A DNA stretch of 64,000 nt from Fulvivirga maritima (GTDB lineage: Bacteria; Bacteroidota; Bacteroidia; Cytophagales; Cyclobacteriaceae): NCBI RefSeq assembly GCF_021389955.1, contig NZ_CP089980.1:2165001-2229000 (forward strand). The letters are read 5' to 3'. The number at the start of each line of letters is the position of its first letter. Positions within the stretch are counted from its first letter, which is position 1. Positions 1 to 64,000 of the stretch are shown here, one piece after another. A model generated the notes under the pieces. That model had not been told where the DNA came from and did no database searches. It saw only the letters and a list, made by a program, of their open reading frames with translations. The position numbers were made by a program, and so were the translations under genes.

Positions 1-701
<701 letters not shown>

Positions 702-781
702 TCTAGGGCCATAGGCCTTTACCGAGAAAAAGTTGTAGTTCATAATTCTTTCATAATATACATGTCAAAAAGTATTTAAGA

Positions 782-898
<117 letters not shown>

Positions 899-902
899 TA
901 TC

Positions 903-937
903 AAAACCCTTAACTCATTTAGTTAAGGGTTTTTTTA
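903..937 (+). terminator. Rho-independent terminator of the rRNA operon
   Basis: The arms AAAACCCTTAAC and GTTAAGGGTTTT flank a short loop and run into a T-tract, immediately after the 5S gene. Confidence 0.9.
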
Positions 938-1017
938 TGCCTCAGAGGTAAAACTCGCATATAATAAAAAAAGCATGTACCTGATATGCTTTCTCTAGTT
1001 ATAATAATTTGTTTTGA

Positions 1018-2277
1018 TTAGCCCACTGTAACCGCTGTCATATCTTCAAAAGATAGATAGTCATTGGCGGTGTTTAGAATAGTATAAGGATCTATAGATT
1101 GTATAGTGGTGATGTAATTAGTATAGAATGAGTAATCAAGGTCATGCAAATGGATATTTTTGAATTTACTCATAAGAGAAAATGGGGTACTAATGCCTGA
1201 CTGAAAAGAACCAATTAAATGATTTTTCACCGCGTCCAATTCTGAAGTGCTGATAGGTTCTTGCTGTAATTTTGAAATTTCTTTTTTTATCTGTGTAAGT
1301 GTGTCTTCTAGACTTTCTTTTATAATATCAGCACCGATTACCAGATATGAATCATATTGGAAGTTAACCAAGCTACTATAGATTCCATAAGTATATCCTT
1401 TATCTTCTCTAATGTTTTTCATTAATCTAGACCCAAAGTATCCGCCTAGGATGTGATTGGTGATTAGTAACTTACTGTAATCTGGATGTGACTTGGAAAT
1501 GATAGGTTTTCCTATTCTTATTGATGTTTGTGAAGAGTTCTCTTTATTATCGTTGATTTGTTGGGCCTTATAGTCAAGTGTAAATTGGCTATTTTTTGAG
1601 ATTTCTGTAGTTACAGGCATTGAAGAGAACGTCTTAACAATATGATCTAAATACGGCTCTACAGCACCAGATACTAAAATTTCGAAATTACTTAAATTTG
1701 ATTTGAAAAATCCTTTAAGATCTTGACTAGAAACGTTAAGAATATCAGATTCTGTAATAACCTTACCGTATGGGTGTTTGTCTCCGAAAAGAGCATTACG
1801 AAAGGTTTTACTGGCTATTACACTATTTTTTTTGTTTTGGGTTTTAAGGTTTTGAATTTGAATACGCTTTAGCGTTTCTAATTCATCTTCAGGAAAGCTC
1901 GGTGCAGTGAGGATATCATGAACTAGAGGTAACAAGCTTTCTATATGCTTATTTAAGCAAAGAAGGCTAATAGAAGGCACATCAAAGGAGGGGTTTATAT
2001 CTAAAAACGCTCCATATTGAGCCAAAGTATCAGCTACTTGTTTGCTATTATATTTGGCTGTACCTTCTTTTAAAAGTTGAAGGCATAACATTGATATACC
2101 GGGCTTGGCTTCATAATAATTGCCGCCATAAGGGAACAGGAACTCAAGCTTAATAACTGGCTGGGTTCCTGCATTTATATAATATGTATCGGTCTTACCT
2201 GCTGTAGCTTTTTTGACCTGTTGTAGGTCTACAGTTGCAATATTTTGTATTGGTGGTGGTAATGTTCTATTAAGCAT
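1018..2277 (-). CDS. M16-family protein lacking the zinc motif (non-catalytic subunit type)
   Basis: A 419-residue protein with the fold signature of M16 (insulinase/pitrilysin) peptidases: the FPYGGNYYEAKPG start of the first domain, and a central segment (near residues 280-310: LGGYFGSRLMKNIREDKGYTYG) typical of the second M16 domain. The HxxEH zinc motif that should follow the first glycine-rich stretch is absent; the aligned place reads MLCLQ. Known M16B enzymes are often heterodimers of a zinc-bearing and a zinc-free subunit, so this is most likely the zinc-free partner or a chaperone-like relative. No signal peptide is seen. It is the last gene of the porU-porV operon, 3 bases after porV. 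A zinc-bearing M16 protein is encoded at 53069-54316, far from it. Confidence 0.85.
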   Translation of the reverse strand: MLNRTLPPPIQNIATVDLQQVKKATAGKTDTYYINAGTQPVIKLEFLFPYGGNYYEAKPGISMLCLQLLKEGTAKYNSKQVADTLAQYGAFLDINPSFDVPSISLLCLNKHIESLLPLVHDILTAPSFPEDELETLKRIQIQNLKTQNKKNSVIASKTFRNALFGDKHPYGKVITESDILNVSSQDLKGFFKSNLSNFEILVSGAVEPYLDHIVKTFSSMPVTTEISKNSQFTLDYKAQQINDNKENSSQTSIRIGKPIISKSHPDYSKLLITNHILGGYFGSRLMKNIREDKGYTYGIYSSLVNFQYDSYLVIGADIIKESLEDTLTQIKKEISKLQQEPISTSELDAVKNHLIGSFQSGISTPFSLMSKFKNIHLHDLDYSFYTNYITTIQSIDPYTILNTANDYLSFEDMTAVTVG

Positions 2278-2280
2278 ATA

Positions 2281-3462
2281 TTAATTAACGACGGACTCCT
2301 GATCTTTTGTTCCCTTGTCAAAATTAAATAGGAGAGTAAATCTTAAGGTTTCAGCTAATGGGTGTTCTTGTTCTGAAGGTACTAAATAGGCAAAGTCAAT
2401 TCCGAATACTTGATAACGGAATCCTAAACCTAAGGTGAGGTATTTTCTGTTTCCTTTATTTTCAGACTCATAGAAGTATCCAACTCTGGCCGCAAATGTT
2501 TTATTATACCAGTATTCTACACCTGCAGAAACTGTAACTTCTTGCATTTCTTCACTGAATCCATCTTCAGCATCAGAAAATGATCCGAAGATACCGCTAA
2601 GCAAAGTTTTGTCTGAGGCACTACTATCTGCTTGTGGACTAGGTACTAATAGTTTGTTAAAATCCAGCGCAAATGTTAGGGAATTATATGGATTAAAGTT
2701 AGTAGTAAATGCAGTTCCTAATCTTAAGTTAGTAGGTATAAAGTCTCTGTTATCTTCATCAGAGTATGTAAGTTTTGAACCTATGTTAGATATAACTGCT
2801 GCAAGAGCAAGGTTAGAGTTGCTTCCACTAAGTAGTAAGTCTTTATTATAATACATTGACAAGTCTGCTGCCACACTGCTTCCTGGTTGAGCACTGGCGC
2901 TACCAGAAGTATAACTACCTGTAAGGTTAGAGTGTATAAATCTACCAGCCACACCTATACTAAGGTTTTGAGTAAGTTTTCTTGAGTAAGCTGCATCAAT
3001 GGCGAATTCTCTTGGGTTAAAATTACCTTCATCTCCTCCTGTTTCGTTAGTGAAGTATATTTCACCTAAGTCAAAATACTTCATAGATAACGCTACAGCT
3101 TGTTCATTTGAAAGTTTATAGTAGCCAGAAAGATAGGATATAGACATGTCATTGATGATCTTACCTAACCATGGTGTATATGATACTGAAAAGCCTATGT
3201 CATTCTCTATGTAAACTAGTTTTGCGGGGTTCCAATAAACGGAGTTGGCATCAGCAGATGTGGCGGAACCAACATCTCCCATACCTCCTGCACGTGCATC
3301 GGGTGTAATGGTTAGAAAAGGAACAGCAGTGGTTATAACTCTTCGGTCTGAGTCAGCACCAGTTAGGTCGCTGGGGTCTGTTACCTGAGCATACAATGCC
3401 GTCGGAAAGCTATTCAAAGCCATAATAATAGCCCCTAGGAATATGGTTGATATATATTTCAT
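2281..3462 (-). CDS. porV: Type IX secretion outer membrane protein PorV (LptO)
   Basis: A 393-residue protein with a signal peptide (about residues 1-25, ending YAQ) and a FadL/PorV-type barrel. The segment TPDARAGGMGDVGSATSADA near residues 50-70, followed by NSVYWNPAKL, is the PorV hallmark. In known type IX systems PorV is a 14-strand barrel that shuttles cargo carrying a C-terminal sorting domain from the SprA translocon to the PorU sortase. It lies 26 bases after porU in the same operon, the usual pairing. The window supplies at least four cargo proteins. Length is normal for the family. Confidence 0.95.
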   Translation of the reverse strand: MKYISTIFLGAIIMALNSFPTALYAQVTDPSDLTGADSDRRVITTAVPFLTITPDARAGGMGDVGSATSADANSVYWNPAKLVYIENDIGFSVSYTPWLGKIINDMSISYLSGYYKLSNEQAVALSMKYFDLGEIYFTNETGGDEGNFNPREFAIDAAYSRKLTQNLSIGVAGRFIHSNLTGSYTSGSASAQPGSSVAADLSMYYNKDLLLSGSNSNLALAAVISNIGSKLTYSDEDNRDFIPTNLRLGTAFTTNFNPYNSLTFALDFNKLLVPSPQADSSASDKTLLSGIFGSFSDAEDGFSEEMQEVTVSAGVEYWYNKTFAARVGYFYESENKGNRKYLTLGLGFRYQVFGIDFAYLVPSEQEHPLAETLRFTLLFNFDKGTKDQESVVN

Positions 3463-3488
3463 AAAATAGTGATATTAAACAAATATAA

Positions 3489-6400
3489 TTAATTAAAAAG
3501 AATAAGCTTTTGGAATGTATGATTTTTAGCCCCGTCTACGTTTGAACGAACGGATACCTTGTATATGTATATCCCAGCTTCTGTTTTTTTGCCCAATGTA
3601 TTATTTACATCCCATTCGTACAAATTAATTTTACCTGGAGCATCTATAAATTCAAAACCTAGTTTAAGTAAACTTTCTCCTGATATACTAATAATTTCTA
3701 GTTCCACCTGCAAATCATCACCGGCACGATTATGCTCGAAACTTATGAGTGTTTTATCCATAAATGGGTTAGGATAATTTCGTAAATGACTGATAGCTAA
3801 TGAGCCTGAAGCACTAACCTCGAACTGGATAGTTTTTTCAGTACTGTTATTATGAGTGTCCCACGCTTTAATGGTAAGAGTATGCAGGCCTTCACTCAAA
3901 TTGCTAAGCGGATATCTTAACCATCCTTCCTGGTAAGTATTTTTTGTAGCTTTATAATAGTCATTAACTATTTCAGGAGCCTGATTATCTAGTTGTACTG
4001 TTAGGCTGTTATTTGCATTATAATTGGAAATATTAATGCCACTTTCATCTTTTAGATTAGCTACCAACAGCGTATTTGTATTAACAGGCATTCTTCCTGA
4101 GTAAGTAGAGTCTCCGAAAAATATATTTATTTCCGGACCAGTATTATCATTAGGGTAAGCATCTGCAGATCCACCGACTATTACGTTGATATCAGCACCA
4201 TTGCCATCACTATCTCTGGATGAATTTACAGCATACAGACTAATTTTCCCCTTTTCTAATTGGTAAGAGATGTTTTTTGGTACAACGAATTCTGCATCAA
4301 ACAAGCCTGAGGTAATGCTTACGTCACCTCTGAAAAGCGTATTTTCTCTGGCTTTGTAATTATATACGAGGCCATTGTCCTCATCGCCCAGAGTGGTTAA
4401 AATAGCTTCTTTATCAAAAACTGTAATTTCTAAGTCTCCGCTAAAATTAGAATCAGTACTGCCGTTAGCTTGAAGAACTTTACCGGTTATAGCTATTTTA
4501 TCTAATGCACTCAGCGTATCAGTAGATTGAGAACCTGAAATAGATTCTATAATAATATTTTTTTCAGGGTAGTTGAGCTTAAGTGCCGGATCTCCAAGCA
4601 ATATGAAATTTCGGTTACCTACCTGATTTTGATCTACGGCATTATCAGCGCTGTTATTTTTTGTGATACGAATAATATCACCTAACCGCAGGTAATGATC
4701 ATCAGCCTTAGAGAATACGGTGTTATAAAAGGCTTGATTGAGTTCAAAGTTAGATGAAGCATAAACTGGTCTGCAAGTGCTTATAATAGCTATTCCACCT
4801 TTGTTTGCACTGTTGAGGATTACTTCACCACCGGATCTGATGGCACTGATATCATCATGGCGGCCAAACTCACAGGTAGCTGTAACAAATAATGGTAGCT
4901 TATTTTGATTATCCCAATTCTCTATTTGTGGTATATCCAGAATGTTTTCCTGAGCCCATACATTTTTGCCCCCATGCCCAGTGTAATTCATAATAAGCGT
5001 CCCTGTTTCAATACTTGCATTTATAGCCTCGACCATATCAGGTGATTTGATAGAAGGTGCGGAAGCATCTTGTCGGTATGCATCAAGGAATAACTTCTTA
5101 TAGTTGAAGGCGGAATAAGAGGTGTCGATAAGAACACTTAGTTGATTACTTTGATCAATATGTAAGTTGTTATCTCCATCATCAGCTACCAGAGAAACGG
5201 TGTTTCGCCAGGGGCCATAAGTTTGAGGTGTGGAATAGTGAATAATTTTATTTACTACATTCTGTGCTTCTTCGGCACTAGCCGCAGGAATGCGTCCTAC
5301 ACCTATTTCTAATGAATGATTGCCTCCAGCAATTTCTTCCCACTCACCTTCTTCATCTTCCATAAAACCAAAATAATCATCAGAACAGTAGGTTTGTAAT
5401 GGGTGTAATGAATTTCTCGATTCATAAGTAGGTACGAAATTGGAGTTATTATTATTGATATCTTTATAATCAAAGGACCCTTTACCAAATAGAAGTACGT
5501 ATTTTAAGGAATGGTTTTGATCGTATAAATATTTTATGAAATCTCTTATGGCTGTGATGTCTTGCTTGCCACTACCAAATTCATTGTATACCTGATTGGT
5601 AGTTACTACAGCACTGGAAATACCATCATTACTATCATGATATGAGGCTAGTTGTAAGGCCTGACTTTGGAAATTTTCATGCGAAATAATCAATAGCTCA
5701 GGAACACCGATTCCATGGATATTTTGATTGTCAATTTTTTCTACTGATTCTGGAGAAGGTATTTGAGTAGGATCAAAAACTACAAACTCTTTATTGATGC
5801 TGGTATTGCTCCCAAATGAAATGGTGCTATTATTCAATTCAATACTTTGTAAGTCTGGCGCAGTAGGATTGCTAATATCAAACACAAGGCAATTATTTGT
5901 GCAATTATTTATCACATAGGAGGATACTGCATCAGATGTATTAGCAAAAGACCTAAAAGTGAGTTGATTACCTGCTAAAGAGATTCTTCTATTAGCTTCT
6001 ATAATTACTTCTTTTAAGTAGCCTATTGATCTTCCACTATTATTGCCATTATAAGAAATATTTAATGATAAGGCGTTAACTGATGAACTAGTGGTAGTGG
6101 AATAGGTAGAGGTATTTTCTAATCCTTTTACACTATATCTATAAGGGTTGTTTTGACTCGGATTTAAGAAGTTTGGAACACTATTTACATTTTGAGTGCC
6201 CAATTGACTTCCGTTGATACTTAAAGTAAAACTGCTTTGCGCGAAAGATTGAGCCATTACAGTAGAGGTGACCTGAATAGTGCTATTGGCTGTAATATTG
6301 GGCATCTCCACGTCAATTTGTTCGTTAATAACCCGAGAATACCAGGCTCTGCCAGAGCGCAATAGGTTTTCTTCTTCTTGCTTGTAATAGGCAAAATCTT

Positions 6401-6917
6401 TGAAAGCAGTGATTTGATTATGGTTTAAACCCAAATTGTCTATCTCCTCTACTCTGGCTCCATTTTGAGTGCCAATAGTCAGGTAGTAATAATTGACATT
6501 GCTGTAGAGGTTCCTTTCATAAGTAATTTCGCCGTCATCTGAGTAACTGTACTTATCGGGGCCTTGAGCATAAAAAATAATATAGTCATCAGTATTAAAA
6601 TTGCCATCATCTTCACCTCTTACATATATGCTATTCATAATAAGGTCAGCAGCACGGCTGGCATTATTTGCTTGAGGTAACATGCCGCCCCCATTTCCAT
6701 AGATAGCTAATTTTCTAGGATCTATGTCATCAGCAGGTATACCTAACGAATTGAGGTAATCATAATCTATTTTATAAACGCCATCATGAAGTATTTCAAG
6801 TTTATACCATTCTCCATTACTTAAGACAGAGTTGATTTTCTGACCATAAGAATAATTATTTGGAAAAACTGTAAAACCAGAAATTACAATAAGAATTACC
6901 TTAAAAGCTTTAGGCAT
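3489..6917 (-). CDS. porU: Type IX secretion sortase PorU (gingipain-like C25 peptidase)
   Basis: A 1142-residue secreted protein with a signal peptide (about residues 1-26). It has a gingipain-type C25 cysteine protease core with the catalytic His in YTGHGGKNVW (H648) and the catalytic Cys in TATCEFGRHDD (C682). PorU cleaves the C-terminal sorting domain from type IX cargo at the cell surface and transfers the cargo to a lipid anchor. The protein itself ends in a sorting-like domain beginning LRNYPNPFMDKT (about residue 1048), as other PorU proteins do. It sits just upstream of porV and 67 bases after pssA; the short gap leaves room for its own promoter. Length matches the family. Confidence 0.95.
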   Translation of the reverse strand: MPKAFKVILIVISGFTVFPNNYSYGQKINSVLSNGEWYKLEILHDGVYKIDYDYLNSLGIPADDIDPRKLAIYGNGGGMLPQANNASRAADLIMNSIYVRGEDDGNFNTDDYIIFYAQGPDKYSYSDDGEITYERNLYSNVNYYYLTIGTQNGARVEEIDNLGLNHNQITAFKDFAYYKQEEENLLRSGRAWYSRVINEQIDVEMPNITANSTIQVTSTVMAQSFAQSSFTLSINGSQLGTQNVNSVPNFLNPSQNNPYRYSVKGLENTSTYSTTTSSSVNALSLNISYNGNNSGRSIGYLKEVIIEANRRISLAGNQLTFRSFANTSDAVSSYVINNCTNNCLVFDISNPTAPDLQSIELNNSTISFGSNTSINKEFVVFDPTQIPSPESVEKIDNQNIHGIGVPELLIISHENFQSQALQLASYHDSNDGISSAVVTTNQVYNEFGSGKQDITAIRDFIKYLYDQNHSLKYVLLFGKGSFDYKDINNNNSNFVPTYESRNSLHPLQTYCSDDYFGFMEDEEGEWEEIAGGNHSLEIGVGRIPAASAEEAQNVVNKIIHYSTPQTYGPWRNTVSLVADDGDNNLHIDQSNQLSVLIDTSYSAFNYKKLFLDAYRQDASAPSIKSPDMVEAINASIETGTLIMNYTGHGGKNVWAQENILDIPQIENWDNQNKLPLFVTATCEFGRHDDISAIRSGGEVILNSANKGGIAIISTCRPVYASSNFELNQAFYNTVFSKADDHYLRLGDIIRITKNNSADNAVDQNQVGNRNFILLGDPALKLNYPEKNIIIESISGSQSTDTLSALDKIAITGKVLQANGSTDSNFSGDLEITVFDKEAILTTLGDEDNGLVYNYKARENTLFRGDVSITSGLFDAEFVVPKNISYQLEKGKISLYAVNSSRDSDGNGADINVIVGGSADAYPNDNTGPEINIFFGDSTYSGRMPVNTNTLLVANLKDESGINISNYNANNSLTVQLDNQAPEIVNDYYKATKNTYQEGWLRYPLSNLSEGLHTLTIKAWDTHNNSTEKTIQFEVSASGSLAISHLRNYPNPFMDKTLISFEHNRAGDDLQVELEIISISGESLLKLGFEFIDAPGKINLYEWDVNNTLGKKTEAGIYIYKVSVRSNVDGAKNHTFQKLILFN

Positions 6918-6984
6918 TATAAAATGACATTTGTCTTAACAAACAAGATAACTAAGTTTAACGTTTCTTATAACGCTATGGTAT

Positions 6985-7671
6985 TTAAAGTACGGCTTTT
7001 GTTATGTTTTTAATTAATGACAATACAATATAGGCCACTATTATAAAAGGAATAGCGAAAATCTTCAGCATCAAAATCAGTATAACGCTAACTACTAGGA
7101 GCAAAATTTGAAAAATATTCTCTTTCCAGTTCATGGATTTTAGTTTTAGAGAAAATAATTCTACCGGGGCTACCAGTAACAAAGAAAAGACTACTGTAAT
7201 AGTAATCAGTATATTAAAGTTGATCAGTTCTCTATATTCTGAGCTGGTAACAAAGGCTATACTTGAGATAAACAAGGCGTTTGCTGGTGTAGGTAATCCT
7301 ATAAATACAGACTGTTGCCTATCATCAATATTGAATTTGGCTAACCTAAGAGCAGAAAACACAGCTATAAGAAAGGCTGCAAAAGGCATAACAAAGTGAA
7401 CTGTGTATGATGACAAAAGCTCATACATAATTAAACCAGGTAATACTCCGAATGTCACCATATCAGCCAGTGAATCCAGTTCTTTACCGATTGGAGAGCT
7501 TACTTTGAGCAAGCGAGCCACAAAGCCGTCAAGGAAGTCAAAGATGAGAGCCGCCCAGATCATATAAGTAGCAAAGATCAGCTCACCATTAGCAGCGAGT
7601 GTAATACCTACACAACCACAAGCCAGATTGCTGGCTGTAAGCGTATTAGGAATGTGTTTTTTAATATTCAA
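6985..7671 (-). CDS. pssA: CDP-diacylglycerol--serine O-phosphatidyltransferase
   Basis: A 228-residue integral membrane protein that makes phosphatidylserine, the precursor of phosphatidylethanolamine. The complete CDP-alcohol phosphotransferase signature is present: D45, D48-G49, A52-R53, G62, D66 and D70, with the canonical spacing. About seven hydrophobic segments follow. It starts 4 bases after the upstream MBL hydrolase, so the two are co-transcribed, and the operon continues into porU. Phosphatidylserine synthase is the better choice than the phosphatidylglycerol-phosphate enzyme because the N-terminal NTLTASNLACGCVGI segment is typical of Bacteroidota PssA. Confidence 0.92.
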   Translation of the reverse strand: MNIKKHIPNTLTASNLACGCVGITLAANGELIFATYMIWAALIFDFLDGFVARLLKVSSPIGKELDSLADMVTFGVLPGLIMYELLSSYTVHFVMPFAAFLIAVFSALRLAKFNIDDRQQSVFIGLPTPANALFISSIAFVTSSEYRELINFNILITITVVFSLLLVAPVELFSLKLKSMNWKENIFQILLLVVSVILILMLKIFAIPFIIVAYIVLSLIKNITKAVL

Positions 7672-7675
7672 TCTA

Positions 7676-8326
7676 TTAATTTTTTAAAGCGCAAAAAGGA
7701 TTACTTTTTTTCTCTATTTCAGTAGAAGTAGGTCCTCCGTGACCTGAGTATACCGTGTAATCAGTATCCCACTTAAATAGCTTGTTGTGGATACTAGATA
7801 TTAAGGTGTCAAAATCACCACCGGGTAAGTCCGTTCTGCCAATACTACCCTGAAATAACACATCACCACTGATGCATAATTTATGTTCATGATTAACAAA
7901 AGCAATATGACCGGGAGCATGACCAGGTACAAACAACACCTCAAATGTATGTTTTCCTATCTCAATAGTATCCCCTTCTTCTAAATATTCATCGGCTTCG
8001 CTAGGGTTAAACTGCGTGAAACCATAAGAAGGAGCATAAACTTCTACTGATTTAAGAGTAGGCACATCAGCCTTGTGAATATATAAATTTACATTAAAAG
8101 TATCCTTTATAAATTGATTGCCCAGCACATGATCTATGTGGCAGTGGGTGTTTAAAAGCTTATTTACCTTAATGTTATTATTGTTTACAAAATCAATCAG
8201 CTCGTTTCTTTCATAATCTTCATAGCAACCCGGATCTATAATGACTCCATCTAAAGTTTCATCATCATAAACCACATAGGTGTTTTCCATAAATGGATTA
8301 AATACAAAAGACTGAATCTGTATCAT
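7676..8326 (-). CDS. MBL-fold metallohydrolase (glyoxalase II-like)
   Basis: A 216-residue cytoplasmic metallo-beta-lactamase-fold hydrolase. The metal motif THCHIDH is at residues 60-66, a further metal ligand lies in VPGHAPGH (near residue 135), another in CISGDVLF, and the last in YSGHGGPT near residue 195. Proteins of this type cleave glutathione-like thioesters or related substrates. This organism probably uses bacillithiol rather than glutathione, so a bacillithiol thioester is an attractive but unproven substrate. It is the first gene of the pssA-porU-porV operon and is divergent from the FAD oxidoreductase at 8405. Confidence 0.85.
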   Translation of the reverse strand: MIQIQSFVFNPFMENTYVVYDDETLDGVIIDPGCYEDYERNELIDFVNNNNIKVNKLLNTHCHIDHVLGNQFIKDTFNVNLYIHKADVPTLKSVEVYAPSYGFTQFNPSEADEYLEEGDTIEIGKHTFEVLFVPGHAPGHIAFVNHEHKLCISGDVLFQGSIGRTDLPGGDFDTLISSIHNKLFKWDTDYTVYSGHGGPTSTEIEKKSNPFCALKN

Positions 8327-8369
8327 ATTATAATTAAGTTTGTCGTATCAAATTTTGTTTTAGACTTTT

Positions 8370-8377
8370 CAAAAATA
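8370..8377 (-). promoter_or_regulatory. Possible -7 box of the MBL-pssA-porU-porV operon
   Basis: On the minus strand this reads TATTTTTG, fitting the Bacteroidota -7 consensus TAnnTTTG, about 45 bases before the start codon. No good -33 TTTG is present at the expected distance, so it is weak. Confidence 0.3.
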
Positions 8378-8404
8378 AGTCATTTAATTAAATCATTGTG
8401 ATCA

Positions 8405-9460
8405 ATGGCTGTAATATATGATTATCTTATAATAGGACAAGGGCTGGCAGGATCTGCATTGGCCTATCATCTTCTGGAATTAAACAAAAAAATACTGGTT
8501 ATAGATGAGAATAGAGAAAATACTTCATCAAAAGTAGCAGGTGGGTTATATAATCCTGTTACTGGCAGAAAGATGGTGAAGACATGGAAAGCAGACTCGC
8601 TGTTTCCATTTATGCAAGAGTTTTATAAAAACATTGAAAAATTACTTGAAACGGAGTTTTTACATGAAACACCCATTTACAGACCTTTCATTTCTATGGA
8701 GGAGCAGAACGAATGGATGGGGAAAAGTGCTACACCTGAGTATAGCCGTTTTATTAAGAAAGTTCATCAGGGGAACTTGTATGATTTCAGCAAAGATAAA
8801 TTTGGTGGTGTAGAGCTCAATTATTCAGGATACCTGTCCGTATCCAAATATCTGGAAGCCTACCAAGCCTACCTGAAAGAGAAAGATTCATTTATAGAAG
8901 GCAGGTTTGTTTATGATGATTTGAAAGTAGAGACTGATGAAGTGAGCTATAAAGATATCAGGAGTAAGAAAATTATTTTTTGTGATGGACTTGGCTCCCA
9001 GGAAGGATCCTATTTTTCATGGCTTCCTTTCAGGCCTGTGAAAGGAGAGGTGATACAAATTGATGCAGATATTGAACTTTCACACATCTTAAATCGAGGA
9101 GTTTTCGTAGTTAAAAAAGGTGATCATTTCTATGAAGTAGGGTCTAACTATGATAATCAGAATTTGAACTGGGAACCTACCCAAAAAGCCAGGGAAGAGA
9201 TTTTAGGTAAGATGGCAGATATATCTGATTTTTCTTATGAAGTTACTCATCAGAAAGCGGGTATAAGACCAGCCACAGCAGATAGAAGGCCTATTATAGG
9301 AATGCATCCTGAGCATGAAACTATTGGGATATTTAATGGGTTAGGAACAAAAGGAGTTTCCTTAGCTCCATTTTTTGCCCATCAGTTTGTTCAATACCTG
9401 GAAGCTGATAAAGAACTCATGCCAGAGGTCAATATTAGTCGGTATTTTTCGTTATATTAG
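8405..9460 (+). CDS. FAD-dependent oxidoreductase (DAO family)
   Basis: A 351-residue flavoprotein with an N-terminal dinucleotide-binding motif GQGLAGSALAYHLLE (near residues 11-25) and an acidic end to the second strand (VIDEN). The C-terminal region contains GIRPATADRRPIIG and NGLGTKGVSLAP, typical of D-amino-acid-oxidase-like (DAO) enzymes that oxidise secondary or tertiary amines. The substrate cannot be read from sequence. No signal peptide. It is divergent from the MBL operon and 19 bases upstream of the next gene, with which it is probably co-transcribed. Confidence 0.85.
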   Translation: MAVIYDYLIIGQGLAGSALAYHLLELNKKILVIDENRENTSSKVAGGLYNPVTGRKMVKTWKADSLFPFMQEFYKNIEKLLETEFLHETPIYRPFISMEEQNEWMGKSATPEYSRFIKKVHQGNLYDFSKDKFGGVELNYSGYLSVSKYLEAYQAYLKEKDSFIEGRFVYDDLKVETDEVSYKDIRSKKIIFCDGLGSQEGSYFSWLPFRPVKGEVIQIDADIELSHILNRGVFVVKKGDHFYEVGSNYDNQNLNWEPTQKAREEILGKMADISDFSYEVTHQKAGIRPATADRRPIIGMHPEHETIGIFNGLGTKGVSLAPFFAHQFVQYLEADKELMPEVNISRYFSLY

Positions 9461-9479
9461 GATTCTTGTCGAGTTATAA

Positions 9480-12400
9480 ATGATAGTATTTAAAAAGTTT
9501 ATTCCAATTCTTGGTTTCTTCTTATGTGTATCTGTGGGTGTATTGGCCCAGGATGCTTCTGAGAAGTTTGGTAGAAATCGCTTACAGTACGAACAGTTTG
9601 AATGGAAGTTTTTAAGTTCAGACAACTTTGATATTTATTTCTACAAAGGAGGCGATAATATTGCCAAAGAAGTAACAGAATATCTGGAAGATGAATTTGA
9701 GAAGGTAACAGATCTTATTGGATACCCTCCGTATTCTAAAACTAAAATATTTCTTTATAACTCGGTTTCTGATCTACAGCAAAGTAACGTAGGTGTAGAT
9801 GACAAGACCATAAGCCCCAGTGGACAGACCACTTTCATTAAATCTAGCATAGAAGTAGCCAATCCTGGTAATATAGAAGAGCTCAAAGAGAAGCTACTTT
9901 ATAAAGTAAGTAGTCTCATGGTTAATGAGATGATGTTTGGCGGAAGCCTAAAAGATATGTTTCAGAGCTCAGTATTACTAAACCTGCCCGAATGGTTTAT
10001 TGACGGAGCGGCACTATATGTAGCCAAAGGATGGAGCATAGAAATGGATGATTATGCCAGAGAGCTGATGAAGACTAAAAAGCCACAAAAGCTTAATCGA
10101 CTTACAGGCAAAGAAGCGGCACTTGCTGGTCAGTCTGTTTGGAATTACATAGCTCAAAAATACGGCAAAAGTAATATCTCAAACATTCTTAACTATACAC
10201 GGATTATCAGAAATGAAGAGCGAAGTATAGGCATAACCCTGGGTAGGTCTTTTGAAAGAGTACTGCAAGAGTGGCAGGAGTTTTATACAGATATAGATAA
10301 ACAGGTGGCTCAAAACTATCAGGACGCTAATAATGAGCGTATTATTATAGATAGAAAAAACCGAAAAGGCATTGTTTACAGTCATGTGAAGCTAAGCCCC
10401 GATGGAACCAAAATAGCCTACACCACTAATAACCGAGGTAAATACGAAGTACGAATACGTGATGTAGAAGGAAAAAGAAGTGACAAAGTGCTTGATGGTG
10501 GTTATAAAGTAATAGATCAGGAAGTGAACTATGAAATGCCACTTATAGATTGGGTAGATGAAAATACATTAGGCATAGTAAGGGCGAAAAAAGGACAGTA
10601 TTATTTTGTGCTTTATGATGTAGCCTCAAAAAGTAAGCTGCAAAGGCCCTTAAGGAAGTTTGATAATATAAAAAGTATGGACTTCTCAGATAATGGTCGG
10701 CTTTGGGTAGCTAGTGCTACCATTGATGGTGTTAATGATTTATACCTAATGACCACGAAAAGAGATAGGGTGAAGCGACTTATGCATGATATTTATGATG
10801 ACATGAACCCTTATTTTCTGCCTGGCACTAATATCATTGCTTTTAGCTCTAACCGAATTTCTGATACCCTCAATGTAGATACTAAAGACTTTGCTAAGGT
10901 TACGGATAACTATAATATATTTTATTATAACCTTGATACTACAGATAACATAGTAAAACGCGTTACCAACACCATCAGCTCAGATGTGAACCCCATAGCA
11001 GTGAATTCAGATAAGATTTATTACCTGAGCGATCAAAAAGGAATAGTGAACATCTTTAGTTATAGTGTAAGTACGGGCATATATACTCAGGTGACTAACT
11101 TCTCCAAGAGTATTAAAGACTTCGATATTAATTTTGAAAACAACGCCTTGATTTTCACCATGCTGGAAGGTGAAAATGACTATATCTATTACTATCCTGA
11201 CTTTGATTATAACCAACAGACTTTTACGCCACTAACCGTAAGGCAGCAATTGGAGCAAGTAAAAGCCTTCAAAAACAGAAAAAACAAGGAGAGCAAAGAG
11301 GCACTTACTGTAAAGGAAATTGTAGAAAAGAGGCTGGCTGAAGCCAAAGAAGAAATGGTAATGCCAGTAGATACAGTAACTACACCTCCTACAGATAGTA
11401 TACCAACAGACAGTGTAACCATAGAGCCTATAGTGCAAGATGAAGATATTATTGATACTGATAATTATTCATTTGATTCTGATGTGGTAGATAACGCCAC
11501 GGAAGATGAAAATGACGTAGTAAACACCAGTAACTATACCTTTGATAATGATGTGGTGGAAGAAGAGCAAAATGATTCCTTCCTGGCTCAATACCGAAAA
11601 TTAAGAACGGAAAAGAAAATAGCCGGTCCTTTCCCTTATGATAATCGTTTTAGTGCAGATAATGTAGTTACTTCATTGGTGATCCATCCATTGATGGGCT
11701 TTGGCATTAGGCTGGAAACAGGCATGACAGATATGCTGGAAAACCACAAATTTAATGGTGGTATCATGACTAACTTTGATTTACGTAGTGGTGAAATATT
11801 CGCTCAATATCAATATCTAAAGCATTTTGTAGATTACAAGGTACGTTATGATCGTAGTGTATATTTCTTTGATGATGTGTTTCATAAATTTGTGAACAAC
11901 ACATTTCAGGTAGGAGCTTCTATTCCTATTAGTACCAGAGCAAGATTGAGCTTAGAGCCTTTCTATACTCAGGTGAAATCATTAGACCTTAATAATATTA
12001 CCAGCAGCCGGGCACCTAATTCTATCTTAGACCCTATTACTGATAATTATGGTGGAGCCAATGTGGAGTTTGTTTATGATAACTCAATTATTAATGGCAT
12101 GAACCTCATTGAAGGATCTAGAGCTAAGCTGAAACTCGTGCATTATGAAGGGTTAGATGATAAAGAACTTTCATTTACCAACCTTACAGCTGATGTAAGA
12201 CACTATCAGAAAATATATAAAGAGATCGTTTTGGCTACCCGCGTATTTTATGGCCGCTCTTTTGGTAATAGCCCTAAGCAATTCCTTTTGGGAGGTATGG
12301 ATAACTGGATCCTGTTCGATGAAAATACATCAGGAGACAATAATCCGTTGGACTTCACCAGTGAAAGATATAATACTGATGTTATTTTTGCTCAGTATGC

Positions 12401-12800
12401 TACTAACCTGCGTGGCTTTGATTATGCCACATTGGTGGGAGAGAATACTTTAGTTTTTAATGGAGAACTGAGGTTGCCGCTGATAAGAGCTTTATCTAAT
12501 AAACCTATTTCCTCTAACTTCTTTAGAAATTTACAGTTTATAGGCTTTTTTGATATAGGTTCTGCCTGGACAGGTCGCTCTCCTTTTCATGAAGATAACA
12601 GCGTAAGCACAGAGACTATAACTGAAGGTAACTTTACAATATCATTGAAAAATTACCGTAATCCTTGGTTGTATAGCTATGGTGCAGGCTTACGTACCAT
12701 GTTACTGGGGTACTATGTAAAAGCTGACCTGGCATGGCCGGTTGAAGATTACAACGTAGGCTCACCTCAGATTATGTTTACATTAGGATACGACTTTTAA
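9480..12800 (+). CDS. Secreted propeller-barrel fusion protein (degenerate peptidase-MA, TolB-like propeller, BamA-like barrel)
   Basis: A 1106-residue envelope protein with a signal peptide (about 1-23, ending VLAQ). Residues about 25-270 resemble peptidase-MA-like gluzincins: LPEWFIDGAALYVAKGW near 165 corresponds to the conserved helix after the active site. The HExxH site itself is lost; the aligned place reads VNEMMFGGS. Residues about 295-590 are PD40/TolB-type propeller blades (VKLSPDGTKIAYTTN; NPYFLPGTNIIAFSSN). An acidic linker (about 640-700) holds two similar units, NYSFDSDVVD and NYTFDNDVVE. The last 370 residues are beta-rich and end in F (TLGYDF), as expected for a BamA/Omp85-type outer-membrane barrel. 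Probably an outer membrane protein with a periplasmic propeller; function unknown. Confidence 0.75.
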   Translation: MIVFKKFIPILGFFLCVSVGVLAQDASEKFGRNRLQYEQFEWKFLSSDNFDIYFYKGGDNIAKEVTEYLEDEFEKVTDLIGYPPYSKTKIFLYNSVSDLQQSNVGVDDKTISPSGQTTFIKSSIEVANPGNIEELKEKLLYKVSSLMVNEMMFGGSLKDMFQSSVLLNLPEWFIDGAALYVAKGWSIEMDDYARELMKTKKPQKLNRLTGKEAALAGQSVWNYIAQKYGKSNISNILNYTRIIRNEERSIGITLGRSFERVLQEWQEFYTDIDKQVAQNYQDANNERIIIDRKNRKGIVYSHVKLSPDGTKIAYTTNNRGKYEVRIRDVEGKRSDKVLDGGYKVIDQEVNYEMPLIDWVDENTLGIVRAKKGQYYFVLYDVASKSKLQRPLRKFDNIKSMDFSDNGRLWVASATIDGVNDLYLMTTKRDRVKRLMHDIYDDMNPYFLPGTNIIAFSSNRISDTLNVDTKDFAKVTDNYNIFYYNLDTTDNIVKRVTNTISSDVNPIAVNSDKIYYLSDQKGIVNIFSYSVSTGIYTQVTNFSKSIKDFDINFENNALIFTMLEGENDYIYYYPDFDYNQQTFTPLTVRQQLEQVKAFKNRKNKESKEALTVKEIVEKRLAEAKEEMVMPVDTVTTPPTDSIPTDSVTIEPIVQDEDIIDTDNYSFDSDVVDNATEDENDVVNTSNYTFDNDVVEEEQNDSFLAQYRKLRTEKKIAGPFPYDNRFSADNVVTSLVIHPLMGFGIRLETGMTDMLENHKFNGGIMTNFDLRSGEIFAQYQYLKHFVDYKVRYDRSVYFFDDVFHKFVNNTFQVGASIPISTRARLSLEPFYTQVKSLDLNNITSSRAPNSILDPITDNYGGANVEFVYDNSIINGMNLIEGSRAKLKLVHYEGLDDKELSFTNLTADVRHYQKIYKEIVLATRVFYGRSFGNSPKQFLLGGMDNWILFDENTSGDNNPLDFTSERYNTDVIFAQYATNLRGFDYATLVGENTLVFNGELRLPLIRALSNKPISSNFFRNLQFIGFFDIGSAWTGRSPFHEDNSVSTETITEGNFTISLKNYRNPWLYSYGAGLRTMLLGYYVKADLAWPVEDYNVGSPQIMFTLGYDF

Positions 12801-12839
12801 GTCATTTAAATTTGCCCAAGTTTTAATTAAAGACACATT

Positions 12840-13718
12840 ATGCTCATATCCATGACAGGTTATGGTGCGTCATCATATTCTGATGATAACCTTAGTATTA
12901 ATATAGAAGTAAAGACCCTTAATTCTAAATTTTTGGATCTGAACTTTCGTTTACCAAAATCATTTTCAGAGAAGGAAATTGAAATAAGAAATATAGTATC
13001 AGAAAAGCTGATAAGGGGAAAAGTGATGCTTAACATTGACTATGTTAATGAAAAAGATGCTACCCTTAAGCAAAGATATAATGAAGAGCTTTTTGCCAGA
13101 TATTATGATAGCTTACGTAAGCTGGCTGATAATGTAAATGCCTCTGATTCAGAGTTGTTTAAAATAGCTTTGAGTGCACCAGACGTGATCATTAATGACC
13201 TGAAGGAAGAAATTTCAGATCAGGAGTGGGATAGGTTACGTTCACTGATAGTAGAAGCTATAGAGCAGTGCGATGGTTTCAGGAAAAGAGAAGGTGCTGA
13301 GCTACAGAAGAAATTAGAAAGCTATGTAAGTACTATAGGTGAGCACTTAGAGGCTGTGGCAGAACTTGATCCTGCCCGTGTGGAGAGAATCAGAACAAGA
13401 ATAAAAAACAATCTCTATAAATTTGTAGAAGAAGAAAACCTGGATAAAAACAGGTTAGAGCAAGAGCTGGTTTATTATATAGAGAAATTAGACATTACTG
13501 AAGAGAAAGTAAGGCTTAAGAGTCATCTTGATCATTTCAGTGAGGTGCTTAATGATGATAGCTCCATGGGTAAAAAACTGGGATTTATTTCTCAGGAAAT
13601 GGGTCGAGAAATCAATACTATTGGCTCCAAGGCTAATGATGCTGATATTCAAAAGCATGTAGTGACCATGAAAGAAGAGCTTGAAAAAATAAAGGAACAG
13701 GTGTTGAATATTTTATAA
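12840..13718 (+). CDS. yicC: YicC family endoribonuclease
   Basis: A 292-residue protein opening with LISMTGYGASSYS, the YicC hallmark, and ending with the DUF1732 signature (QEMGREINTIGSKANDADIQ, then HVVTMKEELEKIKEQVLNIL). YicC is an endoribonuclease that in enteric bacteria helps degrade small RNAs. In Bacteroidota it is commonly found near nucleotide or cell-wall genes. Length is typical. Its 3' end overlaps the 3' end of the convergent murF by 6 bases. Confidence 0.92.
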   Translation: MLISMTGYGASSYSDDNLSINIEVKTLNSKFLDLNFRLPKSFSEKEIEIRNIVSEKLIRGKVMLNIDYVNEKDATLKQRYNEELFARYYDSLRKLADNVNASDSELFKIALSAPDVIINDLKEEISDQEWDRLRSLIVEAIEQCDGFRKREGAELQKKLESYVSTIGEHLEAVAELDPARVERIRTRIKNNLYKFVEEENLDKNRLEQELVYYIEKLDITEEKVRLKSHLDHFSEVLNDDSSMGKKLGFISQEMGREINTIGSKANDADIQKHVVTMKEELEKIKEQVLNIL

Positions 13719-14999
13719 ATATTCAACCACTGCTTCTAATCCTAAACTGCGCGAGGCTTTTACAAGAATAACAGAATCAGAGAATTCTTTTTCTTGCAAG
13801 GCTTCAATCAGTTCTTTTCTACTAGTGAAATAATGAGCTTCTGGTACATGTTTAAGTGCCGGTTTTATCAATTCACCACATAGATATATCTCGGAGAAAT
13901 GCCTTTCTGATAAGGTGGAGCCTAATTTCTCGTGCTCCAAATCACTTTCAGGTCCTAGCTCTTTCATATCTCCCAAGATGATTACTTTATCTGGGCTTTG
14001 CATTAAAGAAAGGTTTTCAATAGCTGAAGCCATGGAGCTGGGGTTGGCATTATAGGCATCTAATATTATGGTGTTAGAGCCCTTTTTTATAACCTGAGAA
14101 CGGTTGTTGCTCGGGGAATATTCGCATACAGCAGTGTTGGCAGTATTTTCTTCTACCTTAAAAAACTTGCCTATACATAGTGCTACGGCTATATTTTCGA
14201 AATTATATTTACCTATCAGCTGAGTGGTTAGCTCTTCATTATTTTCGGCAATAAGGCTAACAAAAGGAGAAGCCTCTTTAAATTCACAATGGTAATAATC
14301 TCCCTCTGCAGGATAGAAGAGCGGAGCTTCAAACCTTTTTGACATGTTTTTCAAAATCTCATTATTAGAGTTTATCCACACAGTACCATTGGTTTTTATT
14401 AAGAAATGGTAAAGTTCACTTTTGGCTCTTATCACCCCTTCAAAACCACCAAAACCTTCTAAGTGAGCCTTGCCTATATTAGTTATTAATCCATGAGTAG
14501 GTCTGGCTATTTCACAAAGAGCCGCTATTTCTCCAATATGATTGGCTCCCATTTCTATTATAGCTATTTCATGAGAGCTATTTATATTTAGTAAAGTGAG
14601 CGGAACACCGATGTGGTTGTTAAGATTACCAGCCGTAGCCAAAGTTTTATATTTTCTGGAAAGTACTGCATTGATCAGCTCCTTGGTAGTAGTTTTTCCA
14701 TTAGAGCCGGTGAGCCCAATTACCGGAATATTGAGTTGTGAACGGTGATGTGAGGCCAGATCCTGCAGGGTTTTGAGTGTGTCTTCCACTACTACATACC
14801 TTTCATCAGCCTTATAGTCATTATTGTCTATTACTGCAAGAGAAGCACCTTTAGCCAAAGCATCAGCAGCGAACTTATTGGCATCAAAATTTTCTCCTTT
14901 AAGTGCGAAAAATACATCTCCTTCCTGTATTTTTCTAGTGTCGGTAGAAACGCGGCCACTTTTTAAATAGACATTATATATTGCTTCTAATTCTTCCAT
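13713..14999 (-). CDS. murF: UDP-N-acetylmuramoyl-tripeptide--D-alanyl-D-alanine ligase
   Basis: A 428-residue Mur ligase. The ATP-binding P-loop GLTGSNGKTTTKELI lies at residues 95-109, followed by EMGANHIGEI and the central-domain motif NIGKAHLEGFGG. The N-terminal segment (STDTRKIQEGDVFFALKGENFD) identifies MurF, the last cytoplasmic step that adds D-Ala-D-Ala to the UDP-MurNAc-tripeptide, rather than MurE. It stands alone, away from a dcw cluster, as is common for MurF in this phylum. Convergent with yicC. Confidence 0.95.
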   Translation of the reverse strand: MEELEAIYNVYLKSGRVSTDTRKIQEGDVFFALKGENFDANKFAADALAKGASLAVIDNNDYKADERYVVVEDTLKTLQDLASHHRSQLNIPVIGLTGSNGKTTTKELINAVLSRKYKTLATAGNLNNHIGVPLTLLNINSSHEIAIIEMGANHIGEIAALCEIARPTHGLITNIGKAHLEGFGGFEGVIRAKSELYHFLIKTNGTVWINSNNEILKNMSKRFEAPLFYPAEGDYYHCEFKEASPFVSLIAENNEELTTQLIGKYNFENIAVALCIGKFFKVEENTANTAVCEYSPSNNRSQVIKKGSNTIILDAYNANPSSMASAIENLSLMQSPDKVIILGDMKELGPESDLEHEKLGSTLSERHFSEIYLCGELIKPALKHVPEAHYFTSRKELIEALQEKEFSDSVILVKASRSLGLEAVVEYL

Positions 15000-15004
15000 G
15001 GATA

Positions 15005-15012
15005 CAAACTTA
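15005..15012 (-). promoter_or_regulatory. Possible -7 box of murF
   Basis: The minus strand reads TAAGTTTG, a full match to TAnnTTTG, 5 bases before the murF start codon. If used, the transcript would be nearly leaderless. No clear -33 box. Confidence 0.3.
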
Positions 15013-15134
15013 ATATTACTAAGTTATGGGAAAAACTATTAATTAGAACTTATGCTAACTATTTCCATTTCTATGGCGCTATTCAAACCTTATTTTGAAG
15101 TTGTACGTTACCAAATGTAATTACTTACTTATAC

Positions 15135-17333
15135 ATGAGATTCTTTTTAACCCTAGCCTGCAGCCTGTTTTTTTCCTTGGTATGTAAATCACAATACGCT
15201 TATCAGATAGTTAATGATGTTGAAATAAGTGGCCTTTCTATGCCGTGGGCAGGAGGAATAAACTCAGCTCAATACAGTAATATAGACCTGGATGGTGATG
15301 GACAGCAAGATCTGGTGGTTTTTGATCGTACCGGGAATAAAGTCAATACATTTATTTATAAAGAGGGCCATTTTGTCTATGAGCCGGAGTACGCCTATTA
15401 CTTCCCGGAAAATCTAAACAGGTGGCTATTATTGAAAGACTTTAACTGTGATGGCAAACCTGATATTTTTACTGGTGATGCTCTGGGCATGAGGGTGTAT
15501 ATTAATACTACTCAAGAGGGTGAGCACCTAAGCTGGAGATTATTTAACAGTCGCGAACCACAGCCATCTCCATTACTGTCACAAGGTTTTTCTTCTGCTG
15601 TTAACCTACAAGTAAATACTTCTGATTTGCCTGCCATAATAGATGTTGATGGAGATGGAGATCTTGATATCCTTGTGTTTAGGCCTAGTGCTAACTCTAC
15701 CATAGAATATCATAGAAATATGAGTATGGAGAATGATGGCAATTGTGATTCATTACAAATGGAACGTATTACTCAAACATGGGGCGGAGTAAGAGAGTGT
15801 AGTTGCGGTGTGTTTGCCTTTGGTGGAGATGATTGTGGCGTTAGTGGAGGTAGGGAAGAGCACCAGGGGGGTAAGGCCATGTTTTTATATGATAGAGACG
15901 GAGATGGAGACCTTGATCTGGTAATGTCAGAAGAGACATGTAATGGCACTTATTATTTTGAAAACAAGGGTAATTCTGAAGAAGCCTATTTTGAAGAAGC
16001 GCAAACTAATTTCCCTAATGATGATGATCCTGCCTGGTTCTATATTTTCCCTTCGGCACATCATGCAGATGTAGATATGGATGGGCTTGATGATATTATG
16101 GTTTCGTCTAACCATTCTTCTAATACCACAGGAGGAATAGATTTTAGTGCATCTAGCTGGTATTATAAAAATACAGGCACTGGCTATTCGCTTATCCAAA
16201 AGGATTTTTTGCAGGATCAGATGATAGACCTCGGAGAAAATGCAAACCCAGCTTTTATAGATGAAGATGGAGACGGTGATTTAGATATGATAGTTGGCCA
16301 GTTTATTGATAACACACAAGGGTTTTTAACCGCCTCACTTAAGTTGTATGAAAATGTAGGAACCCTATCTGAGCCTGCTTTTGAGCTTAAAGATGAAGAC
16401 TATCTGGATTTATCACAGCAAGGGCTATTTAATTTCAAACCCAAGATTTATGATGTAAATGGTGATGGTAATCCTGATTTGGTAATCAGTGCAACAGATA
16501 TTTTTAATTCTACTACCAGCATTTATTATATGCTCAATCAAAGTAGTAGCTCGTTTGAGGGTACGGGAAATTTAGTACCATTTTTTAGCTTGAGTATACC
16601 AGGAGACAATTATGAGAATTATGAAATAGCCGATATTGATCAGGATGGCCGCTTTGATATTTTAGTGGGGAGGTTAACCGGGAGGGTAGAGTATTATCGA
16701 AATTTGGGCAATTGGTCTAACCCATCTTTTGCCATACAAACCAATACTTTTTATAACTTGGATTACAGCACTTCAAGAATAAACCCTTCCATAGAAATAG
16801 CGGATCTTAATGCTGATGGAAATGATGAATTGATCATAGGTGATCAGAGAGGAACATTAACTATTTTCGACAATTTTAGAGATCATTTAGATGATCCTGA
16901 GCCAGGGATTACCGATTTTATGAGACCTAGAGATGAAGAGTACCTTACTACTTTTACCTTTGGAAGCAAGACTTTTCCTACAGTCGTTAATTTATTTAAT
17001 GAAGATCATCCTGCCATAGTAATAGGCACCGGCCAGGGCGGGGTAAATATTTTGCAAAGTACTGAAGCCGTAGAAGGAAGAGAGAATTTAAGTGATTTAG
17101 ATATCTACCCTAACCCTGTAATTAAATCAGAAAGAACCACAGTGAGTATAAGCTCCCGGTACAGTGGTGAAGCCGTGATATTAAATACATTAGGACAAGC
17201 GGTTTCAGGAAGATTCTCCTTACGAGCCAATGTGCCTGGTACTGTTTCCATAAAAAATCTGGCAGAAGGTATTTACATAGTTTATGTAAACGGATCGAAA
17301 AGCATTAGTCAAAAATTCATAGTTGTAGATTGA
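15135..17333 (+). CDS. FG-GAP/VCBS repeat protein with type IX sorting domain
   Basis: A 732-residue secreted protein with a signal peptide (about 1-20). It holds at least nine calcium-loop units of the DxDxDGxxD type (for example DLDGDGQQDLVVF, DVDGDGDLDILVF, DRDGDGDLDLVMS, DEDGDGDLDMIVG, DVNGDGNPDLVIS, DLNADGNDELIIG), the signature of FG-GAP/VCBS beta-propellers. A cysteine-rich insert lies at about residues 197-240 (CDSL, ECSCG, DDCG). The end, from LDIYPNPV (about residue 655), is a type A T9SS sorting domain. The surface role is unknown; adhesion or ligand binding is typical of the fold. A further small gene overlaps its stop codon. Confidence 0.88.
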   Translation: MRFFLTLACSLFFSLVCKSQYAYQIVNDVEISGLSMPWAGGINSAQYSNIDLDGDGQQDLVVFDRTGNKVNTFIYKEGHFVYEPEYAYYFPENLNRWLLLKDFNCDGKPDIFTGDALGMRVYINTTQEGEHLSWRLFNSREPQPSPLLSQGFSSAVNLQVNTSDLPAIIDVDGDGDLDILVFRPSANSTIEYHRNMSMENDGNCDSLQMERITQTWGGVRECSCGVFAFGGDDCGVSGGREEHQGGKAMFLYDRDGDGDLDLVMSEETCNGTYYFENKGNSEEAYFEEAQTNFPNDDDPAWFYIFPSAHHADVDMDGLDDIMVSSNHSSNTTGGIDFSASSWYYKNTGTGYSLIQKDFLQDQMIDLGENANPAFIDEDGDGDLDMIVGQFIDNTQGFLTASLKLYENVGTLSEPAFELKDEDYLDLSQQGLFNFKPKIYDVNGDGNPDLVISATDIFNSTTSIYYMLNQSSSSFEGTGNLVPFFSLSIPGDNYENYEIADIDQDGRFDILVGRLTGRVEYYRNLGNWSNPSFAIQTNTFYNLDYSTSRINPSIEIADLNADGNDELIIGDQRGTLTIFDNFRDHLDDPEPGITDFMRPRDEEYLTTFTFGSKTFPTVVNLFNEDHPAIVIGTGQGGVNILQSTEAVEGRENLSDLDIYPNPVIKSERTTVSISSRYSGEAVILNTLGQAVSGRFSLRANVPGTVSIKNLAEGIYIVYVNGSKSISQKFIVVD

Positions 17334-17701
17334 GGTTATTACTTTATATAAAAATAGCGGAAGATCGCTTTCACTTTGAAAAGGTTAACTTTCTAGGGGT
17401 AAAGGAAGCGAATGTATTTGATGTTGATAATTATTCTGATGCCTTAAGCGTTGACTTGGCACTGAAGGCAATGAAATTATCGGAGAAGCTCTTAGTGTAT
17501 ATTGAAGTAAAAGAGGAGATAGATGTAAAAAGTCTATTTAAAATTTTCCAATATCTTTCAAGACCACAGCAGCCTGTAACCATAGTTTATTCCGGTATTA
17601 AGCATCATTTAGTAAGCAGTCTTTTGCGGGCAGTAAAAGGAGAAGTCTTTATTCAGGAAAATCAAGAACTCCAGCAAGCCATCAGTTGGCTGGAGAATTA
17701 A
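17330..17701 (+). CDS. Small hypothetical protein, TTG start overlapping the previous stop
   Basis: A 123-residue protein I do not recognise. The frame opens with TTG whose last two bases are shared with the TGA stop of the upstream FG-GAP gene (TTGA), which implies translational coupling. The next in-frame ATG is at codon 48 and would remove the first predicted strands. The sequence alternates hydrophobic strands (LLLYIKIAED; KLLVYIEVKEE; PVTIVYSGI) with amphipathic helices, suggesting a small alpha/beta cytoplasmic domain. No signal peptide or membrane segment. Its continuous frame fills the space to the convergent amidase gene. Confidence 0.7.
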   Translation: MRLLLYIKIAEDRFHFEKVNFLGVKEANVFDVDNYSDALSVDLALKAMKLSEKLLVYIEVKEEIDVKSLFKIFQYLSRPQQPVTIVYSGIKHHLVSSLLRAVKGEVFIQENQELQQAISWLEN

Positions 17702-17705
17702 TTAG

Positions 17706-18494
17706 TTAGTTTATAGAGAATTTATCGGCATCCAACTGAGCTGGAAATTTCTCTCTAAAGCGTAGCAGTTCTTCTCCATTAAGGCTGGTAGTGTAAATTG
17801 CTTCATCATCTAAGCGGTGATAAAGTTTCTCTCCTTTCGGGGAAATAATAGCTGAGCTACCATTATAGCTGATGCCTTTACCATCTTCTCCTGTTCTGTT
17901 TACACCTATGGTATAGCATAAATTTTCTATAGCTCGCGCTTGTAGCAAGGCATCCCAGGCAGACACTCTGGCTTGTGGCCAGTTAGCTACATATATGGCC
18001 AGATCATATTCAAATTCTCCTTCGGCACTTATATTTCGGCTAAAAACAGGGAAGCGAAGGTCATAACAAACTAAGGGACAAATGCGCCAACCTTTAAGAG
18101 AAACCACCAGTCTTTTGCTGCCTGCTGAATAGTGGTCATGCTCATTGGCCATTCTGAAAAGGTGCCTTTTATCATACGTTTGGTATTCTCCTGATGGCGT
18201 CATCCAAATAAGTCGATTGTAATAATTGTTATTTTCTTTCACTATGTAGCTTCCGCAAATACAAGCTTTAGTCTGCTCTGCCATTTGACGCATCCATCGG
18301 AAGGTGGTGAAATTCATCGGTTCAGCCAGCTTTTCCGCTTCCATACTAAAGCCTGTAGTAAACATCTCAGGCAGTACTATCAAGTCCGTACTTTCTTCTA
18401 TTTGCCATATTTTCTCTTCAAACATGGCGAGATTAGCACTAGTATTTTGCCAGTGGAGGCTGGATTGAATGATGGATACCTTTAAATCTTGCAT
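17706..18494 (-). CDS. Nitrilase-superfamily omega-amidase (YafV type)
   Basis: A 262-residue carbon-nitrogen hydrolase with the complete catalytic triad: E43 in LPEMFTTGFS, K109 in TYDKRHLF, and C143 in LVCYDLRFPVF. The TTGFSME segment and length are typical of YafV/Nit2-like omega-amidases, which hydrolyse the alpha-ketoglutaramate produced when glutamine is used as the amino donor. It overlaps the upstream aminotransferase by 13 bases. That pairing is the expected glutamine transaminase plus omega-amidase couple, which makes transamination of keto acids, such as the methionine-salvage keto acid, irreversible. The substrate is inferred from family and context. Confidence 0.88.
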   Translation of the reverse strand: MQDLKVSIIQSSLHWQNTSANLAMFEEKIWQIEESTDLIVLPEMFTTGFSMEAEKLAEPMNFTTFRWMRQMAEQTKACICGSYIVKENNNYYNRLIWMTPSGEYQTYDKRHLFRMANEHDHYSAGSKRLVVSLKGWRICPLVCYDLRFPVFSRNISAEGEFEYDLAIYVANWPQARVSAWDALLQARAIENLCYTIGVNRTGEDGKGISYNGSSAIISPKGEKLYHRLDDEAIYTTSLNGEELLRFREKFPAQLDADKFSIN

Positions 18495-19630
18495 AGTATT
18501 TCAGTAGCTTTTGAAAGAGTAGATTCATTTTTTGCAAAACAAAATCTCAGTACTTTATGATCAGTTTTAGATTGATTAAAAACAGAAATAGGGATTGACG
18601 CAACTTTATGTTCCTTAGTTAGCCATTCCGCCATAGCTACATCGCCTAGCTCAGAGATACCATTATAAGATAACAGTTGAAAATAGGTGCCTTTAGAAGG
18701 TAAAGGTTTGAACCTTGATTTTTTTATGCCTTCTAAAAATACATCTCTTTTCTCCTGATAAAAGTTAGATATGGAGTTGTAGTGACTTTCATCTTCAAGA
18801 AAATCGGCCAATGCCATTTGAGTAGCAGTATTTACGCTGAAAGTAACATACTGATGTATTTTCCTTATTTCTTTGGTAATATATTCTGGTGCTATGATGT
18901 AACCCACCTTCCAGCCCGTGGCATGGAAGGTTTTTCCAAAGGAGAAAACGGCCATACTCTTTTTAGCTAATTCAGGATATTGCATCACCGTTTTATGGTT
19001 ATTGCCATCAAAGGTAATGTGCTCATAGACTTCATCGCTCAGCACAAATAGCTGCTTATGCTTTTTACTTAAGCTTTCCAGCTCTTTTAAGTCCTCACTA
19101 ATTAATACCGTTCCCGAAGGGTTATGAGGGGAGTTGATTATAATCAGACGAGTTTTGCTGGTGATGGTTTCTGCTAACTGTTGCCAATTAATAGAAAAGT
19201 CAGGCCAATTTAACTCCAAGTGAATAGGCTTACCACCACTTAAGGTAATAGCAGGGGCGTAGCTATCATATGCAGGGTCAAACACAATGACTTCATCTCC
19301 AGGTTGTACTACCGCTTGTATGGCTACAAACAGAGCTTCTGTGGCTCCGGCGGTCACTGTAACTTCTGTTTCTGGGTTGATGGTAAGCTGATATTGATTG
19401 TGAAAGAGATCTGCAATTCTTTGTCGCAGCGATGGAGCACCTGGCATAGGAGCATATTGGTTATGCCCTTGCTGCATATGATAATTAACCAGCTCAATGA
19501 GTTCAGGAGAAACCGGAAAATCAGGAAAGCCCTGTGAAAGATTAATGGCGCCATTATCATGCGCCATTTTAGACATTATGCTAAATATTGTAGTGCCTAC
19601 TTCCGGTAGTTTAGATACCAAAGATGACAT
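18482..19630 (-). CDS. PLP-dependent aminotransferase (methionine/glutamine-type, class I)
   Basis: A 382-residue fold-type I aminotransferase. The PLP-binding lysine is K233 in FSFGKTFHATGWKVGY; NSPHNPSG (near 166-173) and LSDEVYEH (near 198-205) are the usual cofactor and substrate contacts. The N-terminal LSQGFPDFPV is characteristic of the YbdL/kynurenine-aminotransferase group, which favours methionine, glutamine and aromatic substrates. It shares one base with the end of def and overlaps the omega-amidase, so the three are tightly coupled. Confidence 0.9.
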   Translation of the reverse strand: MSSLVSKLPEVGTTIFSIMSKMAHDNGAINLSQGFPDFPVSPELIELVNYHMQQGHNQYAPMPGAPSLRQRIADLFHNQYQLTINPETEVTVTAGATEALFVAIQAVVQPGDEVIVFDPAYDSYAPAITLSGGKPIHLELNWPDFSINWQQLAETITSKTRLIIINSPHNPSGTVLISEDLKELESLSKKHKQLFVLSDEVYEHITFDGNNHKTVMQYPELAKKSMAVFSFGKTFHATGWKVGYIIAPEYITKEIRKIHQYVTFSVNTATQMALADFLEDESHYNSISNFYQEKRDVFLEGIKKSRFKPLPSKGTYFQLLSYNGISELGDVAMAEWLTKEHKVASIPISVFNQSKTDHKVLRFCFAKNESTLSKATEILCKI

Positions 19631-20184
19631 TAGCGCTTAGCAGGTATTGCTACACGATAATCCACTTTCATTTTTCCTTTAGTAATGTTTTGAAGCTTAC
19701 CTTTTAGCATTCTTTTTTTCAATGGAGAAAGGTAGTCTGTGAATAATATGCCTTCTATGTGGTCATACTCATGTTGAATGATGCGAGCTTTCATACCGTC
19801 AAACTCATCTTCGTGCTCTACCCAGTTTTCATCAAAGTATTTTATTTTGATTTTGGCATTTCTGCTAACTTCTTCTCTGATGTTAGGTATACTCAGGCAT
19901 CCTTCTTCAAAAGGCCATTCATCACCGGTTTCTTCAATCATTTGAGGGTTAATAAATACTTTTTTAAACCCTTCCATATCTTCATCTTCAATAGGAGTGC
20001 CGTCTACTACAAACATGCGAATGCTTTTACCTATCTGTGGAGCGGCTATCCCGATACCACTAGCGGCATTCATTGTTTCGAACATGTCTTCGCTTAGCGT
20101 TTTTACATCTATTTCTCCCTGCTTAATATCTTCTGCTTTTTTCTTTAATACCGGGTCCCCATAAACCACTATAGGATAAATCAT
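19630..20184 (-). CDS. def: Peptide deformylase
   Basis: A 184-residue metalloenzyme that removes the formyl group from nascent proteins. All three motifs are intact: GIGIAAPQ (43-50), EGCLS (94-98; metal-binding C96) and HEYDH (138-142; metal-binding H138 and H142 and catalytic E139). It lies 40 bases after ruvX, a conserved neighbourhood in Bacteroidota. Confidence 0.97.
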   Translation of the reverse strand: MIYPIVVYGDPVLKKKAEDIKQGEIDVKTLSEDMFETMNAASGIGIAAPQIGKSIRMFVVDGTPIEDEDMEGFKKVFINPQMIEETGDEWPFEEGCLSIPNIREEVSRNAKIKIKYFDENWVEHEDEFDGMKARIIQHEYDHIEGILFTDYLSPLKKRMLKGKLQNITKGKMKVDYRVAIPAKR

Positions 20185-20224
20185 ATCTTTCTGTTTGTTT
20201 TGAATGGCAAAATTAAGGATTATT

Positions 20225-20644
20225 TTAAAAAGAAGGCGAGCTATCCAGATAGGATTGTAATATCAAAGCGGCACTCACCTTATCAATATTACCTTTTTCT
20301 CTCCTGTCCTTTTTTTTCATACCTCCGGAAAGCAGGCTATCTGTAGCTATTTTGCTGGTAAACCGTTCATCTACCTCATGAATAGGTGTAGTACTAAAGT
20401 TTTTCTGAAGCTTCTCTATGAATTTTTTAACATGGCTGGTAGCATCTGTATCTTCATTCTGCAGATTTTTAGGCATGCCAATCACAAATTTTTCCACCTC
20501 TTCATTACTACAGTAATCTTTTAAAAAGGGAATAATTTCCTTAGTAGGCACAGTAGTTAAAGGAGATGCAATAATTTTTAAAGGATCAGTGGCGGCAAGC
20601 CCAACGCGCTTGGTGCCAAAATCAATAGCTATAATTCTGCCCAC
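20225..20644 (-). CDS. ruvX: Putative pre-16S rRNA nuclease / Holliday junction resolvase RuvX (YqgF)
   Basis: A 139-residue RNase H-fold protein. It shows the YqgF motifs IAIDFGTKRVGLA (N-terminal catalytic Asp), VIGMPKNLQNE, and EVDERFTS. Family members process the 5' end of 16S rRNA and have also been assigned Holliday-junction activity. It begins directly at the end of the RIC gene and is followed by def. Confidence 0.94.
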   Translation of the reverse strand: MGRIIAIDFGTKRVGLAATDPLKIIASPLTTVPTKEIIPFLKDYCSNEEVEKFVIGMPKNLQNEDTDATSHVKKFIEKLQKNFSTTPIHEVDERFTSKIATDSLLSGGMKKKDRREKGNIDKVSAALILQSYLDSSPSF

Positions 20645-21388
20645 TTAGTTAAATCCTACCTTTTGAGAAAATTTCTTTTTGGCTTCTTTTTCTAACATCA
20701 GTGCTTTAGGGAAAAGTATTTCATTTTCTACTCTAGCATGGGTGATTAGACTTTTCTCAAGTTCTTTAAGCTCCTCATAGATAACCTTTACATGAATAGG
20801 TGTTTTTTCATCCATATGGTAGCCATCCGTAATTTTACGAATGCCCAGCATTTCATCATCATGCTCTTCATGCTCTATAGCATAGCGCTGAAGGGAGCTT
20901 TTTTCCATAAGGTAGTACACGTGCGAAATGTTGCCCTTGCCATCATTAATAAACTTATCCAATGTTTTGATGTAATAAAAAAGCGTATCTTCTTCTTCAT
21001 AGATATGATGAATAAAATCTTCTACGAATAAAGGGAAGACGAATTTTAAGTCTTTTTCTATTACATTATAGTCCTTATGATCAGCATTAAAACCTTTTAT
21101 GATTTGTGCTATATAAGGTAGTTTTTGCTTAATGAATAAGTAATGGGCATGTTGCAAGTATGTGATTATTAAATCAACAGGGTATTGATTTAATAATAAA
21201 GGCGCTTCTTCTCTGGTCTTTACAGATTCCAGTTTTTTAGTTACGGTCTGTACGTCTAGTCCTCTCTCTGTGCACGCTTGCTCTAGTGTCTTTTCAGAAT
21301 AATCATAGAACTTGATTCCAAAATAGTAGAGCACTGATGCGTACACATAGTTATCATCTACTAGATCGTTTATTTTTCTTTGATTCAA
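20645..21388 (-). CDS. RIC/ScdA-like di-iron protein (hemerythrin domain)
   Basis: A 247-residue protein with an N-terminal ScdA-like helical domain (about 1-60; VYASVLYYFGIKFYDYSEKTLEQAC) and a C-terminal hemerythrin-like four-helix bundle. Candidate iron ligands are in LQHAHYLF, HHIYEEED, EHEEHDDE and THARVENEILFP. RIC proteins repair iron-sulfur clusters after nitric oxide or oxidative damage. It is the first gene of the ruvX-def operon. The usual CCxPxxH-type N-terminal motif is altered (only one Cys, at position 39 or so), so the redox part may differ from YtfE. Confidence 0.82.
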   Translation of the reverse strand: MNQRKINDLVDDNYVYASVLYYFGIKFYDYSEKTLEQACTERGLDVQTVTKKLESVKTREEAPLLLNQYPVDLIITYLQHAHYLFIKQKLPYIAQIIKGFNADHKDYNVIEKDLKFVFPLFVEDFIHHIYEEEDTLFYYIKTLDKFINDGKGNISHVYYLMEKSSLQRYAIEHEEHDDEMLGIRKITDGYHMDEKTPIHVKVIYEELKELEKSLITHARVENEILFPKALMLEKEAKKKFSQKVGFN

Positions 21389-21623
21389 GATAAATTTGTA
21401 TTTTTAATATTAGAGCAATGTAAATATACAAAACACAATTTAAGAAAATAAGTCAATCAAAACATTAAGTGGTGGAATTTTAGATAAAAAGTAAAAAAAA
21501 TCGATAGTATTATGTCTTGTTGGTTAGCGGGAGAACGAAATTGAGCTTAACCATAAAGCTAAAGGTTTCGTTAATTAGAAATTAAGAAGAAGAAAGAAGT
21601 TGATTTATTAAACAGTTTTAATT

Positions 21624-23255
21624 GTGAGTGAATATAATAATTCAAAATACCAAATAAGGTTACCCATTATATTGTTTATAGGAATTGCGGCCGGAGTACT
21701 CATAGGAGCTACTTTTACAGATTCCACATCTGTAGTGAAAAATGATCTGAATTCTAATCTGCATAAATTCAAAGAGGTGCTTACGCTCATAGATCAGAAT
21801 TATGTAGATACAGTAAATACTGATAAGCTGGTAGATGATGCCATAGAGCAAATGCTTTCAGAATTAGACCCTCATAGTTCTTATATACCCGCGAGAGATG
21901 TTAAAAAAGCTAATGAAGATTTAAGAGGCAACTTTGAAGGGATAGGAGTTGAGTTTAATATTTTTCAGGATACCATAGTAGTAGTAACTCCATTAAGTGG
22001 AGGCCCTAGTGAAGCGGTGGGCGTAATGTCTGGTGACCGCATTATTAAAATTGATGGCGAAGATGTAGCAGGCGTTGGGTTTACCAATCAAGATGTGCAA
22101 AAGAGCCTCAAAGGGGAAAAGGGAACTGAAGTAAAAATCACTGTTAAAAGAAAGGGAGAAAAGGAACCCATTGAGTTTGAAATAATCCGTGACAAAATAC
22201 CTCAGAATTCGGTTGATGCCAGTTATATGATTGATGATATCACAGGGTATATTAAAGTGAATCGTTTTTCTGCCACCACTTATGATGAGTTTTTGGAATC
22301 TCTGAAAAAACTTAAGGACAAAGGAATGGAAAGGTTGGTGCTTGATTTACAAGGCAACCCTGGAGGATATATGAATCATGCCATTAGAATGGCAGATGAG
22401 TTTTTGCCGGATAATGAGAAGATTGTTTATACGCAAGGTAAACAGTCGCGTTTTGACATGGAGGCACTGGCAGAAAGAAAAGGAGAATTTGAAAAAGGTG
22501 ATTTAATAGTTTTGGTTAACGAAGGCTCAGCTTCAGCTGCAGAAATTGTTACTGGTGCTTTACAAGATAATGACAGGGCTTTGGTAGTAGGCAGAAGAAC
22601 CTTCGGGAAAGGCCTGGTTCAGAGTCCTATGGATTTAAGTGATGGCTCGGAGCTTCGCCTCACCATTTCCAGGTATTATACGCCTAGTGGCCGATCTATA
22701 CAAAAGCCTTATGATAACATGAAAGATTATAGTCGTGATATGATCGAGCGGTATAATCATGGGGAATTTTTTAGTGCAGACAGCATTCAGTTTAATGACT
22801 CATTAAAATTTGAAACCAGACATGGTAGAACTGTATATGGCGGAGGAGGTATCATGCCAGATTACTTTGTGCCTTTAGATACGGCTCATAATTCTAGTTA
22901 TTTAAACAGGCTCTTCACTAGTAATTCTATGCAAGAGTATACCTTTAAATATGTAGGACGAAACAAATCCAGGTTAGAAAGTATGGATTATAGTGACTTC
23001 TTGCGAGGATTTAATGTAACAGATAGGATGTTAGATGAACTCGTGGAGGTAGGAGAATCTAACGGAGTAACTCCGGTAAGATCAGAAATGATAGAGCAAA
23101 AGGACTTGTTTAAACTTCACACAAAAGCGCAGATAGCCAGGCAAATCTGGGGTAATGATGGATTTTATCCTATTTACAATCAAACTAATGAGGTGCTGAG
23201 ACAAGCACTAAAATTATTTGATGAAGCAGAGAAGCTGGAACGCGCTAAATTATAA
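21624..23255 (+). CDS. C-terminal processing peptidase (S41) with PDZ domain
   Basis: A 543-residue membrane-anchored periplasmic protease. A single N-terminal hydrophobic segment (about 13-31) is followed by the tail-processing fold, a PDZ domain (about 100-180; GIGVEFNIFQDTIVVVTPLSGGPSEAVG), and the catalytic dyad S304 (NEGSASAAEI) and K329 (GRRTFGKGL). Such enzymes degrade or trim envelope proteins from the C-terminus. The frame opens with GTG at 21624; no in-frame ATG precedes the membrane segment. One base separates its stop from the next gene's ATG. Confidence 0.94.
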   Translation: MSEYNNSKYQIRLPIILFIGIAAGVLIGATFTDSTSVVKNDLNSNLHKFKEVLTLIDQNYVDTVNTDKLVDDAIEQMLSELDPHSSYIPARDVKKANEDLRGNFEGIGVEFNIFQDTIVVVTPLSGGPSEAVGVMSGDRIIKIDGEDVAGVGFTNQDVQKSLKGEKGTEVKITVKRKGEKEPIEFEIIRDKIPQNSVDASYMIDDITGYIKVNRFSATTYDEFLESLKKLKDKGMERLVLDLQGNPGGYMNHAIRMADEFLPDNEKIVYTQGKQSRFDMEALAERKGEFEKGDLIVLVNEGSASAAEIVTGALQDNDRALVVGRRTFGKGLVQSPMDLSDGSELRLTISRYYTPSGRSIQKPYDNMKDYSRDMIERYNHGEFFSADSIQFNDSLKFETRHGRTVYGGGGIMPDYFVPLDTAHNSSYLNRLFTSNSMQEYTFKYVGRNKSRLESMDYSDFLRGFNVTDRMLDELVEVGESNGVTPVRSEMIEQKDLFKLHTKAQIARQIWGNDGFYPIYNQTNEVLRQALKLFDEAEKLERAKL

Positions 23256-23256
23256 A

Positions 23257-24414
23257 ATGTATTATCACAGATTAGGACATATTCCTCCGAAGCGTCACAC
23301 GCAATTCCTCCAACCAGATGGGAGTTTGTATAAAGAAGAGCTGGTCTCTTCAAGAGGCTTTTCTGGGATATATTCTAATCTGTACCACATAAATGCCCCT
23401 ACCCGAATAAAGTCTGTAGGCGAATCAGAACCTTATGATTCTTCTTTAATAAAAGACTACGGCCTAAAGCATTCTCATTTGAATACGTCAGAAGTAGGCA
23501 TTACAGGAGCAGATTTTCTTAGTGCCAGATTGCCATTGTTAAAAAATGATGATGTTACGCTTTCCCTTTGTAATCCTCAAAACAAGAATATGGATTACTT
23601 CTATAAAAATGCAGAGGGAGATGAAGTGATTTACATTCATGAAGGCAGCGGCTATCTGCATTCTCAATTTGGAAAGATCAAGATTACTAAAGGCGACTAT
23701 GTCGTTATTCCCCGAACTGTTATTTTTCAATTACAGTGGGATGATGAACCGGTAAGGTTATTAATCATTGAATCTACAGGCCCGATAGAAACACCTACTC
23801 GATATAGAAATGAGCTGGGCCAGCTACAGGAGCATGCTCCTTTCTGCGAGCGAGACATTCGTGCGCCAGAGGAGTTGGTGACACAACGAGAGGAGGGAGA
23901 TTATCTGGTAAAAATAAAAAAACATGGCCAGCTTCATAATTATGAATATAGCCATAGCCCCTTTGATTTAATCGGCTGGGATGGCTACTTATGGCCATAC
24001 GCCTTTTCTATATATGAATTTGAACCTATTACTGGCAGAATTCATCAGCCGCCGCCAGTGCATCAGACTTTTCAAGCACAGAACTTTGTGATCTGCTCTT
24101 TTGTGCCTCGCCTTTTTGACTATCATCCTTTATCTATACCTGCTCCGTACAATCATTCTAATATCGATTCTGATGAGGTGCTGTTTTATGCTGAAGGAAA
24201 TTTTATGAGTAGAAAGGGTATAAAAAGAGGCTCATTTACCTTACATCCTGGTGGTATACCCCACGGTCCACATCCGGGAACGGTAGAAAAAAGCATTGGA
24301 GCTAAAGAGACCAAAGAGTATGCAGTAATGGTTGATACCTTCAAACCTCTTTTTCTTACAGAAAATGCACACAAATATCTGGATCCTAATTACCCTATGA
24401 GTTGGACGGAATGA
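23257..24414 (+). CDS. hmgA: Homogentisate 1,2-dioxygenase
   Basis: A 385-residue cupin-fold dioxygenase that opens the ring of homogentisate in tyrosine and phenylalanine breakdown. Characteristic segments are MYYHRLGHIPPKRHTQF at the start, IHEGSGYLHSQFGKIKI, FVPRLFDYHPLSIPAPYNHSNIDSDEV and LHPGGIPHGPHPG (iron ligands near the C-terminus). I use the ATG at 23257, immediately after the upstream stop, because homologues begin with MYYHRLG-type sequence; the longer frame from a TTG at 23218 would run inside the protease gene. No other tyrosine-catabolic gene lies nearby. Confidence 0.9.
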   Translation: MYYHRLGHIPPKRHTQFLQPDGSLYKEELVSSRGFSGIYSNLYHINAPTRIKSVGESEPYDSSLIKDYGLKHSHLNTSEVGITGADFLSARLPLLKNDDVTLSLCNPQNKNMDYFYKNAEGDEVIYIHEGSGYLHSQFGKIKITKGDYVVIPRTVIFQLQWDDEPVRLLIIESTGPIETPTRYRNELGQLQEHAPFCERDIRAPEELVTQREEGDYLVKIKKHGQLHNYEYSHSPFDLIGWDGYLWPYAFSIYEFEPITGRIHQPPPVHQTFQAQNFVICSFVPRLFDYHPLSIPAPYNHSNIDSDEVLFYAEGNFMSRKGIKRGSFTLHPGGIPHGPHPGTVEKSIGAKETKEYAVMVDTFKPLFLTENAHKYLDPNYPMSWTE

Positions 24415-24469
24415 TTGATTCTCAACGTTTTTTTTCTTATATTCTAGGGTGAATTAACGTTAAGGTGCT

Positions 24470-24964
24470 ATGGAAACAAGGGTGCTATCCTCTAGTAAAG
24501 TGAGGTATTACATTGCCTTAAACCTGTCCTTATGGATAGTTTTGCTCCTTACCATGATTTATATCTCCATAAAAGCTGAAACCAGCACCGGTTTTTTGCT
24601 TTTTAATCTGGCTTATTTCTTCTTATTCTTTTATAAAATTTTCGTTCTCAGAACAGCCCGTCTCAAGAGCATTCGTTTCAATAATCATTTTCTCTATATA
24701 GAAGAGCGTAACTGCCCCATAAAATTACCTCTTACAGAAGTTAGAAATGTAGAACTTAGGAATTTTACCGGTGTACACGTAATCCATTTAGATAGAGATT
24801 TTGGTTTCGGAAAAGAAATCTATTTCAAAACTTCGTTATTTTATCCCTTCAATTATAAGCGGGTAAATAGAGACCTGTATTTATTTAAAAAAATGGTGCA
24901 CAACTCCAAGTATGAAGCACCTGAAGAAGACTCCAAATGGGCTTTAGCCGGGCATAGTGTTTAA
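24470..24964 (+). CDS. Small membrane protein with PH-like C-terminal domain, function unknown
   Basis: A 164-residue protein. Two hydrophobic helices (about 14-32 and 38-57) anchor the N-terminus; the rest is strand-rich and basic (LKSIRFNNHFLYIEERNCPIKLPLTEVRNVELRNF), resembling bacterial PH-like domains of membrane proteins. I do not recognise a family with certainty. It lies between hmgA and rmuC, 55 and 30 bases from each, on the same strand. Confidence 0.72.
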   Translation: METRVLSSSKVRYYIALNLSLWIVLLLTMIYISIKAETSTGFLLFNLAYFFLFFYKIFVLRTARLKSIRFNNHFLYIEERNCPIKLPLTEVRNVELRNFTGVHVIHLDRDFGFGKEIYFKTSLFYPFNYKRVNRDLYLFKKMVHNSKYEAPEEDSKWALAGHSV

Positions 24965-24994
24965 TTTCTAAATTATTTGCAGCATCTTTGACCC

Positions 24995-26293
24995 ATGGAA
25001 ATCATATGGCTTCTTGTGGGGGTGTTAATAGGTGGAGCAGCAGCTTGGTTTATAGCAAAATATAAATTTTCTGGTGCTGCCCTGGAGGTTTCTGCTGAAA
25101 GGAAAATAGCCCAGGAGAAGATAGCCCATTGGCAACAAGAGTCCGTACAATTAAAAAAAGAACTAGCCCAGGAAAGAAGCAAAGTCCTAGGCCTCAATAA
25201 TAGTCTTTCCTCAACTGAGGCTAACTACATCAACTTACAGGAGAAACTTAGAGATCAGAAGCTGGAATTAGAAAAATTACAACAGCATTTTGCATTACAG
25301 TTTAAAAATCTGGCCAATGAAATCTTTGAAGAAAAGAGCAAGAAATTCACTGATCAGAATAAAGTGAACCTGGGTGAGTTGCTGAACCCGCTTAAAGAGC
25401 GAATAGTTGAGTTTGAGAAAAAGATAGAGCTTAATAGTAAAGAAAGTCTAGAGCAAAGTAGTGCATTGAGAGAGCAGCTGAGAGGATTAAAAGAACTCAA
25501 TCAGCAAATGACTAAAGAAGCGGAAAACCTTACTAAAGCACTTAAAGGAGATACAAAAGCTCAGGGTACCTGGGGGGAGTTTATCCTTGAAAGTATTCTT
25601 GAAAAATCTGGTTTAGAAAAAGGGCGGGAGTATTTTATTCAGGAGTCTTTTACCAATGAAGAGGGAAGAAGGCTACAGCCTGATGTAATAGTGAAGTTGC
25701 CCGATGAAAAAAACATCATTATAGATTCAAAGGTGTCATTAATTGCTTATGAAAGATATGTCAGTGGCGATGAGGAGGACAGGATGATTAACCTTAAGGC
25801 CCATTTACTTTCGATGAAAAATCATATCAAAGGCCTTGATTTAAAAAAATACCAACAGCTTCATGGAGTTCAGGGGCTGGATTTTATATTGATGTTTATT
25901 CCTATTGAGCCGGCGTTTAGTACAGCTGTGCAGGGTGATGCGCAACTTTTTAACGAAGCTTACGATAAGAATATAGTAATAGTGAGTCCTTCTACGCTTA
26001 TGGCTACTTTGAGAACCATAGCTAATATATGGAAGAATGAGTACCAAAGTCAGAATGCGCTGGAAATAGCCAGGCAAGGTGGCAACTTGTATGATAAGTT
26101 TGTGGCCTTTACCGAAGATCTTAAGAAAGTAGGCAACAACCTGCGTATGACTCAAAATGCTTACTCAGATGCTATGAAAAAGCTACACGAGGGTAAGGAT
26201 AATCTTGTGAGAAAGTCAGAGCGCTTAAGGGAACTTGGTGCTAAGGCCAGTAAAACAATAGATCAAAAATTAATAGATAGAGCGGATAATTAA
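24995..26293 (+). CDS. rmuC: DNA recombination protein RmuC
   Basis: A 432-residue protein with an N-terminal membrane helix (about 3-20), a long coiled coil (about 35-190) and a C-terminal RmuC nuclease-fold domain (KGDTKAQGTWGEFILESILEKSGLEKGREY; QPDVIVKLPDEKNIIIDSKVSL; FIPIEPAF). RmuC limits inversion at short inverted repeats and restrains DNA near the membrane. Two bases separate it from the GroES-like gene. Confidence 0.95.
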   Translation: MEIIWLLVGVLIGGAAAWFIAKYKFSGAALEVSAERKIAQEKIAHWQQESVQLKKELAQERSKVLGLNNSLSSTEANYINLQEKLRDQKLELEKLQQHFALQFKNLANEIFEEKSKKFTDQNKVNLGELLNPLKERIVEFEKKIELNSKESLEQSSALREQLRGLKELNQQMTKEAENLTKALKGDTKAQGTWGEFILESILEKSGLEKGREYFIQESFTNEEGRRLQPDVIVKLPDEKNIIIDSKVSLIAYERYVSGDEEDRMINLKAHLLSMKNHIKGLDLKKYQQLHGVQGLDFILMFIPIEPAFSTAVQGDAQLFNEAYDKNIVIVSPSTLMATLRTIANIWKNEYQSQNALEIARQGGNLYDKFVAFTEDLKKVGNNLRMTQNAYSDAMKKLHEGKDNLVRKSERLRELGAKASKTIDQKLIDRADN

Positions 26294-26295
26294 TT

Positions 26296-26673
26296 ATGCA
26301 AAGTATAACTCCTGACAGTAAATTGAAGAAACTGATAGTAGTAGGAGACAGGGTGTTAGTAAAACCCGTCAAGCAATCTGATAAGACCAATAGCGGCTTG
26401 TTTTTACCTCCGGGTGTTCAGGAAAAGGAAAAAATTCAGAGTGGATACATTATAAAAGTAGGTCCTGGCTATCCTTTGCCGTTACCTACAGATGAAGATG
26501 ATGTATGGAAAGGTAAAGACGAACAAATAAAATATATACCGCTGCAAGCCGAAGAGGGTGATTTGGCTATTTTCCTTCAAAAGGGAGCCATAGAAGTGAT
26601 TTATGAAAACGAAAGGTATTTTATTGTACCTCAAAGTTCTATCCTTATGCTGGAGCGTGAGGAAGATTTTTGA
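26296..26673 (+). CDS. GroES-family protein (extended, not beside groEL)
   Basis: A 125-residue protein with the Cpn10 beginning LIVVGDRVLVKPVKQSDKTNSGLFLPP and the GroES-like mobile-loop region (VQEKEKIQSGYIIKVGPG). Authentic GroES proteins are about 92-97 residues; this one has an insertion after the VGPG turn (YPLPLPTDEDDVWKGKDEQIKYIPLQ). It is not followed by groEL but sits after rmuC, so it is likely an accessory GroES-like protein common in Bacteroidota rather than the main co-chaperonin. Function unproven. Confidence 0.85.
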   Translation: MQSITPDSKLKKLIVVGDRVLVKPVKQSDKTNSGLFLPPGVQEKEKIQSGYIIKVGPGYPLPLPTDEDDVWKGKDEQIKYIPLQAEEGDLAIFLQKGAIEVIYENERYFIVPQSSILMLEREEDF

Positions 26674-26900
26674 TAAAGACTGTTAAGTACTATATGCAAC
26701 AAGGACTATCAATAAACGCCATGCGCGTAGGCCTGAAATATAAACTGGTGAATTACGGAGAGGTGTATGAGTTTGAAATTTTAAAAAGAATTAGTGATAA
26801 TAACTTCCTATTAAAAGACCTCTACACTTTGGAACAATATGAAATCCACGACCTGGTAAGATTCGGTCGTGGAGATGATTTTGAAATTAGGGAAATGTAA
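26670..26900 (+). CDS. Small hypothetical protein after the GroES-like gene
   Basis: A 76-residue basic beta-rich protein of unknown function (GLKYKLVNYGEVYEFEILKRISDNNFLLKDL). The longest frame opens with TTG overlapping the TGA stop of the GroES-like gene (TTGA). An ATG at 26694, eight codons in, is an equally reasonable start. It is convergent with hemB, one base from its stop. No signal peptide. Confidence 0.65.
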   Translation: MIKTVKYYMQQGLSINAMRVGLKYKLVNYGEVYEFEILKRISDNNFLLKDLYTLEQYEIHDLVRFGRGDDFEIREM

Positions 26901-26901
26901 T

Positions 26902-27885
26902 TTACAGTTTCCCTTCTTTTCTTAACTGAGCAAATTCTTTAGCGCAATACGTTAAAATAATATCAGCGCCTGCTCTTTTCATACTAATCAACATTTCGTT
27001 CATAGTAGGAATTTTATCTAGCCATCCGTTTTGGGCGGCAGCTAATAGCATGGAGTACTCTCCACTTACGTGGTAAGCTGCTATAGGCAGATCATAGTTT
27101 TCCTTCAATAGCTTTATAATGTCAAGATAAGCCAATGCTGGTTTTACCATAAGGAAATCAGCACCCTCTTGCACGTCTAAATCAGCCTCGATCAATGCTT
27201 CGCGCTGGTTAGCAGGATTCATCTGATACGTTTTTTTATCACCACTTTTAGGAGCAGAATCTAGTGCATCTCTAAAAGGACCATAAAAAGCACTAGCATA
27301 CTTAGCGGTGTATGACATAATAGATACATTAGTATATCCGTTGGCATCCAGCACATCTCTGATATACCCCACTCGGCCATCCATCATGTCTGATGGGCCT
27401 ATGATATCTGCACCTGATTGTGCTTGAGATAAGGCCATTTTGCCTATAATTTCAAGGCTTTCGTCATTAAGGATGTTACCATTTTCATCTACTATCCCAT
27501 CATGACCATCAGAGCTATAAGGGTCCATAGCTACATCTGTCATTACACATACTTCGGGGAAAGTTTCCTTAACCTTTTTCAATGCCTGCTGATAGAAAAA
27601 GGAATTATCATAGCTTTTGGTAGCTAACTTGTCTTTGTAACTTTCGCCCACCACAGGAAAAATGTCAAAGGCTTTTACTCCCACCTCCAAACACTCTTCT
27701 ATTTCTTTCAACATCTTATCTATTCCCCATCTAAATACTCCGGGCATAGATTTAACCTCTACCTGAGCTTTAGGGTCTTCTAATAAAAAAAGAGGTAAAA
27801 TAAGATCGTCGGTAGATACCTTAGTTTCTTCAACCAGCGAGCGAATAGCTGCTGATTTTCGATTTCTTCTGGGTCTGTTAATCAT
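26902..27885 (-). CDS. hemB: Delta-aminolevulinic acid dehydratase (porphobilinogen synthase)
   Basis: A 327-residue enzyme that condenses two 5-aminolevulinate molecules into porphobilinogen for haem and other tetrapyrroles. The two Schiff-base lysines lie in SIMSYTAKYASAFYGPFRDA and FLMVKPALAYLD. The metal-site segment reads MTDVAMDPYSSDGHDG, the non-cysteine form. Length is normal. It has its own promoter-like -7 box. Confidence 0.96.
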   Translation of the reverse strand: MINRPRRNRKSAAIRSLVEETKVSTDDLILPLFLLEDPKAQVEVKSMPGVFRWGIDKMLKEIEECLEVGVKAFDIFPVVGESYKDKLATKSYDNSFFYQQALKKVKETFPEVCVMTDVAMDPYSSDGHDGIVDENGNILNDESLEIIGKMALSQAQSGADIIGPSDMMDGRVGYIRDVLDANGYTNVSIMSYTAKYASAFYGPFRDALDSAPKSGDKKTYQMNPANQREALIEADLDVQEGADFLMVKPALAYLDIIKLLKENYDLPIAAYHVSGEYSMLLAAAQNGWLDKIPTMNEMLISMKRAGADIILTYCAKEFAQLRKEGKL

Positions 27886-27923
27886 ATTTTTAAAAAGGCT
27901 TTTGTTCCTTATTTATTGTGGGG

Positions 27924-27931
27924 CAAAGATA
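27924..27931 (-). promoter_or_regulatory. Possible -7 box of hemB
   Basis: The minus strand reads TATCTTTG, a full match to the Bacteroidota TAnnTTTG element, about 39 bases before the hemB start. No good -33 TTTG at 19-21 bases. Confidence 0.4.
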
Positions 27932-27984
27932 GATGATAAGCATTTATTTAGCTCTGTAAATTGAGCTTATCATTTATAAAGCTG

Positions 27985-28836
27985 TTATGATCTTACCCAG
28001 ACTACCTGGTTGATCGCTGCTGTTTCTTCAGCAATGCCAGCTTCCTTGAGGGTGAATAGTACGCTGTCAAGCATTTTGTTGCTTACCCAGCTGTCAGTAG
28101 CCCATTCTGTAGCATGATACCAGTATTGCGCGTCTTCTAAAGGAATATTATACCTGTCACTGGTGAGCTCAATGGCATCTTTCCGTTTCATGAAATCTTT
28201 ACAAGACTCATGGACAACCTTGAGAAATATATCCAATTCTGTAGCTTTTTCTGCTATAGCCTTATCAGAGGCGGCTATCATAAAACAAGGCCACGGAGAT
28301 ATAAACTCACCAATTCTTCTTAAGTATCCCTGGCTTACATAGGGTTTGGTAGTATATTTTTCCCAGTAAAAGATGTCGGTGTCTCCACTGTTTAAAGATT
28401 CTAAGGCGCCATTAATATCCTGCACAGGAATAAACTGTTCTGCAGACATTTTTTTGCCTTTAGAAAGTGCGTCTACTGTGGGCATCAGGTGAGAGCCAGA
28501 TCCAAATCTGCTTATGGCTATATTTTTTTCGAAAACCTGATCATAAGAATGTACATCGCTGTCTTGGCCAGTATGTACTCCCCATATAAGTGGGGAGATT
28601 ACATAAGGGCTAATGATCTTAGAGGGGTTGCCGTTAATAATATCTATGATTATACCTTCGGTAAGCAATATGCAAATGTCGCATTCATTATTTCTCAAGG
28701 CGGCATTCATGGCACCTGTTCCTCCAGGAAAGTTGCTCCATTCAATATCAAGATTGGCCTGAGCAAAATCACCTCTTTCCATGGCTAAATGGATGGGTAG
28801 ATTAAAGTGCTCAGGCACACCTCCTATTCTTAGCAT
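27985..28836 (-). CDS. Cytoplasmic periplasmic-binding-protein-fold (PBP2) orphan, Ca3427-like
   Basis: A 283-residue type 2 solute-binding fold: the opening LRIGGVPEHFNLPIHLAMERGDF and the WSNFPGGTGAMNAALRNNECDICI segment match the NMT1/ThiY-related group sometimes called Ca3427-like. It starts directly with the first strand and has no signal peptide or lipobox, and no permease or ATPase lies nearby, so it is not an ordinary transporter component. It begins 16 bases after ornithine aminotransferase on the same strand, so it is probably co-transcribed. Ligand and role are unknown; the family name is from memory of the fold group, not a search. Confidence 0.7.
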   Translation of the reverse strand: MLRIGGVPEHFNLPIHLAMERGDFAQANLDIEWSNFPGGTGAMNAALRNNECDICILLTEGIIIDIINGNPSKIISPYVISPLIWGVHTGQDSDVHSYDQVFEKNIAISRFGSGSHLMPTVDALSKGKKMSAEQFIPVQDINGALESLNSGDTDIFYWEKYTTKPYVSQGYLRRIGEFISPWPCFMIAASDKAIAEKATELDIFLKVVHESCKDFMKRKDAIELTSDRYNIPLEDAQYWYHATEWATDSWVSNKMLDSVLFTLKEAGIAEETAAINQVVWVRS

Positions 28837-28852
28837 GCTCTGAATATATCAG

Positions 28853-30094
28853 TTAGAATTCTAAAATTGTCTTTTCGATAATATCACAGCATTCATTAAT
28901 CTGAGCTTCGTTCATTACCAAAGGAGGGGCAAAACGAATAATGTTACCATGTGTAGGCTTAGCTAGCAGACCATTTTCTTTTAAGGCTACGCAAATATCC
29001 CAGGCGGTAGAGCTGTCAGGAGAATCATTGATAACTACAGCGTTTAGTAGTCCTTTACCTCTTACCAGGCTGAGTTTATCTGTCTTCTCTATCAGCTGAG
29101 CCATTCTTTCTCTGAATATTATGCCCAGTTTATCAGCATTTTCGGCTAGTTTTTCTTCCTCTACTACTTCAAGAGCGGCCATAGCTACTTTACATCCTAG
29201 CGGGTTACCACCAAATGTACTTCCGTGCTGTCCGGGCTTAATTACTTCCATTACTTCATTATCTGCCAATACTGCAGATACCGGGTATGCACCACCAGAA
29301 AGTGCTTTACCTAATAAAAGCATGTCAGGTTTTACATCTTCATGGTTGCAAGCTAGTAGTTTACCGGTTCTGGCTATTCCTGTTTGGATTTCATCAGCAA
29401 TAAATAACACGTTATATTTTGCGCATAACTCATATGCCTTTTTAAGATAACCTTCATCAGGCACCATTACACCTGCTTCTCCTTGTATAGGTTCTACTAA
29501 AAAGCCTGCTATGTCATCTTGCTTGAGTACCTCTTCAAGGGCATCAAGGTCATTATAGTTTACTGAAATAAAGCCTGGGGTATATGGGCCGAAGTTGTTT
29601 TTAGCACTTTCATCATTAGAAAAAGAGATAATAGTAGTGGTTCTTCCGTGGAAGTTGCCATCACATACTATAATACGTGCTTTGTTTTCATCTATACCTC
29701 TTTTCTCATAAGCATATTTACGACAGATCTTAAGGGCTGTCTCTACCGCTTCAGCTCCCGTGTTCATGGGAAGTACTTTTTCGAAGCCGAAATATTCAGT
29801 GACAAACTTCTCGTATGCTCCCAATACATCATTATAAAATGCTCTTGAGGTCAGTGTAAGTGTTTCTGCCTGAGATTTAAGGGTATTAATAATTTTAGGG
29901 TGACAGTGTCCCTGATTAACGGCGCTATAAGCAGAAAGGAAATCGAAATATCTTTTTCCTTCGGCGTCCCACACATATACTCCTTCTCCTTTAGATAAAA
30001 CTACCGGAAGGGGATGATAATTATGAGCTCCATACTTATCCTCCAGTTGTATTGCTTGCTCAGAACTGAGATTTTTTTGTTCGGTAGTATTCAT
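28853..30094 (-). CDS. rocD: Ornithine--oxo-acid aminotransferase
   Basis: A 413-residue class III PLP aminotransferase that converts ornithine to glutamate semialdehyde. The opening ([26 protein letters not shown]) is the ornithine aminotransferase signature. Other marks are [12 protein letters not shown], the cofactor-binding [17 protein letters not shown], and the PLP lysine in [16 protein letters not shown]. Length agrees with the family. It leads a two-gene unit with the orphan binding-fold protein. Confidence 0.95.
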
Positions 30095-30181
30095 AATGTT
30101 AACTTTAATAGCTGTTTAAGGGTTTAAAATTAAATGAATTTGAAAAAACTTTGTTGGTAAAAGATTTAGGAGTGATTGCAA

Positions 30182-30189
30182 CAAAAGTA
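30182..30189 (-). promoter_or_regulatory. Possible -7 box of rocD
   Basis: The minus strand reads TACTTTTG, a match to TAnnTTTG, about 88 bases before rocD. The -33 element is not convincing. Confidence 0.3.
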
Positions 30190-30280
30190 ACAAATTTGGG
30201 GAGAGAATAAAGAATTTGAGGGGTTCTCTACGGAGAGAAGAGTATAATATTAATATTTTCATAGAATAATTTTCGCAGTA

Positions 30281-30313
30281 TTTTGAATGTTATAGAAAAT
30301 TTTCTGATATTTG
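30281..30313 (+). promoter_or_regulatory. Promoter of the rpmB-rpmG-DUF4295 unit
   Basis: A -33 box TTTTG (30281-30285) and a -7-like box GATATTTG (30306-30313; consensus TAnnTTTG, one mismatch) are 20 bases apart, the Bacteroidota spacing. They lie about 45 bases before the L28 start. Confidence 0.5.
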
Positions 30314-30358
30314 CAGACCCAAATTAAAAAAGGATACGAAATTTAACTTTTTATAAAG

Positions 30359-30598
30359 ATGTCAAGAGTTTGCCAGATTACCGGAAAGAGGCCTCAGGTG
30401 GGAAATAACGTTTCGCACGCAAACAATAAAACTAAAAGAAGATTTAATCCAAATCTTCAGAAGAAGAGATTTTATATTCCTGAGGAGGATAAGTGGGTAA
30501 CTTTAAAGGTATCTACTTCAGCGATCAGAACCATTAACAAAAATGGTATTACGGCCGTTTTGAAAAAAGCCAGAGCGAACGGTAACACATTGGTTTAA
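30359..30598 (+). CDS. rpmB: Ribosomal protein L28
   Basis: A 79-residue basic protein of the large ribosomal subunit. The start [28 protein letters not shown] is the L28 signature; only the first Cys of the zinc-type pairs is present, so this is the zinc-free form. First gene of rpmB-rpmG-DUF4295, a fixed set in Bacteroidota, with ftsY next. Confidence 0.98.
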
Positions 30599-30627
30599 GT
30601 AATTAAAGCATTTAAAAGAATTTAATC

Positions 30628-30810
30628 ATGGCTAAAAAAGGCAACAGAGTTCAGGTGATATTAGAATGCACCGAGCACAAAACAACTGGTAAACCAGGAA
30701 CATCAAGATACATCACTACTAAGAATAGAAAAAACACTACTGAGCGTTTGGAGCTTAAGAAGTATAACCCTATTCTTAAGAAATATACCATTCACAAAGA
30801 AATTAAATAA
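30628..30810 (+). CDS. rpmG: Ribosomal protein L33
   Basis: A 60-residue basic protein with the L33 pattern: [15 protein letters not shown], the [11 protein letters not shown] segment and the [20 protein letters not shown] end. A single Cys remains, so the zinc ribbon is lost, as in other zinc-free L33 forms. Twenty-nine bases after rpmB and 2 before the next small gene. Confidence 0.98.
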
Positions 30811-30812
30811 CT

Positions 30813-30968
30813 ATGGCTAAGAAAGTAGTTGCAACCCTTCAGAAAAAAGAAGGAAAGAATTTTGCGAAAGTGATAAGAGCCGTTAGATCTGAGAAGACTG
30901 GTGCTTATACTTTCAGGGAAGAGATGGTTCCTGTTGATCAGGTTAAGGATACTTTGGATAAAAAGTAA
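30813..30968 (+). CDS. DUF4295 family small protein
   Basis: A 51-residue lysine-rich protein (MAKKVVATLQKKEGKNFAKV at the start, AYTFREEMVPVDQVKDTLDK near the end). It matches the DUF4295 family that always follows rpmG in Bacteroidota and is thought to be ribosome-associated, though its function is not established. The gene starts 2 bases after rpmG and is followed by a terminator. It is too short for ordinary length cut-offs and easily missed. Confidence 0.92.
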   Translation: MAKKVVATLQKKEGKNFAKVIRAVRSEKTGAYTFREEMVPVDQVKDTLDKK

Positions 30969-30992
30969 TCAAAACTTATTTGAAATCTTGTT

Positions 30993-31030
30993 AAAGTCCC
31001 TTCCGAATAGTTGTCGGAAGGGACTTTTTT
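30993..31030 (+). terminator. Terminator after the rpmB-rpmG-DUF4295 unit
   Basis: Strong hairpin with arms AAAGTCCCTTCCGA and TCGGAAGGGACTTT around a 7-base loop (ATAGTTG), then six or more T. It separates the ribosomal genes from ftsY. Confidence 0.95.
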
Positions 31031-31101
31031 GTTATTTTCACCGTGTATATGTACCTATTTGATAATGAGTGTCTTTCAATTAGGTTTAAACCAACAACAT
31101 T

Positions 31102-32061
31102 ATGGCAATTTTTGGAGGTCTATTCTCAAAAGATAAGAAAGAGTCTCTTGATAAGGGATTAGAAAAAACAAAGGAAAGTTTTTTCACTAAGCTTGGAAAA
31201 GCGGTAGTAGGTAAGTCTAAAGTAGATGAAGAAGTATTAGATGAATTGGAAGAGGTTCTTATTACTTCAGATGTGGGCGTAAACACTACTATTAAGGTTA
31301 TTGAGAGAATAGAAGAGCGAGTTGCCAGAGATAAGTACATGGGTGTAGAGGAGCTTGATAAAATTCTTAGAGAAGAAATAGCAGGCTTACTGGCAGAGAA
31401 TAACACGCAAGATCTTAAGGATTTTTCTATTCCTGAAGGAGTAAAAAGACCTTACGTAATTATGGTAGTAGGGGTTAATGGTGTGGGTAAAACTACCACT
31501 ATTGGTAAACTTTCTGCTCAATATAAAAGCAAAGGCCTTAAAGTGGTGCTGGGTGCAGCGGATACTTTTAGAGCTGCAGCTGTAGATCAAATTAAATTAT
31601 GGGGTGACCGTGTAGGGGTTCCTGTAGTATCAAAAGGAATGAATACTGATCCTTCTGCCGTAGCATTTGATGCTGTAAAGCAAGGGGTGGATGAAGGAGC
31701 TGACGTAGTTATTATAGATACAGCCGGTAGGTTACACACCAAAGTGAACTTAATGAATGAGCTCTCTAAAATTAAGAGGGTAATGCAGAAATTCATACCT
31801 GAAGCTCCGCACGAAGTATTACTAGTGTTAGATGGTAGTACTGGTCAAAATGCTTCAATCCAGGCGAGAGAATTTACTAAGGCTACAGAAGTAACTGCAC
31901 TGGCTATTACCAAATTAGACGGTACCGCCAAAGGTGGCGTGGTAATAGGTATCTCCGACGAATTTAAAATTCCTGTTAAATATATTGGTGTAGGCGAAAA
32001 GGTTGAAGACCTGCAGGTGTTTAATAAAATGGAATTTGTAGATTCTTTCTTTAAGAAATAG
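31102..32061 (+). CDS. ftsY: Signal recognition particle receptor FtsY
   Basis: A 319-residue SRP GTPase. The N domain fills residues 1-100 or so; the G domain has the P-loop GVNGVGKTTTIGKL (near 124), DTAGR (near 209), and TKLDGTAKGG (near 272). It receives ribosome-nascent-chain-SRP complexes at the membrane. The long acidic N-terminal A domain of enteric FtsY is missing, as is normal for Bacteroidota. Confidence 0.97.
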   Translation: MAIFGGLFSKDKKESLDKGLEKTKESFFTKLGKAVVGKSKVDEEVLDELEEVLITSDVGVNTTIKVIERIEERVARDKYMGVEELDKILREEIAGLLAENNTQDLKDFSIPEGVKRPYVIMVVGVNGVGKTTTIGKLSAQYKSKGLKVVLGAADTFRAAAVDQIKLWGDRVGVPVVSKGMNTDPSAVAFDAVKQGVDEGADVVIIDTAGRLHTKVNLMNELSKIKRVMQKFIPEAPHEVLLVLDGSTGQNASIQAREFTKATEVTALAITKLDGTAKGGVVIGISDEFKIPVKYIGVGEKVEDLQVFNKMEFVDSFFKK

Positions 32062-32068
32062 TTAATTA

Positions 32069-32836
32069 CTATTTCTTTGGGTAATCCGGAACAGGCACTT
32101 TCCTTATAGGTATTCTGAACATGATCCAATAGTTGAATCCCCAGGTTACATTGTCTTCAGCTAAACCATAGCCGGGGATGGTATGGGGCATAAGTTCTTC
32201 TTCTTCAAAATTGCTCAGGCGCACTTTAAATCTGGCGGTGTAACCCATCCAAAGAGGTTTGGCTATTTGTACTTTTAAGCCGGTAGTTAATTCAAACCAG
32301 TGCGCTGTTATATTGCTATTTTCTAAGTTTCCGTTAGTCACTCCATAAGTGGGGTCATTGTTAATGTAGGAGAGGTTATCTGAAAAGGAAGATAAAGCAT
32401 AGCGTAAGCCTACAAACAAAGCACTCCTGTCAGGGTCTTTTACCAGAAAGTTAATATCCGGGCCCAGTTTTAAATAAGATCCCTTTACTTCATAAGCTGC
32501 GCTGTCGTTGTCAGTGCTCATGGATTGCTCCATACGACCAAGCTCCACATTAAAAAGGTATTTATGAAAATCTATATCAGCAGTGATGTTAAACTCTGTA
32601 TATTCATCTTTGGTGAAAGTTTTTACTATACTAATCACATCAGTACCTATACGCACTCCTGTAGGAATGTACATAGTGCTAGAGTCTAAGGCATTAATTA
32701 CAGAATCAGTTTTAGCTTTTACCGTCTTTTCTTTTTTGGGTTTCGGTTTATCTTCTGTTTCTTCATCCTTCAGGTCTTGAGCGGAAGAAATTAAACATGC
32801 CAAAAGAAGGCTGGCGCTAATTAAATATTTTAACAT
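32069..32836 (-). CDS. DUF6048-type outer membrane protein
   Basis: A 255-residue protein with a signal peptide (about 1-19, ending SSAQ), a charged Lys/Glu-rich stretch (about 21-45), and a C-terminal strand-rich region with alternating aromatics (GLRYALSSFSDN; WFELTTGLKVQI; WGFNYWIMFRIPI) that suggests an outer-membrane barrel. The pairing with the lipoprotein gene upstream, overlapping by 20 bases, matches the DUF6452-DUF6048 couple of Bacteroidota. Function unknown. Convergent with ftsY. Confidence 0.72.
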   Translation of the reverse strand: MLKYLISASLLLACLISSAQDLKDEETEDKPKPKKEKTVKAKTDSVINALDSSTMYIPTGVRIGTDVISIVKTFTKDEYTEFNITADIDFHKYLFNVELGRMEQSMSTDNDSAAYEVKGSYLKLGPDINFLVKDPDRSALFVGLRYALSSFSDNLSYINNDPTYGVTNGNLENSNITAHWFELTTGLKVQIAKPLWMGYTARFKVRLSNFEEEELMPHTIPGYGLAEDNVTWGFNYWIMFRIPIRKVPVPDYPKK

Positions 32837-33263
32837 CTTCAGTGCTGCTGTTTGATAATATATTGTTAACTACAACTACAGAATCCATAGTGGTAGAGGC
32901 GATTTCAAGATTTCTTATTATGTATTCTACTCCGCATTCATCAGATATAAAACGGGTACTGACGTCATAGGTAAACGTGATATCAGAGTCTCCATACTCA
33001 GTACTAAAATAGAAGGTTGTGCTGTCATGGTCGGTTCTGAGCGGGAGTTCTAGAGAACTGTATGAATTAGCCACGACCAGATCCTCCTCAACATCGTCAG
33101 TTTGAATAGACGAAACCCAAGTTTGCTCTGCATCTCCATCTGTAGTGCTGTAAAAATTAACTACCATTGATGTGGAAGTTATGGTGTTACAGTCTGGGTC
33201 TTCCAGGCATGCAGAAAGACCTAAAAGGGTAATAAAAGTGATATAAATTGTAGCGTGTCTCAT
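32817..33263 (-). CDS. DUF6452-type lipoprotein
   Basis: A 148-residue lipoprotein: the signal peptide ends in the lipobox LSAC (Cys about residue 19), then ACLEDPDCN. The rest is strand-rich and secreted (TSMVVNFYSTTDGD; IRNLEIASTTMDSVVVVNN). It overlaps the DUF6048-type gene by 20 bases. Function unknown; the shared operon suggests a joint envelope role. Confidence 0.72.
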   Translation of the reverse strand: MRHATIYITFITLLGLSACLEDPDCNTITSTSMVVNFYSTTDGDAEQTWVSSIQTDDVEEDLVVANSYSSLELPLRTDHDSTTFYFSTEYGDSDITFTYDVSTRFISDECGVEYIIRNLEIASTTMDSVVVVNNILSNSSTEDVKIFN

Positions 33264-33274
33264 TTTATAAATGG

Positions 33275-33282
33275 CAAATATA
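33275..33282 (-). promoter_or_regulatory. Possible -7 box of the DUF6452-DUF6048 unit
   Basis: The minus strand reads TATATTTG, matching TAnnTTTG, 12 bases before the lipoprotein start codon. No clear -33 box. Confidence 0.35.
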
Positions 33283-33389
33283 AAACTTTAGTTGTCTCCA
33301 TCTTGTATTATATGCTTAAATGTAGATGATGTAATAAATAAAGCAACGTTACTTTCATAGGCTTCTTTTCTATTCAGCACTAGTTTTAG

Positions 33390-33397
33390 TAATTTTG
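33390..33397 (+). promoter_or_regulatory. Probable -7 box of rimO
   Basis: TAATTTTG fits TAnnTTTG exactly and lies 24 bases before the TTG start of rimO. Twenty bases upstream is a T-rich stretch (TTCTTTTC) that is only a weak -33. Confidence 0.4.
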
Positions 33398-33420
33398 CAT
33401 ACATTTTTAATTAGCACGAT

Positions 33421-34737
33421 TTGAAAACTAAGGGTAGAAAGAAGGACAAAGTAAACATCGTTACGTTAGGTTGCTCAAAAAATCTGGTAGATTCTGAGGT
33501 AATGCTAACGCAGCTTCGTGGCAACAAGATTAATGCCACACATGAAGATAATAATGATGATGCCAATGTGGTGATTGTGAACACATGTGGGTTTATAGAT
33601 AACGCCAAGCAAGAGTCTATAGACACTATATTGAGGTACGCAGATGCTAAACAAGATGGACTTATCGAAAAGCTATATGTTACTGGGTGCTTATCTCAGC
33701 GATATAAAGATGACCTGGAAAAGGAAATTCCGCAAGTAGATGCATTTTTTGGTACTATGGAGCTGCCGCTTTTATTGAAAAAATTTAAAGCAGACTATAA
33801 GCACGAGCTTGTTGGGGAAAGAATTCTTACTACTTCTAATCATTACGCTTATTTAAAAATAGCTGAAGGTTGTGATAGACCTTGCTCTTTTTGCGCTATC
33901 CCTATAATGAGGGGAAAGCATGTTTCTAAAACTATTGAGGAGTTAGTAACAGAAGCCAAGAATCTTGCTAAATACGGAACCAAAGAGCTGCTACTCATTG
34001 CTCAGGATTCTACTTACTATGGCTTAGATATTTACGGCAAACGCAATTTGGCCGATTTATTAAGAAGTCTTTCTGATGTAGAAGGTATAGAGTGGATAAG
34101 ATTACATTATGCCTTTCCTACGGGCTTCCCTATGGATATTCTTGATGTAATGGCCGAGAGATCTAATATCTGTAATTATATAGATATGCCTTTACAGCAT
34201 GGCTCTACCCGCGTGCTTAAGCATATGAGAAGAGGTACTACTCGTGAAAAGCAAGAGGCGCTTATTCAGGACATCAGAGCTAAAATGCCAGATATTGCTA
34301 TAAGAACTACTCTGATAGCCGGGTACCCGGGTGAAACAGAAGAGGAATTTCAGGAAATGTATGATTTTGTGGAAAGAATGCGTTTTGAGAGACTCGGAAT
34401 CTTCACTTATTCGCATGAAGAAAACACTCATGCCTATAATTTTATTGACGATGTTCCTGCTGATGTGAAACAAGAACGGGCCAATGCCGTAATGGAATTA
34501 CAGGAAGGTATTTCTTATGACCTTAACCAAAAGAGAATAGGCCAGACTTATAAAGTATTAGTGGATCGTATGGAAGGAGGAAAATATATCGGTAGAACCG
34601 AATATGATTCACCTGAAGTAGATAACGAAGTAATTATAGATGAAAAAGATGGCCATATCAGGTTAGGTGATTTTGTTCAAGTGAAAATTAATGATGCGAC
34701 AGAATTCGATCTATATGGAAGTGTTGTCAATGACTGA
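33421..34737 (+). CDS. rimO: Ribosomal protein S12 methylthiotransferase RimO
   Basis: A 438-residue radical-SAM enzyme that adds a methylthio group to an aspartate of ribosomal protein S12. The N-terminal MTTase domain has cysteines in LGCSKN, NTCGFI and VTGCLSQ; the radical-SAM cluster is in GCDRPCSFCAIP (about residues 151-162); a C-terminal TRAM domain closes the protein (YKVLVDRMEGGKYIGRTEYDSPEVD). The frame opens with TTG; no in-frame ATG occurs before the conserved start. Confidence 0.95.
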   Translation: MKTKGRKKDKVNIVTLGCSKNLVDSEVMLTQLRGNKINATHEDNNDDANVVIVNTCGFIDNAKQESIDTILRYADAKQDGLIEKLYVTGCLSQRYKDDLEKEIPQVDAFFGTMELPLLLKKFKADYKHELVGERILTTSNHYAYLKIAEGCDRPCSFCAIPIMRGKHVSKTIEELVTEAKNLAKYGTKELLLIAQDSTYYGLDIYGKRNLADLLRSLSDVEGIEWIRLHYAFPTGFPMDILDVMAERSNICNYIDMPLQHGSTRVLKHMRRGTTREKQEALIQDIRAKMPDIAIRTTLIAGYPGETEEEFQEMYDFVERMRFERLGIFTYSHEENTHAYNFIDDVPADVKQERANAVMELQEGISYDLNQKRIGQTYKVLVDRMEGGKYIGRTEYDSPEVDNEVIIDEKDGHIRLGDFVQVKINDATEFDLYGSVVND

Positions 34738-34790
34738 TGGAATAGCAGTCTGTCAGTGTCATGCGATAACCTTATAATCAAACCGTTCAT

Positions 34791-36341
34791 ATGAATATAA
34801 ATAAAGTTGATTTTACCGAGACGCACCAGTTCTCAGCATTGTTTTTAGATTATATAAAAGGTAAAGATCAACTTAAGGGATTCTATAACCAGTATCCTGA
34901 AATAAGTAATTTTCAGAAGCAGATAGAGGAGAGGAATTTCTCAAGTGATACCCGAGAAGTTTTAGTGAAAGTTTTAAAAGAGCAATATCAGCACATAGAT
35001 GCTGATTATGCACCTATAAAACTGTTGGAAGAGGAGAATACTTTTACCATTACCACAGGCCATCAGCTCAATATTTTTACAGGGCCACTATATTTCATAT
35101 ATAAGTTAGTAACGGTTATTAATACCTGTAAAGAGCTTAAGCAGAATTATCCAGAGTATAATTTTGTGCCGGTATATTGGATGGCTACGGAAGATCATGA
35201 TTTTGATGAAATCAGATATTTCAGGCTCAGTGGAAAAAAGCACCAATGGAGCACAGAGCAGAAAGGTGGAGTAGGCAGGTTTACTACCAAGGGTATTGAG
35301 CAAATAATAGCTTCAGTACCAGGCATGCCTCAGTTTTTTATAGATGCCTATACTAAAAGTAAAAATCTGGCCGATGCTGTGCGTAGTTATGTGCACCATT
35401 TATTCGGCGAAGAGGGCTTGTTAGTAGTAGATGGAGATAGCCCTGAGTTAAAGGCGCCCCTAAAGCCTTATATTACAGCCGATGTAATTAATAATGAAAC
35501 CCTTCCTTTTGTAGAGAAGCATACTTCAGATCTCGAAGAACTTGGTTACAAAACACAGGTTCATGGCAGAGAGATCAACTTTTTTTACTTGGAAGATGGC
35601 CTAAGAGAAAGAATAGTAAAGGAAGATGACCATTATAAGGTATTAGACACCGATTTATCTTTTTCTGAAGAGGAAATAAAAAGTTTAATAGATCAGCACC
35701 CGGAGAGGTTTAGCCCTAATGTGGTTTTAAGACCGCTATATCAGGAAGTGGTACTGCCTAACTTGGCTTATGCCGGTGGTCCGGCAGAGGTGGTGTATTG
35801 GTTACAGCTAAAATCTGCCTTCGATCATTATGGAGTGTCTTTTCCTATGCTTATGCCTAGAAACTTTGCCTTGGTAATACCGGGGCCGGTCAAAAGAAAA
35901 ATGGATAAGCTGGAGCTATCCTTTTTAGATCTTTTTAAAGGCGGAGCAGAGCTGGAAAAGGAAATAGTAGAAAAATATAGTACTCATGATATTCACCTGA
36001 ATGGTCAGAAGGAAGCTATTATGGAGTATTTTGATAAGATAAAAGCCCAGGCAACTTCAATAGATCCTACATTGAGTCAGCATGTAGAAGCTCAGCAAAC
36101 CAAGACCAAAAATAGACTCGAAATCATAGAGAAGAAGTTTATACGTGCAGAAAAGAAGAATCAGTCAGATAAACTGAGACAACTGCATGCTGTGTTAGAT
36201 GAGCTTTTCCCTGGTGGTAGTCCACAAGAAAGAGTAGACAACTTCCTGAATTTCTACTTAGAAGATACTGAGTTTATAAAGAAACTGATCACAGGTTTTG
36301 AACCCCTTGACTTTAGGTTCAACATAATTACTAATGATTGA
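34791..36341 (+). CDS. bshC: Bacillithiol biosynthesis cysteine-adding enzyme BshC
   Basis: A 516-residue enzyme for the last step of bacillithiol synthesis, adding cysteine to GlcN-malate. Typical segments are FTITTGHQLNIFTGPLYFIYK, PVYWMATEDHDFDEI, the nucleotidyltransferase-like centre VVLRPLYQEVVLPNLAYAGGPAEVVYW, and a C-terminal coiled coil. Length fits the family. It overlaps the cyclo-ligase gene by 8 bases. With YtxJ at 58941 it shows that bacillithiol is the likely low-molecular-weight thiol. Confidence 0.95.
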   Translation: MNINKVDFTETHQFSALFLDYIKGKDQLKGFYNQYPEISNFQKQIEERNFSSDTREVLVKVLKEQYQHIDADYAPIKLLEEENTFTITTGHQLNIFTGPLYFIYKLVTVINTCKELKQNYPEYNFVPVYWMATEDHDFDEIRYFRLSGKKHQWSTEQKGGVGRFTTKGIEQIIASVPGMPQFFIDAYTKSKNLADAVRSYVHHLFGEEGLLVVDGDSPELKAPLKPYITADVINNETLPFVEKHTSDLEELGYKTQVHGREINFFYLEDGLRERIVKEDDHYKVLDTDLSFSEEEIKSLIDQHPERFSPNVVLRPLYQEVVLPNLAYAGGPAEVVYWLQLKSAFDHYGVSFPMLMPRNFALVIPGPVKRKMDKLELSFLDLFKGGAELEKEIVEKYSTHDIHLNGQKEAIMEYFDKIKAQATSIDPTLSQHVEAQQTKTKNRLEIIEKKFIRAEKKNQSDKLRQLHAVLDELFPGGSPQERVDNFLNFYLEDTEFIKKLITGFEPLDFRFNIITND

Positions 36342-36903
36342 TAAAAACACTTTACGGAAGGCTTACCTGCGAAAACGTAGACTATTAGCAGAAGAGGAGT
36401 TTACCCGAAGAAATCAATTATTACAAAGCAGGTTTGAGAGGTTTGTTGAAGAAAACGTACCTAAGGCTGTTCATACATTCCTATCAATAGAAAAACAGGC
36501 TGAAGTAAGTACTTTCCCACTAATAGCTATTATGAAAGAGGCGGGAGTAGAGAAAATAGCCATTTCAAAATCATTACCGGCAGGAGAACTTTCTCACTAT
36601 TGGTTGAATGAAAAGGCCGTTCTTAAAAATAATAAATGGGGCATACCAGAACCTGTAGAAGGTATGGCCGCTGACATCCATGAATTGAACATGGTATTGG
36701 TACCTTTAATTTCATTTGATAAAGCCGGTCATAGAATAGGTTATGGTAAAGGTTACTATGATCGTTTCTTGTCTAAGATCCCTAATGTTATAACTGTAGG
36801 CCTTTCATTGAGCCCTCCTTTAGACTCCATTCCATTCACAGGAGAGCTTGATGTAGCCTTAAATTACTGCATCACTCCATTTGCTACCTACAGGTTTCAA
36901 TGA
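36334..36903 (+). CDS. 5-formyltetrahydrofolate cyclo-ligase
   Basis: A 189-residue enzyme that converts 5-formyl-THF to methenyl-THF. The start (KNTLRKAYLRKRRLL) and the conserved C-terminal motif RIGYGKGYYDRFLS are diagnostic. It overlaps the end of bshC by 8 bases. Confidence 0.93.
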   Translation: MIDKNTLRKAYLRKRRLLAEEEFTRRNQLLQSRFERFVEENVPKAVHTFLSIEKQAEVSTFPLIAIMKEAGVEKIAISKSLPAGELSHYWLNEKAVLKNNKWGIPEPVEGMAADIHELNMVLVPLISFDKAGHRIGYGKGYYDRFLSKIPNVITVGLSLSPPLDSIPFTGELDVALNYCITPFATYRFQ

Positions 36904-37292
36904 AATCTTCATTAAGTGTAAAAATTACTCTTATTTATTAATTCTTACTTCCACTTTCCTTTTTCCTTGAATTAATATGATTCCTTTTGAAAGAAATAGG
37001 ACGGTTGCAAAACTTTTTTAAGCGTAATAAATACGGTTTTATTACATGTTTCGGCACACGCTAAATAGATTTAGTATCTTGCAAACAAATCAACCTAAAA
37101 CCTTTAACATGTTTATTTACCTTTTTCTGCATAAGTCTGTATTGACTTTCTATGCACTATGAGCACCAGGGCTCTCCTGATTGCTCTTTCTCAAAAGACT
37201 AACCACATGCTTTTTTATATAATTAACAGACGAATATCTGTAGTTGGCTCTATGGTTTTTTGTATTAGTTAATTTATGTTCAACCAATTTTT
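36904..37292. other. Long intergenic control region before the pectinase island
   Basis: 389 bases without a convincing protein gene. It contains a 13-base match to the region before the 41311 gene (TTCATTAAGTGTA at 36908-36920), an inverted repeat (37024-37045), a weak -7-like TATCTTG (37075-37081), an 18-codon open frame (37109-37162) whose stop touches a hairpin (37161-37186), and an A/T-rich translation start region with CAACCAATTTTT. No tRNA or known riboswitch was recognised. Confidence 0.6.
37024..37045. promoter_or_regulatory. Inverted repeat, candidate operator of the PL9-PL1 pectinase gene
   Basis: The arms GTAATAAA (37024-37031) and TTTATTAC (37038-37045) are perfect complements around TACGGT, giving a central CG. 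It lies about 30 bases upstream of the weak -7-like box and 248 bases before the gene. The arms recur upstream of the 41311 gene. Confidence 0.45.
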
Positions 37293-40200
37293 ATGAAAAC
37301 AATTTTTACGTTTATTGCGCTCATTTTCTGTAGTGGCTTTATGAGTGTGCATGCAAGAGATATTTATTTATCTCCAAGTGGTAGTGACTCTGGATCAGGC
37401 AGCCAGAGTAGTCCTTTGTATAGTTTAGAAGAAGCAGTAGATATGGCTAGTGCCGGTGATAGGATCTACATGAGAGGTGGTACCTATAACTATTCTTCAA
37501 CTATTAAAATAGAGAAAAGTGGCAGATCAGGATCTATGATTAGCGTTTTGGCTTATAATGGAGAAGTTCCTGTGCTTAGTTTTTCGGCCATGTCAGAAAA
37601 TTCTTCTAACCGAGGTATAGTGTTAGATGGTGATTATTGGCATTTTAAAGATATTATCATTGAAGAAGCTGGCGATAACGGTATGCTTTTATCTGGTAAT
37701 AATAACATTATTGAAGATTGTATTTTTAGAGCCAATCATGATACAGGTTTACAGATAAGTAGATATAATGGCTCTGATGATTCTATCAGCGAATGGCCTA
37801 CAGATAACCTAATATTAGGTTGTGAAGCTTATAATAACCGTGATTCTGATAATGAAGATGCAGATGGTTTTGCTGCCAAGCTTACAGTAGGTACAGGAAA
37901 TGTTTTTAGAAACTGTATCTCACACCATAATATTGATGATGGTTGGGATTTATATACCAAAACAGATACAGGCCCAATAGGAAGCATTACGCTTGAAGGC
38001 TGTATTGCTCACCATAACGGAACACTTACCTCTGGCGGGAGCTCTGGTGGAGGAGATAAAAATGGATTTAAACTAGGCGGTTCAGGTATCCACGTAGATC
38101 ATATCGTTCGTAGATGTATAGCTTATAATAACGGTAAACATGGTTTTACTGATAATAGCAACACAGGAAGTATAGAGTTCACTAACAACACTTCTTATGA
38201 TAATGAGGAGTATAACTTCCATACCAGAGACGGCGCTTCTCATATATTTAAAAATAACCTTTCTTACCAGTCGTCTTCTAATGACCGCTTGAGAGGTAAC
38301 ACTTCAGCTCCTAATGTTTTTGATAACAATGATTCTTGGCCTTACTCTGTGAGTAGCTCTGACTTTGTTACTTTAACTCCTGGGCCAGACAATAACCCTA
38401 CTTCTAATGGATTTTTGTCTTTAGCAGCTAATAGTGATTTAATAAATGCAGGTGTTACTACATCTGGTATTACTTATAATGGATCAGCTCCGGATTTAGG
38501 AGCATTAGAGTATGGTGGTACTACTACACCTGATCCAGATCCAGAAACCTATACATTAACAGTAAATCGTACTCCTTCAAATGGTGGTAGTGTTTCTATT
38601 ACTCCTAATAAAAGTGAGTATGAAGATGGAGAAACAGTAACCTTAACCGCTTCTGCGAATTCTGGTTTTACTTTTTCTGGCTGGTCAGGAGCACTTTCTG
38701 GTTCTGCAGCTACAGCTTCTGTTACTATGACTTCTAACAGAACGGTTACTGCTATTTTTGAAAGTACAGATAACGGTGGAGGCGGCGGTGAGCCTGGAGC
38801 TACCGTGAGAATTGAAGATACTAATAGCAATGCGCAAGGCCTTTGTGCTTATGATGGTAGTCTTAAAGAATATGCTAACGCTGATAATGGTTCTGCTATC
38901 AATTTATCTAATTCTGCAGATCAATCTATTGTGTGGAAGGTGCGTGCTGCTACTTCAGGTACATACACGCTTACTTGGAGATATACTAATGGAGGAAACA
39001 GTGCACATACACAAGCTGTAGTAGCTCTTAATGGCGATGTTGTAAGAAATGTAACTTTCTCTAAAACTCAGGATAAAGAGACCTTTGTAACTACATCAAC
39101 TACTGTTTCTTTAAATCAAGGAGTAAATGAGCTAAGCCTGATTACTGCAGAAGATGGTGAGTTTGCTGATGTTGACTGGATGGAGGTTTCAGGACCTGGT
39201 GTGAGTATAGCTAGTTGTTCTGCAAGTAATAGCGACAATGATACTCCAGCTGACGCATCTATAGCACTTAGCTCATCTGTTGCTAATGATGAAATTGCAC
39301 TTGAGTGGGAAGTTACGAACGCTACATTTGCTCATGTAGAAATTTTCAGAGATACTGATGATAATCCTTCTGGAAGAGTGAGAATAGGCTCATTAGATGA
39401 AGCTACTACCTTTGTGGATGAAACCGCTGAAGAGGGAGTAACTTATTATTACTGGGTAAAAGGAGTTTATACTGATGGAACTGAATCAGTAAATTCTAAT
39501 GTGGCTAGTGCAAGAATTGCTGCTGATGATGTGGCCGAAATTGCTTTGGAAGCTACAGCAGGAGCCGGAGAAATCAACCTAAGTTGGTCAATAGGAGATG
39601 CACAGTTTGCTCATGTAGAAATATTTAGAGATACAGATTCTGATCCTTCAGGAAGAGTGAGAATAGGTTCATTAGATGAAGCTACCACTTACACTGATGC
39701 TACGGCAGAAGCAGGAGTAACTTATTATTATTGGGTAAAAGGCGTTTACACTGATGGTACCAGTGCTGTAAATTCTAATGTAGCCAGTGCTGCTGCTCTA
39801 GGTGATATCGACCTGGGAGACTTTAGTATGGAAGGATATGCTACAGTACCTGGAGATGGCTTTCAAACTACTACTGGTGGTGCTGGTGGTAGTGTGGTTA
39901 TTATATCGTCATTAAGTGAATTAGAAGATTGGGCTTCTTATAGAGAAGGCGAAACTTCACCGCAAATAGCGTACTTCAGCGGTAAAATTAGCAGCTCAAG
40001 CAGTACAGTGGTAACCATTAAGCATGGGGCTAATATTTCTATTCTGGGGCTTGGAGATGGTGCTGAGCTAGAAAATGTAGGACTGAATATCCGTAATTAT
40101 GATAATGTAATAGTTCGAAATCTGAAAATACATGAGGTGTTTTACCCTAATGATGCTTTAACTATTGATGAGTGTAGCCATGTGTGGATAGATCACTTAG

Positions 40201-41090
40201 AGTTACACAGCAAAATGGGAGATGGAATAGGCGTTGATACTTATGACGGACTATTAGACATCAAAAAAGGCTCTCGTTATGTAACCGTTTCGTGGTGTTA
40301 TATTCATGACCACATGAAAACTTCTTTGATAGGCCATACTAATAATTCTGGTCAGCAGGAAGAAGATAGCCAGATGAGAATCACTTACCACCATAATTAT
40401 TTTTACAATACTTATGGCCGTAACCCAAGTTTAAGATATGGAGCTATCCATATGTATAATAACTACTTTAATAAAATTAGTGATTACGGTTTAGCTGCGA
40501 GAGTAGGAGCTCATGCGTTAGTTGAAAATTGCCATTATAATGATGTGGATATTTCAATGTCTACTGACAAGTTCCCTGTAAGTGGAATGCCTAACGGCTA
40601 TATCTGTCAATCTGGTAATTTACTTACCGGAGATACAGGGGAGCCTATAATTTCTCAAACAGGCTGTGACTGGTGGAATTTACCTTACGATTATGAAATG
40701 GCACCGGCAAGCACATTGGCAGGTACATTACCTTCTCAGGTAGGTGTTGGTAAATTAGACATTACCTTGAGTGCTAATGCTATTATGGCTAGTGTGGAAC
40801 CTAAGCAGGAAAATATTATTACTGCCCAAGGTTTTAAAGTGGATAATAACTATCCTAATCCCTTTAGTGTAAAAACTAATATCAGATTTTATCTGGATGA
40901 AAATGAACCTGTAAGCCTAGTGGTGTATGATGTTATGGGGAATCAGGTTTATAAAATGATGAACGAAGATTACAACAAAGGTCAGAATGAAATTACTCTG
41001 CAAAGAGGAAATCTACCGGCTGGAATTTACACTTACATTTTGAGTACTCCTCAAAATTCTGTAAAAAAGAGGTTTTCTATTGTTCGATAA
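37293..41090 (+). CDS. Secreted two-enzyme pectate lyase (PL9 plus PL1) with T9SS sorting domain
   Basis: A 1265-residue secreted protein with a signal peptide (about 1-21). Order: PL9-type right-handed beta-helix (about 22-410; catalytic-lysine candidate K196 in DADGFAAKLTVG, and DDGWDLYTK); InlB-type B-repeat (about 419-490; SGFTFSGWSGAL, VTAIFE); CBM35-like domain (about 503-645); two near-identical Fn3-like modules (about 655-840); PL1 pectate lyase (about 847-1160; VWIDHLELHSKMGDG, TVSWCYIHDHMKTSLIG, GRNPSLRYG with the RxPxxR motif); and a T9SS domain from NNYPNPF (about 1187). Both catalytic units would cleave polygalacturonate by beta-elimination outside the cell. Exact PL family numbers are recognised from motifs, not searched. 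Confidence 0.88.
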   Translation: MKTIFTFIALIFCSGFMSVHARDIYLSPSGSDSGSGSQSSPLYSLEEAVDMASAGDRIYMRGGTYNYSSTIKIEKSGRSGSMISVLAYNGEVPVLSFSAMSENSSNRGIVLDGDYWHFKDIIIEEAGDNGMLLSGNNNIIEDCIFRANHDTGLQISRYNGSDDSISEWPTDNLILGCEAYNNRDSDNEDADGFAAKLTVGTGNVFRNCISHHNIDDGWDLYTKTDTGPIGSITLEGCIAHHNGTLTSGGSSGGGDKNGFKLGGSGIHVDHIVRRCIAYNNGKHGFTDNSNTGSIEFTNNTSYDNEEYNFHTRDGASHIFKNNLSYQSSSNDRLRGNTSAPNVFDNNDSWPYSVSSSDFVTLTPGPDNNPTSNGFLSLAANSDLINAGVTTSGITYNGSAPDLGALEYGGTTTPDPDPETYTLTVNRTPSNGGSVSITPNKSEYEDGETVTLTASANSGFTFSGWSGALSGSAATASVTMTSNRTVTAIFESTDNGGGGGEPGATVRIEDTNSNAQGLCAYDGSLKEYANADNGSAINLSNSADQSIVWKVRAATSGTYTLTWRYTNGGNSAHTQAVVALNGDVVRNVTFSKTQDKETFVTTSTTVSLNQGVNELSLITAEDGEFADVDWMEVSGPGVSIASCSASNSDNDTPADASIALSSSVANDEIALEWEVTNATFAHVEIFRDTDDNPSGRVRIGSLDEATTFVDETAEEGVTYYYWVKGVYTDGTESVNSNVASARIAADDVAEIALEATAGAGEINLSWSIGDAQFAHVEIFRDTDSDPSGRVRIGSLDEATTYTDATAEAGVTYYYWVKGVYTDGTSAVNSNVASAAALGDIDLGDFSMEGYATVPGDGFQTTTGGAGGSVVIISSLSELEDWASYREGETSPQIAYFSGKISSSSSTVVTIKHGANISILGLGDGAELENVGLNIRNYDNVIVRNLKIHEVFYPNDALTIDECSHVWIDHLELHSKMGDGIGVDTYDGLLDIKKGSRYVTVSWCYIHDHMKTSLIGHTNNSGQQEEDSQMRITYHHNYFYNTYGRNPSLRYGAIHMYNNYFNKISDYGLAARVGAHALVENCHYNDVDISMSTDKFPVSGMPNGYICQSGNLLTGDTGEPIISQTGCDWWNLPYDYEMAPASTLAGTLPSQVGVGKLDITLSANAIMASVEPKQENIITAQGFKVDNNYPNPFSVKTNIRFYLDENEPVSLVVYDVMGNQVYKMMNEDYNKGQNEITLQRGNLPAGIYTYILSTPQNSVKKRFSIVR
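39331..39795 (+). repeat. Tandem Fn3-like modules in the PL9-PL1 gene
   Basis: Two direct copies, offset by 279 bases (93 codons), encode HVEIFRDTD..PSGRVRIGSLDEATT...GVTYYYWVKGVYTDGT..VNSNVASA almost identically. They form a spacer between the CBM-like domain and the PL1 domain. Confidence 0.85.
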
Positions 41091-41120
41091 ATTGTAGGTT
41101 TTTTTTAGTTATATAAGTTG

Positions 41121-41152
41121 AAAAGGGGGCCTGCGCATAGGTCCTCTTTTTT
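41121..41152 (+). terminator. Terminator after the PL9-PL1 gene
   Basis: The arms AAAAGGGGGCCT and AGGTCCTCTTTT pair with two G-U wobbles around GCGCAT and end in a T-run. Confidence 0.8.
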
Positions 41153-41167
41153 GATTTGATTGAAATG

Positions 41168-41213
41168 TGTAATAAAAATTTCATTAAGTGTATTAAGTAC
41201 ATTTTTTATTACA
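41168..41213. promoter_or_regulatory. Inverted repeat upstream of the beta-helix/ricin gene
   Basis: The perfect 11-base arms TGTAATAAAAA (41168-41178) and TTTTTATTACA (41203-41213) are 24 bases apart, with two ATTAAGT copies between them. The arms resemble those at 37024-37045. Confidence 0.4.
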
Positions 41214-41252
41214 TCGGCGAGGAAGTAATTATATAATTGAGTAAATTCTATA

Positions 41253-41272
41253 AAATTCAATCGATTGAATTT
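41253..41272. promoter_or_regulatory. Perfect 20-base palindrome, candidate LacI-type operator
   Basis: AAATTCAATCGATTGAATTT is a perfect palindrome. Its core AATCGATT fits the AAnCGnTT pattern of LacI-family operators. It lies 38 bases before the start of the 41311 gene, where a bound repressor would block initiation. Confidence 0.5.
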
Positions 41273-41310
41273 CCTCATGAAACCAATTTTTATACCTAAA
41301 CTCACATTTT

Positions 41311-43053
41311 ATGAAATTATTTACCAAAATTTCGCTTCTTTTTGTCTTTTCCTGCTTTTTGTCTTTGGTGCAAGTTTATGCTCAGGGAGAGGTTACGCGC
41401 TCTGGTAATACCTGGTCTGCCCGGGTTAATGGAAATACAGTATATACCGGCTCACGGATGTTCGATGCAGTAAATGCGGCTTGTGGAAATGCCGGTACAG
41501 GAGCTACTATTAATATCAGAAACTCTGGTGATTCCGGAGAAGATGGCGGGAATGTATATGCCATCAGGCCTTTGGCTGGTCAGACATTAGATTTTCATGG
41601 TCACACCGTTAACTGTAACAGTAGTGGGGATCTGGCTGTGGCTGTACATGCTGACCGACGAAATGGCATAACACTAAGAAATCTGAGAGTGACCGGTAAT
41701 CCCAGATACGGACTCTGGTTTAGAGGCTGCTCTGATGTTACGCTCACTAACATTACCATGGACTTAAGTAATGATAGTCCTGTAGGGCTGGGAATAAGAG
41801 TAGATGCATCTACCGCTGCGGCATCAAATTTAACTATTAATGGTACTACTACCATTACAGGAAGTAAAGGACATGGCATTGAAACTTATGGGCTAAACGG
41901 AGTTTCAATAGGAGATGTAACTGTAACTAATACCGGTGGTTGTGGTGTATTGTTAAACCAATCTCAAAACTGTACTGTAGGAGTAGTTACCGGAAATTAT
42001 AATTGCTATGGTGGCGGATATGCCACATTTAGAGTGGCCAATGATAATGGATCTACTCATGTGGACGGTGTATATTCAAGAAATTCAGGACGTGGTTTTT
42101 TTAGTGTATCAGGAAGCCATGACTGCACTATCGATTGGGTAGACATCGCTAATAGCACCAGTCAGGGTATATTTTTAGAAGATGCCACTAATACCCATGT
42201 GCTTAGTGGTACAGTAGTAAATGGTAATCCTGATGTGCAGTTAGTAAGATCACCTAACTGTACGGTGAATGTTAATGGCTCAGGTGGTGGTGGACCAGAT
42301 TGTGGCACTTGCGGCAGCGGTATCTTAAGCGGAGCAATATACAGAATTACACCTAAGCATGATCAGAGCAAATCCATAGAGCTTTATAATTTCGAATCAG
42401 CTAATGGTACTAATGTAAACCAGTGGGAATATTGGGGCGGCGAGTATCAGCACTGGGTAGCTCGAGACAGAGGCAATGGCTATTGGAGTTTCCACCCGGT
42501 AGCAGCTCAGGGCAGGTCGATGGATATCTGGGAAATGTCTCAGGATGATGGAGCTACTATAAATATCTATGATTATTGGGGAGGTGATGGCCAGCAATTT
42601 TACTTTTCTAACGCTGGGAGTGGCGGATGGGTGCGTATTAAATCCCGTTTGAGTGGAAAGTGTTTAGATGTTTTAGATGGATCTTCTGATAATGGCGCTA
42701 ACCTCATTCAGTGGGAATGTATAAGTAATCAGACTAATCAGATGTTTCGATTTGAGCCTGTAGCAGCGGGCTCTCAGGTAGCCAGGGTTAATTTTGATGA
42801 AGAGAAAATTACTCAGGGGGAAATCAGTATTTATCCTAACCCGGCACAGAGTACGATAAACTTGCAATTGCCCAAAGAGCCCACAGAAGCAGCCTTTTAT
42901 CAAATCTTTGATGTTAATGGAAGCCTATTAAGCTCCGCTAAAATACTATCAGCTTCTTCTCAGCTCGATGTTTCTTTTCTTCAACCAGGCGCTTATGTCC
43001 TTTTAATTAATGATGAAAGCGTAGCGATAAGTCATAAGATAAATATTCAATAA
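41311..43053 (+). CDS. Secreted beta-helix protein with ricin-type lectin and T9SS domain
   Basis: A 580-residue secreted protein with a signal peptide (about 1-25, ending VYAQ). Residues about 26-325 form a right-handed parallel beta-helix (GITLRNLRVTGNPRYGLWFRGCSDVTLTNITMD; GHGIETYGLNGVSIGDVTVTN), as in polysaccharide lyases and pectinesterase-like proteins; I cannot assign a catalytic family. Residues about 330-487 are a ricin-B-like (CBM13) lectin module nearly the same as in the 43101 gene (NVNQWEYW, WVRIKSRLSGKCLDV, NQMFRFEPV). A T9SS sorting domain follows from ISIYPNPA (about 505). Probably binds and acts on plant-type polysaccharide. Confidence 0.85.
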   Translation: MKLFTKISLLFVFSCFLSLVQVYAQGEVTRSGNTWSARVNGNTVYTGSRMFDAVNAACGNAGTGATINIRNSGDSGEDGGNVYAIRPLAGQTLDFHGHTVNCNSSGDLAVAVHADRRNGITLRNLRVTGNPRYGLWFRGCSDVTLTNITMDLSNDSPVGLGIRVDASTAAASNLTINGTTTITGSKGHGIETYGLNGVSIGDVTVTNTGGCGVLLNQSQNCTVGVVTGNYNCYGGGYATFRVANDNGSTHVDGVYSRNSGRGFFSVSGSHDCTIDWVDIANSTSQGIFLEDATNTHVLSGTVVNGNPDVQLVRSPNCTVNVNGSGGGGPDCGTCGSGILSGAIYRITPKHDQSKSIELYNFESANGTNVNQWEYWGGEYQHWVARDRGNGYWSFHPVAAQGRSMDIWEMSQDDGATINIYDYWGGDGQQFYFSNAGSGGWVRIKSRLSGKCLDVLDGSSDNGANLIQWECISNQTNQMFRFEPVAAGSQVARVNFDEEKITQGEISIYPNPAQSTINLQLPKEPTEAAFYQIFDVNGSLLSSAKILSASSQLDVSFLQPGAYVLLINDESVAISHKINIQ

Positions 43054-43100
43054 GAACTTGATTATAGTTGGCAATTTATTCAACCAAAAATTTTCATTTT

Positions 43101-45119
43101 ATGAAAAATTCTATCTTAATTTTTCTGGTATTGATACTAGGTGTTTTTTCCGCCAAAGCAGCTAATTATTATGTTGCTACAAATGGAAATGATTCTAACT
43201 CAGGATCGAGTGGGAGTCCATTTTACACACTGCAGAGAGCAGTGAATGTAGCCAGTTCTGGCGATTACATTTATGTGCGTGGAGGTACGTATAATTATTC
43301 CAGCACAGTGGTAATACCCAGGAATAAGTCTGGCTCTTCTAGTTCACCCATTAGGGTTTGGGCTGATGGTGGAGTGCCCATCTTTAATTTTTCTGCTCAG
43401 TCAGAAAATTCTTCTAACCGTGGAATAGTTCTGGATGCTAACTATTGGCATTTCAGAGGTATTACTATTCAGCAGGCAGGAGACAATGGTATGCTTGTAG
43501 CTGGAAACAACAATACTATTGAAGACTGCATCTTTCACTCTAACCATGATACCGGTCTTCAAATAAGCAGGTATAATGGTTCTTATAACAGTATTAGCCA
43601 ATGGCCTGCTAATAATCTCATTTTGAGATGTGAATCTTTTAACAATAGAGATTCTGATAATGAAGATGCTGATGGTTTTGCCGCTAAACTTACAGTGGGT
43701 AATGGTAATGTCTTTGACGCTTGCGTTGCACATCATAACATTGATGATGGTTGGGATCTGTATACTAAAAATGATACAGGTCCGATTGGCCCAGTTACTT
43801 TACTTGGATGTATTGCTCATAATAATGGCGTATTACTAGACGGCAATACTTCTGGTGGTGGTGATAAGAACGGTTTTAAACTTGGTGGATCTGGAATTCA
43901 TGTTAACCATATAGTAAGAAGATGTATTGCCTATAATAATGGTAAGCATGGTTTTACTGACAATGGGAATACCGGTCGTATAGAGTTTACTAACAACACT
44001 TCTTATAATAATGATGATTATAACTTCCACACTCGTGATGGGGCTTCTCATGTTTTTAAGAATAACATTTCTTTTGAATCTTCTTCTAATGATCGTATCA
44101 GAGGAAATACTTCAGCACCAAACGTGTTTGATAATGGTGATTCATGGCCATATTCAGTGAGCAGTTCTGATTTTGTAACGTTAGTGCCAGGAGTTTATAA
44201 TGATCCTACCTCTAATGGCTTTTTATCTTTGGCTTCTGGTAGTGATCTTATAAATGTAGGCGTAACTTCATCAGGAATAAGCTATAATGGTTCTGCTCCT
44301 GATTTAGGTGCAGTAGAATCTAACGTCGGCGGCGGCGGAGGAGGTGGAGGAGGCGATGGCCCCACCTGTGGTACATGTGCCAGTGGTATAGTAAATGGTG
44401 GTACCTACCGCATTACCCCGAGACATGATGTAACTAAATCATTAGAGCTCTATGAACTTGAATCTGATAACGGGACTAACGTAAATCAATGGGAATACTG
44501 GAATGGAAGTTATCAGAAATGGTTAGCACGTGACCGTGGTAATGGATACTGGAGTTTTCACCCTCTAAATGCTCAAGGCAGAGCTTTAGATATTTGGGAG
44601 CTGTCTGAAGAAAGTGGAGCTAATGTAACTATTTTTGATTATTGGGGTGGAGAAGGTCAGCAGTTCTATTTCTCAAATGCCGGAAGCGGAGGCTGGGTAA
44701 GAATAAAATCCAGACTAAGTGATAAGTGTCTAGATGTTGAAGATGCTTCAACTGCAGATGGTGCTAATGTTATGCAGTGGGATTGCTTAAGCGACCAGTA
44801 TAATCAAATGTTTAGATTTGAACCAGTATCAACATCTTCTGCTAGAATTAATTTAGAAGATGAGGGGGGAAATAATAACTTTAAATACAGATTCTACCCT
44901 AATCCGGTTAGCAGTACCTTGAATTTAGAAGTGGCCGAAGTAACAGAAAGTACTACGATGGAAATTGTAGACCCTGCTGGTAAGGCGGTAATGACCAAAA
45001 AAGTGGTTAATAATACTTCAACAGTGGATGTGGGTGGACTGAAGGCAGGCATTTATATTCTTCTTATTAAAGAGAATGATAAGCAGCTTCTTTCTGAAAA
45101 TATTTACATCACTAAATAA
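43101..45119 (+). CDS. Secreted PL9-type pectate lyase with ricin-type lectin and T9SS domain
   Basis: A 672-residue protein with a signal peptide (about 1-20, ending AKAA). The PL9-like beta-helix (about 21-405) is a close relative of the N-terminal part of the 37293 gene, with the catalytic-lysine candidate again at K196 (DADGFAAKLTVG). A glycine linker of ten or so residues leads to a ricin-B-like module (about 422-577) and a T9SS domain from YRFYPNPV (about 598). I start at the ATG at 43101 because it directly opens the signal peptide; the longer frame begins with a TTG. The gene is 47 bases after the beta-helix/ricin gene and probably shares its transcript. Confidence 0.9.
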   Translation: MKNSILIFLVLILGVFSAKAANYYVATNGNDSNSGSSGSPFYTLQRAVNVASSGDYIYVRGGTYNYSSTVVIPRNKSGSSSSPIRVWADGGVPIFNFSAQSENSSNRGIVLDANYWHFRGITIQQAGDNGMLVAGNNNTIEDCIFHSNHDTGLQISRYNGSYNSISQWPANNLILRCESFNNRDSDNEDADGFAAKLTVGNGNVFDACVAHHNIDDGWDLYTKNDTGPIGPVTLLGCIAHNNGVLLDGNTSGGGDKNGFKLGGSGIHVNHIVRRCIAYNNGKHGFTDNGNTGRIEFTNNTSYNNDDYNFHTRDGASHVFKNNISFESSSNDRIRGNTSAPNVFDNGDSWPYSVSSSDFVTLVPGVYNDPTSNGFLSLASGSDLINVGVTSSGISYNGSAPDLGAVESNVGGGGGGGGGDGPTCGTCASGIVNGGTYRITPRHDVTKSLELYELESDNGTNVNQWEYWNGSYQKWLARDRGNGYWSFHPLNAQGRALDIWELSEESGANVTIFDYWGGEGQQFYFSNAGSGGWVRIKSRLSDKCLDVEDASTADGANVMQWDCLSDQYNQMFRFEPVSTSSARINLEDEGGNNNFKYRFYPNPVSSTLNLEVAEVTESTTMEIVDPAGKAVMTKKVVNNTSTVDVGGLKAGIYILLIKENDKQLLSENIYITK

Positions 45120-45128
45120 ATAAAAATG

Positions 45129-45181
45129 GGGCTGCCTCAATGTGATATTAATTAAATAACATTTTTGAGACAGCCCTTTTC
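45129..45181. terminator. Terminator between the pectinase island and the Gre-like gene
   Basis: The arms GGGCTGCCTCAA (45129-45140) and TTGAGACAGCCC (45165-45176) pair with one mismatch, followed by TTTT on the plus strand; on the minus strand the T-run after the stem is shorter. It ends the pectinase transcript and may serve both strands. Confidence 0.75.
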
Positions 45182-45643
45182 TTAAAGAATGTCTTCAATA
45201 ACGAACTTTCTGGTATTAAGTTCAAATGAATCTCCTTTTGATTTATCGATGAGCTGCATGCCTAAAGGTGAAGACGGAGCTATAGCAAAATAGTCTTTAC
45301 CATCCATAACTATTTTACCAGCACCAATGGTAATATAAAAACTACCATTGTTTGTAATCACCAAGCTGCCTGACTGGGCTGTTGTATGAGATCTTCCCGG
45401 ATTAATGCTTAAGATTATTTCTTTCAATTTCTGAGCTTCAGCCAATTGAATGGCATTGTTCTCCATCTCTTGTTGCATCATTTCTCTTCCGGTTTCATAC
45501 TTGTCTCCAGCCGAGCTTTTAGTCTCATCGTTAGCGGCCGCCTGCGCTGACTCCATAGCATCTTTGGCATTCTTTATCCTCTGATCTACAAAGCTTACGC
45601 AGTGGTCGTATAGTTTTTTCTTTAAGCTAATTTGCTGTTCCAT
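45182..45643 (-). CDS. GreA/GreB-like transcription factor
   Basis: A 153-residue protein with an N-terminal helical hairpin (about 8-80; SAQAAANDETKSSAGDKYETGREMMQQEMENNA, similar to the coiled-coil arm of Gre factors with acidic tip residues) and a C-terminal FKBP-like domain (IAPSSPLGMQLIDKSKGDSFEL). Gre factors restart backtracked RNA polymerase; the Bacteroidota short form is often labelled 3-oxoacyl-ACP synthase in databases, which nothing in the sequence supports. It stands alone between the pectinase island and gltD. Confidence 0.8.
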   Translation of the reverse strand: MEQQISLKKKLYDHCVSFVDQRIKNAKDAMESAQAAANDETKSSAGDKYETGREMMQQEMENNAIQLAEAQKLKEIILSINPGRSHTTAQSGSLVITNNGSFYITIGAGKIVMDGKDYFAIAPSSPLGMQLIDKSKGDSFELNTRKFVIEDIL

Positions 45644-45711
45644 TTTGCATAGTGATGAATAAAATGCAAAATTTAATAAGTTAAACGAGCAATTAACCTT
45701 TTCCTGAAAAA

Positions 45712-47175
45712 TTATTTTTCTACAGCAATATTCAGGAACGAGTCATCTTTAGCTTCAAGCTTGCTTTCACCCATCAAATAACGATCTACGGCAATAGCAG
45801 CCTCTCTACCTTCTGAGATGGCCCACACTACCAAAGATTGACCTCTACGGGCATCACCAGCAGCAAAAACATGACTCTTGTTAGTCTGATAGCCTCTGGT
45901 TAGAGCATTGCCTCTAGGGTCTTTCTCTACATCAAAAGCATCTAACAACTTGTTTTCAGGAGCTAAAAAGCCAATGGCCAAAAGAGCCAATTCACATGGT
46001 ATTTCCCTTTCTGTACCTTCTATTTCATTAAAGGTAGGTCTGCCATCTTCTCCGGAAGCCCACTCTATGTCTACTAGTTTTACTTTTTCAAGCTTACCAT
46101 TACTGCCGATAAACTCTTTGGTTAAGATAGCCCACTTTCTGTCAGCTCCTTCTTCATGAGAAGAAGAGGTTCTCAGAGTCATAGGCCAAAGAGGCCAAGG
46201 ATCTTTATCTGTTCTATGAGTTAAAGGCTTGGTCAATAGCTCTATCTGCATTACAGACTTAGCTCCATGCCTGTTAGAAGTACCAATACAGTCAGAACCT
46301 GTATCTCCACCACCTATAACCAGTACATTTTTGTCTTTAGCAGTAATTTTATCATTTACCTGATCTCCTGCCACTTCTTTATTTTGTCGTGTAAGGAAAT
46401 CCATGGCGAAGTGAACGCCATCCAGCTCTCTGCCTGGTATAGGCAGATCTCTGGGGTGAGTAGAACCAGCACATATTACCACGGCATCGAAGTTGTTTTC
46501 TAACTCAGAAGCTGGAATATCAGTACCTATAAAGCTATTAGTTTTAAAGGTAATGCCTTCCTGCTCCATTACTTCAACTCTTCGGTCTATTACCCATTTT
46601 TCTAATTTGAAATCCGGGATTCCGTATCTAAGTAAGCCTCCTATTCTGTCCGCTCTTTCAAATACAGTAACCAAATGCCCCGCCTTGTTTAACTGTGCGG
46701 CAGTGGCTAACCCGGCAGGACCGGAACCTATTACTGCTACTGTTTTACCCGTTCTTTCTTGTGGCGGTTGTGGTGTTATGTAGCCTAATTCATAGGCTTT
46801 TTCTGCAATAGTTTTTTCTATATGTTCTATAGCTACCGGAGGTTTATTAATGCCCAATACGCAACTTGCTTCACAAGGGGCAGGGCATATTCTGCCGGTA
46901 AATTCAGGGAAGTTGTTAGTAGAAGTAAGTATTTCTACTGCTTCCTCCCATTGTTCTCTATAAACAGCATCATTAAATTCAGGAATAATATTTCCTAATG
47001 GGCAGCCACTATGGCAAAAAGGGATGCCACAATCCATGCAACGTGCTGCTTGCTGCTTAGTCTTAGTCTCAGGAAATTCCTCATAGATTTCTTTATAATC
47101 ATGAATTCTTGTTTGAGGGTCTCTTGAAGATGGCAGCTCTCTGTCGTATTGTAAAAATCCGTCTTTTTGTCCCAT
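45712..47175 (-). CDS. gltD: Glutamate synthase small subunit
   Basis: A 487-residue flavoprotein subunit of NADPH glutamate synthase. Two iron-sulfur motifs lie at the N-terminus (CMDCGIPFCHSGCPLGN and CPAPCEASC). The FAD site GSGPAGLATAAQL is near residue 152 and the NADPH site GGGDTGSDC near 289. It passes electrons to GltB. It lies one base after gltB on the same strand. Confidence 0.97.
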   Translation of the reverse strand: MGQKDGFLQYDRELPSSRDPQTRIHDYKEIYEEFPETKTKQQAARCMDCGIPFCHSGCPLGNIIPEFNDAVYREQWEEAVEILTSTNNFPEFTGRICPAPCEASCVLGINKPPVAIEHIEKTIAEKAYELGYITPQPPQERTGKTVAVIGSGPAGLATAAQLNKAGHLVTVFERADRIGGLLRYGIPDFKLEKWVIDRRVEVMEQEGITFKTNSFIGTDIPASELENNFDAVVICAGSTHPRDLPIPGRELDGVHFAMDFLTRQNKEVAGDQVNDKITAKDKNVLVIGGGDTGSDCIGTSNRHGAKSVMQIELLTKPLTHRTDKDPWPLWPMTLRTSSSHEEGADRKWAILTKEFIGSNGKLEKVKLVDIEWASGEDGRPTFNEIEGTEREIPCELALLAIGFLAPENKLLDAFDVEKDPRGNALTRGYQTNKSHVFAAGDARRGQSLVVWAISEGREAAIAVDRYLMGESKLEAKDDSFLNIAVEK

Positions 47176-47176
47176 A

Positions 47177-50100
47177 TTATACAGCCACTTTTAGTGCTTC
47201 TTTTCTTTTTAATAAAACTTTTTTGTAATCGTGAGGAATGACTTTAACAAACTTGCTAAGCTCACCAACCCAGTTCTCTAATACTTTTTGTGCCAAAGCA
47301 CTGCCAGTATTTTTGAGGTGGTTTTCCAGCATTTTTCTTAAAAAGTCTTTGTCTTCCTCTTCAAGTGGATCAAGTCCAACCATGCCTTTGTTGCATAGCT
47401 GATCAAATGAATTGTCTTTGTCATACACATAAGCAATTCCACCACTCATACCTGCGGCGAAGTTTTTACCCGTAGGTCCTAGCACTACTACGTGCCCGCC
47501 TGTCATATATTCACAAGCGTGGTCTCCTACACCTTCTACCACTACGTTTACTCCAGAGTTTCTTACGCAGAAACGCTCTCCGGCCATGCCTCTGATGTAG
47601 GCTTCGCCTTTAGTAGCTCCATAAAAGGCCACGTTACCAATAATTATATTCTCTTCAGCTACAATAGTTGAAGTTTTGTCAGGATATACAGAAAGATGTC
47701 CTCCACACATGCCTTTTCCGAAGTAATCATTGGCTTCTCCTTCTAAGTCAAAGTGAACACCTGAGGTTAAGAAGGCTCCGAAGCTTTGTCCTGCAGATCC
47801 TCTGAATTTAAACCCTATAGTGTCGGCAGGTAATCCTTCTCCTTTGTATATTTTACTGATTTCGTTAGATAGAATAGCTCCTACTGCACGGTCAGTATTT
47901 TTAATTGGGAAGTCTTTACTTACTTTGGTCTTGTTTTCTAATGCCGGTTTGGCAGCATTAACCAGTTCCCAATCCAGCACCATGTCTAATTCATGATCTT
48001 GCTCTACTTGTTTGTAGATACCTACGTGATCAGAAATGGTTTCTTTAAATAGAATAGGAGTTAAATCAAGACTCTTATATTTCCAGTGGTTAATATCACT
48101 TCTTACTTTCAGTACGTCAGTTTGTCCTACCATTTCGTTGATAGTTCTGAAACCGAGTTGCGCCATGATTTGTCTCAAATCTTCAGCCAGGAAGGTGAAG
48201 AAGTTTACCACATGATCAGGATCTCCTGTAAACAGTTTTCTCAGGTCTTCATTTTGAGTAGCTATACCTACCGGACAAGTATTTAGATGACATTTTCTCA
48301 TCATAATACATCCTTCTACTACCAGGGCAGCGGTAGATATTCCCCATTCTTCAGCCCCTAATAGTGTAGCTATGGCTAGGTCTCTACCTGTTCTTAGCTG
48401 CCCATCAGTTTGTACTGTAATACGGCTTCTTAAGTCATTTTTTACCAGAGTCTGGTGCGCTTCAGCTAAGCCAAGCTCCCAAGGTAAACCAGCATGACGG
48501 ATAGAGCTCAAAGGAGATGCTCCTGTACCACCATCAGCCCCGGAAATAAGCACTACGTCAGCGTTAGCCTTACTAACACCGGCCGCCACAGTACCTACAC
48601 CTGCTTCGGAAACTAGTTTTACGTTTATTCTAGCCTTTCTATTGGCATTTTTTAAGTCAAAAATGAGCTGCGCAAGATCCTCAATAGAATAAATATCATG
48701 GTGAGGAGGCGGTGATATAAGCCCTACTCCCGGAGTGGAGTGTCTCACTCTTCCGATCCAGTCATCCACTTTGTGGCCGGGTAGCTGTCCCCCTTCACCA
48801 GGTTTTGCACCTTGAGCCATTTTTATTTGTAGCTCGTCAGCATTAGACAGGTAGTAGCTGGTTACACCAAATCTACCTGATGCTACTTGCTTAATGGCTG
48901 ATCTTTCCCAATCGCCATTTTCTTTTCTTTCAAACCTTATTTCATCTTCTCCGCCTTCTCCACTGTTGCTTTTAGCACCAATGCGGTTCATGGCTATGGC
49001 CAAAGTGGAGTGAGCCTCATGCGAGATAGATCCAAATGACATGGCTCCGGTAGCAAATCTTTTGAAGATCTCTTCCTTAGACTCTACTTCTTCTATAGGC
49101 ACTGCGTTTCTGCTCTTGAAGTCAAGCAAGCCTCTTAGGGTTAAAGCATCTCTGGTCTGATCATTGATCTTCTGAGCATACTTTTTATAAAGGTCGAAGT
49201 TATTAGTTTTAGTAGAATGCTGTAGTAAATGGATAGTCTCAGGGTTGAAAGTATGTCTTTCACCTCTACGTTTCCATTGGTACACACCACCAGTTTCCAA
49301 GGTTTTAGTGTTAGCATAATAAGCCCCTCTGTGTCTTGCCAGTACTTCGATAGCTAGGCCGTCGAAATCCAAACCATCTATTCTGGAAATAGTGCCTTTG
49401 AAGCATCGGTCTATCACTTTTTTGCTTAGGCCAAGGGCTTCAAATATCTGAGATGATTGGTAAGACTGAAGAGTACTGATACCCATTTTAGAAAGCACCT
49501 TCAATAAACCATAGCCAATTGCTTTTTGGTAGTTGGCTAGCGCTTCTTCTTCAGTGATTTTTTGTTCTAAAAGGTCTTCTTCATGTAGCTCTTTTATAGA
49601 TTCCAGAGCAAGGTAAGGGTTAATAGCACTAGCGCCATAACCTATAATAGTGGCAAAGTGATGCGTTTCTCTCACATCTCCGGCTTCTACCACCAAGCCT
49701 GCTTTGGTTCGTATTTTATTTTTTACCAAGTGCTGATGAATAGCTCCCGTGGCTAGTAAAGATGGAATAGGAGCGTGTTCTTTATCAACTGCTCTATCTG
49801 ATATTATCAATACTTTTTTTCCTGCTCTCACTGCCTCTTCAGCTGCCTGACAAATAGCATCAAGGCCTTCTTCTAAGCGCCCGGGTTCTCCATCAGCTAA
49901 AAATACTGAGTTAATTACTTGGTAATCAAATCCGAAATTGGCCATGTTCTTGAACTTCTGTAGGTCAGAGTTCAAAAGAACGGGCTGTGAAATATGGATT
50001 TGCTTAGTGTGCTCAGGAGTTTCTTCCAATATGTTCAAACTTTCTCCTACGCGAGTAAATAAAGACATTACTGTGCGCTCCCTGATCGGGTCAATAGGAG

Positions 50101-51694
50101 GGTTACTTACCTGAGCAAATAACTGTTTGAAATAGCTGGATATGTGCTGACTCTGGTCAGATAAAACGGCTAGCGGAGTGTCAGCTCCCATAGAACCAAT
50201 AGGCTCGGTACCGCTTACTGCCATAGGGCCTAAAATTACTTTTTGGTCTTCTTTAGTATAACCAAATGCTTTTTGTCTAAGCTGTAAAGTTTCTTTGTTG
50301 TAATCAGCTTCTAGTTCAGTAGGCTGAGGTACAAGTCTTAGCTTCGTTCTGTGGTCTTTGATCCACTTATCGTATGGGCTTTTTTTGCTTACCTTGGCTT
50401 TTACCTCTTCATCATAAACTACTTTGCCTTCTTCAATGTCTACCAATAGCATTTTGCCTGGCTGCATACGGCCGTTGCTCACTACATTTTCAGGCTTCAC
50501 TATCAGTGCTCCTGTTTCTGAAGATACTACCAGCCTGCCATCTTTAGTGATACAGTATCTTGAAGGGCGAAGTCCGTTTCTATCAAGTGTAGCCCCTATT
50601 TGCTTGCCATCAGTAAATACTAAGGCAGCGGGACCATCCCAGGGCTCCATAAGAGCAGCATGATATTTATAAAATGCCTTTCTATCGGCATCCATTAGTT
50701 CGTTATCTTCCCAGGCTTCGGGTACCATCATCATCATTACGTGGGGTAATGATCTTCCGCTGAGTACCAGCATCTCTACCAAAGCATCAAAGTTGGCAGA
50801 ATCAGAGTGTGCCGGGTTGGTGATAGGCAATAACATCTTCAGTTCTTCGTCTGTGAAGAGCGTAGATTTCATCATTGCCTCTTTTGATTTCATTTTAGTT
50901 ACATTACCTCTGATAGTGTTGATTTCACCATTGTGCGCAATGTATCTGAAAGGTTGTGCCAGTTTCCAGTTAGGGAAGGTGTTTGTGCTAAATCTGGAGT
51001 GAATAATGGCAAGAGCAGACGTTACGTGCTCATTTTGCAAATCAAAATAGTATGGTCTTAGCTGGTTAGTACGCAGCTGACCTTTGTATACCATTGTTTT
51101 GCTTGAAAGGCTAGGCACATAAAAGTCATGATTGTTTCCCTTTACATTATGACCAATGTAGTGCGTAGTATGATTTCTTAAAACGAAAAGTTTCCGTTCC
51201 AGCTCATCAGTGCTGATCTTTTCGTTATTATGTTTAAAAAATATCTGCTCAATTACAGGCTCCACTTTTCTGGCTCCAGAGCCCGGTATATTATGGTTTA
51301 CCGGCACACTCCTATAGCCTAATAGAGTAAAGCCCATCTCTTCTGCATGTTTTTCAAATATTGCGCGACATTCATTTCGCACGGCAGGGTTTACGGGAAA
51401 GAATACCATTCCTGCTCCATACTTACCGGCTTCGGGTAATTCAAAGCCTAGCTCTTTACATTCCTTCGCGAGAAAATCGTGTGGAATCTGAATAAGAATA
51501 CCTGCACCGTCACCGGTCTCAGGGTCACTGCCAGTACCTCCCCTGTGTTCCATATTTTCAAGCATATCTATAGCATCTTGAACAATGGAGGAGGATTTGC
51601 TACCATCTATGTTGGCAATGCACCCTATTCCGCAGGCGTCATGTTCTAGCTCTGGGGTGTACAACCCCCGCTGTTGATCACTTTTCATAAGCAT
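47177..51694 (-). CDS. gltB: Glutamate synthase large subunit
   Basis: A 1505-residue enzyme. The class II amidotransferase domain begins with the nucleophile Cys in HDACGIG (C21, after removal of a short propeptide); it releases ammonia from glutamine. The central and FMN synthase domains follow (RFATGAMSFGSISHEAHSTLAIAMNRIGAKSNSGEGGED), then the 3Fe-4S site CIMMRKCHLNTCPVG and the C-terminal GXGXG repeat domain. Two start codons are close, at 51694 and 51688. Forms an operon with gltD. Confidence 0.97.
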   Translation of the reverse strand: MLMKSDQQRGLYTPELEHDACGIGCIANIDGSKSSSIVQDAIDMLENMEHRGGTGSDPETGDGAGILIQIPHDFLAKECKELGFELPEAGKYGAGMVFFPVNPAVRNECRAIFEKHAEEMGFTLLGYRSVPVNHNIPGSGARKVEPVIEQIFFKHNNEKISTDELERKLFVLRNHTTHYIGHNVKGNNHDFYVPSLSSKTMVYKGQLRTNQLRPYYFDLQNEHVTSALAIIHSRFSTNTFPNWKLAQPFRYIAHNGEINTIRGNVTKMKSKEAMMKSTLFTDEELKMLLPITNPAHSDSANFDALVEMLVLSGRSLPHVMMMMVPEAWEDNELMDADRKAFYKYHAALMEPWDGPAALVFTDGKQIGATLDRNGLRPSRYCITKDGRLVVSSETGALIVKPENVVSNGRMQPGKMLLVDIEEGKVVYDEEVKAKVSKKSPYDKWIKDHRTKLRLVPQPTELEADYNKETLQLRQKAFGYTKEDQKVILGPMAVSGTEPIGSMGADTPLAVLSDQSQHISSYFKQLFAQVSNPPIDPIRERTVMSLFTRVGESLNILEETPEHTKQIHISQPVLLNSDLQKFKNMANFGFDYQVINSVFLADGEPGRLEEGLDAICQAAEEAVRAGKKVLIISDRAVDKEHAPIPSLLATGAIHQHLVKNKIRTKAGLVVEAGDVRETHHFATIIGYGASAINPYLALESIKELHEEDLLEQKITEEEALANYQKAIGYGLLKVLSKMGISTLQSYQSSQIFEALGLSKKVIDRCFKGTISRIDGLDFDGLAIEVLARHRGAYYANTKTLETGGVYQWKRRGERHTFNPETIHLLQHSTKTNNFDLYKKYAQKINDQTRDALTLRGLLDFKSRNAVPIEEVESKEEIFKRFATGAMSFGSISHEAHSTLAIAMNRIGAKSNSGEGGEDEIRFERKENGDWERSAIKQVASGRFGVTSYYLSNADELQIKMAQGAKPGEGGQLPGHKVDDWIGRVRHSTPGVGLISPPPHHDIYSIEDLAQLIFDLKNANRKARINVKLVSEAGVGTVAAGVSKANADVVLISGADGGTGASPLSSIRHAGLPWELGLAEAHQTLVKNDLRSRITVQTDGQLRTGRDLAIATLLGAEEWGISTAALVVEGCIMMRKCHLNTCPVGIATQNEDLRKLFTGDPDHVVNFFTFLAEDLRQIMAQLGFRTINEMVGQTDVLKVRSDINHWKYKSLDLTPILFKETISDHVGIYKQVEQDHELDMVLDWELVNAAKPALENKTKVSKDFPIKNTDRAVGAILSNEISKIYKGEGLPADTIGFKFRGSAGQSFGAFLTSGVHFDLEGEANDYFGKGMCGGHLSVYPDKTSTIVAEENIIIGNVAFYGATKGEAYIRGMAGERFCVRNSGVNVVVEGVGDHACEYMTGGHVVVLGPTGKNFAAGMSGGIAYVYDKDNSFDQLCNKGMVGLDPLEEEDKDFLRKMLENHLKNTGSALAQKVLENWVGELSKFVKVIPHDYKKVLLKRKEALKVAV

Positions 51695-51846
51695 TATAAT
51701 TTTTTAGGGATTGGCTAATGGAATTTAGCCGTTGAGCGACTCTTATCAAGAATACACTTTATAAATTTCTACGTAATTAACGAAAAATCCGACTTATATA
51801 CATAAAAGATAAAGTTATTTTATGATTTTTTCAAAGAGTGCGCGGA

Positions 51847-51854
51847 CAAATTTA
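51847..51854 (-). promoter_or_regulatory. Possible -7 box of gltBD
   Basis: The minus strand reads TAAATTTG, a match to TAnnTTTG, about 150 bases before gltB. No clear -33; a long leader would follow. Confidence 0.3.
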
Positions 51855-51909
51855 AAAATTATCAATTTTAAATCGTTTGCGAAAATTTTTATTTTGTCAC
51901 CTGTGCTGG

Positions 51910-52599
51910 TTATGCCTTAATGGCCTGAACCATCTCCTTTTTTCCAGGAGGGCCCGGCAGAGAGTTTACCGTCAGTCCAAGGCTCTTTAAGTCTCTTTTT
52001 AACTGACCTTTGGCACAATAAGTAACAAACACAGCCTCAGGTTTCATAGCCTGAACTATCTTATTCAAAATATCATAACTCCAGAGTTCTTCTTGCTTGC
52101 TGGGAGCGAAGGCATCAAAATAAATAATGTCAAAAGCAGCTTCCGGCAAGGTACATTCCTCTAGCTTTTTATCTATTTTTTTTAACAAAAAATGGTTGTG
52201 AATTGGTTCATCATTATTCCATGCAGTTTGGTGGATTTTAGAAAACCACTCTTTGGCTTCTGGAGCTTTTAGATAATCACAATAGTTTAGATGATCAGTC
52301 AGCTCTGCCTTTAGGGGGTAAGCTTCTATGGAAGTGAAGTGTATTTTTTGCTGATGAGCATGGGCATAGTCTGCGGTAAGTAGCGCATTGAGGCCCGTGC
52401 CCAGGCCCACTTCAAATATGGAATAAGCAGGCTGAGGGGCCTGCTGTATTTTATACTCAAGGCCCGACTTTATAAAAACATGAACAGACTCTTGCACCGC
52501 GCCATGAAAAGAGTGATAGGTTTCATTTAAACGAGATACATACAGGCTATGAGAGCCATCGTCTGTAGTGATTAATTTTATGTCAGGTTGTTTGCTCAT
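51910..52599 (-). CDS. mnmD: tRNA 5-methylaminomethyl-2-thiouridine methyltransferase MnmD-like
   Basis: A 229-residue SAM-dependent methyltransferase equal to the methylating half of MnmC, without the FAD oxidase half. The SAM site lies in FEVGLGTGLNALLT (near 62-75), and the DUF752-type motif is FDIIYFDAFAPSKQEELWS (near 159-177). It would complete the mnm5s2U wobble modification in tRNA. It overlaps ispF by 4 bases. Confidence 0.9.
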   Translation of the reverse strand: MSKQPDIKLITTDDGSHSLYVSRLNETYHSFHGAVQESVHVFIKSGLEYKIQQAPQPAYSIFEVGLGTGLNALLTADYAHAHQQKIHFTSIEAYPLKAELTDHLNYCDYLKAPEAKEWFSKIHQTAWNNDEPIHNHFLLKKIDKKLEECTLPEAAFDIIYFDAFAPSKQEELWSYDILNKIVQAMKPEAVFVTYCAKGQLKRDLKSLGLTVNSLPGPPGKKEMVQAIKA

Positions 52600-53072
52600 T
52601 TTATAATTAATACGGTAGCATAAGCAGAAACTCCATCTTCTCTGCCTACAAAACCTAGTTTTTCTGTAGTAGTGGCTTTTATAGATAAATCTTCTTCAGG
52701 GATTTCCATCACCTTAGCCAGGCAGGCTTTCATTTCTGGTATGTGTGGATTAACCTTGGGTTGCTGAAGGCAAATGGTGCTATCAATATTGCTGATTTTC
52801 CATCCTTTCTCACGGATAAGCTTCATTACCTCTTTCAGCAAGATTTTACTATCTATACCCTTATATTGAGGATCTTTATCAGAGAAATGAAAGCCAATAT
52901 CACGCATATTAGCGGCTCCCAATAGTGCATCGCAAATAACATGAATAAGCACGTCGGCATCAGAGTGGCCTACAGCCCCTTTGGTGTGCGCCAGCTTAAT
53001 GCCTCCCAGCCAAAAATCATAGCCCTCTTGTAGCTGATGTACATCATACCCAAAACCTGTTCTTATTTTCAT
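52596..53072 (-). CDS. ispF: 2-C-methyl-D-erythritol 2,4-cyclodiphosphate synthase
   Basis: A 158-residue enzyme of the MEP isoprenoid pathway. The signature FGYDVHQL and the zinc motif GHSDADVLIHVICDALLGA are present, as are the DIGFHFSDKDPQYKG and STICLQQPKV segments. Four-base overlaps link it to the M16 protease before it and mnmD after it. Confidence 0.97.
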   Translation of the reverse strand: MKIRTGFGYDVHQLQEGYDFWLGGIKLAHTKGAVGHSDADVLIHVICDALLGAANMRDIGFHFSDKDPQYKGIDSKILLKEVMKLIREKGWKISNIDSTICLQQPKVNPHIPEMKACLAKVMEIPEEDLSIKATTTEKLGFVGREDGVSAYATVLIIK

Positions 53073-54316
53073 GCGTTCTTTTCTTTTGATTTATAATATA
53101 AAACCGAGCAGTTGGTTTCTCTCAGGATCTGGGGAGCTAAGGCTTCCATGCGTTCTTTAGTTACTTCCTGAATAAGTTCTGCTTCCTGGTTTACAAAGTT
53201 AGTGTCGCCAGATAGCGAGGCAAAAGCCAGCGCTCGGGCTCTATTTAATAGCTCTACTTCTGAAAATACTAAAGTAGATTCTGCCTGATTTTTTACTTTT
53301 TCTAATTCTGAATCTTCTATACCGTTTGCCAGTAAGTCATTGATAATGGTCCATACATGCTCTTCAGCTTTTTCTATAGGCACATTTTCTGATACCCTAC
53401 CCGTAATAACCAGAAGCCCAGGATCCATAGACCCGGTAACATAAGCATTGATAGAGCTAAAGATTGATTGTTCTTTAACCAGCTTCTGATATAAGCGAGA
53501 AGATTTTTCACGACCCAAAATATCACTGATAAGATCTACTGAAGTATAGTCAGGGTCAAACTTGCCAGGCATATGAAAGGCCATGGTAAGCATGTCTGAA
53601 GGAACATCTTCAACTATTTCCATAAACCTTCTTTCGTTTTGAACGGGTTCTTTCGGAAGATTGCGAACATACGCTTCACCTCTGGGGATGGGGCCAAACC
53701 ATTTTTCTGCCAGTGCTTTCACCTCTTCAGTATCAACATGGCCGGCTACTACCATAATGGCCTGGTTGGGCACATAGTGTTTGTAGAAGAAAGCCTTAAC
53801 GTCATCCATGGTAGCGTCTTCAATATGGCGAATTTCTTTACCAATAGTAGGCCATTGGTAAGGATGCGCTTTATAAGCTAGCGGTCTGAATTTCAGCCAC
53901 AAGTCACCATAAGGTTGATTAAGATACCTTTGTTTAAACTCTTCTATAACTACTTTCTGTTGCGTTTCCAGCACTTTTGGGTCAAAAGAAAGTCCTAGCA
54001 TCCTATCAGACTCTAGCCAAAAACCGGTTTCCAGGTTTTGAGGAGGCACGGTAAGGTAGTAGTTAGTGACATCAGGGTTAGTGAAGGCATTATTTTCGCC
54101 TCCGGCTTCCTGTAAAGGTTCATCATAATTAAGGATGTTTTTGGAGCCTCCAAACATGAGGTGCTCAAAAAGGTGAGCGAACCCGGTTTTTTCTGGAGAT
54201 TCATCCCTCGAACCTACATCATATAAAATGTTAATTACCGCAGACTGTACACTTTTGTCTTCATGTACTATAACCCGCAACCCATTATCTAAAGTGAAGC
54301 TGTTGTATTTGATCAT
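53069..54316 (-). CDS. M16 family zinc peptidase (catalytic)
   Basis: A 415-residue M16 peptidase with an intact zinc motif HLFEH (in TGFAHLFEHLMFGGSKN) and the downstream Glu in the VIEEFKQRY helix. The second domain has the R/Y-type segment ILGREKSSRLYQKLV. I use the ATG at 54316; the frame reaches back to 54346, but a -7-like box (54324-54331) lies between them and homologues begin near MIKYNSFTLDNGLRVIV. No signal peptide is apparent in the short form. It could pair with the zinc-free M16 protein at 1018. Confidence 0.9.
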   Translation of the reverse strand: MIKYNSFTLDNGLRVIVHEDKSVQSAVINILYDVGSRDESPEKTGFAHLFEHLMFGGSKNILNYDEPLQEAGGENNAFTNPDVTNYYLTVPPQNLETGFWLESDRMLGLSFDPKVLETQQKVVIEEFKQRYLNQPYGDLWLKFRPLAYKAHPYQWPTIGKEIRHIEDATMDDVKAFFYKHYVPNQAIMVVAGHVDTEEVKALAEKWFGPIPRGEAYVRNLPKEPVQNERRFMEIVEDVPSDMLTMAFHMPGKFDPDYTSVDLISDILGREKSSRLYQKLVKEQSIFSSINAYVTGSMDPGLLVITGRVSENVPIEKAEEHVWTIINDLLANGIEDSELEKVKNQAESTLVFSEVELLNRARALAFASLSGDTNFVNQEAELIQEVTKERMEALAPQILRETNCSVLYYKSKEKNA

Positions 54317-54323
54317 TAGCAGA

Positions 54324-54331
54324 CAAAAATA
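54324..54331 (-). promoter_or_regulatory. Possible -7 box of the M16-ispF-mnmD operon
   Basis: The minus strand reads TATTTTTG (TAnnTTTG), 7 bases before the ATG at 54316. If used, the message is nearly leaderless and the upstream start at 54346 is excluded. Confidence 0.35.
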
Positions 54332-54346
54332 AAAATATAACATCAC

Positions 54347-54376
54347 TTTGCAGATATAGCCAATACTTTAATTTTG
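54347..54376 (+). promoter_or_regulatory. Promoter of the fused E1 gene
   Basis: A -33 TTTG (54347-54350) and a -7 TAATTTTG (54369-54376) are 18 bases apart, close to the Bacteroidota spacing of 19-21. Transcription would start near 54382, which favours the ATG at 54399 over the TTG at 54378. Confidence 0.55.
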
Positions 54377-54398
54377 TTTGAAATCAATAGACGGATAT

Positions 54399-56375
54399 AT
54401 GAATTTTGATCGCAAGGAGTACTCGGATCAGTTGTTGAAGACATTGTACGAAGGGCTTTTGAGACCACGTATGATAGAAGAAAAAATGTTGATTTTACTC
54501 CGGCAGGGCAAAGTGAGTAAGTGGTTTTCAGGTATAGGACAGGAAGCTATTTCTGTTGGCGCTACTTCTGCACTTCATTCAGATGAATATATTCTGCCTA
54601 TGCATAGAAATCTCGGGGTGTTCACCTCACGTAATATTCCATATAGAAAATTATTTGCTCAGTTTCAGGGTAAGCTTTCTGGCTTTACTAAAGGGAGGGA
54701 TCGGTCTTTTCATTTTGGTAGTAATGAGCACCATATTATAGGCATGATCTCACACCTGGGGCCTCAGCTGTCCGTAGCTGATGGTATTGCTTTAGCTAAT
54801 AAATTGAATGGAGAGCAAAAAGCTACTGTGGTCTTTACTGGTGATGGCGGTGCAAGTCAGGGGGAATTTCATGAAGCATTAAATGTGGCTGCCGTTTGGG
54901 ACTTGCCAGTAATATTTGTGATTGAAAATAATGGTTATGGTCTTTCTACGCCAGTGAGCGAACAGTTTAGGTGTGCTAGTTTTGTAGATAAAGGCGTTGG
55001 TTACGGTATAGATGCCATTAAGATTGATGGTAATAATGTGCTAGAGGTCTACAACACTATTTCGCAGCTGGCTGATAATATGAGGGCTAACCCCAAGCCA
55101 GTAATTGTAGAGGCCATTACTTTTAGGATGAGAGGCCATGAAGAAGCCTCGGGTACTAAATATGTGCCTAAAGAACTGCTTGATAAATGGGCACTAAAAG
55201 ATCCTGTAGAAAATTATGAGGCCTATCTTCTTAAAGAAAAGGTAATAACAAAGGCCTATGTTGATAAACTTCGAAAGGCCATTCTAAAAGAAATTGATGA
55301 GGGCTTAAAGACTGCTTTTGCTGAAGGAGTGCCAGAAGCATCAGTAGAAAATGAGCTTAATGATGTGTATGCACCTCATGATTATAAAGAGACTAAACCT
55401 ACTGGTGAAAAAACATCTGAAAGGAGATTAGTCGATGCAATCTCTGATGGGCTGAAGCAAAGCTTGGAGAGATTTCCTGAGCTGGTGGTAATGGGGCAGG
55501 ATATAGCTGAATATGGTGGTGTTTTTAAAGTGACTGAAGGTTTTGTGGAGCTTTTTGGAAAGGAAAGGATAAGAAATACACCTCTTTGTGAATCTGCTAT
55601 TATTGGTATTGGGTTAGGTATGTCCATTAAGAACCAAAAGAGCGTTATAGAAATGCAATTTGCTGATTTTGTGACTTGTGGTTTTAATCAGATAGTGAAT
55701 AACCTGGCTAAATCTCATTACCGATGGCAGCAAAATGCTGATGTGGTAATAAGGATGCCTGCTGGTGCGGGAGTTGGAGCGGGTCCTTTTCATAGCCAGT
55801 CAAACGAAGCATGGTTTTTTCATACGCCGGGGCTAAAGGTGGTTTACCCGTCATCTCCGGCAGAGGCTAAAGGTTTATTGGCTGCCGCAATTGAAGATCC
55901 TAATCCTGTCATTTATTTTGAGCATAAATATTTATATCGCTCATTAAGTGAGCAGGTGGCTGATGATTATTATACTACTGAAATAGGTAAAGCCAGATTA
56001 GTAGAAGAGGGCGAGCAGCTATCTATAATTACTTATGGTATGGGCGTGCATTGGGCTAAAGAAGTGGTGAAGAGCTTAGGAGCATCTGCTGATATTTTAG
56101 ATTTGCGCACACTACTGCCCTGGGATAAAGAAGCCGTAGAAAAAACAGTGCAGAAAACGAATAGAGTATTACTTTTGCATGAAGATTGTCTTACCGGAGG
56201 TATCGCTGGGGAGTTGGCTGCATGGATTGCAGAACATTGCTTTAAATATTTAGATGCGCCAGTATTCAGAGTAGCCAGCCTGGATAGTGCAGTGCCGTTT
56301 GCCTCTTCACTGGAAGAAAACTTTCTCCCTAAAGGAAGGCTCAAACAAAAAATTGAGGAATTGCTGGAATTTTAA
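54399..56375 (+). CDS. Branched-chain 2-oxoacid dehydrogenase E1, alpha and beta subunits fused
   Basis: A 658-residue fusion. The alpha half (about 1-330) has the thiamine diphosphate motif GDGGASQGEFHEALNVAAVW ending in ENNG (near 146-180) and MRGHEEASGTKYVP; the beta half (about 340-655) has GQDIAEYGGVFKVTEG, TPLCESAIIGIGLGMS and AGAGVGAGPFHSQSNEAWF. Such fusions are normal in Bacteroidota for the branched-chain keto-acid complex (2-oxoisovalerate type); the exact keto acid is inferred. It needs a lipoylated E2, encoded elsewhere; lipA is 4 kb downstream. Confidence 0.9.
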   Translation: MNFDRKEYSDQLLKTLYEGLLRPRMIEEKMLILLRQGKVSKWFSGIGQEAISVGATSALHSDEYILPMHRNLGVFTSRNIPYRKLFAQFQGKLSGFTKGRDRSFHFGSNEHHIIGMISHLGPQLSVADGIALANKLNGEQKATVVFTGDGGASQGEFHEALNVAAVWDLPVIFVIENNGYGLSTPVSEQFRCASFVDKGVGYGIDAIKIDGNNVLEVYNTISQLADNMRANPKPVIVEAITFRMRGHEEASGTKYVPKELLDKWALKDPVENYEAYLLKEKVITKAYVDKLRKAILKEIDEGLKTAFAEGVPEASVENELNDVYAPHDYKETKPTGEKTSERRLVDAISDGLKQSLERFPELVVMGQDIAEYGGVFKVTEGFVELFGKERIRNTPLCESAIIGIGLGMSIKNQKSVIEMQFADFVTCGFNQIVNNLAKSHYRWQQNADVVIRMPAGAGVGAGPFHSQSNEAWFFHTPGLKVVYPSSPAEAKGLLAAAIEDPNPVIYFEHKYLYRSLSEQVADDYYTTEIGKARLVEEGEQLSIITYGMGVHWAKEVVKSLGASADILDLRTLLPWDKEAVEKTVQKTNRVLLLHEDCLTGGIAGELAAWIAEHCFKYLDAPVFRVASLDSAVPFASSLEENFLPKGRLKQKIEELLEF

Positions 56376-56432
56376 TTAAATTAGTGCGTTTAAAGGCTAA
56401 TTGAATTCTAATTTTTTAAGTGATCAGCCGGA

Positions 56433-58937
56433 TTGAAGTTTACCTATCAAATACCATTTTTTGCAAAATTGCCAATAATAAGGACATTATTCTATGGAAT
56501 GCTGCTCCTGTTTTTTATTGGTATGGCTTCTCCCGTGGCTCATGCTCAGGGCAAGAGATCTGAATATGAAAGGGTAAAGGCCAAGAAAAATAAAAAGAAT
56601 AGAAGGCTTAAAAGAAGAGGTGATAGAGGAAAGTCTAACCGCCGCAAATTAAGAGCTACTAAGTTTAAAATTAGATCACGCCAGGGAGAAAGAGCCTTTC
56701 ATGGAGATATCACTGGCAGGAAATTCAGGTCAAAAAGATCTACCAGGCCTCAATGGGGGGCGCGTATTGCTTCACCTAATCCTTACGCAGGTCGGAAAAG
56801 AATGAGCGAGGGCAGCAGAGCCAAAGCTAACAGGCAAACACCAAGATATAGCTCAAGAAAAAGAGAGCGAGCAGGTAAAGCCGCTGGCCGAGCTTTTAAT
56901 AGAAACTCAGTAAGAACTACTTTTACAGGAAAACGATATAGGCAAAATAATATGTCTGCCACGCGTGATCCGGAAAGACCGCGTAAAGTAAAAAGAATAT
57001 CACCTCGTTCGGCATCAGGCTCATATAATGTAAGAAGAAAGCGGAGTCCTTATAATGCTTTCAGGAAGAGAAGCCCTTGGGAAAAGGCATTTCAGGGTGA
57101 TATTACCGGAAGAAAATTCAGAACGAAAAGAACCAACGAAAGGCAGTCAATTAAGAGGCCTGGAAGAATAAAATATACTTCATCAGGAGGCAGAAGGGGA
57201 GACAGAGCTTATAATGGTAATGTGCAAAGTGGGTATAATTCCGTAACCAAAAGAAGAGAACGTGCCTGGAAAAATGATATCAGTGGGCATAAGCTCAGAA
57301 TAAGAAATTCTAAAAGACCAGATTTTGGAGGATCTCAATTTAATGCCTATCCTACTGGCAAGCGCAAAGGAGACAAAGCCTATAGAGGCAAACTGAAAGG
57401 TGGAGGTTTTAAATCTGAAAGCTCAAGAAAAGAGCGAAGCGGTAAGCCATTGCCTAAGTTAGGCTCTCCTTCTGTAGGTAGTGGGTTTAAAGGAAGGGTA
57501 AGAGCAGGCAAGCCACTCAAAGGAGGAGGCAGCATTAGCGGGAAAAGAAGAAATAATAATGGAAGAGCAATACAAAGTAGAGCGCCAAGATCGCAAGATA
57601 CTCGTATTGCAGGCTTTCAGGGTAATGTAAAAGGTGGCCGCATTCTAAAAGGGGGAGGTAGCATCAGTGGTCGTTCTAGAAATAACCGTGGTAGACCAAT
57701 TGATGGCCGAGGCCCCAGAAGGCAAGATAATCAAACTGCTAAATTTCAGGGTAATGCCAGAGGTGGCCGTATTCTTAAAGGAGGAGGCAGCATTAGTGAT
57801 AGATCTAGAAATAATAAAGGCAGACCTTTAGAAGGTAGAGGACCAAGAAGACAGGATAATCAGACAGCTAAGTTCCAGGGAAATGTAAAAGGTGGCCGTG
57901 TATTGAAAGGTGGCGGTAGTATTAGCGATCGTTCCAGAAATAACAAAGGCAGACCACTGGAAGGACGTGGAACTAGAAGGCAAGATAATCAAATAGCTAA
58001 ATTTCAAGGCAATGTAAAAGGAGGTCGTGTGTTTAAAGGCGGTGGCAGTATTAGTGATAGATCCCGGAATAATAAAGGCAGGCCTGTTGATAGCAGAGCA
58101 CCAAGAAAGCAAGACAATCGAATAGCCAAATTCCAGGGAAATGTAAAGGCCGGAAAAGTTTTGAAAGGTGGCGGTAGTATAAGTGGTCAATTATGGAATA
58201 ATAAAGGTCAGCCTATTGATAGCCGCATACCTAGAGATCAAGATAAGAAGTCAGCAGCCTTCCAGGGAAATATTAAGGTGCGAAAAAATCTGGTGAAGAA
58301 AAATGCGGCTAAGTCGGCCAATTTTACTGGTCACATAAAAATGTACCCTTACATGAATAAGACAGGACCAGACGATGCTCATGTGTATAGAGGAGGCATG
58401 AAGAGGAGCTTTAAATATAAAAAGGCACCAAATGCAGCTGACGAGTCTATTAAAGTAAGGAAGCCAAATAAGGAATTTTTCAAAACAGGAAAGTATAGTG
58501 GTAACGTTAAAGACAGAAGAGTATTTAAACAAAACCCTTCTGCAGCCAGAGAGTCATTAAAAAACAGGCCTGCAGGTAAAGGAACTGCCAAGGGTATGGA
58601 TTTTCAAGGCCGATTTAAAGCTAATGTTAATTACAAAACCCGACCACACGCAGCTGATAATGCTTCTAAGGGCAAAGGACCTTCAAGGGCAGCTATCAAA
58701 GCAAGTAGTTATCAGGGTAATATTAAAATGCGTAAAAAATGGGTGGGCAATAGGCACCCTGACTTCAAGTATATAAGTATGAAGTCTAACGGTAAGAGGG
58801 AAAAAGAAAAAGTGTTTAGCTTTAAAATTTTATGGTCTAAATGGTTTAAGAAAGAGGAAAATCAGCCTCTTAATGTGAAGCAGAAGGAGAGAAAACCTAG
58901 GTACGATAAAAAAGAAGAAGGACTTTGGAACGATTAG
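56433..58937 (+). CDS. Extremely basic secreted repeat protein, unknown function
   Basis: An 834-residue protein I do not recognise. The N-terminus has a hydrophobic export signal (about 17-38, ending AHAQ); the rest is dominated by Lys, Arg, Gly, Ser and Asn with few acidic residues. Residues 351-608 are six tandem 43-residue repeats (core FQGNVKGGRVLKGGGSIS, then RNNKGRP and RRQDN). Outside them the same aromatic-x-Gly-x-hydrophobic-basic core recurs in degenerate form (AFHGDITGRKF, AFQGDITGRKF, AYRGKLKGG, YSGNVKDRR, FQGRFKANV, YQGNIKMRK). There are no cysteines and no recognisable enzyme motif. The frame opens with TTG at 56433; the next ATG (56499) would still keep a signal-like segment. 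It lies 57 bases after the E1 gene and 3 before ytxJ. No T9SS domain is evident at its C-terminus. Confidence 0.85.
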   Translation: MKFTYQIPFFAKLPIIRTLFYGMLLLFFIGMASPVAHAQGKRSEYERVKAKKNKKNRRLKRRGDRGKSNRRKLRATKFKIRSRQGERAFHGDITGRKFRSKRSTRPQWGARIASPNPYAGRKRMSEGSRAKANRQTPRYSSRKRERAGKAAGRAFNRNSVRTTFTGKRYRQNNMSATRDPERPRKVKRISPRSASGSYNVRRKRSPYNAFRKRSPWEKAFQGDITGRKFRTKRTNERQSIKRPGRIKYTSSGGRRGDRAYNGNVQSGYNSVTKRRERAWKNDISGHKLRIRNSKRPDFGGSQFNAYPTGKRKGDKAYRGKLKGGGFKSESSRKERSGKPLPKLGSPSVGSGFKGRVRAGKPLKGGGSISGKRRNNNGRAIQSRAPRSQDTRIAGFQGNVKGGRILKGGGSISGRSRNNRGRPIDGRGPRRQDNQTAKFQGNARGGRILKGGGSISDRSRNNKGRPLEGRGPRRQDNQTAKFQGNVKGGRVLKGGGSISDRSRNNKGRPLEGRGTRRQDNQIAKFQGNVKGGRVFKGGGSISDRSRNNKGRPVDSRAPRKQDNRIAKFQGNVKAGKVLKGGGSISGQLWNNKGQPIDSRIPRDQDKKSAAFQGNIKVRKNLVKKNAAKSANFTGHIKMYPYMNKTGPDDAHVYRGGMKRSFKYKKAPNAADESIKVRKPNKEFFKTGKYSGNVKDRRVFKQNPSAARESLKNRPAGKGTAKGMDFQGRFKANVNYKTRPHAADNASKGKGPSRAAIKASSYQGNIKMRKKWVGNRHPDFKYISMKSNGKREKEKVFSFKILWSKWFKKEENQPLNVKQKERKPRYDKKEEGLWND
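57483..58256 (+). repeat. Six tandem 129-base coding repeats
   Basis: Six in-frame copies of a 129-base unit (43 codons), with the copies of the same codon exactly 129 bases apart (for example 57741 and 57870). Central copies are the most alike; the first and last are more diverged (GFKGRVRAGK at the start, ISGQLWNNKGQP in the sixth), the usual pattern of internal duplication. Confidence 0.92.
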
Positions 58938-58940
58938 AAT

Positions 58941-59282
58941 ATGGAATGGAATAAAATAGATAACCCTGATCAAATAAACACATTAAAGGAAGAGTCTAAA
59001 GGACAAATGGTTATGCTATTTAAGCATAGTACCACTTGCCCTATTAGTAGCATGGCGCTTAACAGACTGGAGCGATCATGGCAAGATGATGATGCCCAGG
59101 TGATAAAGCCATATTTTCTAGACCTTTTAAAATACCGCAGTATTTCTAATGAAATAGCTGATGCTTTTAGTGTACAGCATGAATCACCTCAAGTGATCCT
59201 TATTAAGGAAGGGGAAGCTGTTTATAACAACTCCCACATGGGTATAAATTACGCTGAGATAATAGGCCAGGCTAAAAGTTAA
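58941..59282 (+). CDS. ytxJ: Bacillithiol system redox-active protein YtxJ
   Basis: A 113-residue thioredoxin-fold protein with a single active-site Cys (C33) in the YtxJ motif FKHSTTCPISSMAL, and the cis-Pro region HESPQVILI. YtxJ proteins are monothiol bacilliredoxins thought to remove bacillithiol from proteins. It begins 3 bases after the basic repeat gene, so the two are probably co-transcribed. The convergent osmC-family gene overlaps its end by 11 bases. Confidence 0.92.
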   Translation: MEWNKIDNPDQINTLKEESKGQMVMLFKHSTTCPISSMALNRLERSWQDDDAQVIKPYFLDLLKYRSISNEIADAFSVQHESPQVILIKEGEAVYNNSHMGINYAEIIGQAKS

Positions 59283-59679
59283 AGCTGATAGTTTGCTTTA
59301 TGTCCGGTGACAAGCTAAGCGCTACGGGGCAAGTTTTGGCAGCTCTTTTAAGTACTTCTATTTGTTTAGGAGTAGCCTCCAGATGATCATGAGAAAAGGA
59401 AATAATAATTTCACTGATTTTTCTGGGATTAGCCGACATAACTTTTGTAACTTCTGCTTTGAGCCCTTTGATATCAACATTTTCCTGTGCGGCCTTAATG
59501 CCCATTATGGTAATCATACAGTTGGTTAAAGCAGACGCGATTAGGTCAGTAGGCGAGAAAGCCTCTCCTTTACCGTTGTTATCAACCGGGGCATCAGTAA
59601 TAATGGTATTGTTAGATTTTAGGTGAGTAGCACTACTGCGTAGATCACCTAAATACTCAGAAGTCATAGAGTGTGTCAT
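59272..59679 (-). CDS. OsmC family hydroperoxide-reductase-like protein
   Basis: A 135-residue OsmC-fold protein with the two conserved cysteines: C54 (SALTNCMITIMG) and C117 (KTCPVALSL). Such proteins reduce organic hydroperoxides with the help of small thiols or lipoyl partners. It lies next to and convergent with ytxJ, hinting at thiol and peroxide defence, though they are on opposite strands. Length is typical. Confidence 0.9.
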   Translation of the reverse strand: MTHSMTSEYLGDLRSSATHLKSNNTIITDAPVDNNGKGEAFSPTDLIASALTNCMITIMGIKAAQENVDIKGLKAEVTKVMSANPRKISEIIISFSHDHLEATPKQIEVLKRAAKTCPVALSLSPDIKQTISFNF

Positions 59680-59774
59680 AATAGGGGATTAGATAAAAAC
59701 TAAAATTGAGCTATTTTCGTTAATAACTCTAAAATCCTTAAATTTATAAATTATTACTTTTTCTGTTGCTTAGT

Positions 59775-60491
59775 ATGGGCAAAAAGCTATTATTAATACT
59801 TATTTTATTCACTCCTTTTTTTGGGTTTGCTCAGTCATTGGAGGCTGATAACTATGAATCTGAATTTATATGGGGAGTAAATAAAAATACTGCTGGTGGA
59901 CTTATTGGTGGTGTAGTGGCGCGTAAGTCTAAAAGGCTTACTGACAGAATGTACCAGAGTTTTGGCCTGGAGCTCATGAACGTAAAGCACGAACGTGAAC
60001 TGAGAGTGACATCTTATCAAGGAGGAGGTCAGTTTATATACGGAAAAAGTAATTATCTGTATGCTATCAGATTACAATATGGCCGCGAATTAGTCTTATT
60101 CAGAAAAGCACCCGACCAAGGTGTGGAGATTAAAGCCATAGGCGCTATTGGTCCTTCAATAGGATTACTCACCCCATATTATGTTAGCTACTTTGCTAAT
60201 AATACAGATTATGACCTTAGCTATGCTCCTTACTCAGATCAGGATTTTAGCACGATCTACGGATCAGGAAGAATTTTTCAAGGCCTTTTTGAATCACAGC
60301 TTAGAATTGGTGCTAATCTGAAAGCGGCTCTTAGCTTTGAGCTTGGCTCGCAGAAAAGTCATGTTACCGGTTTTGAAGTAGGCTTTTTGTTAGATGCCTA
60401 CGCCGGGGAGATAGAGCTTATGCCAGCTTATGATAACAGCTCTGTTTTCCCTACTGCTTTCATTACACTTTTCTATGGCAGGAGAAGATAA
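59775..60491 (+). CDS. Small secreted outer-membrane-type protein, unknown
   Basis: A 238-residue protein with a signal peptide (about 1-20, ending FAQS). The remainder consists of alternating strands (GGGQFIYGKSNYLYAIRLQYGREL; LRIGANLKAALSFELG) and ends in FYGRRR, suggesting an eight- to ten-strand barrel. I do not recognise the family. I use the ATG at 59775, not the TTG nine bases upstream. It is followed 65 bases later by lipA. Confidence 0.72.
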   Translation: MGKKLLLILILFTPFFGFAQSLEADNYESEFIWGVNKNTAGGLIGGVVARKSKRLTDRMYQSFGLELMNVKHERELRVTSYQGGGQFIYGKSNYLYAIRLQYGRELVLFRKAPDQGVEIKAIGAIGPSIGLLTPYYVSYFANNTDYDLSYAPYSDQDFSTIYGSGRIFQGLFESQLRIGANLKAALSFELGSQKSHVTGFEVGFLLDAYAGEIELMPAYDNSSVFPTAFITLFYGRRR

Positions 60492-60523
60492 TTGAAATAG
60501 TGAGGTCTTAAAAATTTATTTTC

Positions 60524-60531
60524 TAGTTTTG
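60524..60531 (+). promoter_or_regulatory. Possible -7 box of lipA
   Basis: TAGTTTTG fits TAnnTTTG and lies 26 bases before lipA. No -33 TTTG at the usual distance. Confidence 0.35.
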
Positions 60532-60556
60532 TGTTGAGAATAATCATACCCTACTT

Positions 60557-61444
60557 ATGATAGAACTACCAGTAATTTCTGAAGGAGAACAAAAGAAAAA
60601 ACGTAAACCAGACTGGCTTAGAGTAAAATTACCTATTGGTAAGGAGTATGCTAAAGTGAGAAAACTGGTTGATAACCATAAATTACATACTATTTGTGAA
60701 AGTGGAAGCTGCCCTAATATGGGAGAATGCTGGGGTGCCGGTACGGCTACTTTCATGATTTTAGGTAATGTGTGTACCAGAAGTTGTACTTTCTGTGCCG
60801 TAGCTACGGGCAGGCCTCCTGAGTATGACGAAGAAGAGCCTAAACGTGTAGCTGAAGCCATTAAGTTGATGGGAGTAAAGCATGCCGTGCTTACTTCTGT
60901 AAACAGAGATGAGCTGAAGGATAGAGGTGCAGAGATATGGTACCAAACGGTGAAATTGACTAAAGAGCTTAGCCCTGAGACTACTATAGAAACCTTAATC
61001 CCTGATGTAAAAGGAAATTGGGATGCTTTATATAGAATGATTGAGCCAGGGCAGGAAGTGGTTTCGCATAATATAGAAACTGTAGAAAGACTTTATAGAA
61101 GAGTTAGACCTCAGGCCAAATACCATAGAAGTCTGGAGCAAATTAAAAAGACTAAAGAGGCAGGCATGAGAACTAAAACAGGAATTATGCTTGGCGTGGG
61201 CGAAACTCAGGATGAAGTGCACAAGGCTATGGATGATCTGGCTGCTAATGGATTAGATATCCTTACGCTGGGGCAGTATTTACAGCCAACAAAAATGCAC
61301 CTTGAAGTGGCTGAGTTTATTCACCCTGATCAGTTTGATGCATATAGAGAAGAAGGTTTGAAAAGAGGACTTAAATATGTTGAGTCTGGGCCATTGGTGA
61401 GATCATCATATCATGCAGAGAGACATGTGAATGTGCCAATCTAA
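60557..61444 (+). CDS. lipA: Lipoyl synthase
   Basis: A 295-residue radical-SAM enzyme that inserts two sulfur atoms into octanoyl groups on lipoyl domains. Both iron-sulfur motifs are intact: the auxiliary cluster in [13 protein letters not shown] and the radical-SAM CxxxCxxC in [17 protein letters not shown]. Other marks are [15 protein letters not shown] and [12 protein letters not shown] at the end. It supports the E1-linked dehydrogenase complex and the glycine cleavage system (gcvP, 63265). Confidence 0.98.
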
Positions 61445-61463
61445 TTGATGAAGAAATAAAAAT

Positions 61464-61500
61464 AAAAAAGCCGGACAATGATTCATTGTCCGGCTTTTTT
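61464..61500. terminator. Bidirectional terminator between lipA and the M28 peptidase
   Basis: Perfect arms GCCGGACAATG and CATTGTCCGGC around a 3-base loop, flanked by A-runs and T-runs on both sides, so it can act on both convergent transcripts. Confidence 0.95.
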
Positions 61501-61518
61501 ATTAGGTAGTTCATAACC

Positions 61519-63042
61519 TTAATCCTGATTAAGCTTTTGCTCAGAAGGTTTATCTACTTTTATTCTTTCTTCTCTGTTAGCCAGTTCCCAGGCAGTATAG
61601 AAAACTAGTTTGGCTCTTTTTTCTAATAGCTCGAAATTAATCTTATCTACAGTATCAGTGGGCTGGTGGTAATCTTCGTGCGTTCCATTGAAATAGAAAA
61701 TTACAGGGATGTTATTCTTGGCAAAGTTCCAGTGGTCAGATCTATAATAGATTCTTTCCGGGTGATTCTCATCGTTATACGTATAGTCAAGCTCAAATTT
61801 GGTGTAAGTCTCATTCGCTTTTTCACTGATGGTATGCAGTTCTGAAGAAAGTTTGTCAGCGCCTACCAGGTATACGTAGTTAATATTGTCTTCATGCTTT
61901 TCATCTATACGGCCGATCATATCAATGTTAAGGTCCACCACCGTATTTTCTAAAGGAAAAACAGGATTGTCTGTATAATAGCTAGAGCCCAATAAACCTT
62001 TTTCTTCACCTGTCACAGTCATAAATAGCATGCTTCTGCGTGGGCCGTTTCCATCTTCCTTAGCTTTTGCAAAGGCTTCTGATATTTCTAATACGGCAGA
62101 GGTTCCTGAGCCGTCATCATCAGCACCATTATAAACTTGTCCATTTTTAATTCCTTCATGGTCATAGTGAGCAGTTACTACTATAAGCTCCTCTTTTTTG
62201 TCAGAACCTTCTAAATAGCCTAATACATTTTCAGATCCTACAGTCTTTACTTTTTGTTCGGTTTGATATTTAATAGAGCTGCCTTTGATCTTCTTTAATG
62301 ACTTTTTGCCACTTTCATCAGCAGCAGCTTTTAACTTTTCTACTGATGTGTTGAAGATCTCAGCTGCTGTAGATGGAGATACCAGAAATACGCCGTCAGC
62401 ACTGCCAGAAGCAATAGATGGTTTTTCTAATGATAATCTTCCTCCTGATAAATATCTTTTAAATCTGTTAGTAGTATTTTTAAAATCCTCATCAGTAGCA
62501 TCTGTTACAGCAAAAAGGATGGATACATTCGCTTTTTCAGCATTTTGCATCACTTTAGGGTCTCTTAGGTTATTTACAAATATCAGAGCCGCTTTGCCTT
62601 CTGCTTTTACCTGGTTAAAGTCTTCTTCAGAGCCACTTCCGGCAAATACAATATCAGAGGTTAAAACGCTATTTGTGCTAGACGTACCATAGTAGATTAT
62701 ATCTTCAAAGTTCTTTTTCTTTTTACCGTCCACTTCTATGAAAATATCTCCTGGTACTATAGAGTATAGCTCTACCGGCTGTAGATAGCTTTTTCTGTCT
62801 CCATTTTTTACGGGAGCAGTTAACCCTAAAGATTCAAAATGTGCACTAATGAAAGCCGCAGCCATTTTTTGTCCTCTTGTGCCGGTTTCTCTTCCTTCTA
62901 GCGCATCCGAAGCTAAAATAGAAAGATCTTCGTGTAAATCTTCCTTGGTTATGGTAGATGCATATTTCTCAGCGGTTTTATCCTGAGCATATAAGCTGCC
63001 GGTAAGGACAAACGCTATCAAAAATAATTTAAGCTTTCGCAT
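61519..63042 (-). CDS. Secreted M28 family metallopeptidase
   Basis: A 507-residue exported peptidase. Signal peptide about 1-19 (ending LYAQ); an inserted PA-like domain spans about 110-260; the M28 zinc ligands are in VVTAHYDHEG, NGADDDGSG (bridging Asp) and TGEEKGLLGS (Glu pair), with Asp in NIDMIG and a last His in RSDHWNF or THEDYHQPTD. The family consists of aminopeptidases or related exopeptidases. No T9SS domain is seen, so it is probably periplasmic. Confidence 0.93.
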   Translation of the reverse strand: MRKLKLFLIAFVLTGSLYAQDKTAEKYASTITKEDLHEDLSILASDALEGRETGTRGQKMAAAFISAHFESLGLTAPVKNGDRKSYLQPVELYSIVPGDIFIEVDGKKKKNFEDIIYYGTSSTNSVLTSDIVFAGSGSEEDFNQVKAEGKAALIFVNNLRDPKVMQNAEKANVSILFAVTDATDEDFKNTTNRFKRYLSGGRLSLEKPSIASGSADGVFLVSPSTAAEIFNTSVEKLKAAADESGKKSLKKIKGSSIKYQTEQKVKTVGSENVLGYLEGSDKKEELIVVTAHYDHEGIKNGQVYNGADDDGSGTSAVLEISEAFAKAKEDGNGPRRSMLFMTVTGEEKGLLGSSYYTDNPVFPLENTVVDLNIDMIGRIDEKHEDNINYVYLVGADKLSSELHTISEKANETYTKFELDYTYNDENHPERIYYRSDHWNFAKNNIPVIFYFNGTHEDYHQPTDTVDKINFELLEKRAKLVFYTAWELANREERIKVDKPSEQKLNQD

Positions 63043-63076
63043 ATGTAATAAGCTGATTTTTAGAAATGTTTATTTT

Positions 63077-63084
63077 CAAAAATA
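63077..63084 (-). promoter_or_regulatory. Possible -7 box of the M28 peptidase gene
   Basis: The minus strand reads TATTTTTG (TAnnTTTG), 34 bases before the start codon. The region is A-rich, so a chance match is possible. Confidence 0.25.
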
Positions 63085-63176
63085 AAAAAAAATATACCCT
63101 TGTGTCTTTAATTTCTGATGAATTGTTACAAACGGCAAATTCACCGTTTAATAATCGTCCTTATAAGTTTTTGCTG

Positions 63177-63209
63177 TTGCTTATTTCTGATAAAGAAATA
63201 CTAACTTTG
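63177..63209 (+). promoter_or_regulatory. Probable promoter of gcvP
   Basis: TAACTTTG (63202-63209) fits TAnnTTTG exactly, and a TTG at 63177-63179 is 22 bases upstream. Transcription would begin near 63215, about 50 bases before the gcvP start. Confidence 0.45.
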
Positions 63210-63264
63210 CATTTTCATTTTGGCGGGCAAAATGGAAGTGTTTTTACAAGAACTTACTTCACTA

Positions 63265-64000
63265 ATGAAACTTGAAATTAACAACCTGGAAAGATTCGAA
63301 ACGAGGCACATTGGACCCGACGAGGACCAAATTAAGGAGATGCTGGGCTTAATAAAGGCCGCATCATTGGAAGAACTAATTGACCAGACTATTCCTCAGG
63401 CTATAAGGCTAAAGGAGGAGGTAAATCTGCCTTTGGCAAAGACTGAGTATAAATTTTTAAATGATTTCAAGACCCTTGCCAGCAAGAATAAGATATACAA
63501 GTCTTATATAGGAGCAGGATACTACAACACGTTTGTTCCTCCTGTTATATTAAGAAATATACTTGAAAACCCGGGTTGGTATACTGCCTATACTCCTTAT
63601 CAGGCAGAAATAGCTCAGGGCAGACTGGAAGCTTTAGTCAACTTTCAGACTATGATTATAGACCTTACAGGTATGGAGATAGCTAATGCTTCTCTGCTTG
63701 ATGAAGGTACTGCTGCCGCTGAAGCCGTGGCCATGTTAGCAGGAGCAAGAAAAGGAAGCAAGAAAAAAGCTTCTAAGTTTTTTGTTGATCAAAATGTGTT
63801 CCCTCAGACTATCAGCGTAATGAAAAACAGAGCGTTGCCTGTAGGTATAGAGTTGGTAGTGGGTGATGTAAATACTGTAGACCTTACTGATCCTGAATTA
63901 TATGGTGTTTTGGTTCAAAACCCTGATAATAACGGCCAAGTGCATGACTATTCTTCATTTATAGCTTCCGCTAAAGAAAATGACGTATTCACTGCCATAG
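63265..64000 (+). CDS. gcvP: Glycine dehydrogenase (decarboxylating), N-terminal part
   Basis: An open frame running off the window end (245 codons visible). It encodes the start of the P protein of the glycine cleavage system: ERFETRHIGPDEDQIKEML, SYIGAGYYNTFVPPVILRNILENPGWYTAYTPYQAEIAQGRLEAL and NASLLDEGTAAAEAV. The enzyme decarboxylates glycine and passes the aminomethyl group to lipoylated H protein. An in-frame ATG also occurs at 63232; I prefer 63265 because homologues begin close to the ERFE..HIGP segment. The PLP site lies beyond the window. Confidence 0.95.
   Translation, partial: MKLEINNLERFETRHIGPDEDQIKEMLGLIKAASLEELIDQTIPQAIRLKEEVNLPLAKTEYKFLNDFKTLASKNKIYKSYIGAGYYNTFVPPVILRNILENPGWYTAYTPYQAEIAQGRLEALVNFQTMIIDLTGMEIANASLLDEGTAAAEAVAMLAGARKGSKKKASKFFVDQNVFPQTISVMKNRALPVGIELVVGDVNTVDLTDPELYGVLVQNPDNNGQVHDYSSFIASAKENDVFTAI

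Follow-up and report, generated by a model that had tools for sequence, protein, structure and literature searches.

A Fulvivirga maritima gene for an extremely basic exported protein, here called the polycation, is a real gene, and its product is no isolated oddity: it is a member of a family in Cytophagales, with a C-terminal tail under strong constraint. The gene lies in the 64,000-nucleotide stretch of DNA that we analyzed (the window), where an earlier note had described its product as an exported 834-residue chain without Cys, a description that stands in each of these respects (Table 1).

Table 1. Features of the polycation locus in the window
Feature	Positions	Strand	Basis
Fused E1 alpha/beta 2-oxo acid dehydrogenase, upstream neighbor	54378..56375	+	Pfam/NCBIfam, synteny
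Polycation gene, 834 aa, TTG start	56433..58937	+	ORF and dN/dS against L032
Predicted Sec signal peptide, residues 1-38, cut after VAHA and before Q39, SPase I type, Q-rule Gln	56433..56546	+	Sequence, alignment
Six tandem copies of a 43-residue unit (FQGNVKGGR.LKGGGSIS..RNNKGRP...)	57480..58253	+	Self-comparison, Tandem Repeats Finder
Conserved C-terminal 130 residues, HP...(R/K)(Y/F)DxxExx(I/L)W, the stretch kept throughout the order	58545..58934	+	Alignment A1, profile searches, dN/dS 0.019
ytxJ (BrxC, monothiol bacilliredoxin family), downstream neighbor	58941..59282	+	Pfam/NCBIfam
Small outer-membrane beta-barrel, OmpA/OmpX/OmpW-like fold by model	59766..60491	+	Structure model, profile search

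A Constrained Gene for an Exported, Extremely Basic Protein

The polycation gene starts 57 bp downstream of the E1 stop and ends 3 bp upstream of ytxJ, the neighbor that had been reported for it. Compared with its nearest relative, at locus L032 (89% identity over 834 codons), it has a dN/dS of 0.044; the same pair gives 0.045 for E1, 0.025 for ytxJ and 0.062 for the barrel gene, and all these ratios are rough, the synonymous sites being strongly diverged (dS 1.3). Codon constraint between species, whose absence would have been a refutation, is thus present, and because it resembles that of E1 we conclude that the gene is real; an untranslated or chance ORF is ruled out. The last 230 codons, with a dN/dS of 0.019, are under stronger constraint than the rest of the chain. 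As a separate observation, the intergenic 57 bp that precede the TTG (56376-56432) contain a stretch, approximately TTAAATTAGTGCGTTTAAAGGCT, that is nearly identical in several relatives and is a possible promoter or leader. Among seven relatives compared, the 57-bp spacing and a similar upstream stretch recur in L031, L032, L034 and L036; L037, L040 and L045 differ.

The signal peptide was read from the sequence and an alignment rather than with a signal-peptide program. In Bacteroidetes a Q-rule places Gln directly after the SPase I cleavage site (PMC5837995), and Gln39 directly follows the predicted cleavage site of the window polycation. This predicted first mature residue is invariant across 25 aligned full-length sequences. 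Starting translation instead at the next ATG, codon 23, would lose the basic n-region of the signal peptide. The window polycation has no lipobox Cys, as the whole protein is free of Cys.

The computed pI of 11.77 and net charge of +174 bear out the claim of extreme basicity, with a composition of K 13.2%, R 14.0%, G 12.4%, D 3.6% and E 2.8%. Acidic patches, said to be almost absent, are indeed so: all 50-residue windows of the mature chain (step 10) are net positive, from +7 to +20. Work in E. coli indicates that positive charge early in a mature chain should hinder Sec export; the first 18 mature residues of the window polycation carry a net +6, and the nearly neutral QNTKGD opens the mature chain in 16 of the 25 aligned polycations.

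Codon adaptation is unremarkable, the gene ranking 37 of 48 window ORFs against a reference of all plus-strand ORFs in a 19-kb ribosomal region, a few non-ribosomal genes among them. High expression is therefore unsupported by codon use, and this ordinary codon adaptation lends no support to a very abundant matrix or structural protein.

A Polycation Family in Cytophagales

A protein search with the window polycation matched 23 of 58 genomes, the window genome included. In genomes without a match, the interval beside E1, ytxJ or the barrel gene turned up 12 further very basic exported proteins, every one of which has a related tail at its end. With these two sets and G039, G043, G046 and G054, the polycation is present in at least 39 of the 58 relatives. 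The survey of Cytophagales that had been proposed was run with profile A1, built from the last 130 residues of 28 sequences: it matches 68 of 194 genomes and 43 of 94 genera, and the E1/ytxJ locus proves to be conserved. Of these 68 matches, 61 are at E<1e-5 and the other seven are weak, partly covering the repeat part alone; seven of the 68 genomes had themselves given rows to A1. Each polycation lies at one place per genome by this search. In a class-wide sample, A1 found four of 395 genomes, the window genome included, all four in the window's taxonomic family. The rest of the 58 relatives may hold diverged polycations that A1 misses.

Shared properties were counted over 63 members; the two ORF pieces of L035 and the duplicates L097, L098, L099 and L140 were left out, and L051, cut at a contig start, was included. 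The L035 pieces are the polycation gene of G008, which appears as two overlapping ORFs, through an assembly gap or a frameshift. Every member is basic (pI 9.7-12.0), every member falls on the disordered side of the charge-hydropathy line, and the mature part lacks Cys in 61 of 63. Mature lengths range from 224 to 1036 residues, slightly shifted in that the script took the first [AGS]Q as the mature start, which is wrong for several members; the Q at all 63 starts is likewise no test of the Q-rule, being chosen by this design, with several starts clearly not cleavage sites.

Scattered (F/Y)xG(D/N)(I/V) motifs run through these chains. The pattern [FYW]xG[DN][ILVMF] occurs 399 times in the 63 members, against 6.0 expected by shuffling; it was picked with the sequences already in view, copies in tandem lack independence, and four members have none. 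In the window polycation the FxGN-type motif is found outside the tandem array as well as within it. The six 43-residue copies that had been described there are confirmed in exact register at residues 350-607, with pairwise identities of 51-88% (mean 68%), and Tandem Repeats Finder reports a 129-bp period, 4.1 copies and 76% matches. These repeats are rich in RR/KR, and an M16-type peptidase gene lies upstream on the opposite strand (53069-54346), both of which would suit a polyprotein precursor cut at many dibasic sites into cationic signal or antimicrobial peptides. We regard such a precursor as very unlikely, given that order-wide conservation falls on the tail rather than the repeat, that repeat sequence varies between genera, and that no bacteriocin export gene is present among the identified window neighbors.

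The tail is the conserved part. Its E and W are invariant in all 28 aligned sequences, and the pattern (Y/F)(D/M)xxExx(I/L/M)W is found in 35 of 36 ORFs of a first set, the one exception being the front part of a split gene, and in 30 of 33 of the named set, where the three misses keep DxxExxIW by eye. The window protein thus combines the features that mark the family: a basic exported chain, a motif array, the DxxExx(I/L)W tail and the E1/ytxJ neighborhood.

A structure prediction, another of the checks proposed, yielded no fold. AlphaFold, run on the window polycation with a 25-sequence alignment, which can miss a real fold, gave a pLDDT of 40.7, with 707 of 834 residues under 50. The model is helical within the signal peptide, at 44-59 and at 70-77, and its low-confidence elements include a helix at 787-806 and another, short, at 826-832. 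A strongly amphipathic tail helix acting as a membrane anchor was considered and rejected, the moment being moderate (rank 46 of 776 windows); tail-helix hydrophobicity is lost in L063 and L091. We read the polycation as a probably intrinsically disordered chain that carries short linear motifs and would dock by its conserved tail.

No Match to Described Families

The claim that no described family fits the protein also survives. The window polycation matched no Pfam or NCBIfam family at E<=1, nothing in PADLOC and no PDB sequence at E<=0.1, and profile A1 matched no PDB sequence at E<=1. A scan of curated families was widened to ten further proteins, eight of them members of the polycation family. 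For seven of the ten there was no match at E<=0.01; one weak match each, below cut-off, came from L079 and the short protein L128; and L061 had four matches, two of them above the Pfam cut-off (DUF7912, 27.0 bits; Phage_Coat_A, 22.4 bits), with no stretch passing alone. Since the L061 matches lie in repeats, we read them as repeat artefacts and not as membership of either family. Membership of a known family is thus rejected, with no match for the window protein and none convincing for the eight relatives. An artefact of composition is rejected as well: none of 2000 shuffles of the window protein matches A1 at E<=10, compared with 3.1e-42 for the real protein, whose tail is itself a row of A1. 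Titles and abstract openings in the literature searched, mostly outside subscription journals, contained no description of a Cytophagales polycation family. With no curated family, solved relative by sequence or paper found, we rate the Cytophagales E1-ytxJ polycations as a new family.

Histone-like proteins and silaffins are cationic DNA- or mineral-binding repeat proteins. They resemble the polycation in being disordered and repetitive, with high Lys/Arg/Gly, whereas for the polycation no sequence match was found, and it is a bacterial exported protein with a different motif. A polycation with many aromatic-Gly motifs could serve as a periplasmic nucleic-acid binder in DNA uptake or protection; however, there is no competence gene among the identified window neighbors and no match to a DNA-binding family in Pfam or NCBIfam, and we give this role very little credence.

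Nor was a type IX secretion (T9SS) C-terminal sorting domain, type A or B, found in the window polycation at E<=1 in Pfam/NCBIfam, which presumably contain models for these domains. This absence makes the periplasm look more likely than the extracellular matrix as the destination. The T9SS translocon gene sprA is present in 57 of 58 relatives, so co-distribution is uninformative about a T9SS link. The genes around the polycation that were run through Pfam/NCBIfam (51910-63042) include no secretion gene, in agreement with the earlier note; 52596-53072 is putatively ispF. These results bear on a surface or matrix polycation that crosses the outer membrane, binds extracellular DNA, LPS or acidic polysaccharide, and acts in adhesion or biofilm. 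Its composition and the drift of its repeats would fit a matrix protein, and the near-universal sprA means that a route exists in principle; nevertheless, the missing sorting domain, the lack of a secretion gene among identified window neighbors and the ordinary codon adaptation all count against it, and we consider it unlikely. The earlier suggestion of a matrix or scaffold protein is therefore only partly upheld. Its general class of explanation, in which an envelope polycation serves as a scaffold or attaches to DNA, LPS or acidic polysaccharide, is still sensible; an extracellular matrix is less likely than the periplasm, and codon use does not support abundance.

A Conserved Locus

The order E1 - [small lipoprotein] - polycation - ytxJ - OmpA/OmpX-like barrel is kept. 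Loci around E1 were taken as the best 80 of a larger number, from named genomes (Fulvivirga, Ohtaekwangia, Chryseolinea, Marivirga, Pontibacter, Hymenobacter, Roseivirga and others), and the 33 among these 80 that have a polycation by profile are the base for the neighbor counts. E1 ends within 600 bp upstream of the polycation in 28 of the 33, overlapping it in L109 and lying further away in L118, L130, L131 and L149. ytxJ follows within 600 bp in 26 of 33, and the barrel gene lies within 3 kb in 30 of 33, two of the three exceptions being contig ends. L186 has the order E1 - lipoprotein - polycation - ytxJ; in L188 (3619-5153, G043) polycation and ytxJ are adjacent, and E1, lipoprotein and barrel gene are on other stretches. 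The ytxJ product, in which no signal peptide is visible, is probably cytoplasmic.

The barrel protein matched no Pfam family above cut-off. Its model (pLDDT 89) resembles the OmpA, OmpX, Ail and OmpW barrels, with a best E of 3.3e-6 and, among the top 15 structures, TM of about 0.4-0.6 and 6-13% identity; as modeled, it is a generic fold that gives no function. In related genomes the barrel gene often adjoins lipA. The presence of this gene nearby in most named loci might suggest that the polycation helps in assembly, as a disordered cationic chaperone or holdase that serves outer-membrane barrels or lipoproteins together with the neighboring barrel protein. However, the barrel gene gives one match per genome in 56 of 58 relatives, with or without a polycation found, and so is independent of it. 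We therefore reject the barrel protein as an obligatory partner, and consider the assembly role improbable.

A Small Lipoprotein and a Short Basic Protein at the Same Locus

In distant members a small lipoprotein, with CP after its lipobox and a basic tail, is encoded between E1 and the polycation. The profile built for it, A4, matches nine of 58 relatives at E<=1.5e-6, three of which had contributed sequences to it; another 12 genomes match more weakly, with E up to 0.01, and are excluded from this count. All nine genomes also have a polycation, adjacent to the lipoprotein in eight (G043 is the exception), and the match in G026 reads across a stop. A profile search found no such lipoprotein in the window genome.

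Loci of the Pontibacter, Rufibacter, Hymenobacter and Adhaeribacter type are organized differently. All 24 pair the lipoprotein with a short exported basic protein (profile A6) and have no polycation; 11 of the 24 gave rows to A4 and 16 to A6. An A1 search of four of these 24 genomes found no polycation. The short protein, of about 107-140 aa with a YK(E/D)(S/T)HL-type motif (loci within L107-L176), lies between E1 and ytxJ; two such proteins had no Pfam match over cut-off. The best 80 loci divide into 34 with a polycation (one of them with the lipoprotein), 24 with lipoprotein and short protein, one with the lipoprotein alone and 21 with none of the three; in none of the 80 do the long polycation and the short basic protein occur together. 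Among the 21, BLAST found polycation fragments in L105 and L137, six genomes have a polycation elsewhere or on another contig, and 13 genomes have none by A1 (eight labeled Roseivirga, two Aquiflexum, and one each Cognataquiflexum, Litoribacter and Thermoflexibacter). Because these 13 have none by profile, either the function is dispensable or a diverged form escapes A1.

The pair of short basic protein and CP-lipoprotein thus resembles the polycation in being exported, basic and at the same E1-ytxJ place, whereas hhalign detected no homology between the short protein and the polycation tail (probability 0.1). Homology of the two is therefore unsupported in this comparison, which was with the tail profile alone; they may yet be of common descent with the signal lost. 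We put forward the hypothesis that the short protein functionally replaces the long one at this locus. The consistent pairing in all 24 loci suggests that exported positive charge is the property kept between E1 and ytxJ.

A Tentative Model for Polycation Function

Tentatively, in a proposal that may well be wrong, we favor a disordered polycation in the periplasm that makes contact with an anionic polymer of the envelope at many points and uses its tail for docking. Sec would export the protein, SPase I would cut before Gln39 and the chain would stay in the periplasm. There it would lie as a flexible chain along the polymer, for which peptidoglycan or the outer membrane's inner face is the most likely candidate, and cross-link it through many weak contacts made by its charge and its aromatic-Gly motifs. 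One specific protein would receive the C-terminal helix and the DxxExx(I/L)W tail as a docking site, and the small basic lipoprotein, where present, would tie the module to a membrane. The polycation would in this way be a non-covalent tether or scaffold of the envelope. In this proposal we base export on the signal peptide, residence in the periplasm on finding neither lipobox nor T9SS domain, binding to the polymer on charge and docking on the conservation of the tail; and length would be free to drift because what acts is a multivalent chain and not a folded domain. The net +6 over the first 18 mature residues and the ordinary codon adaptation weigh against a simple abundant scaffold.

Known envelope proteins offer partial parallels. 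Braun lipoprotein (Lpp), Pal and OmpA-type tethers join outer membrane and peptidoglycan (see PMC8263019), a job like the one proposed here; in contrast to them, the polycation has no lipobox or match to an OmpA-like domain and is a long disordered basic chain. The periplasmic linkers of TonB and TolA are likewise charged, poorly folded chains (see PMC12204202), but they have an inner-membrane anchor and connect folded domains, whereas the polycation resembles a soluble SPase I substrate and carries motif arrays.

A bolder version, which we think rather unlikely, is that the Cytophagales envelope is held in part by a dedicated periplasmic polycation module, disordered, multivalent and Cys-free, sometimes with the small basic lipoprotein, that condenses on an anionic polymer; selection would then act on exported charge and not on fold, so that the locus could exchange its long chain for short basic proteins unrelated to it.

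Overall, a single odd ORF has led to a protein family defined by a testable signature and a named locus, in a group of bacteria with a poorly understood envelope. The family provides natural variants, over its wide range of mature lengths, for the effects of length and charge on the function of disordered proteins. If the periplasmic scaffold proposal is true, disordered polycations can be among the structural components of a gram-negative envelope; and if the envelope is indeed held in part by a condensing polycation module, its scaffold would work by a physical principle new to the bacterial periplasm.
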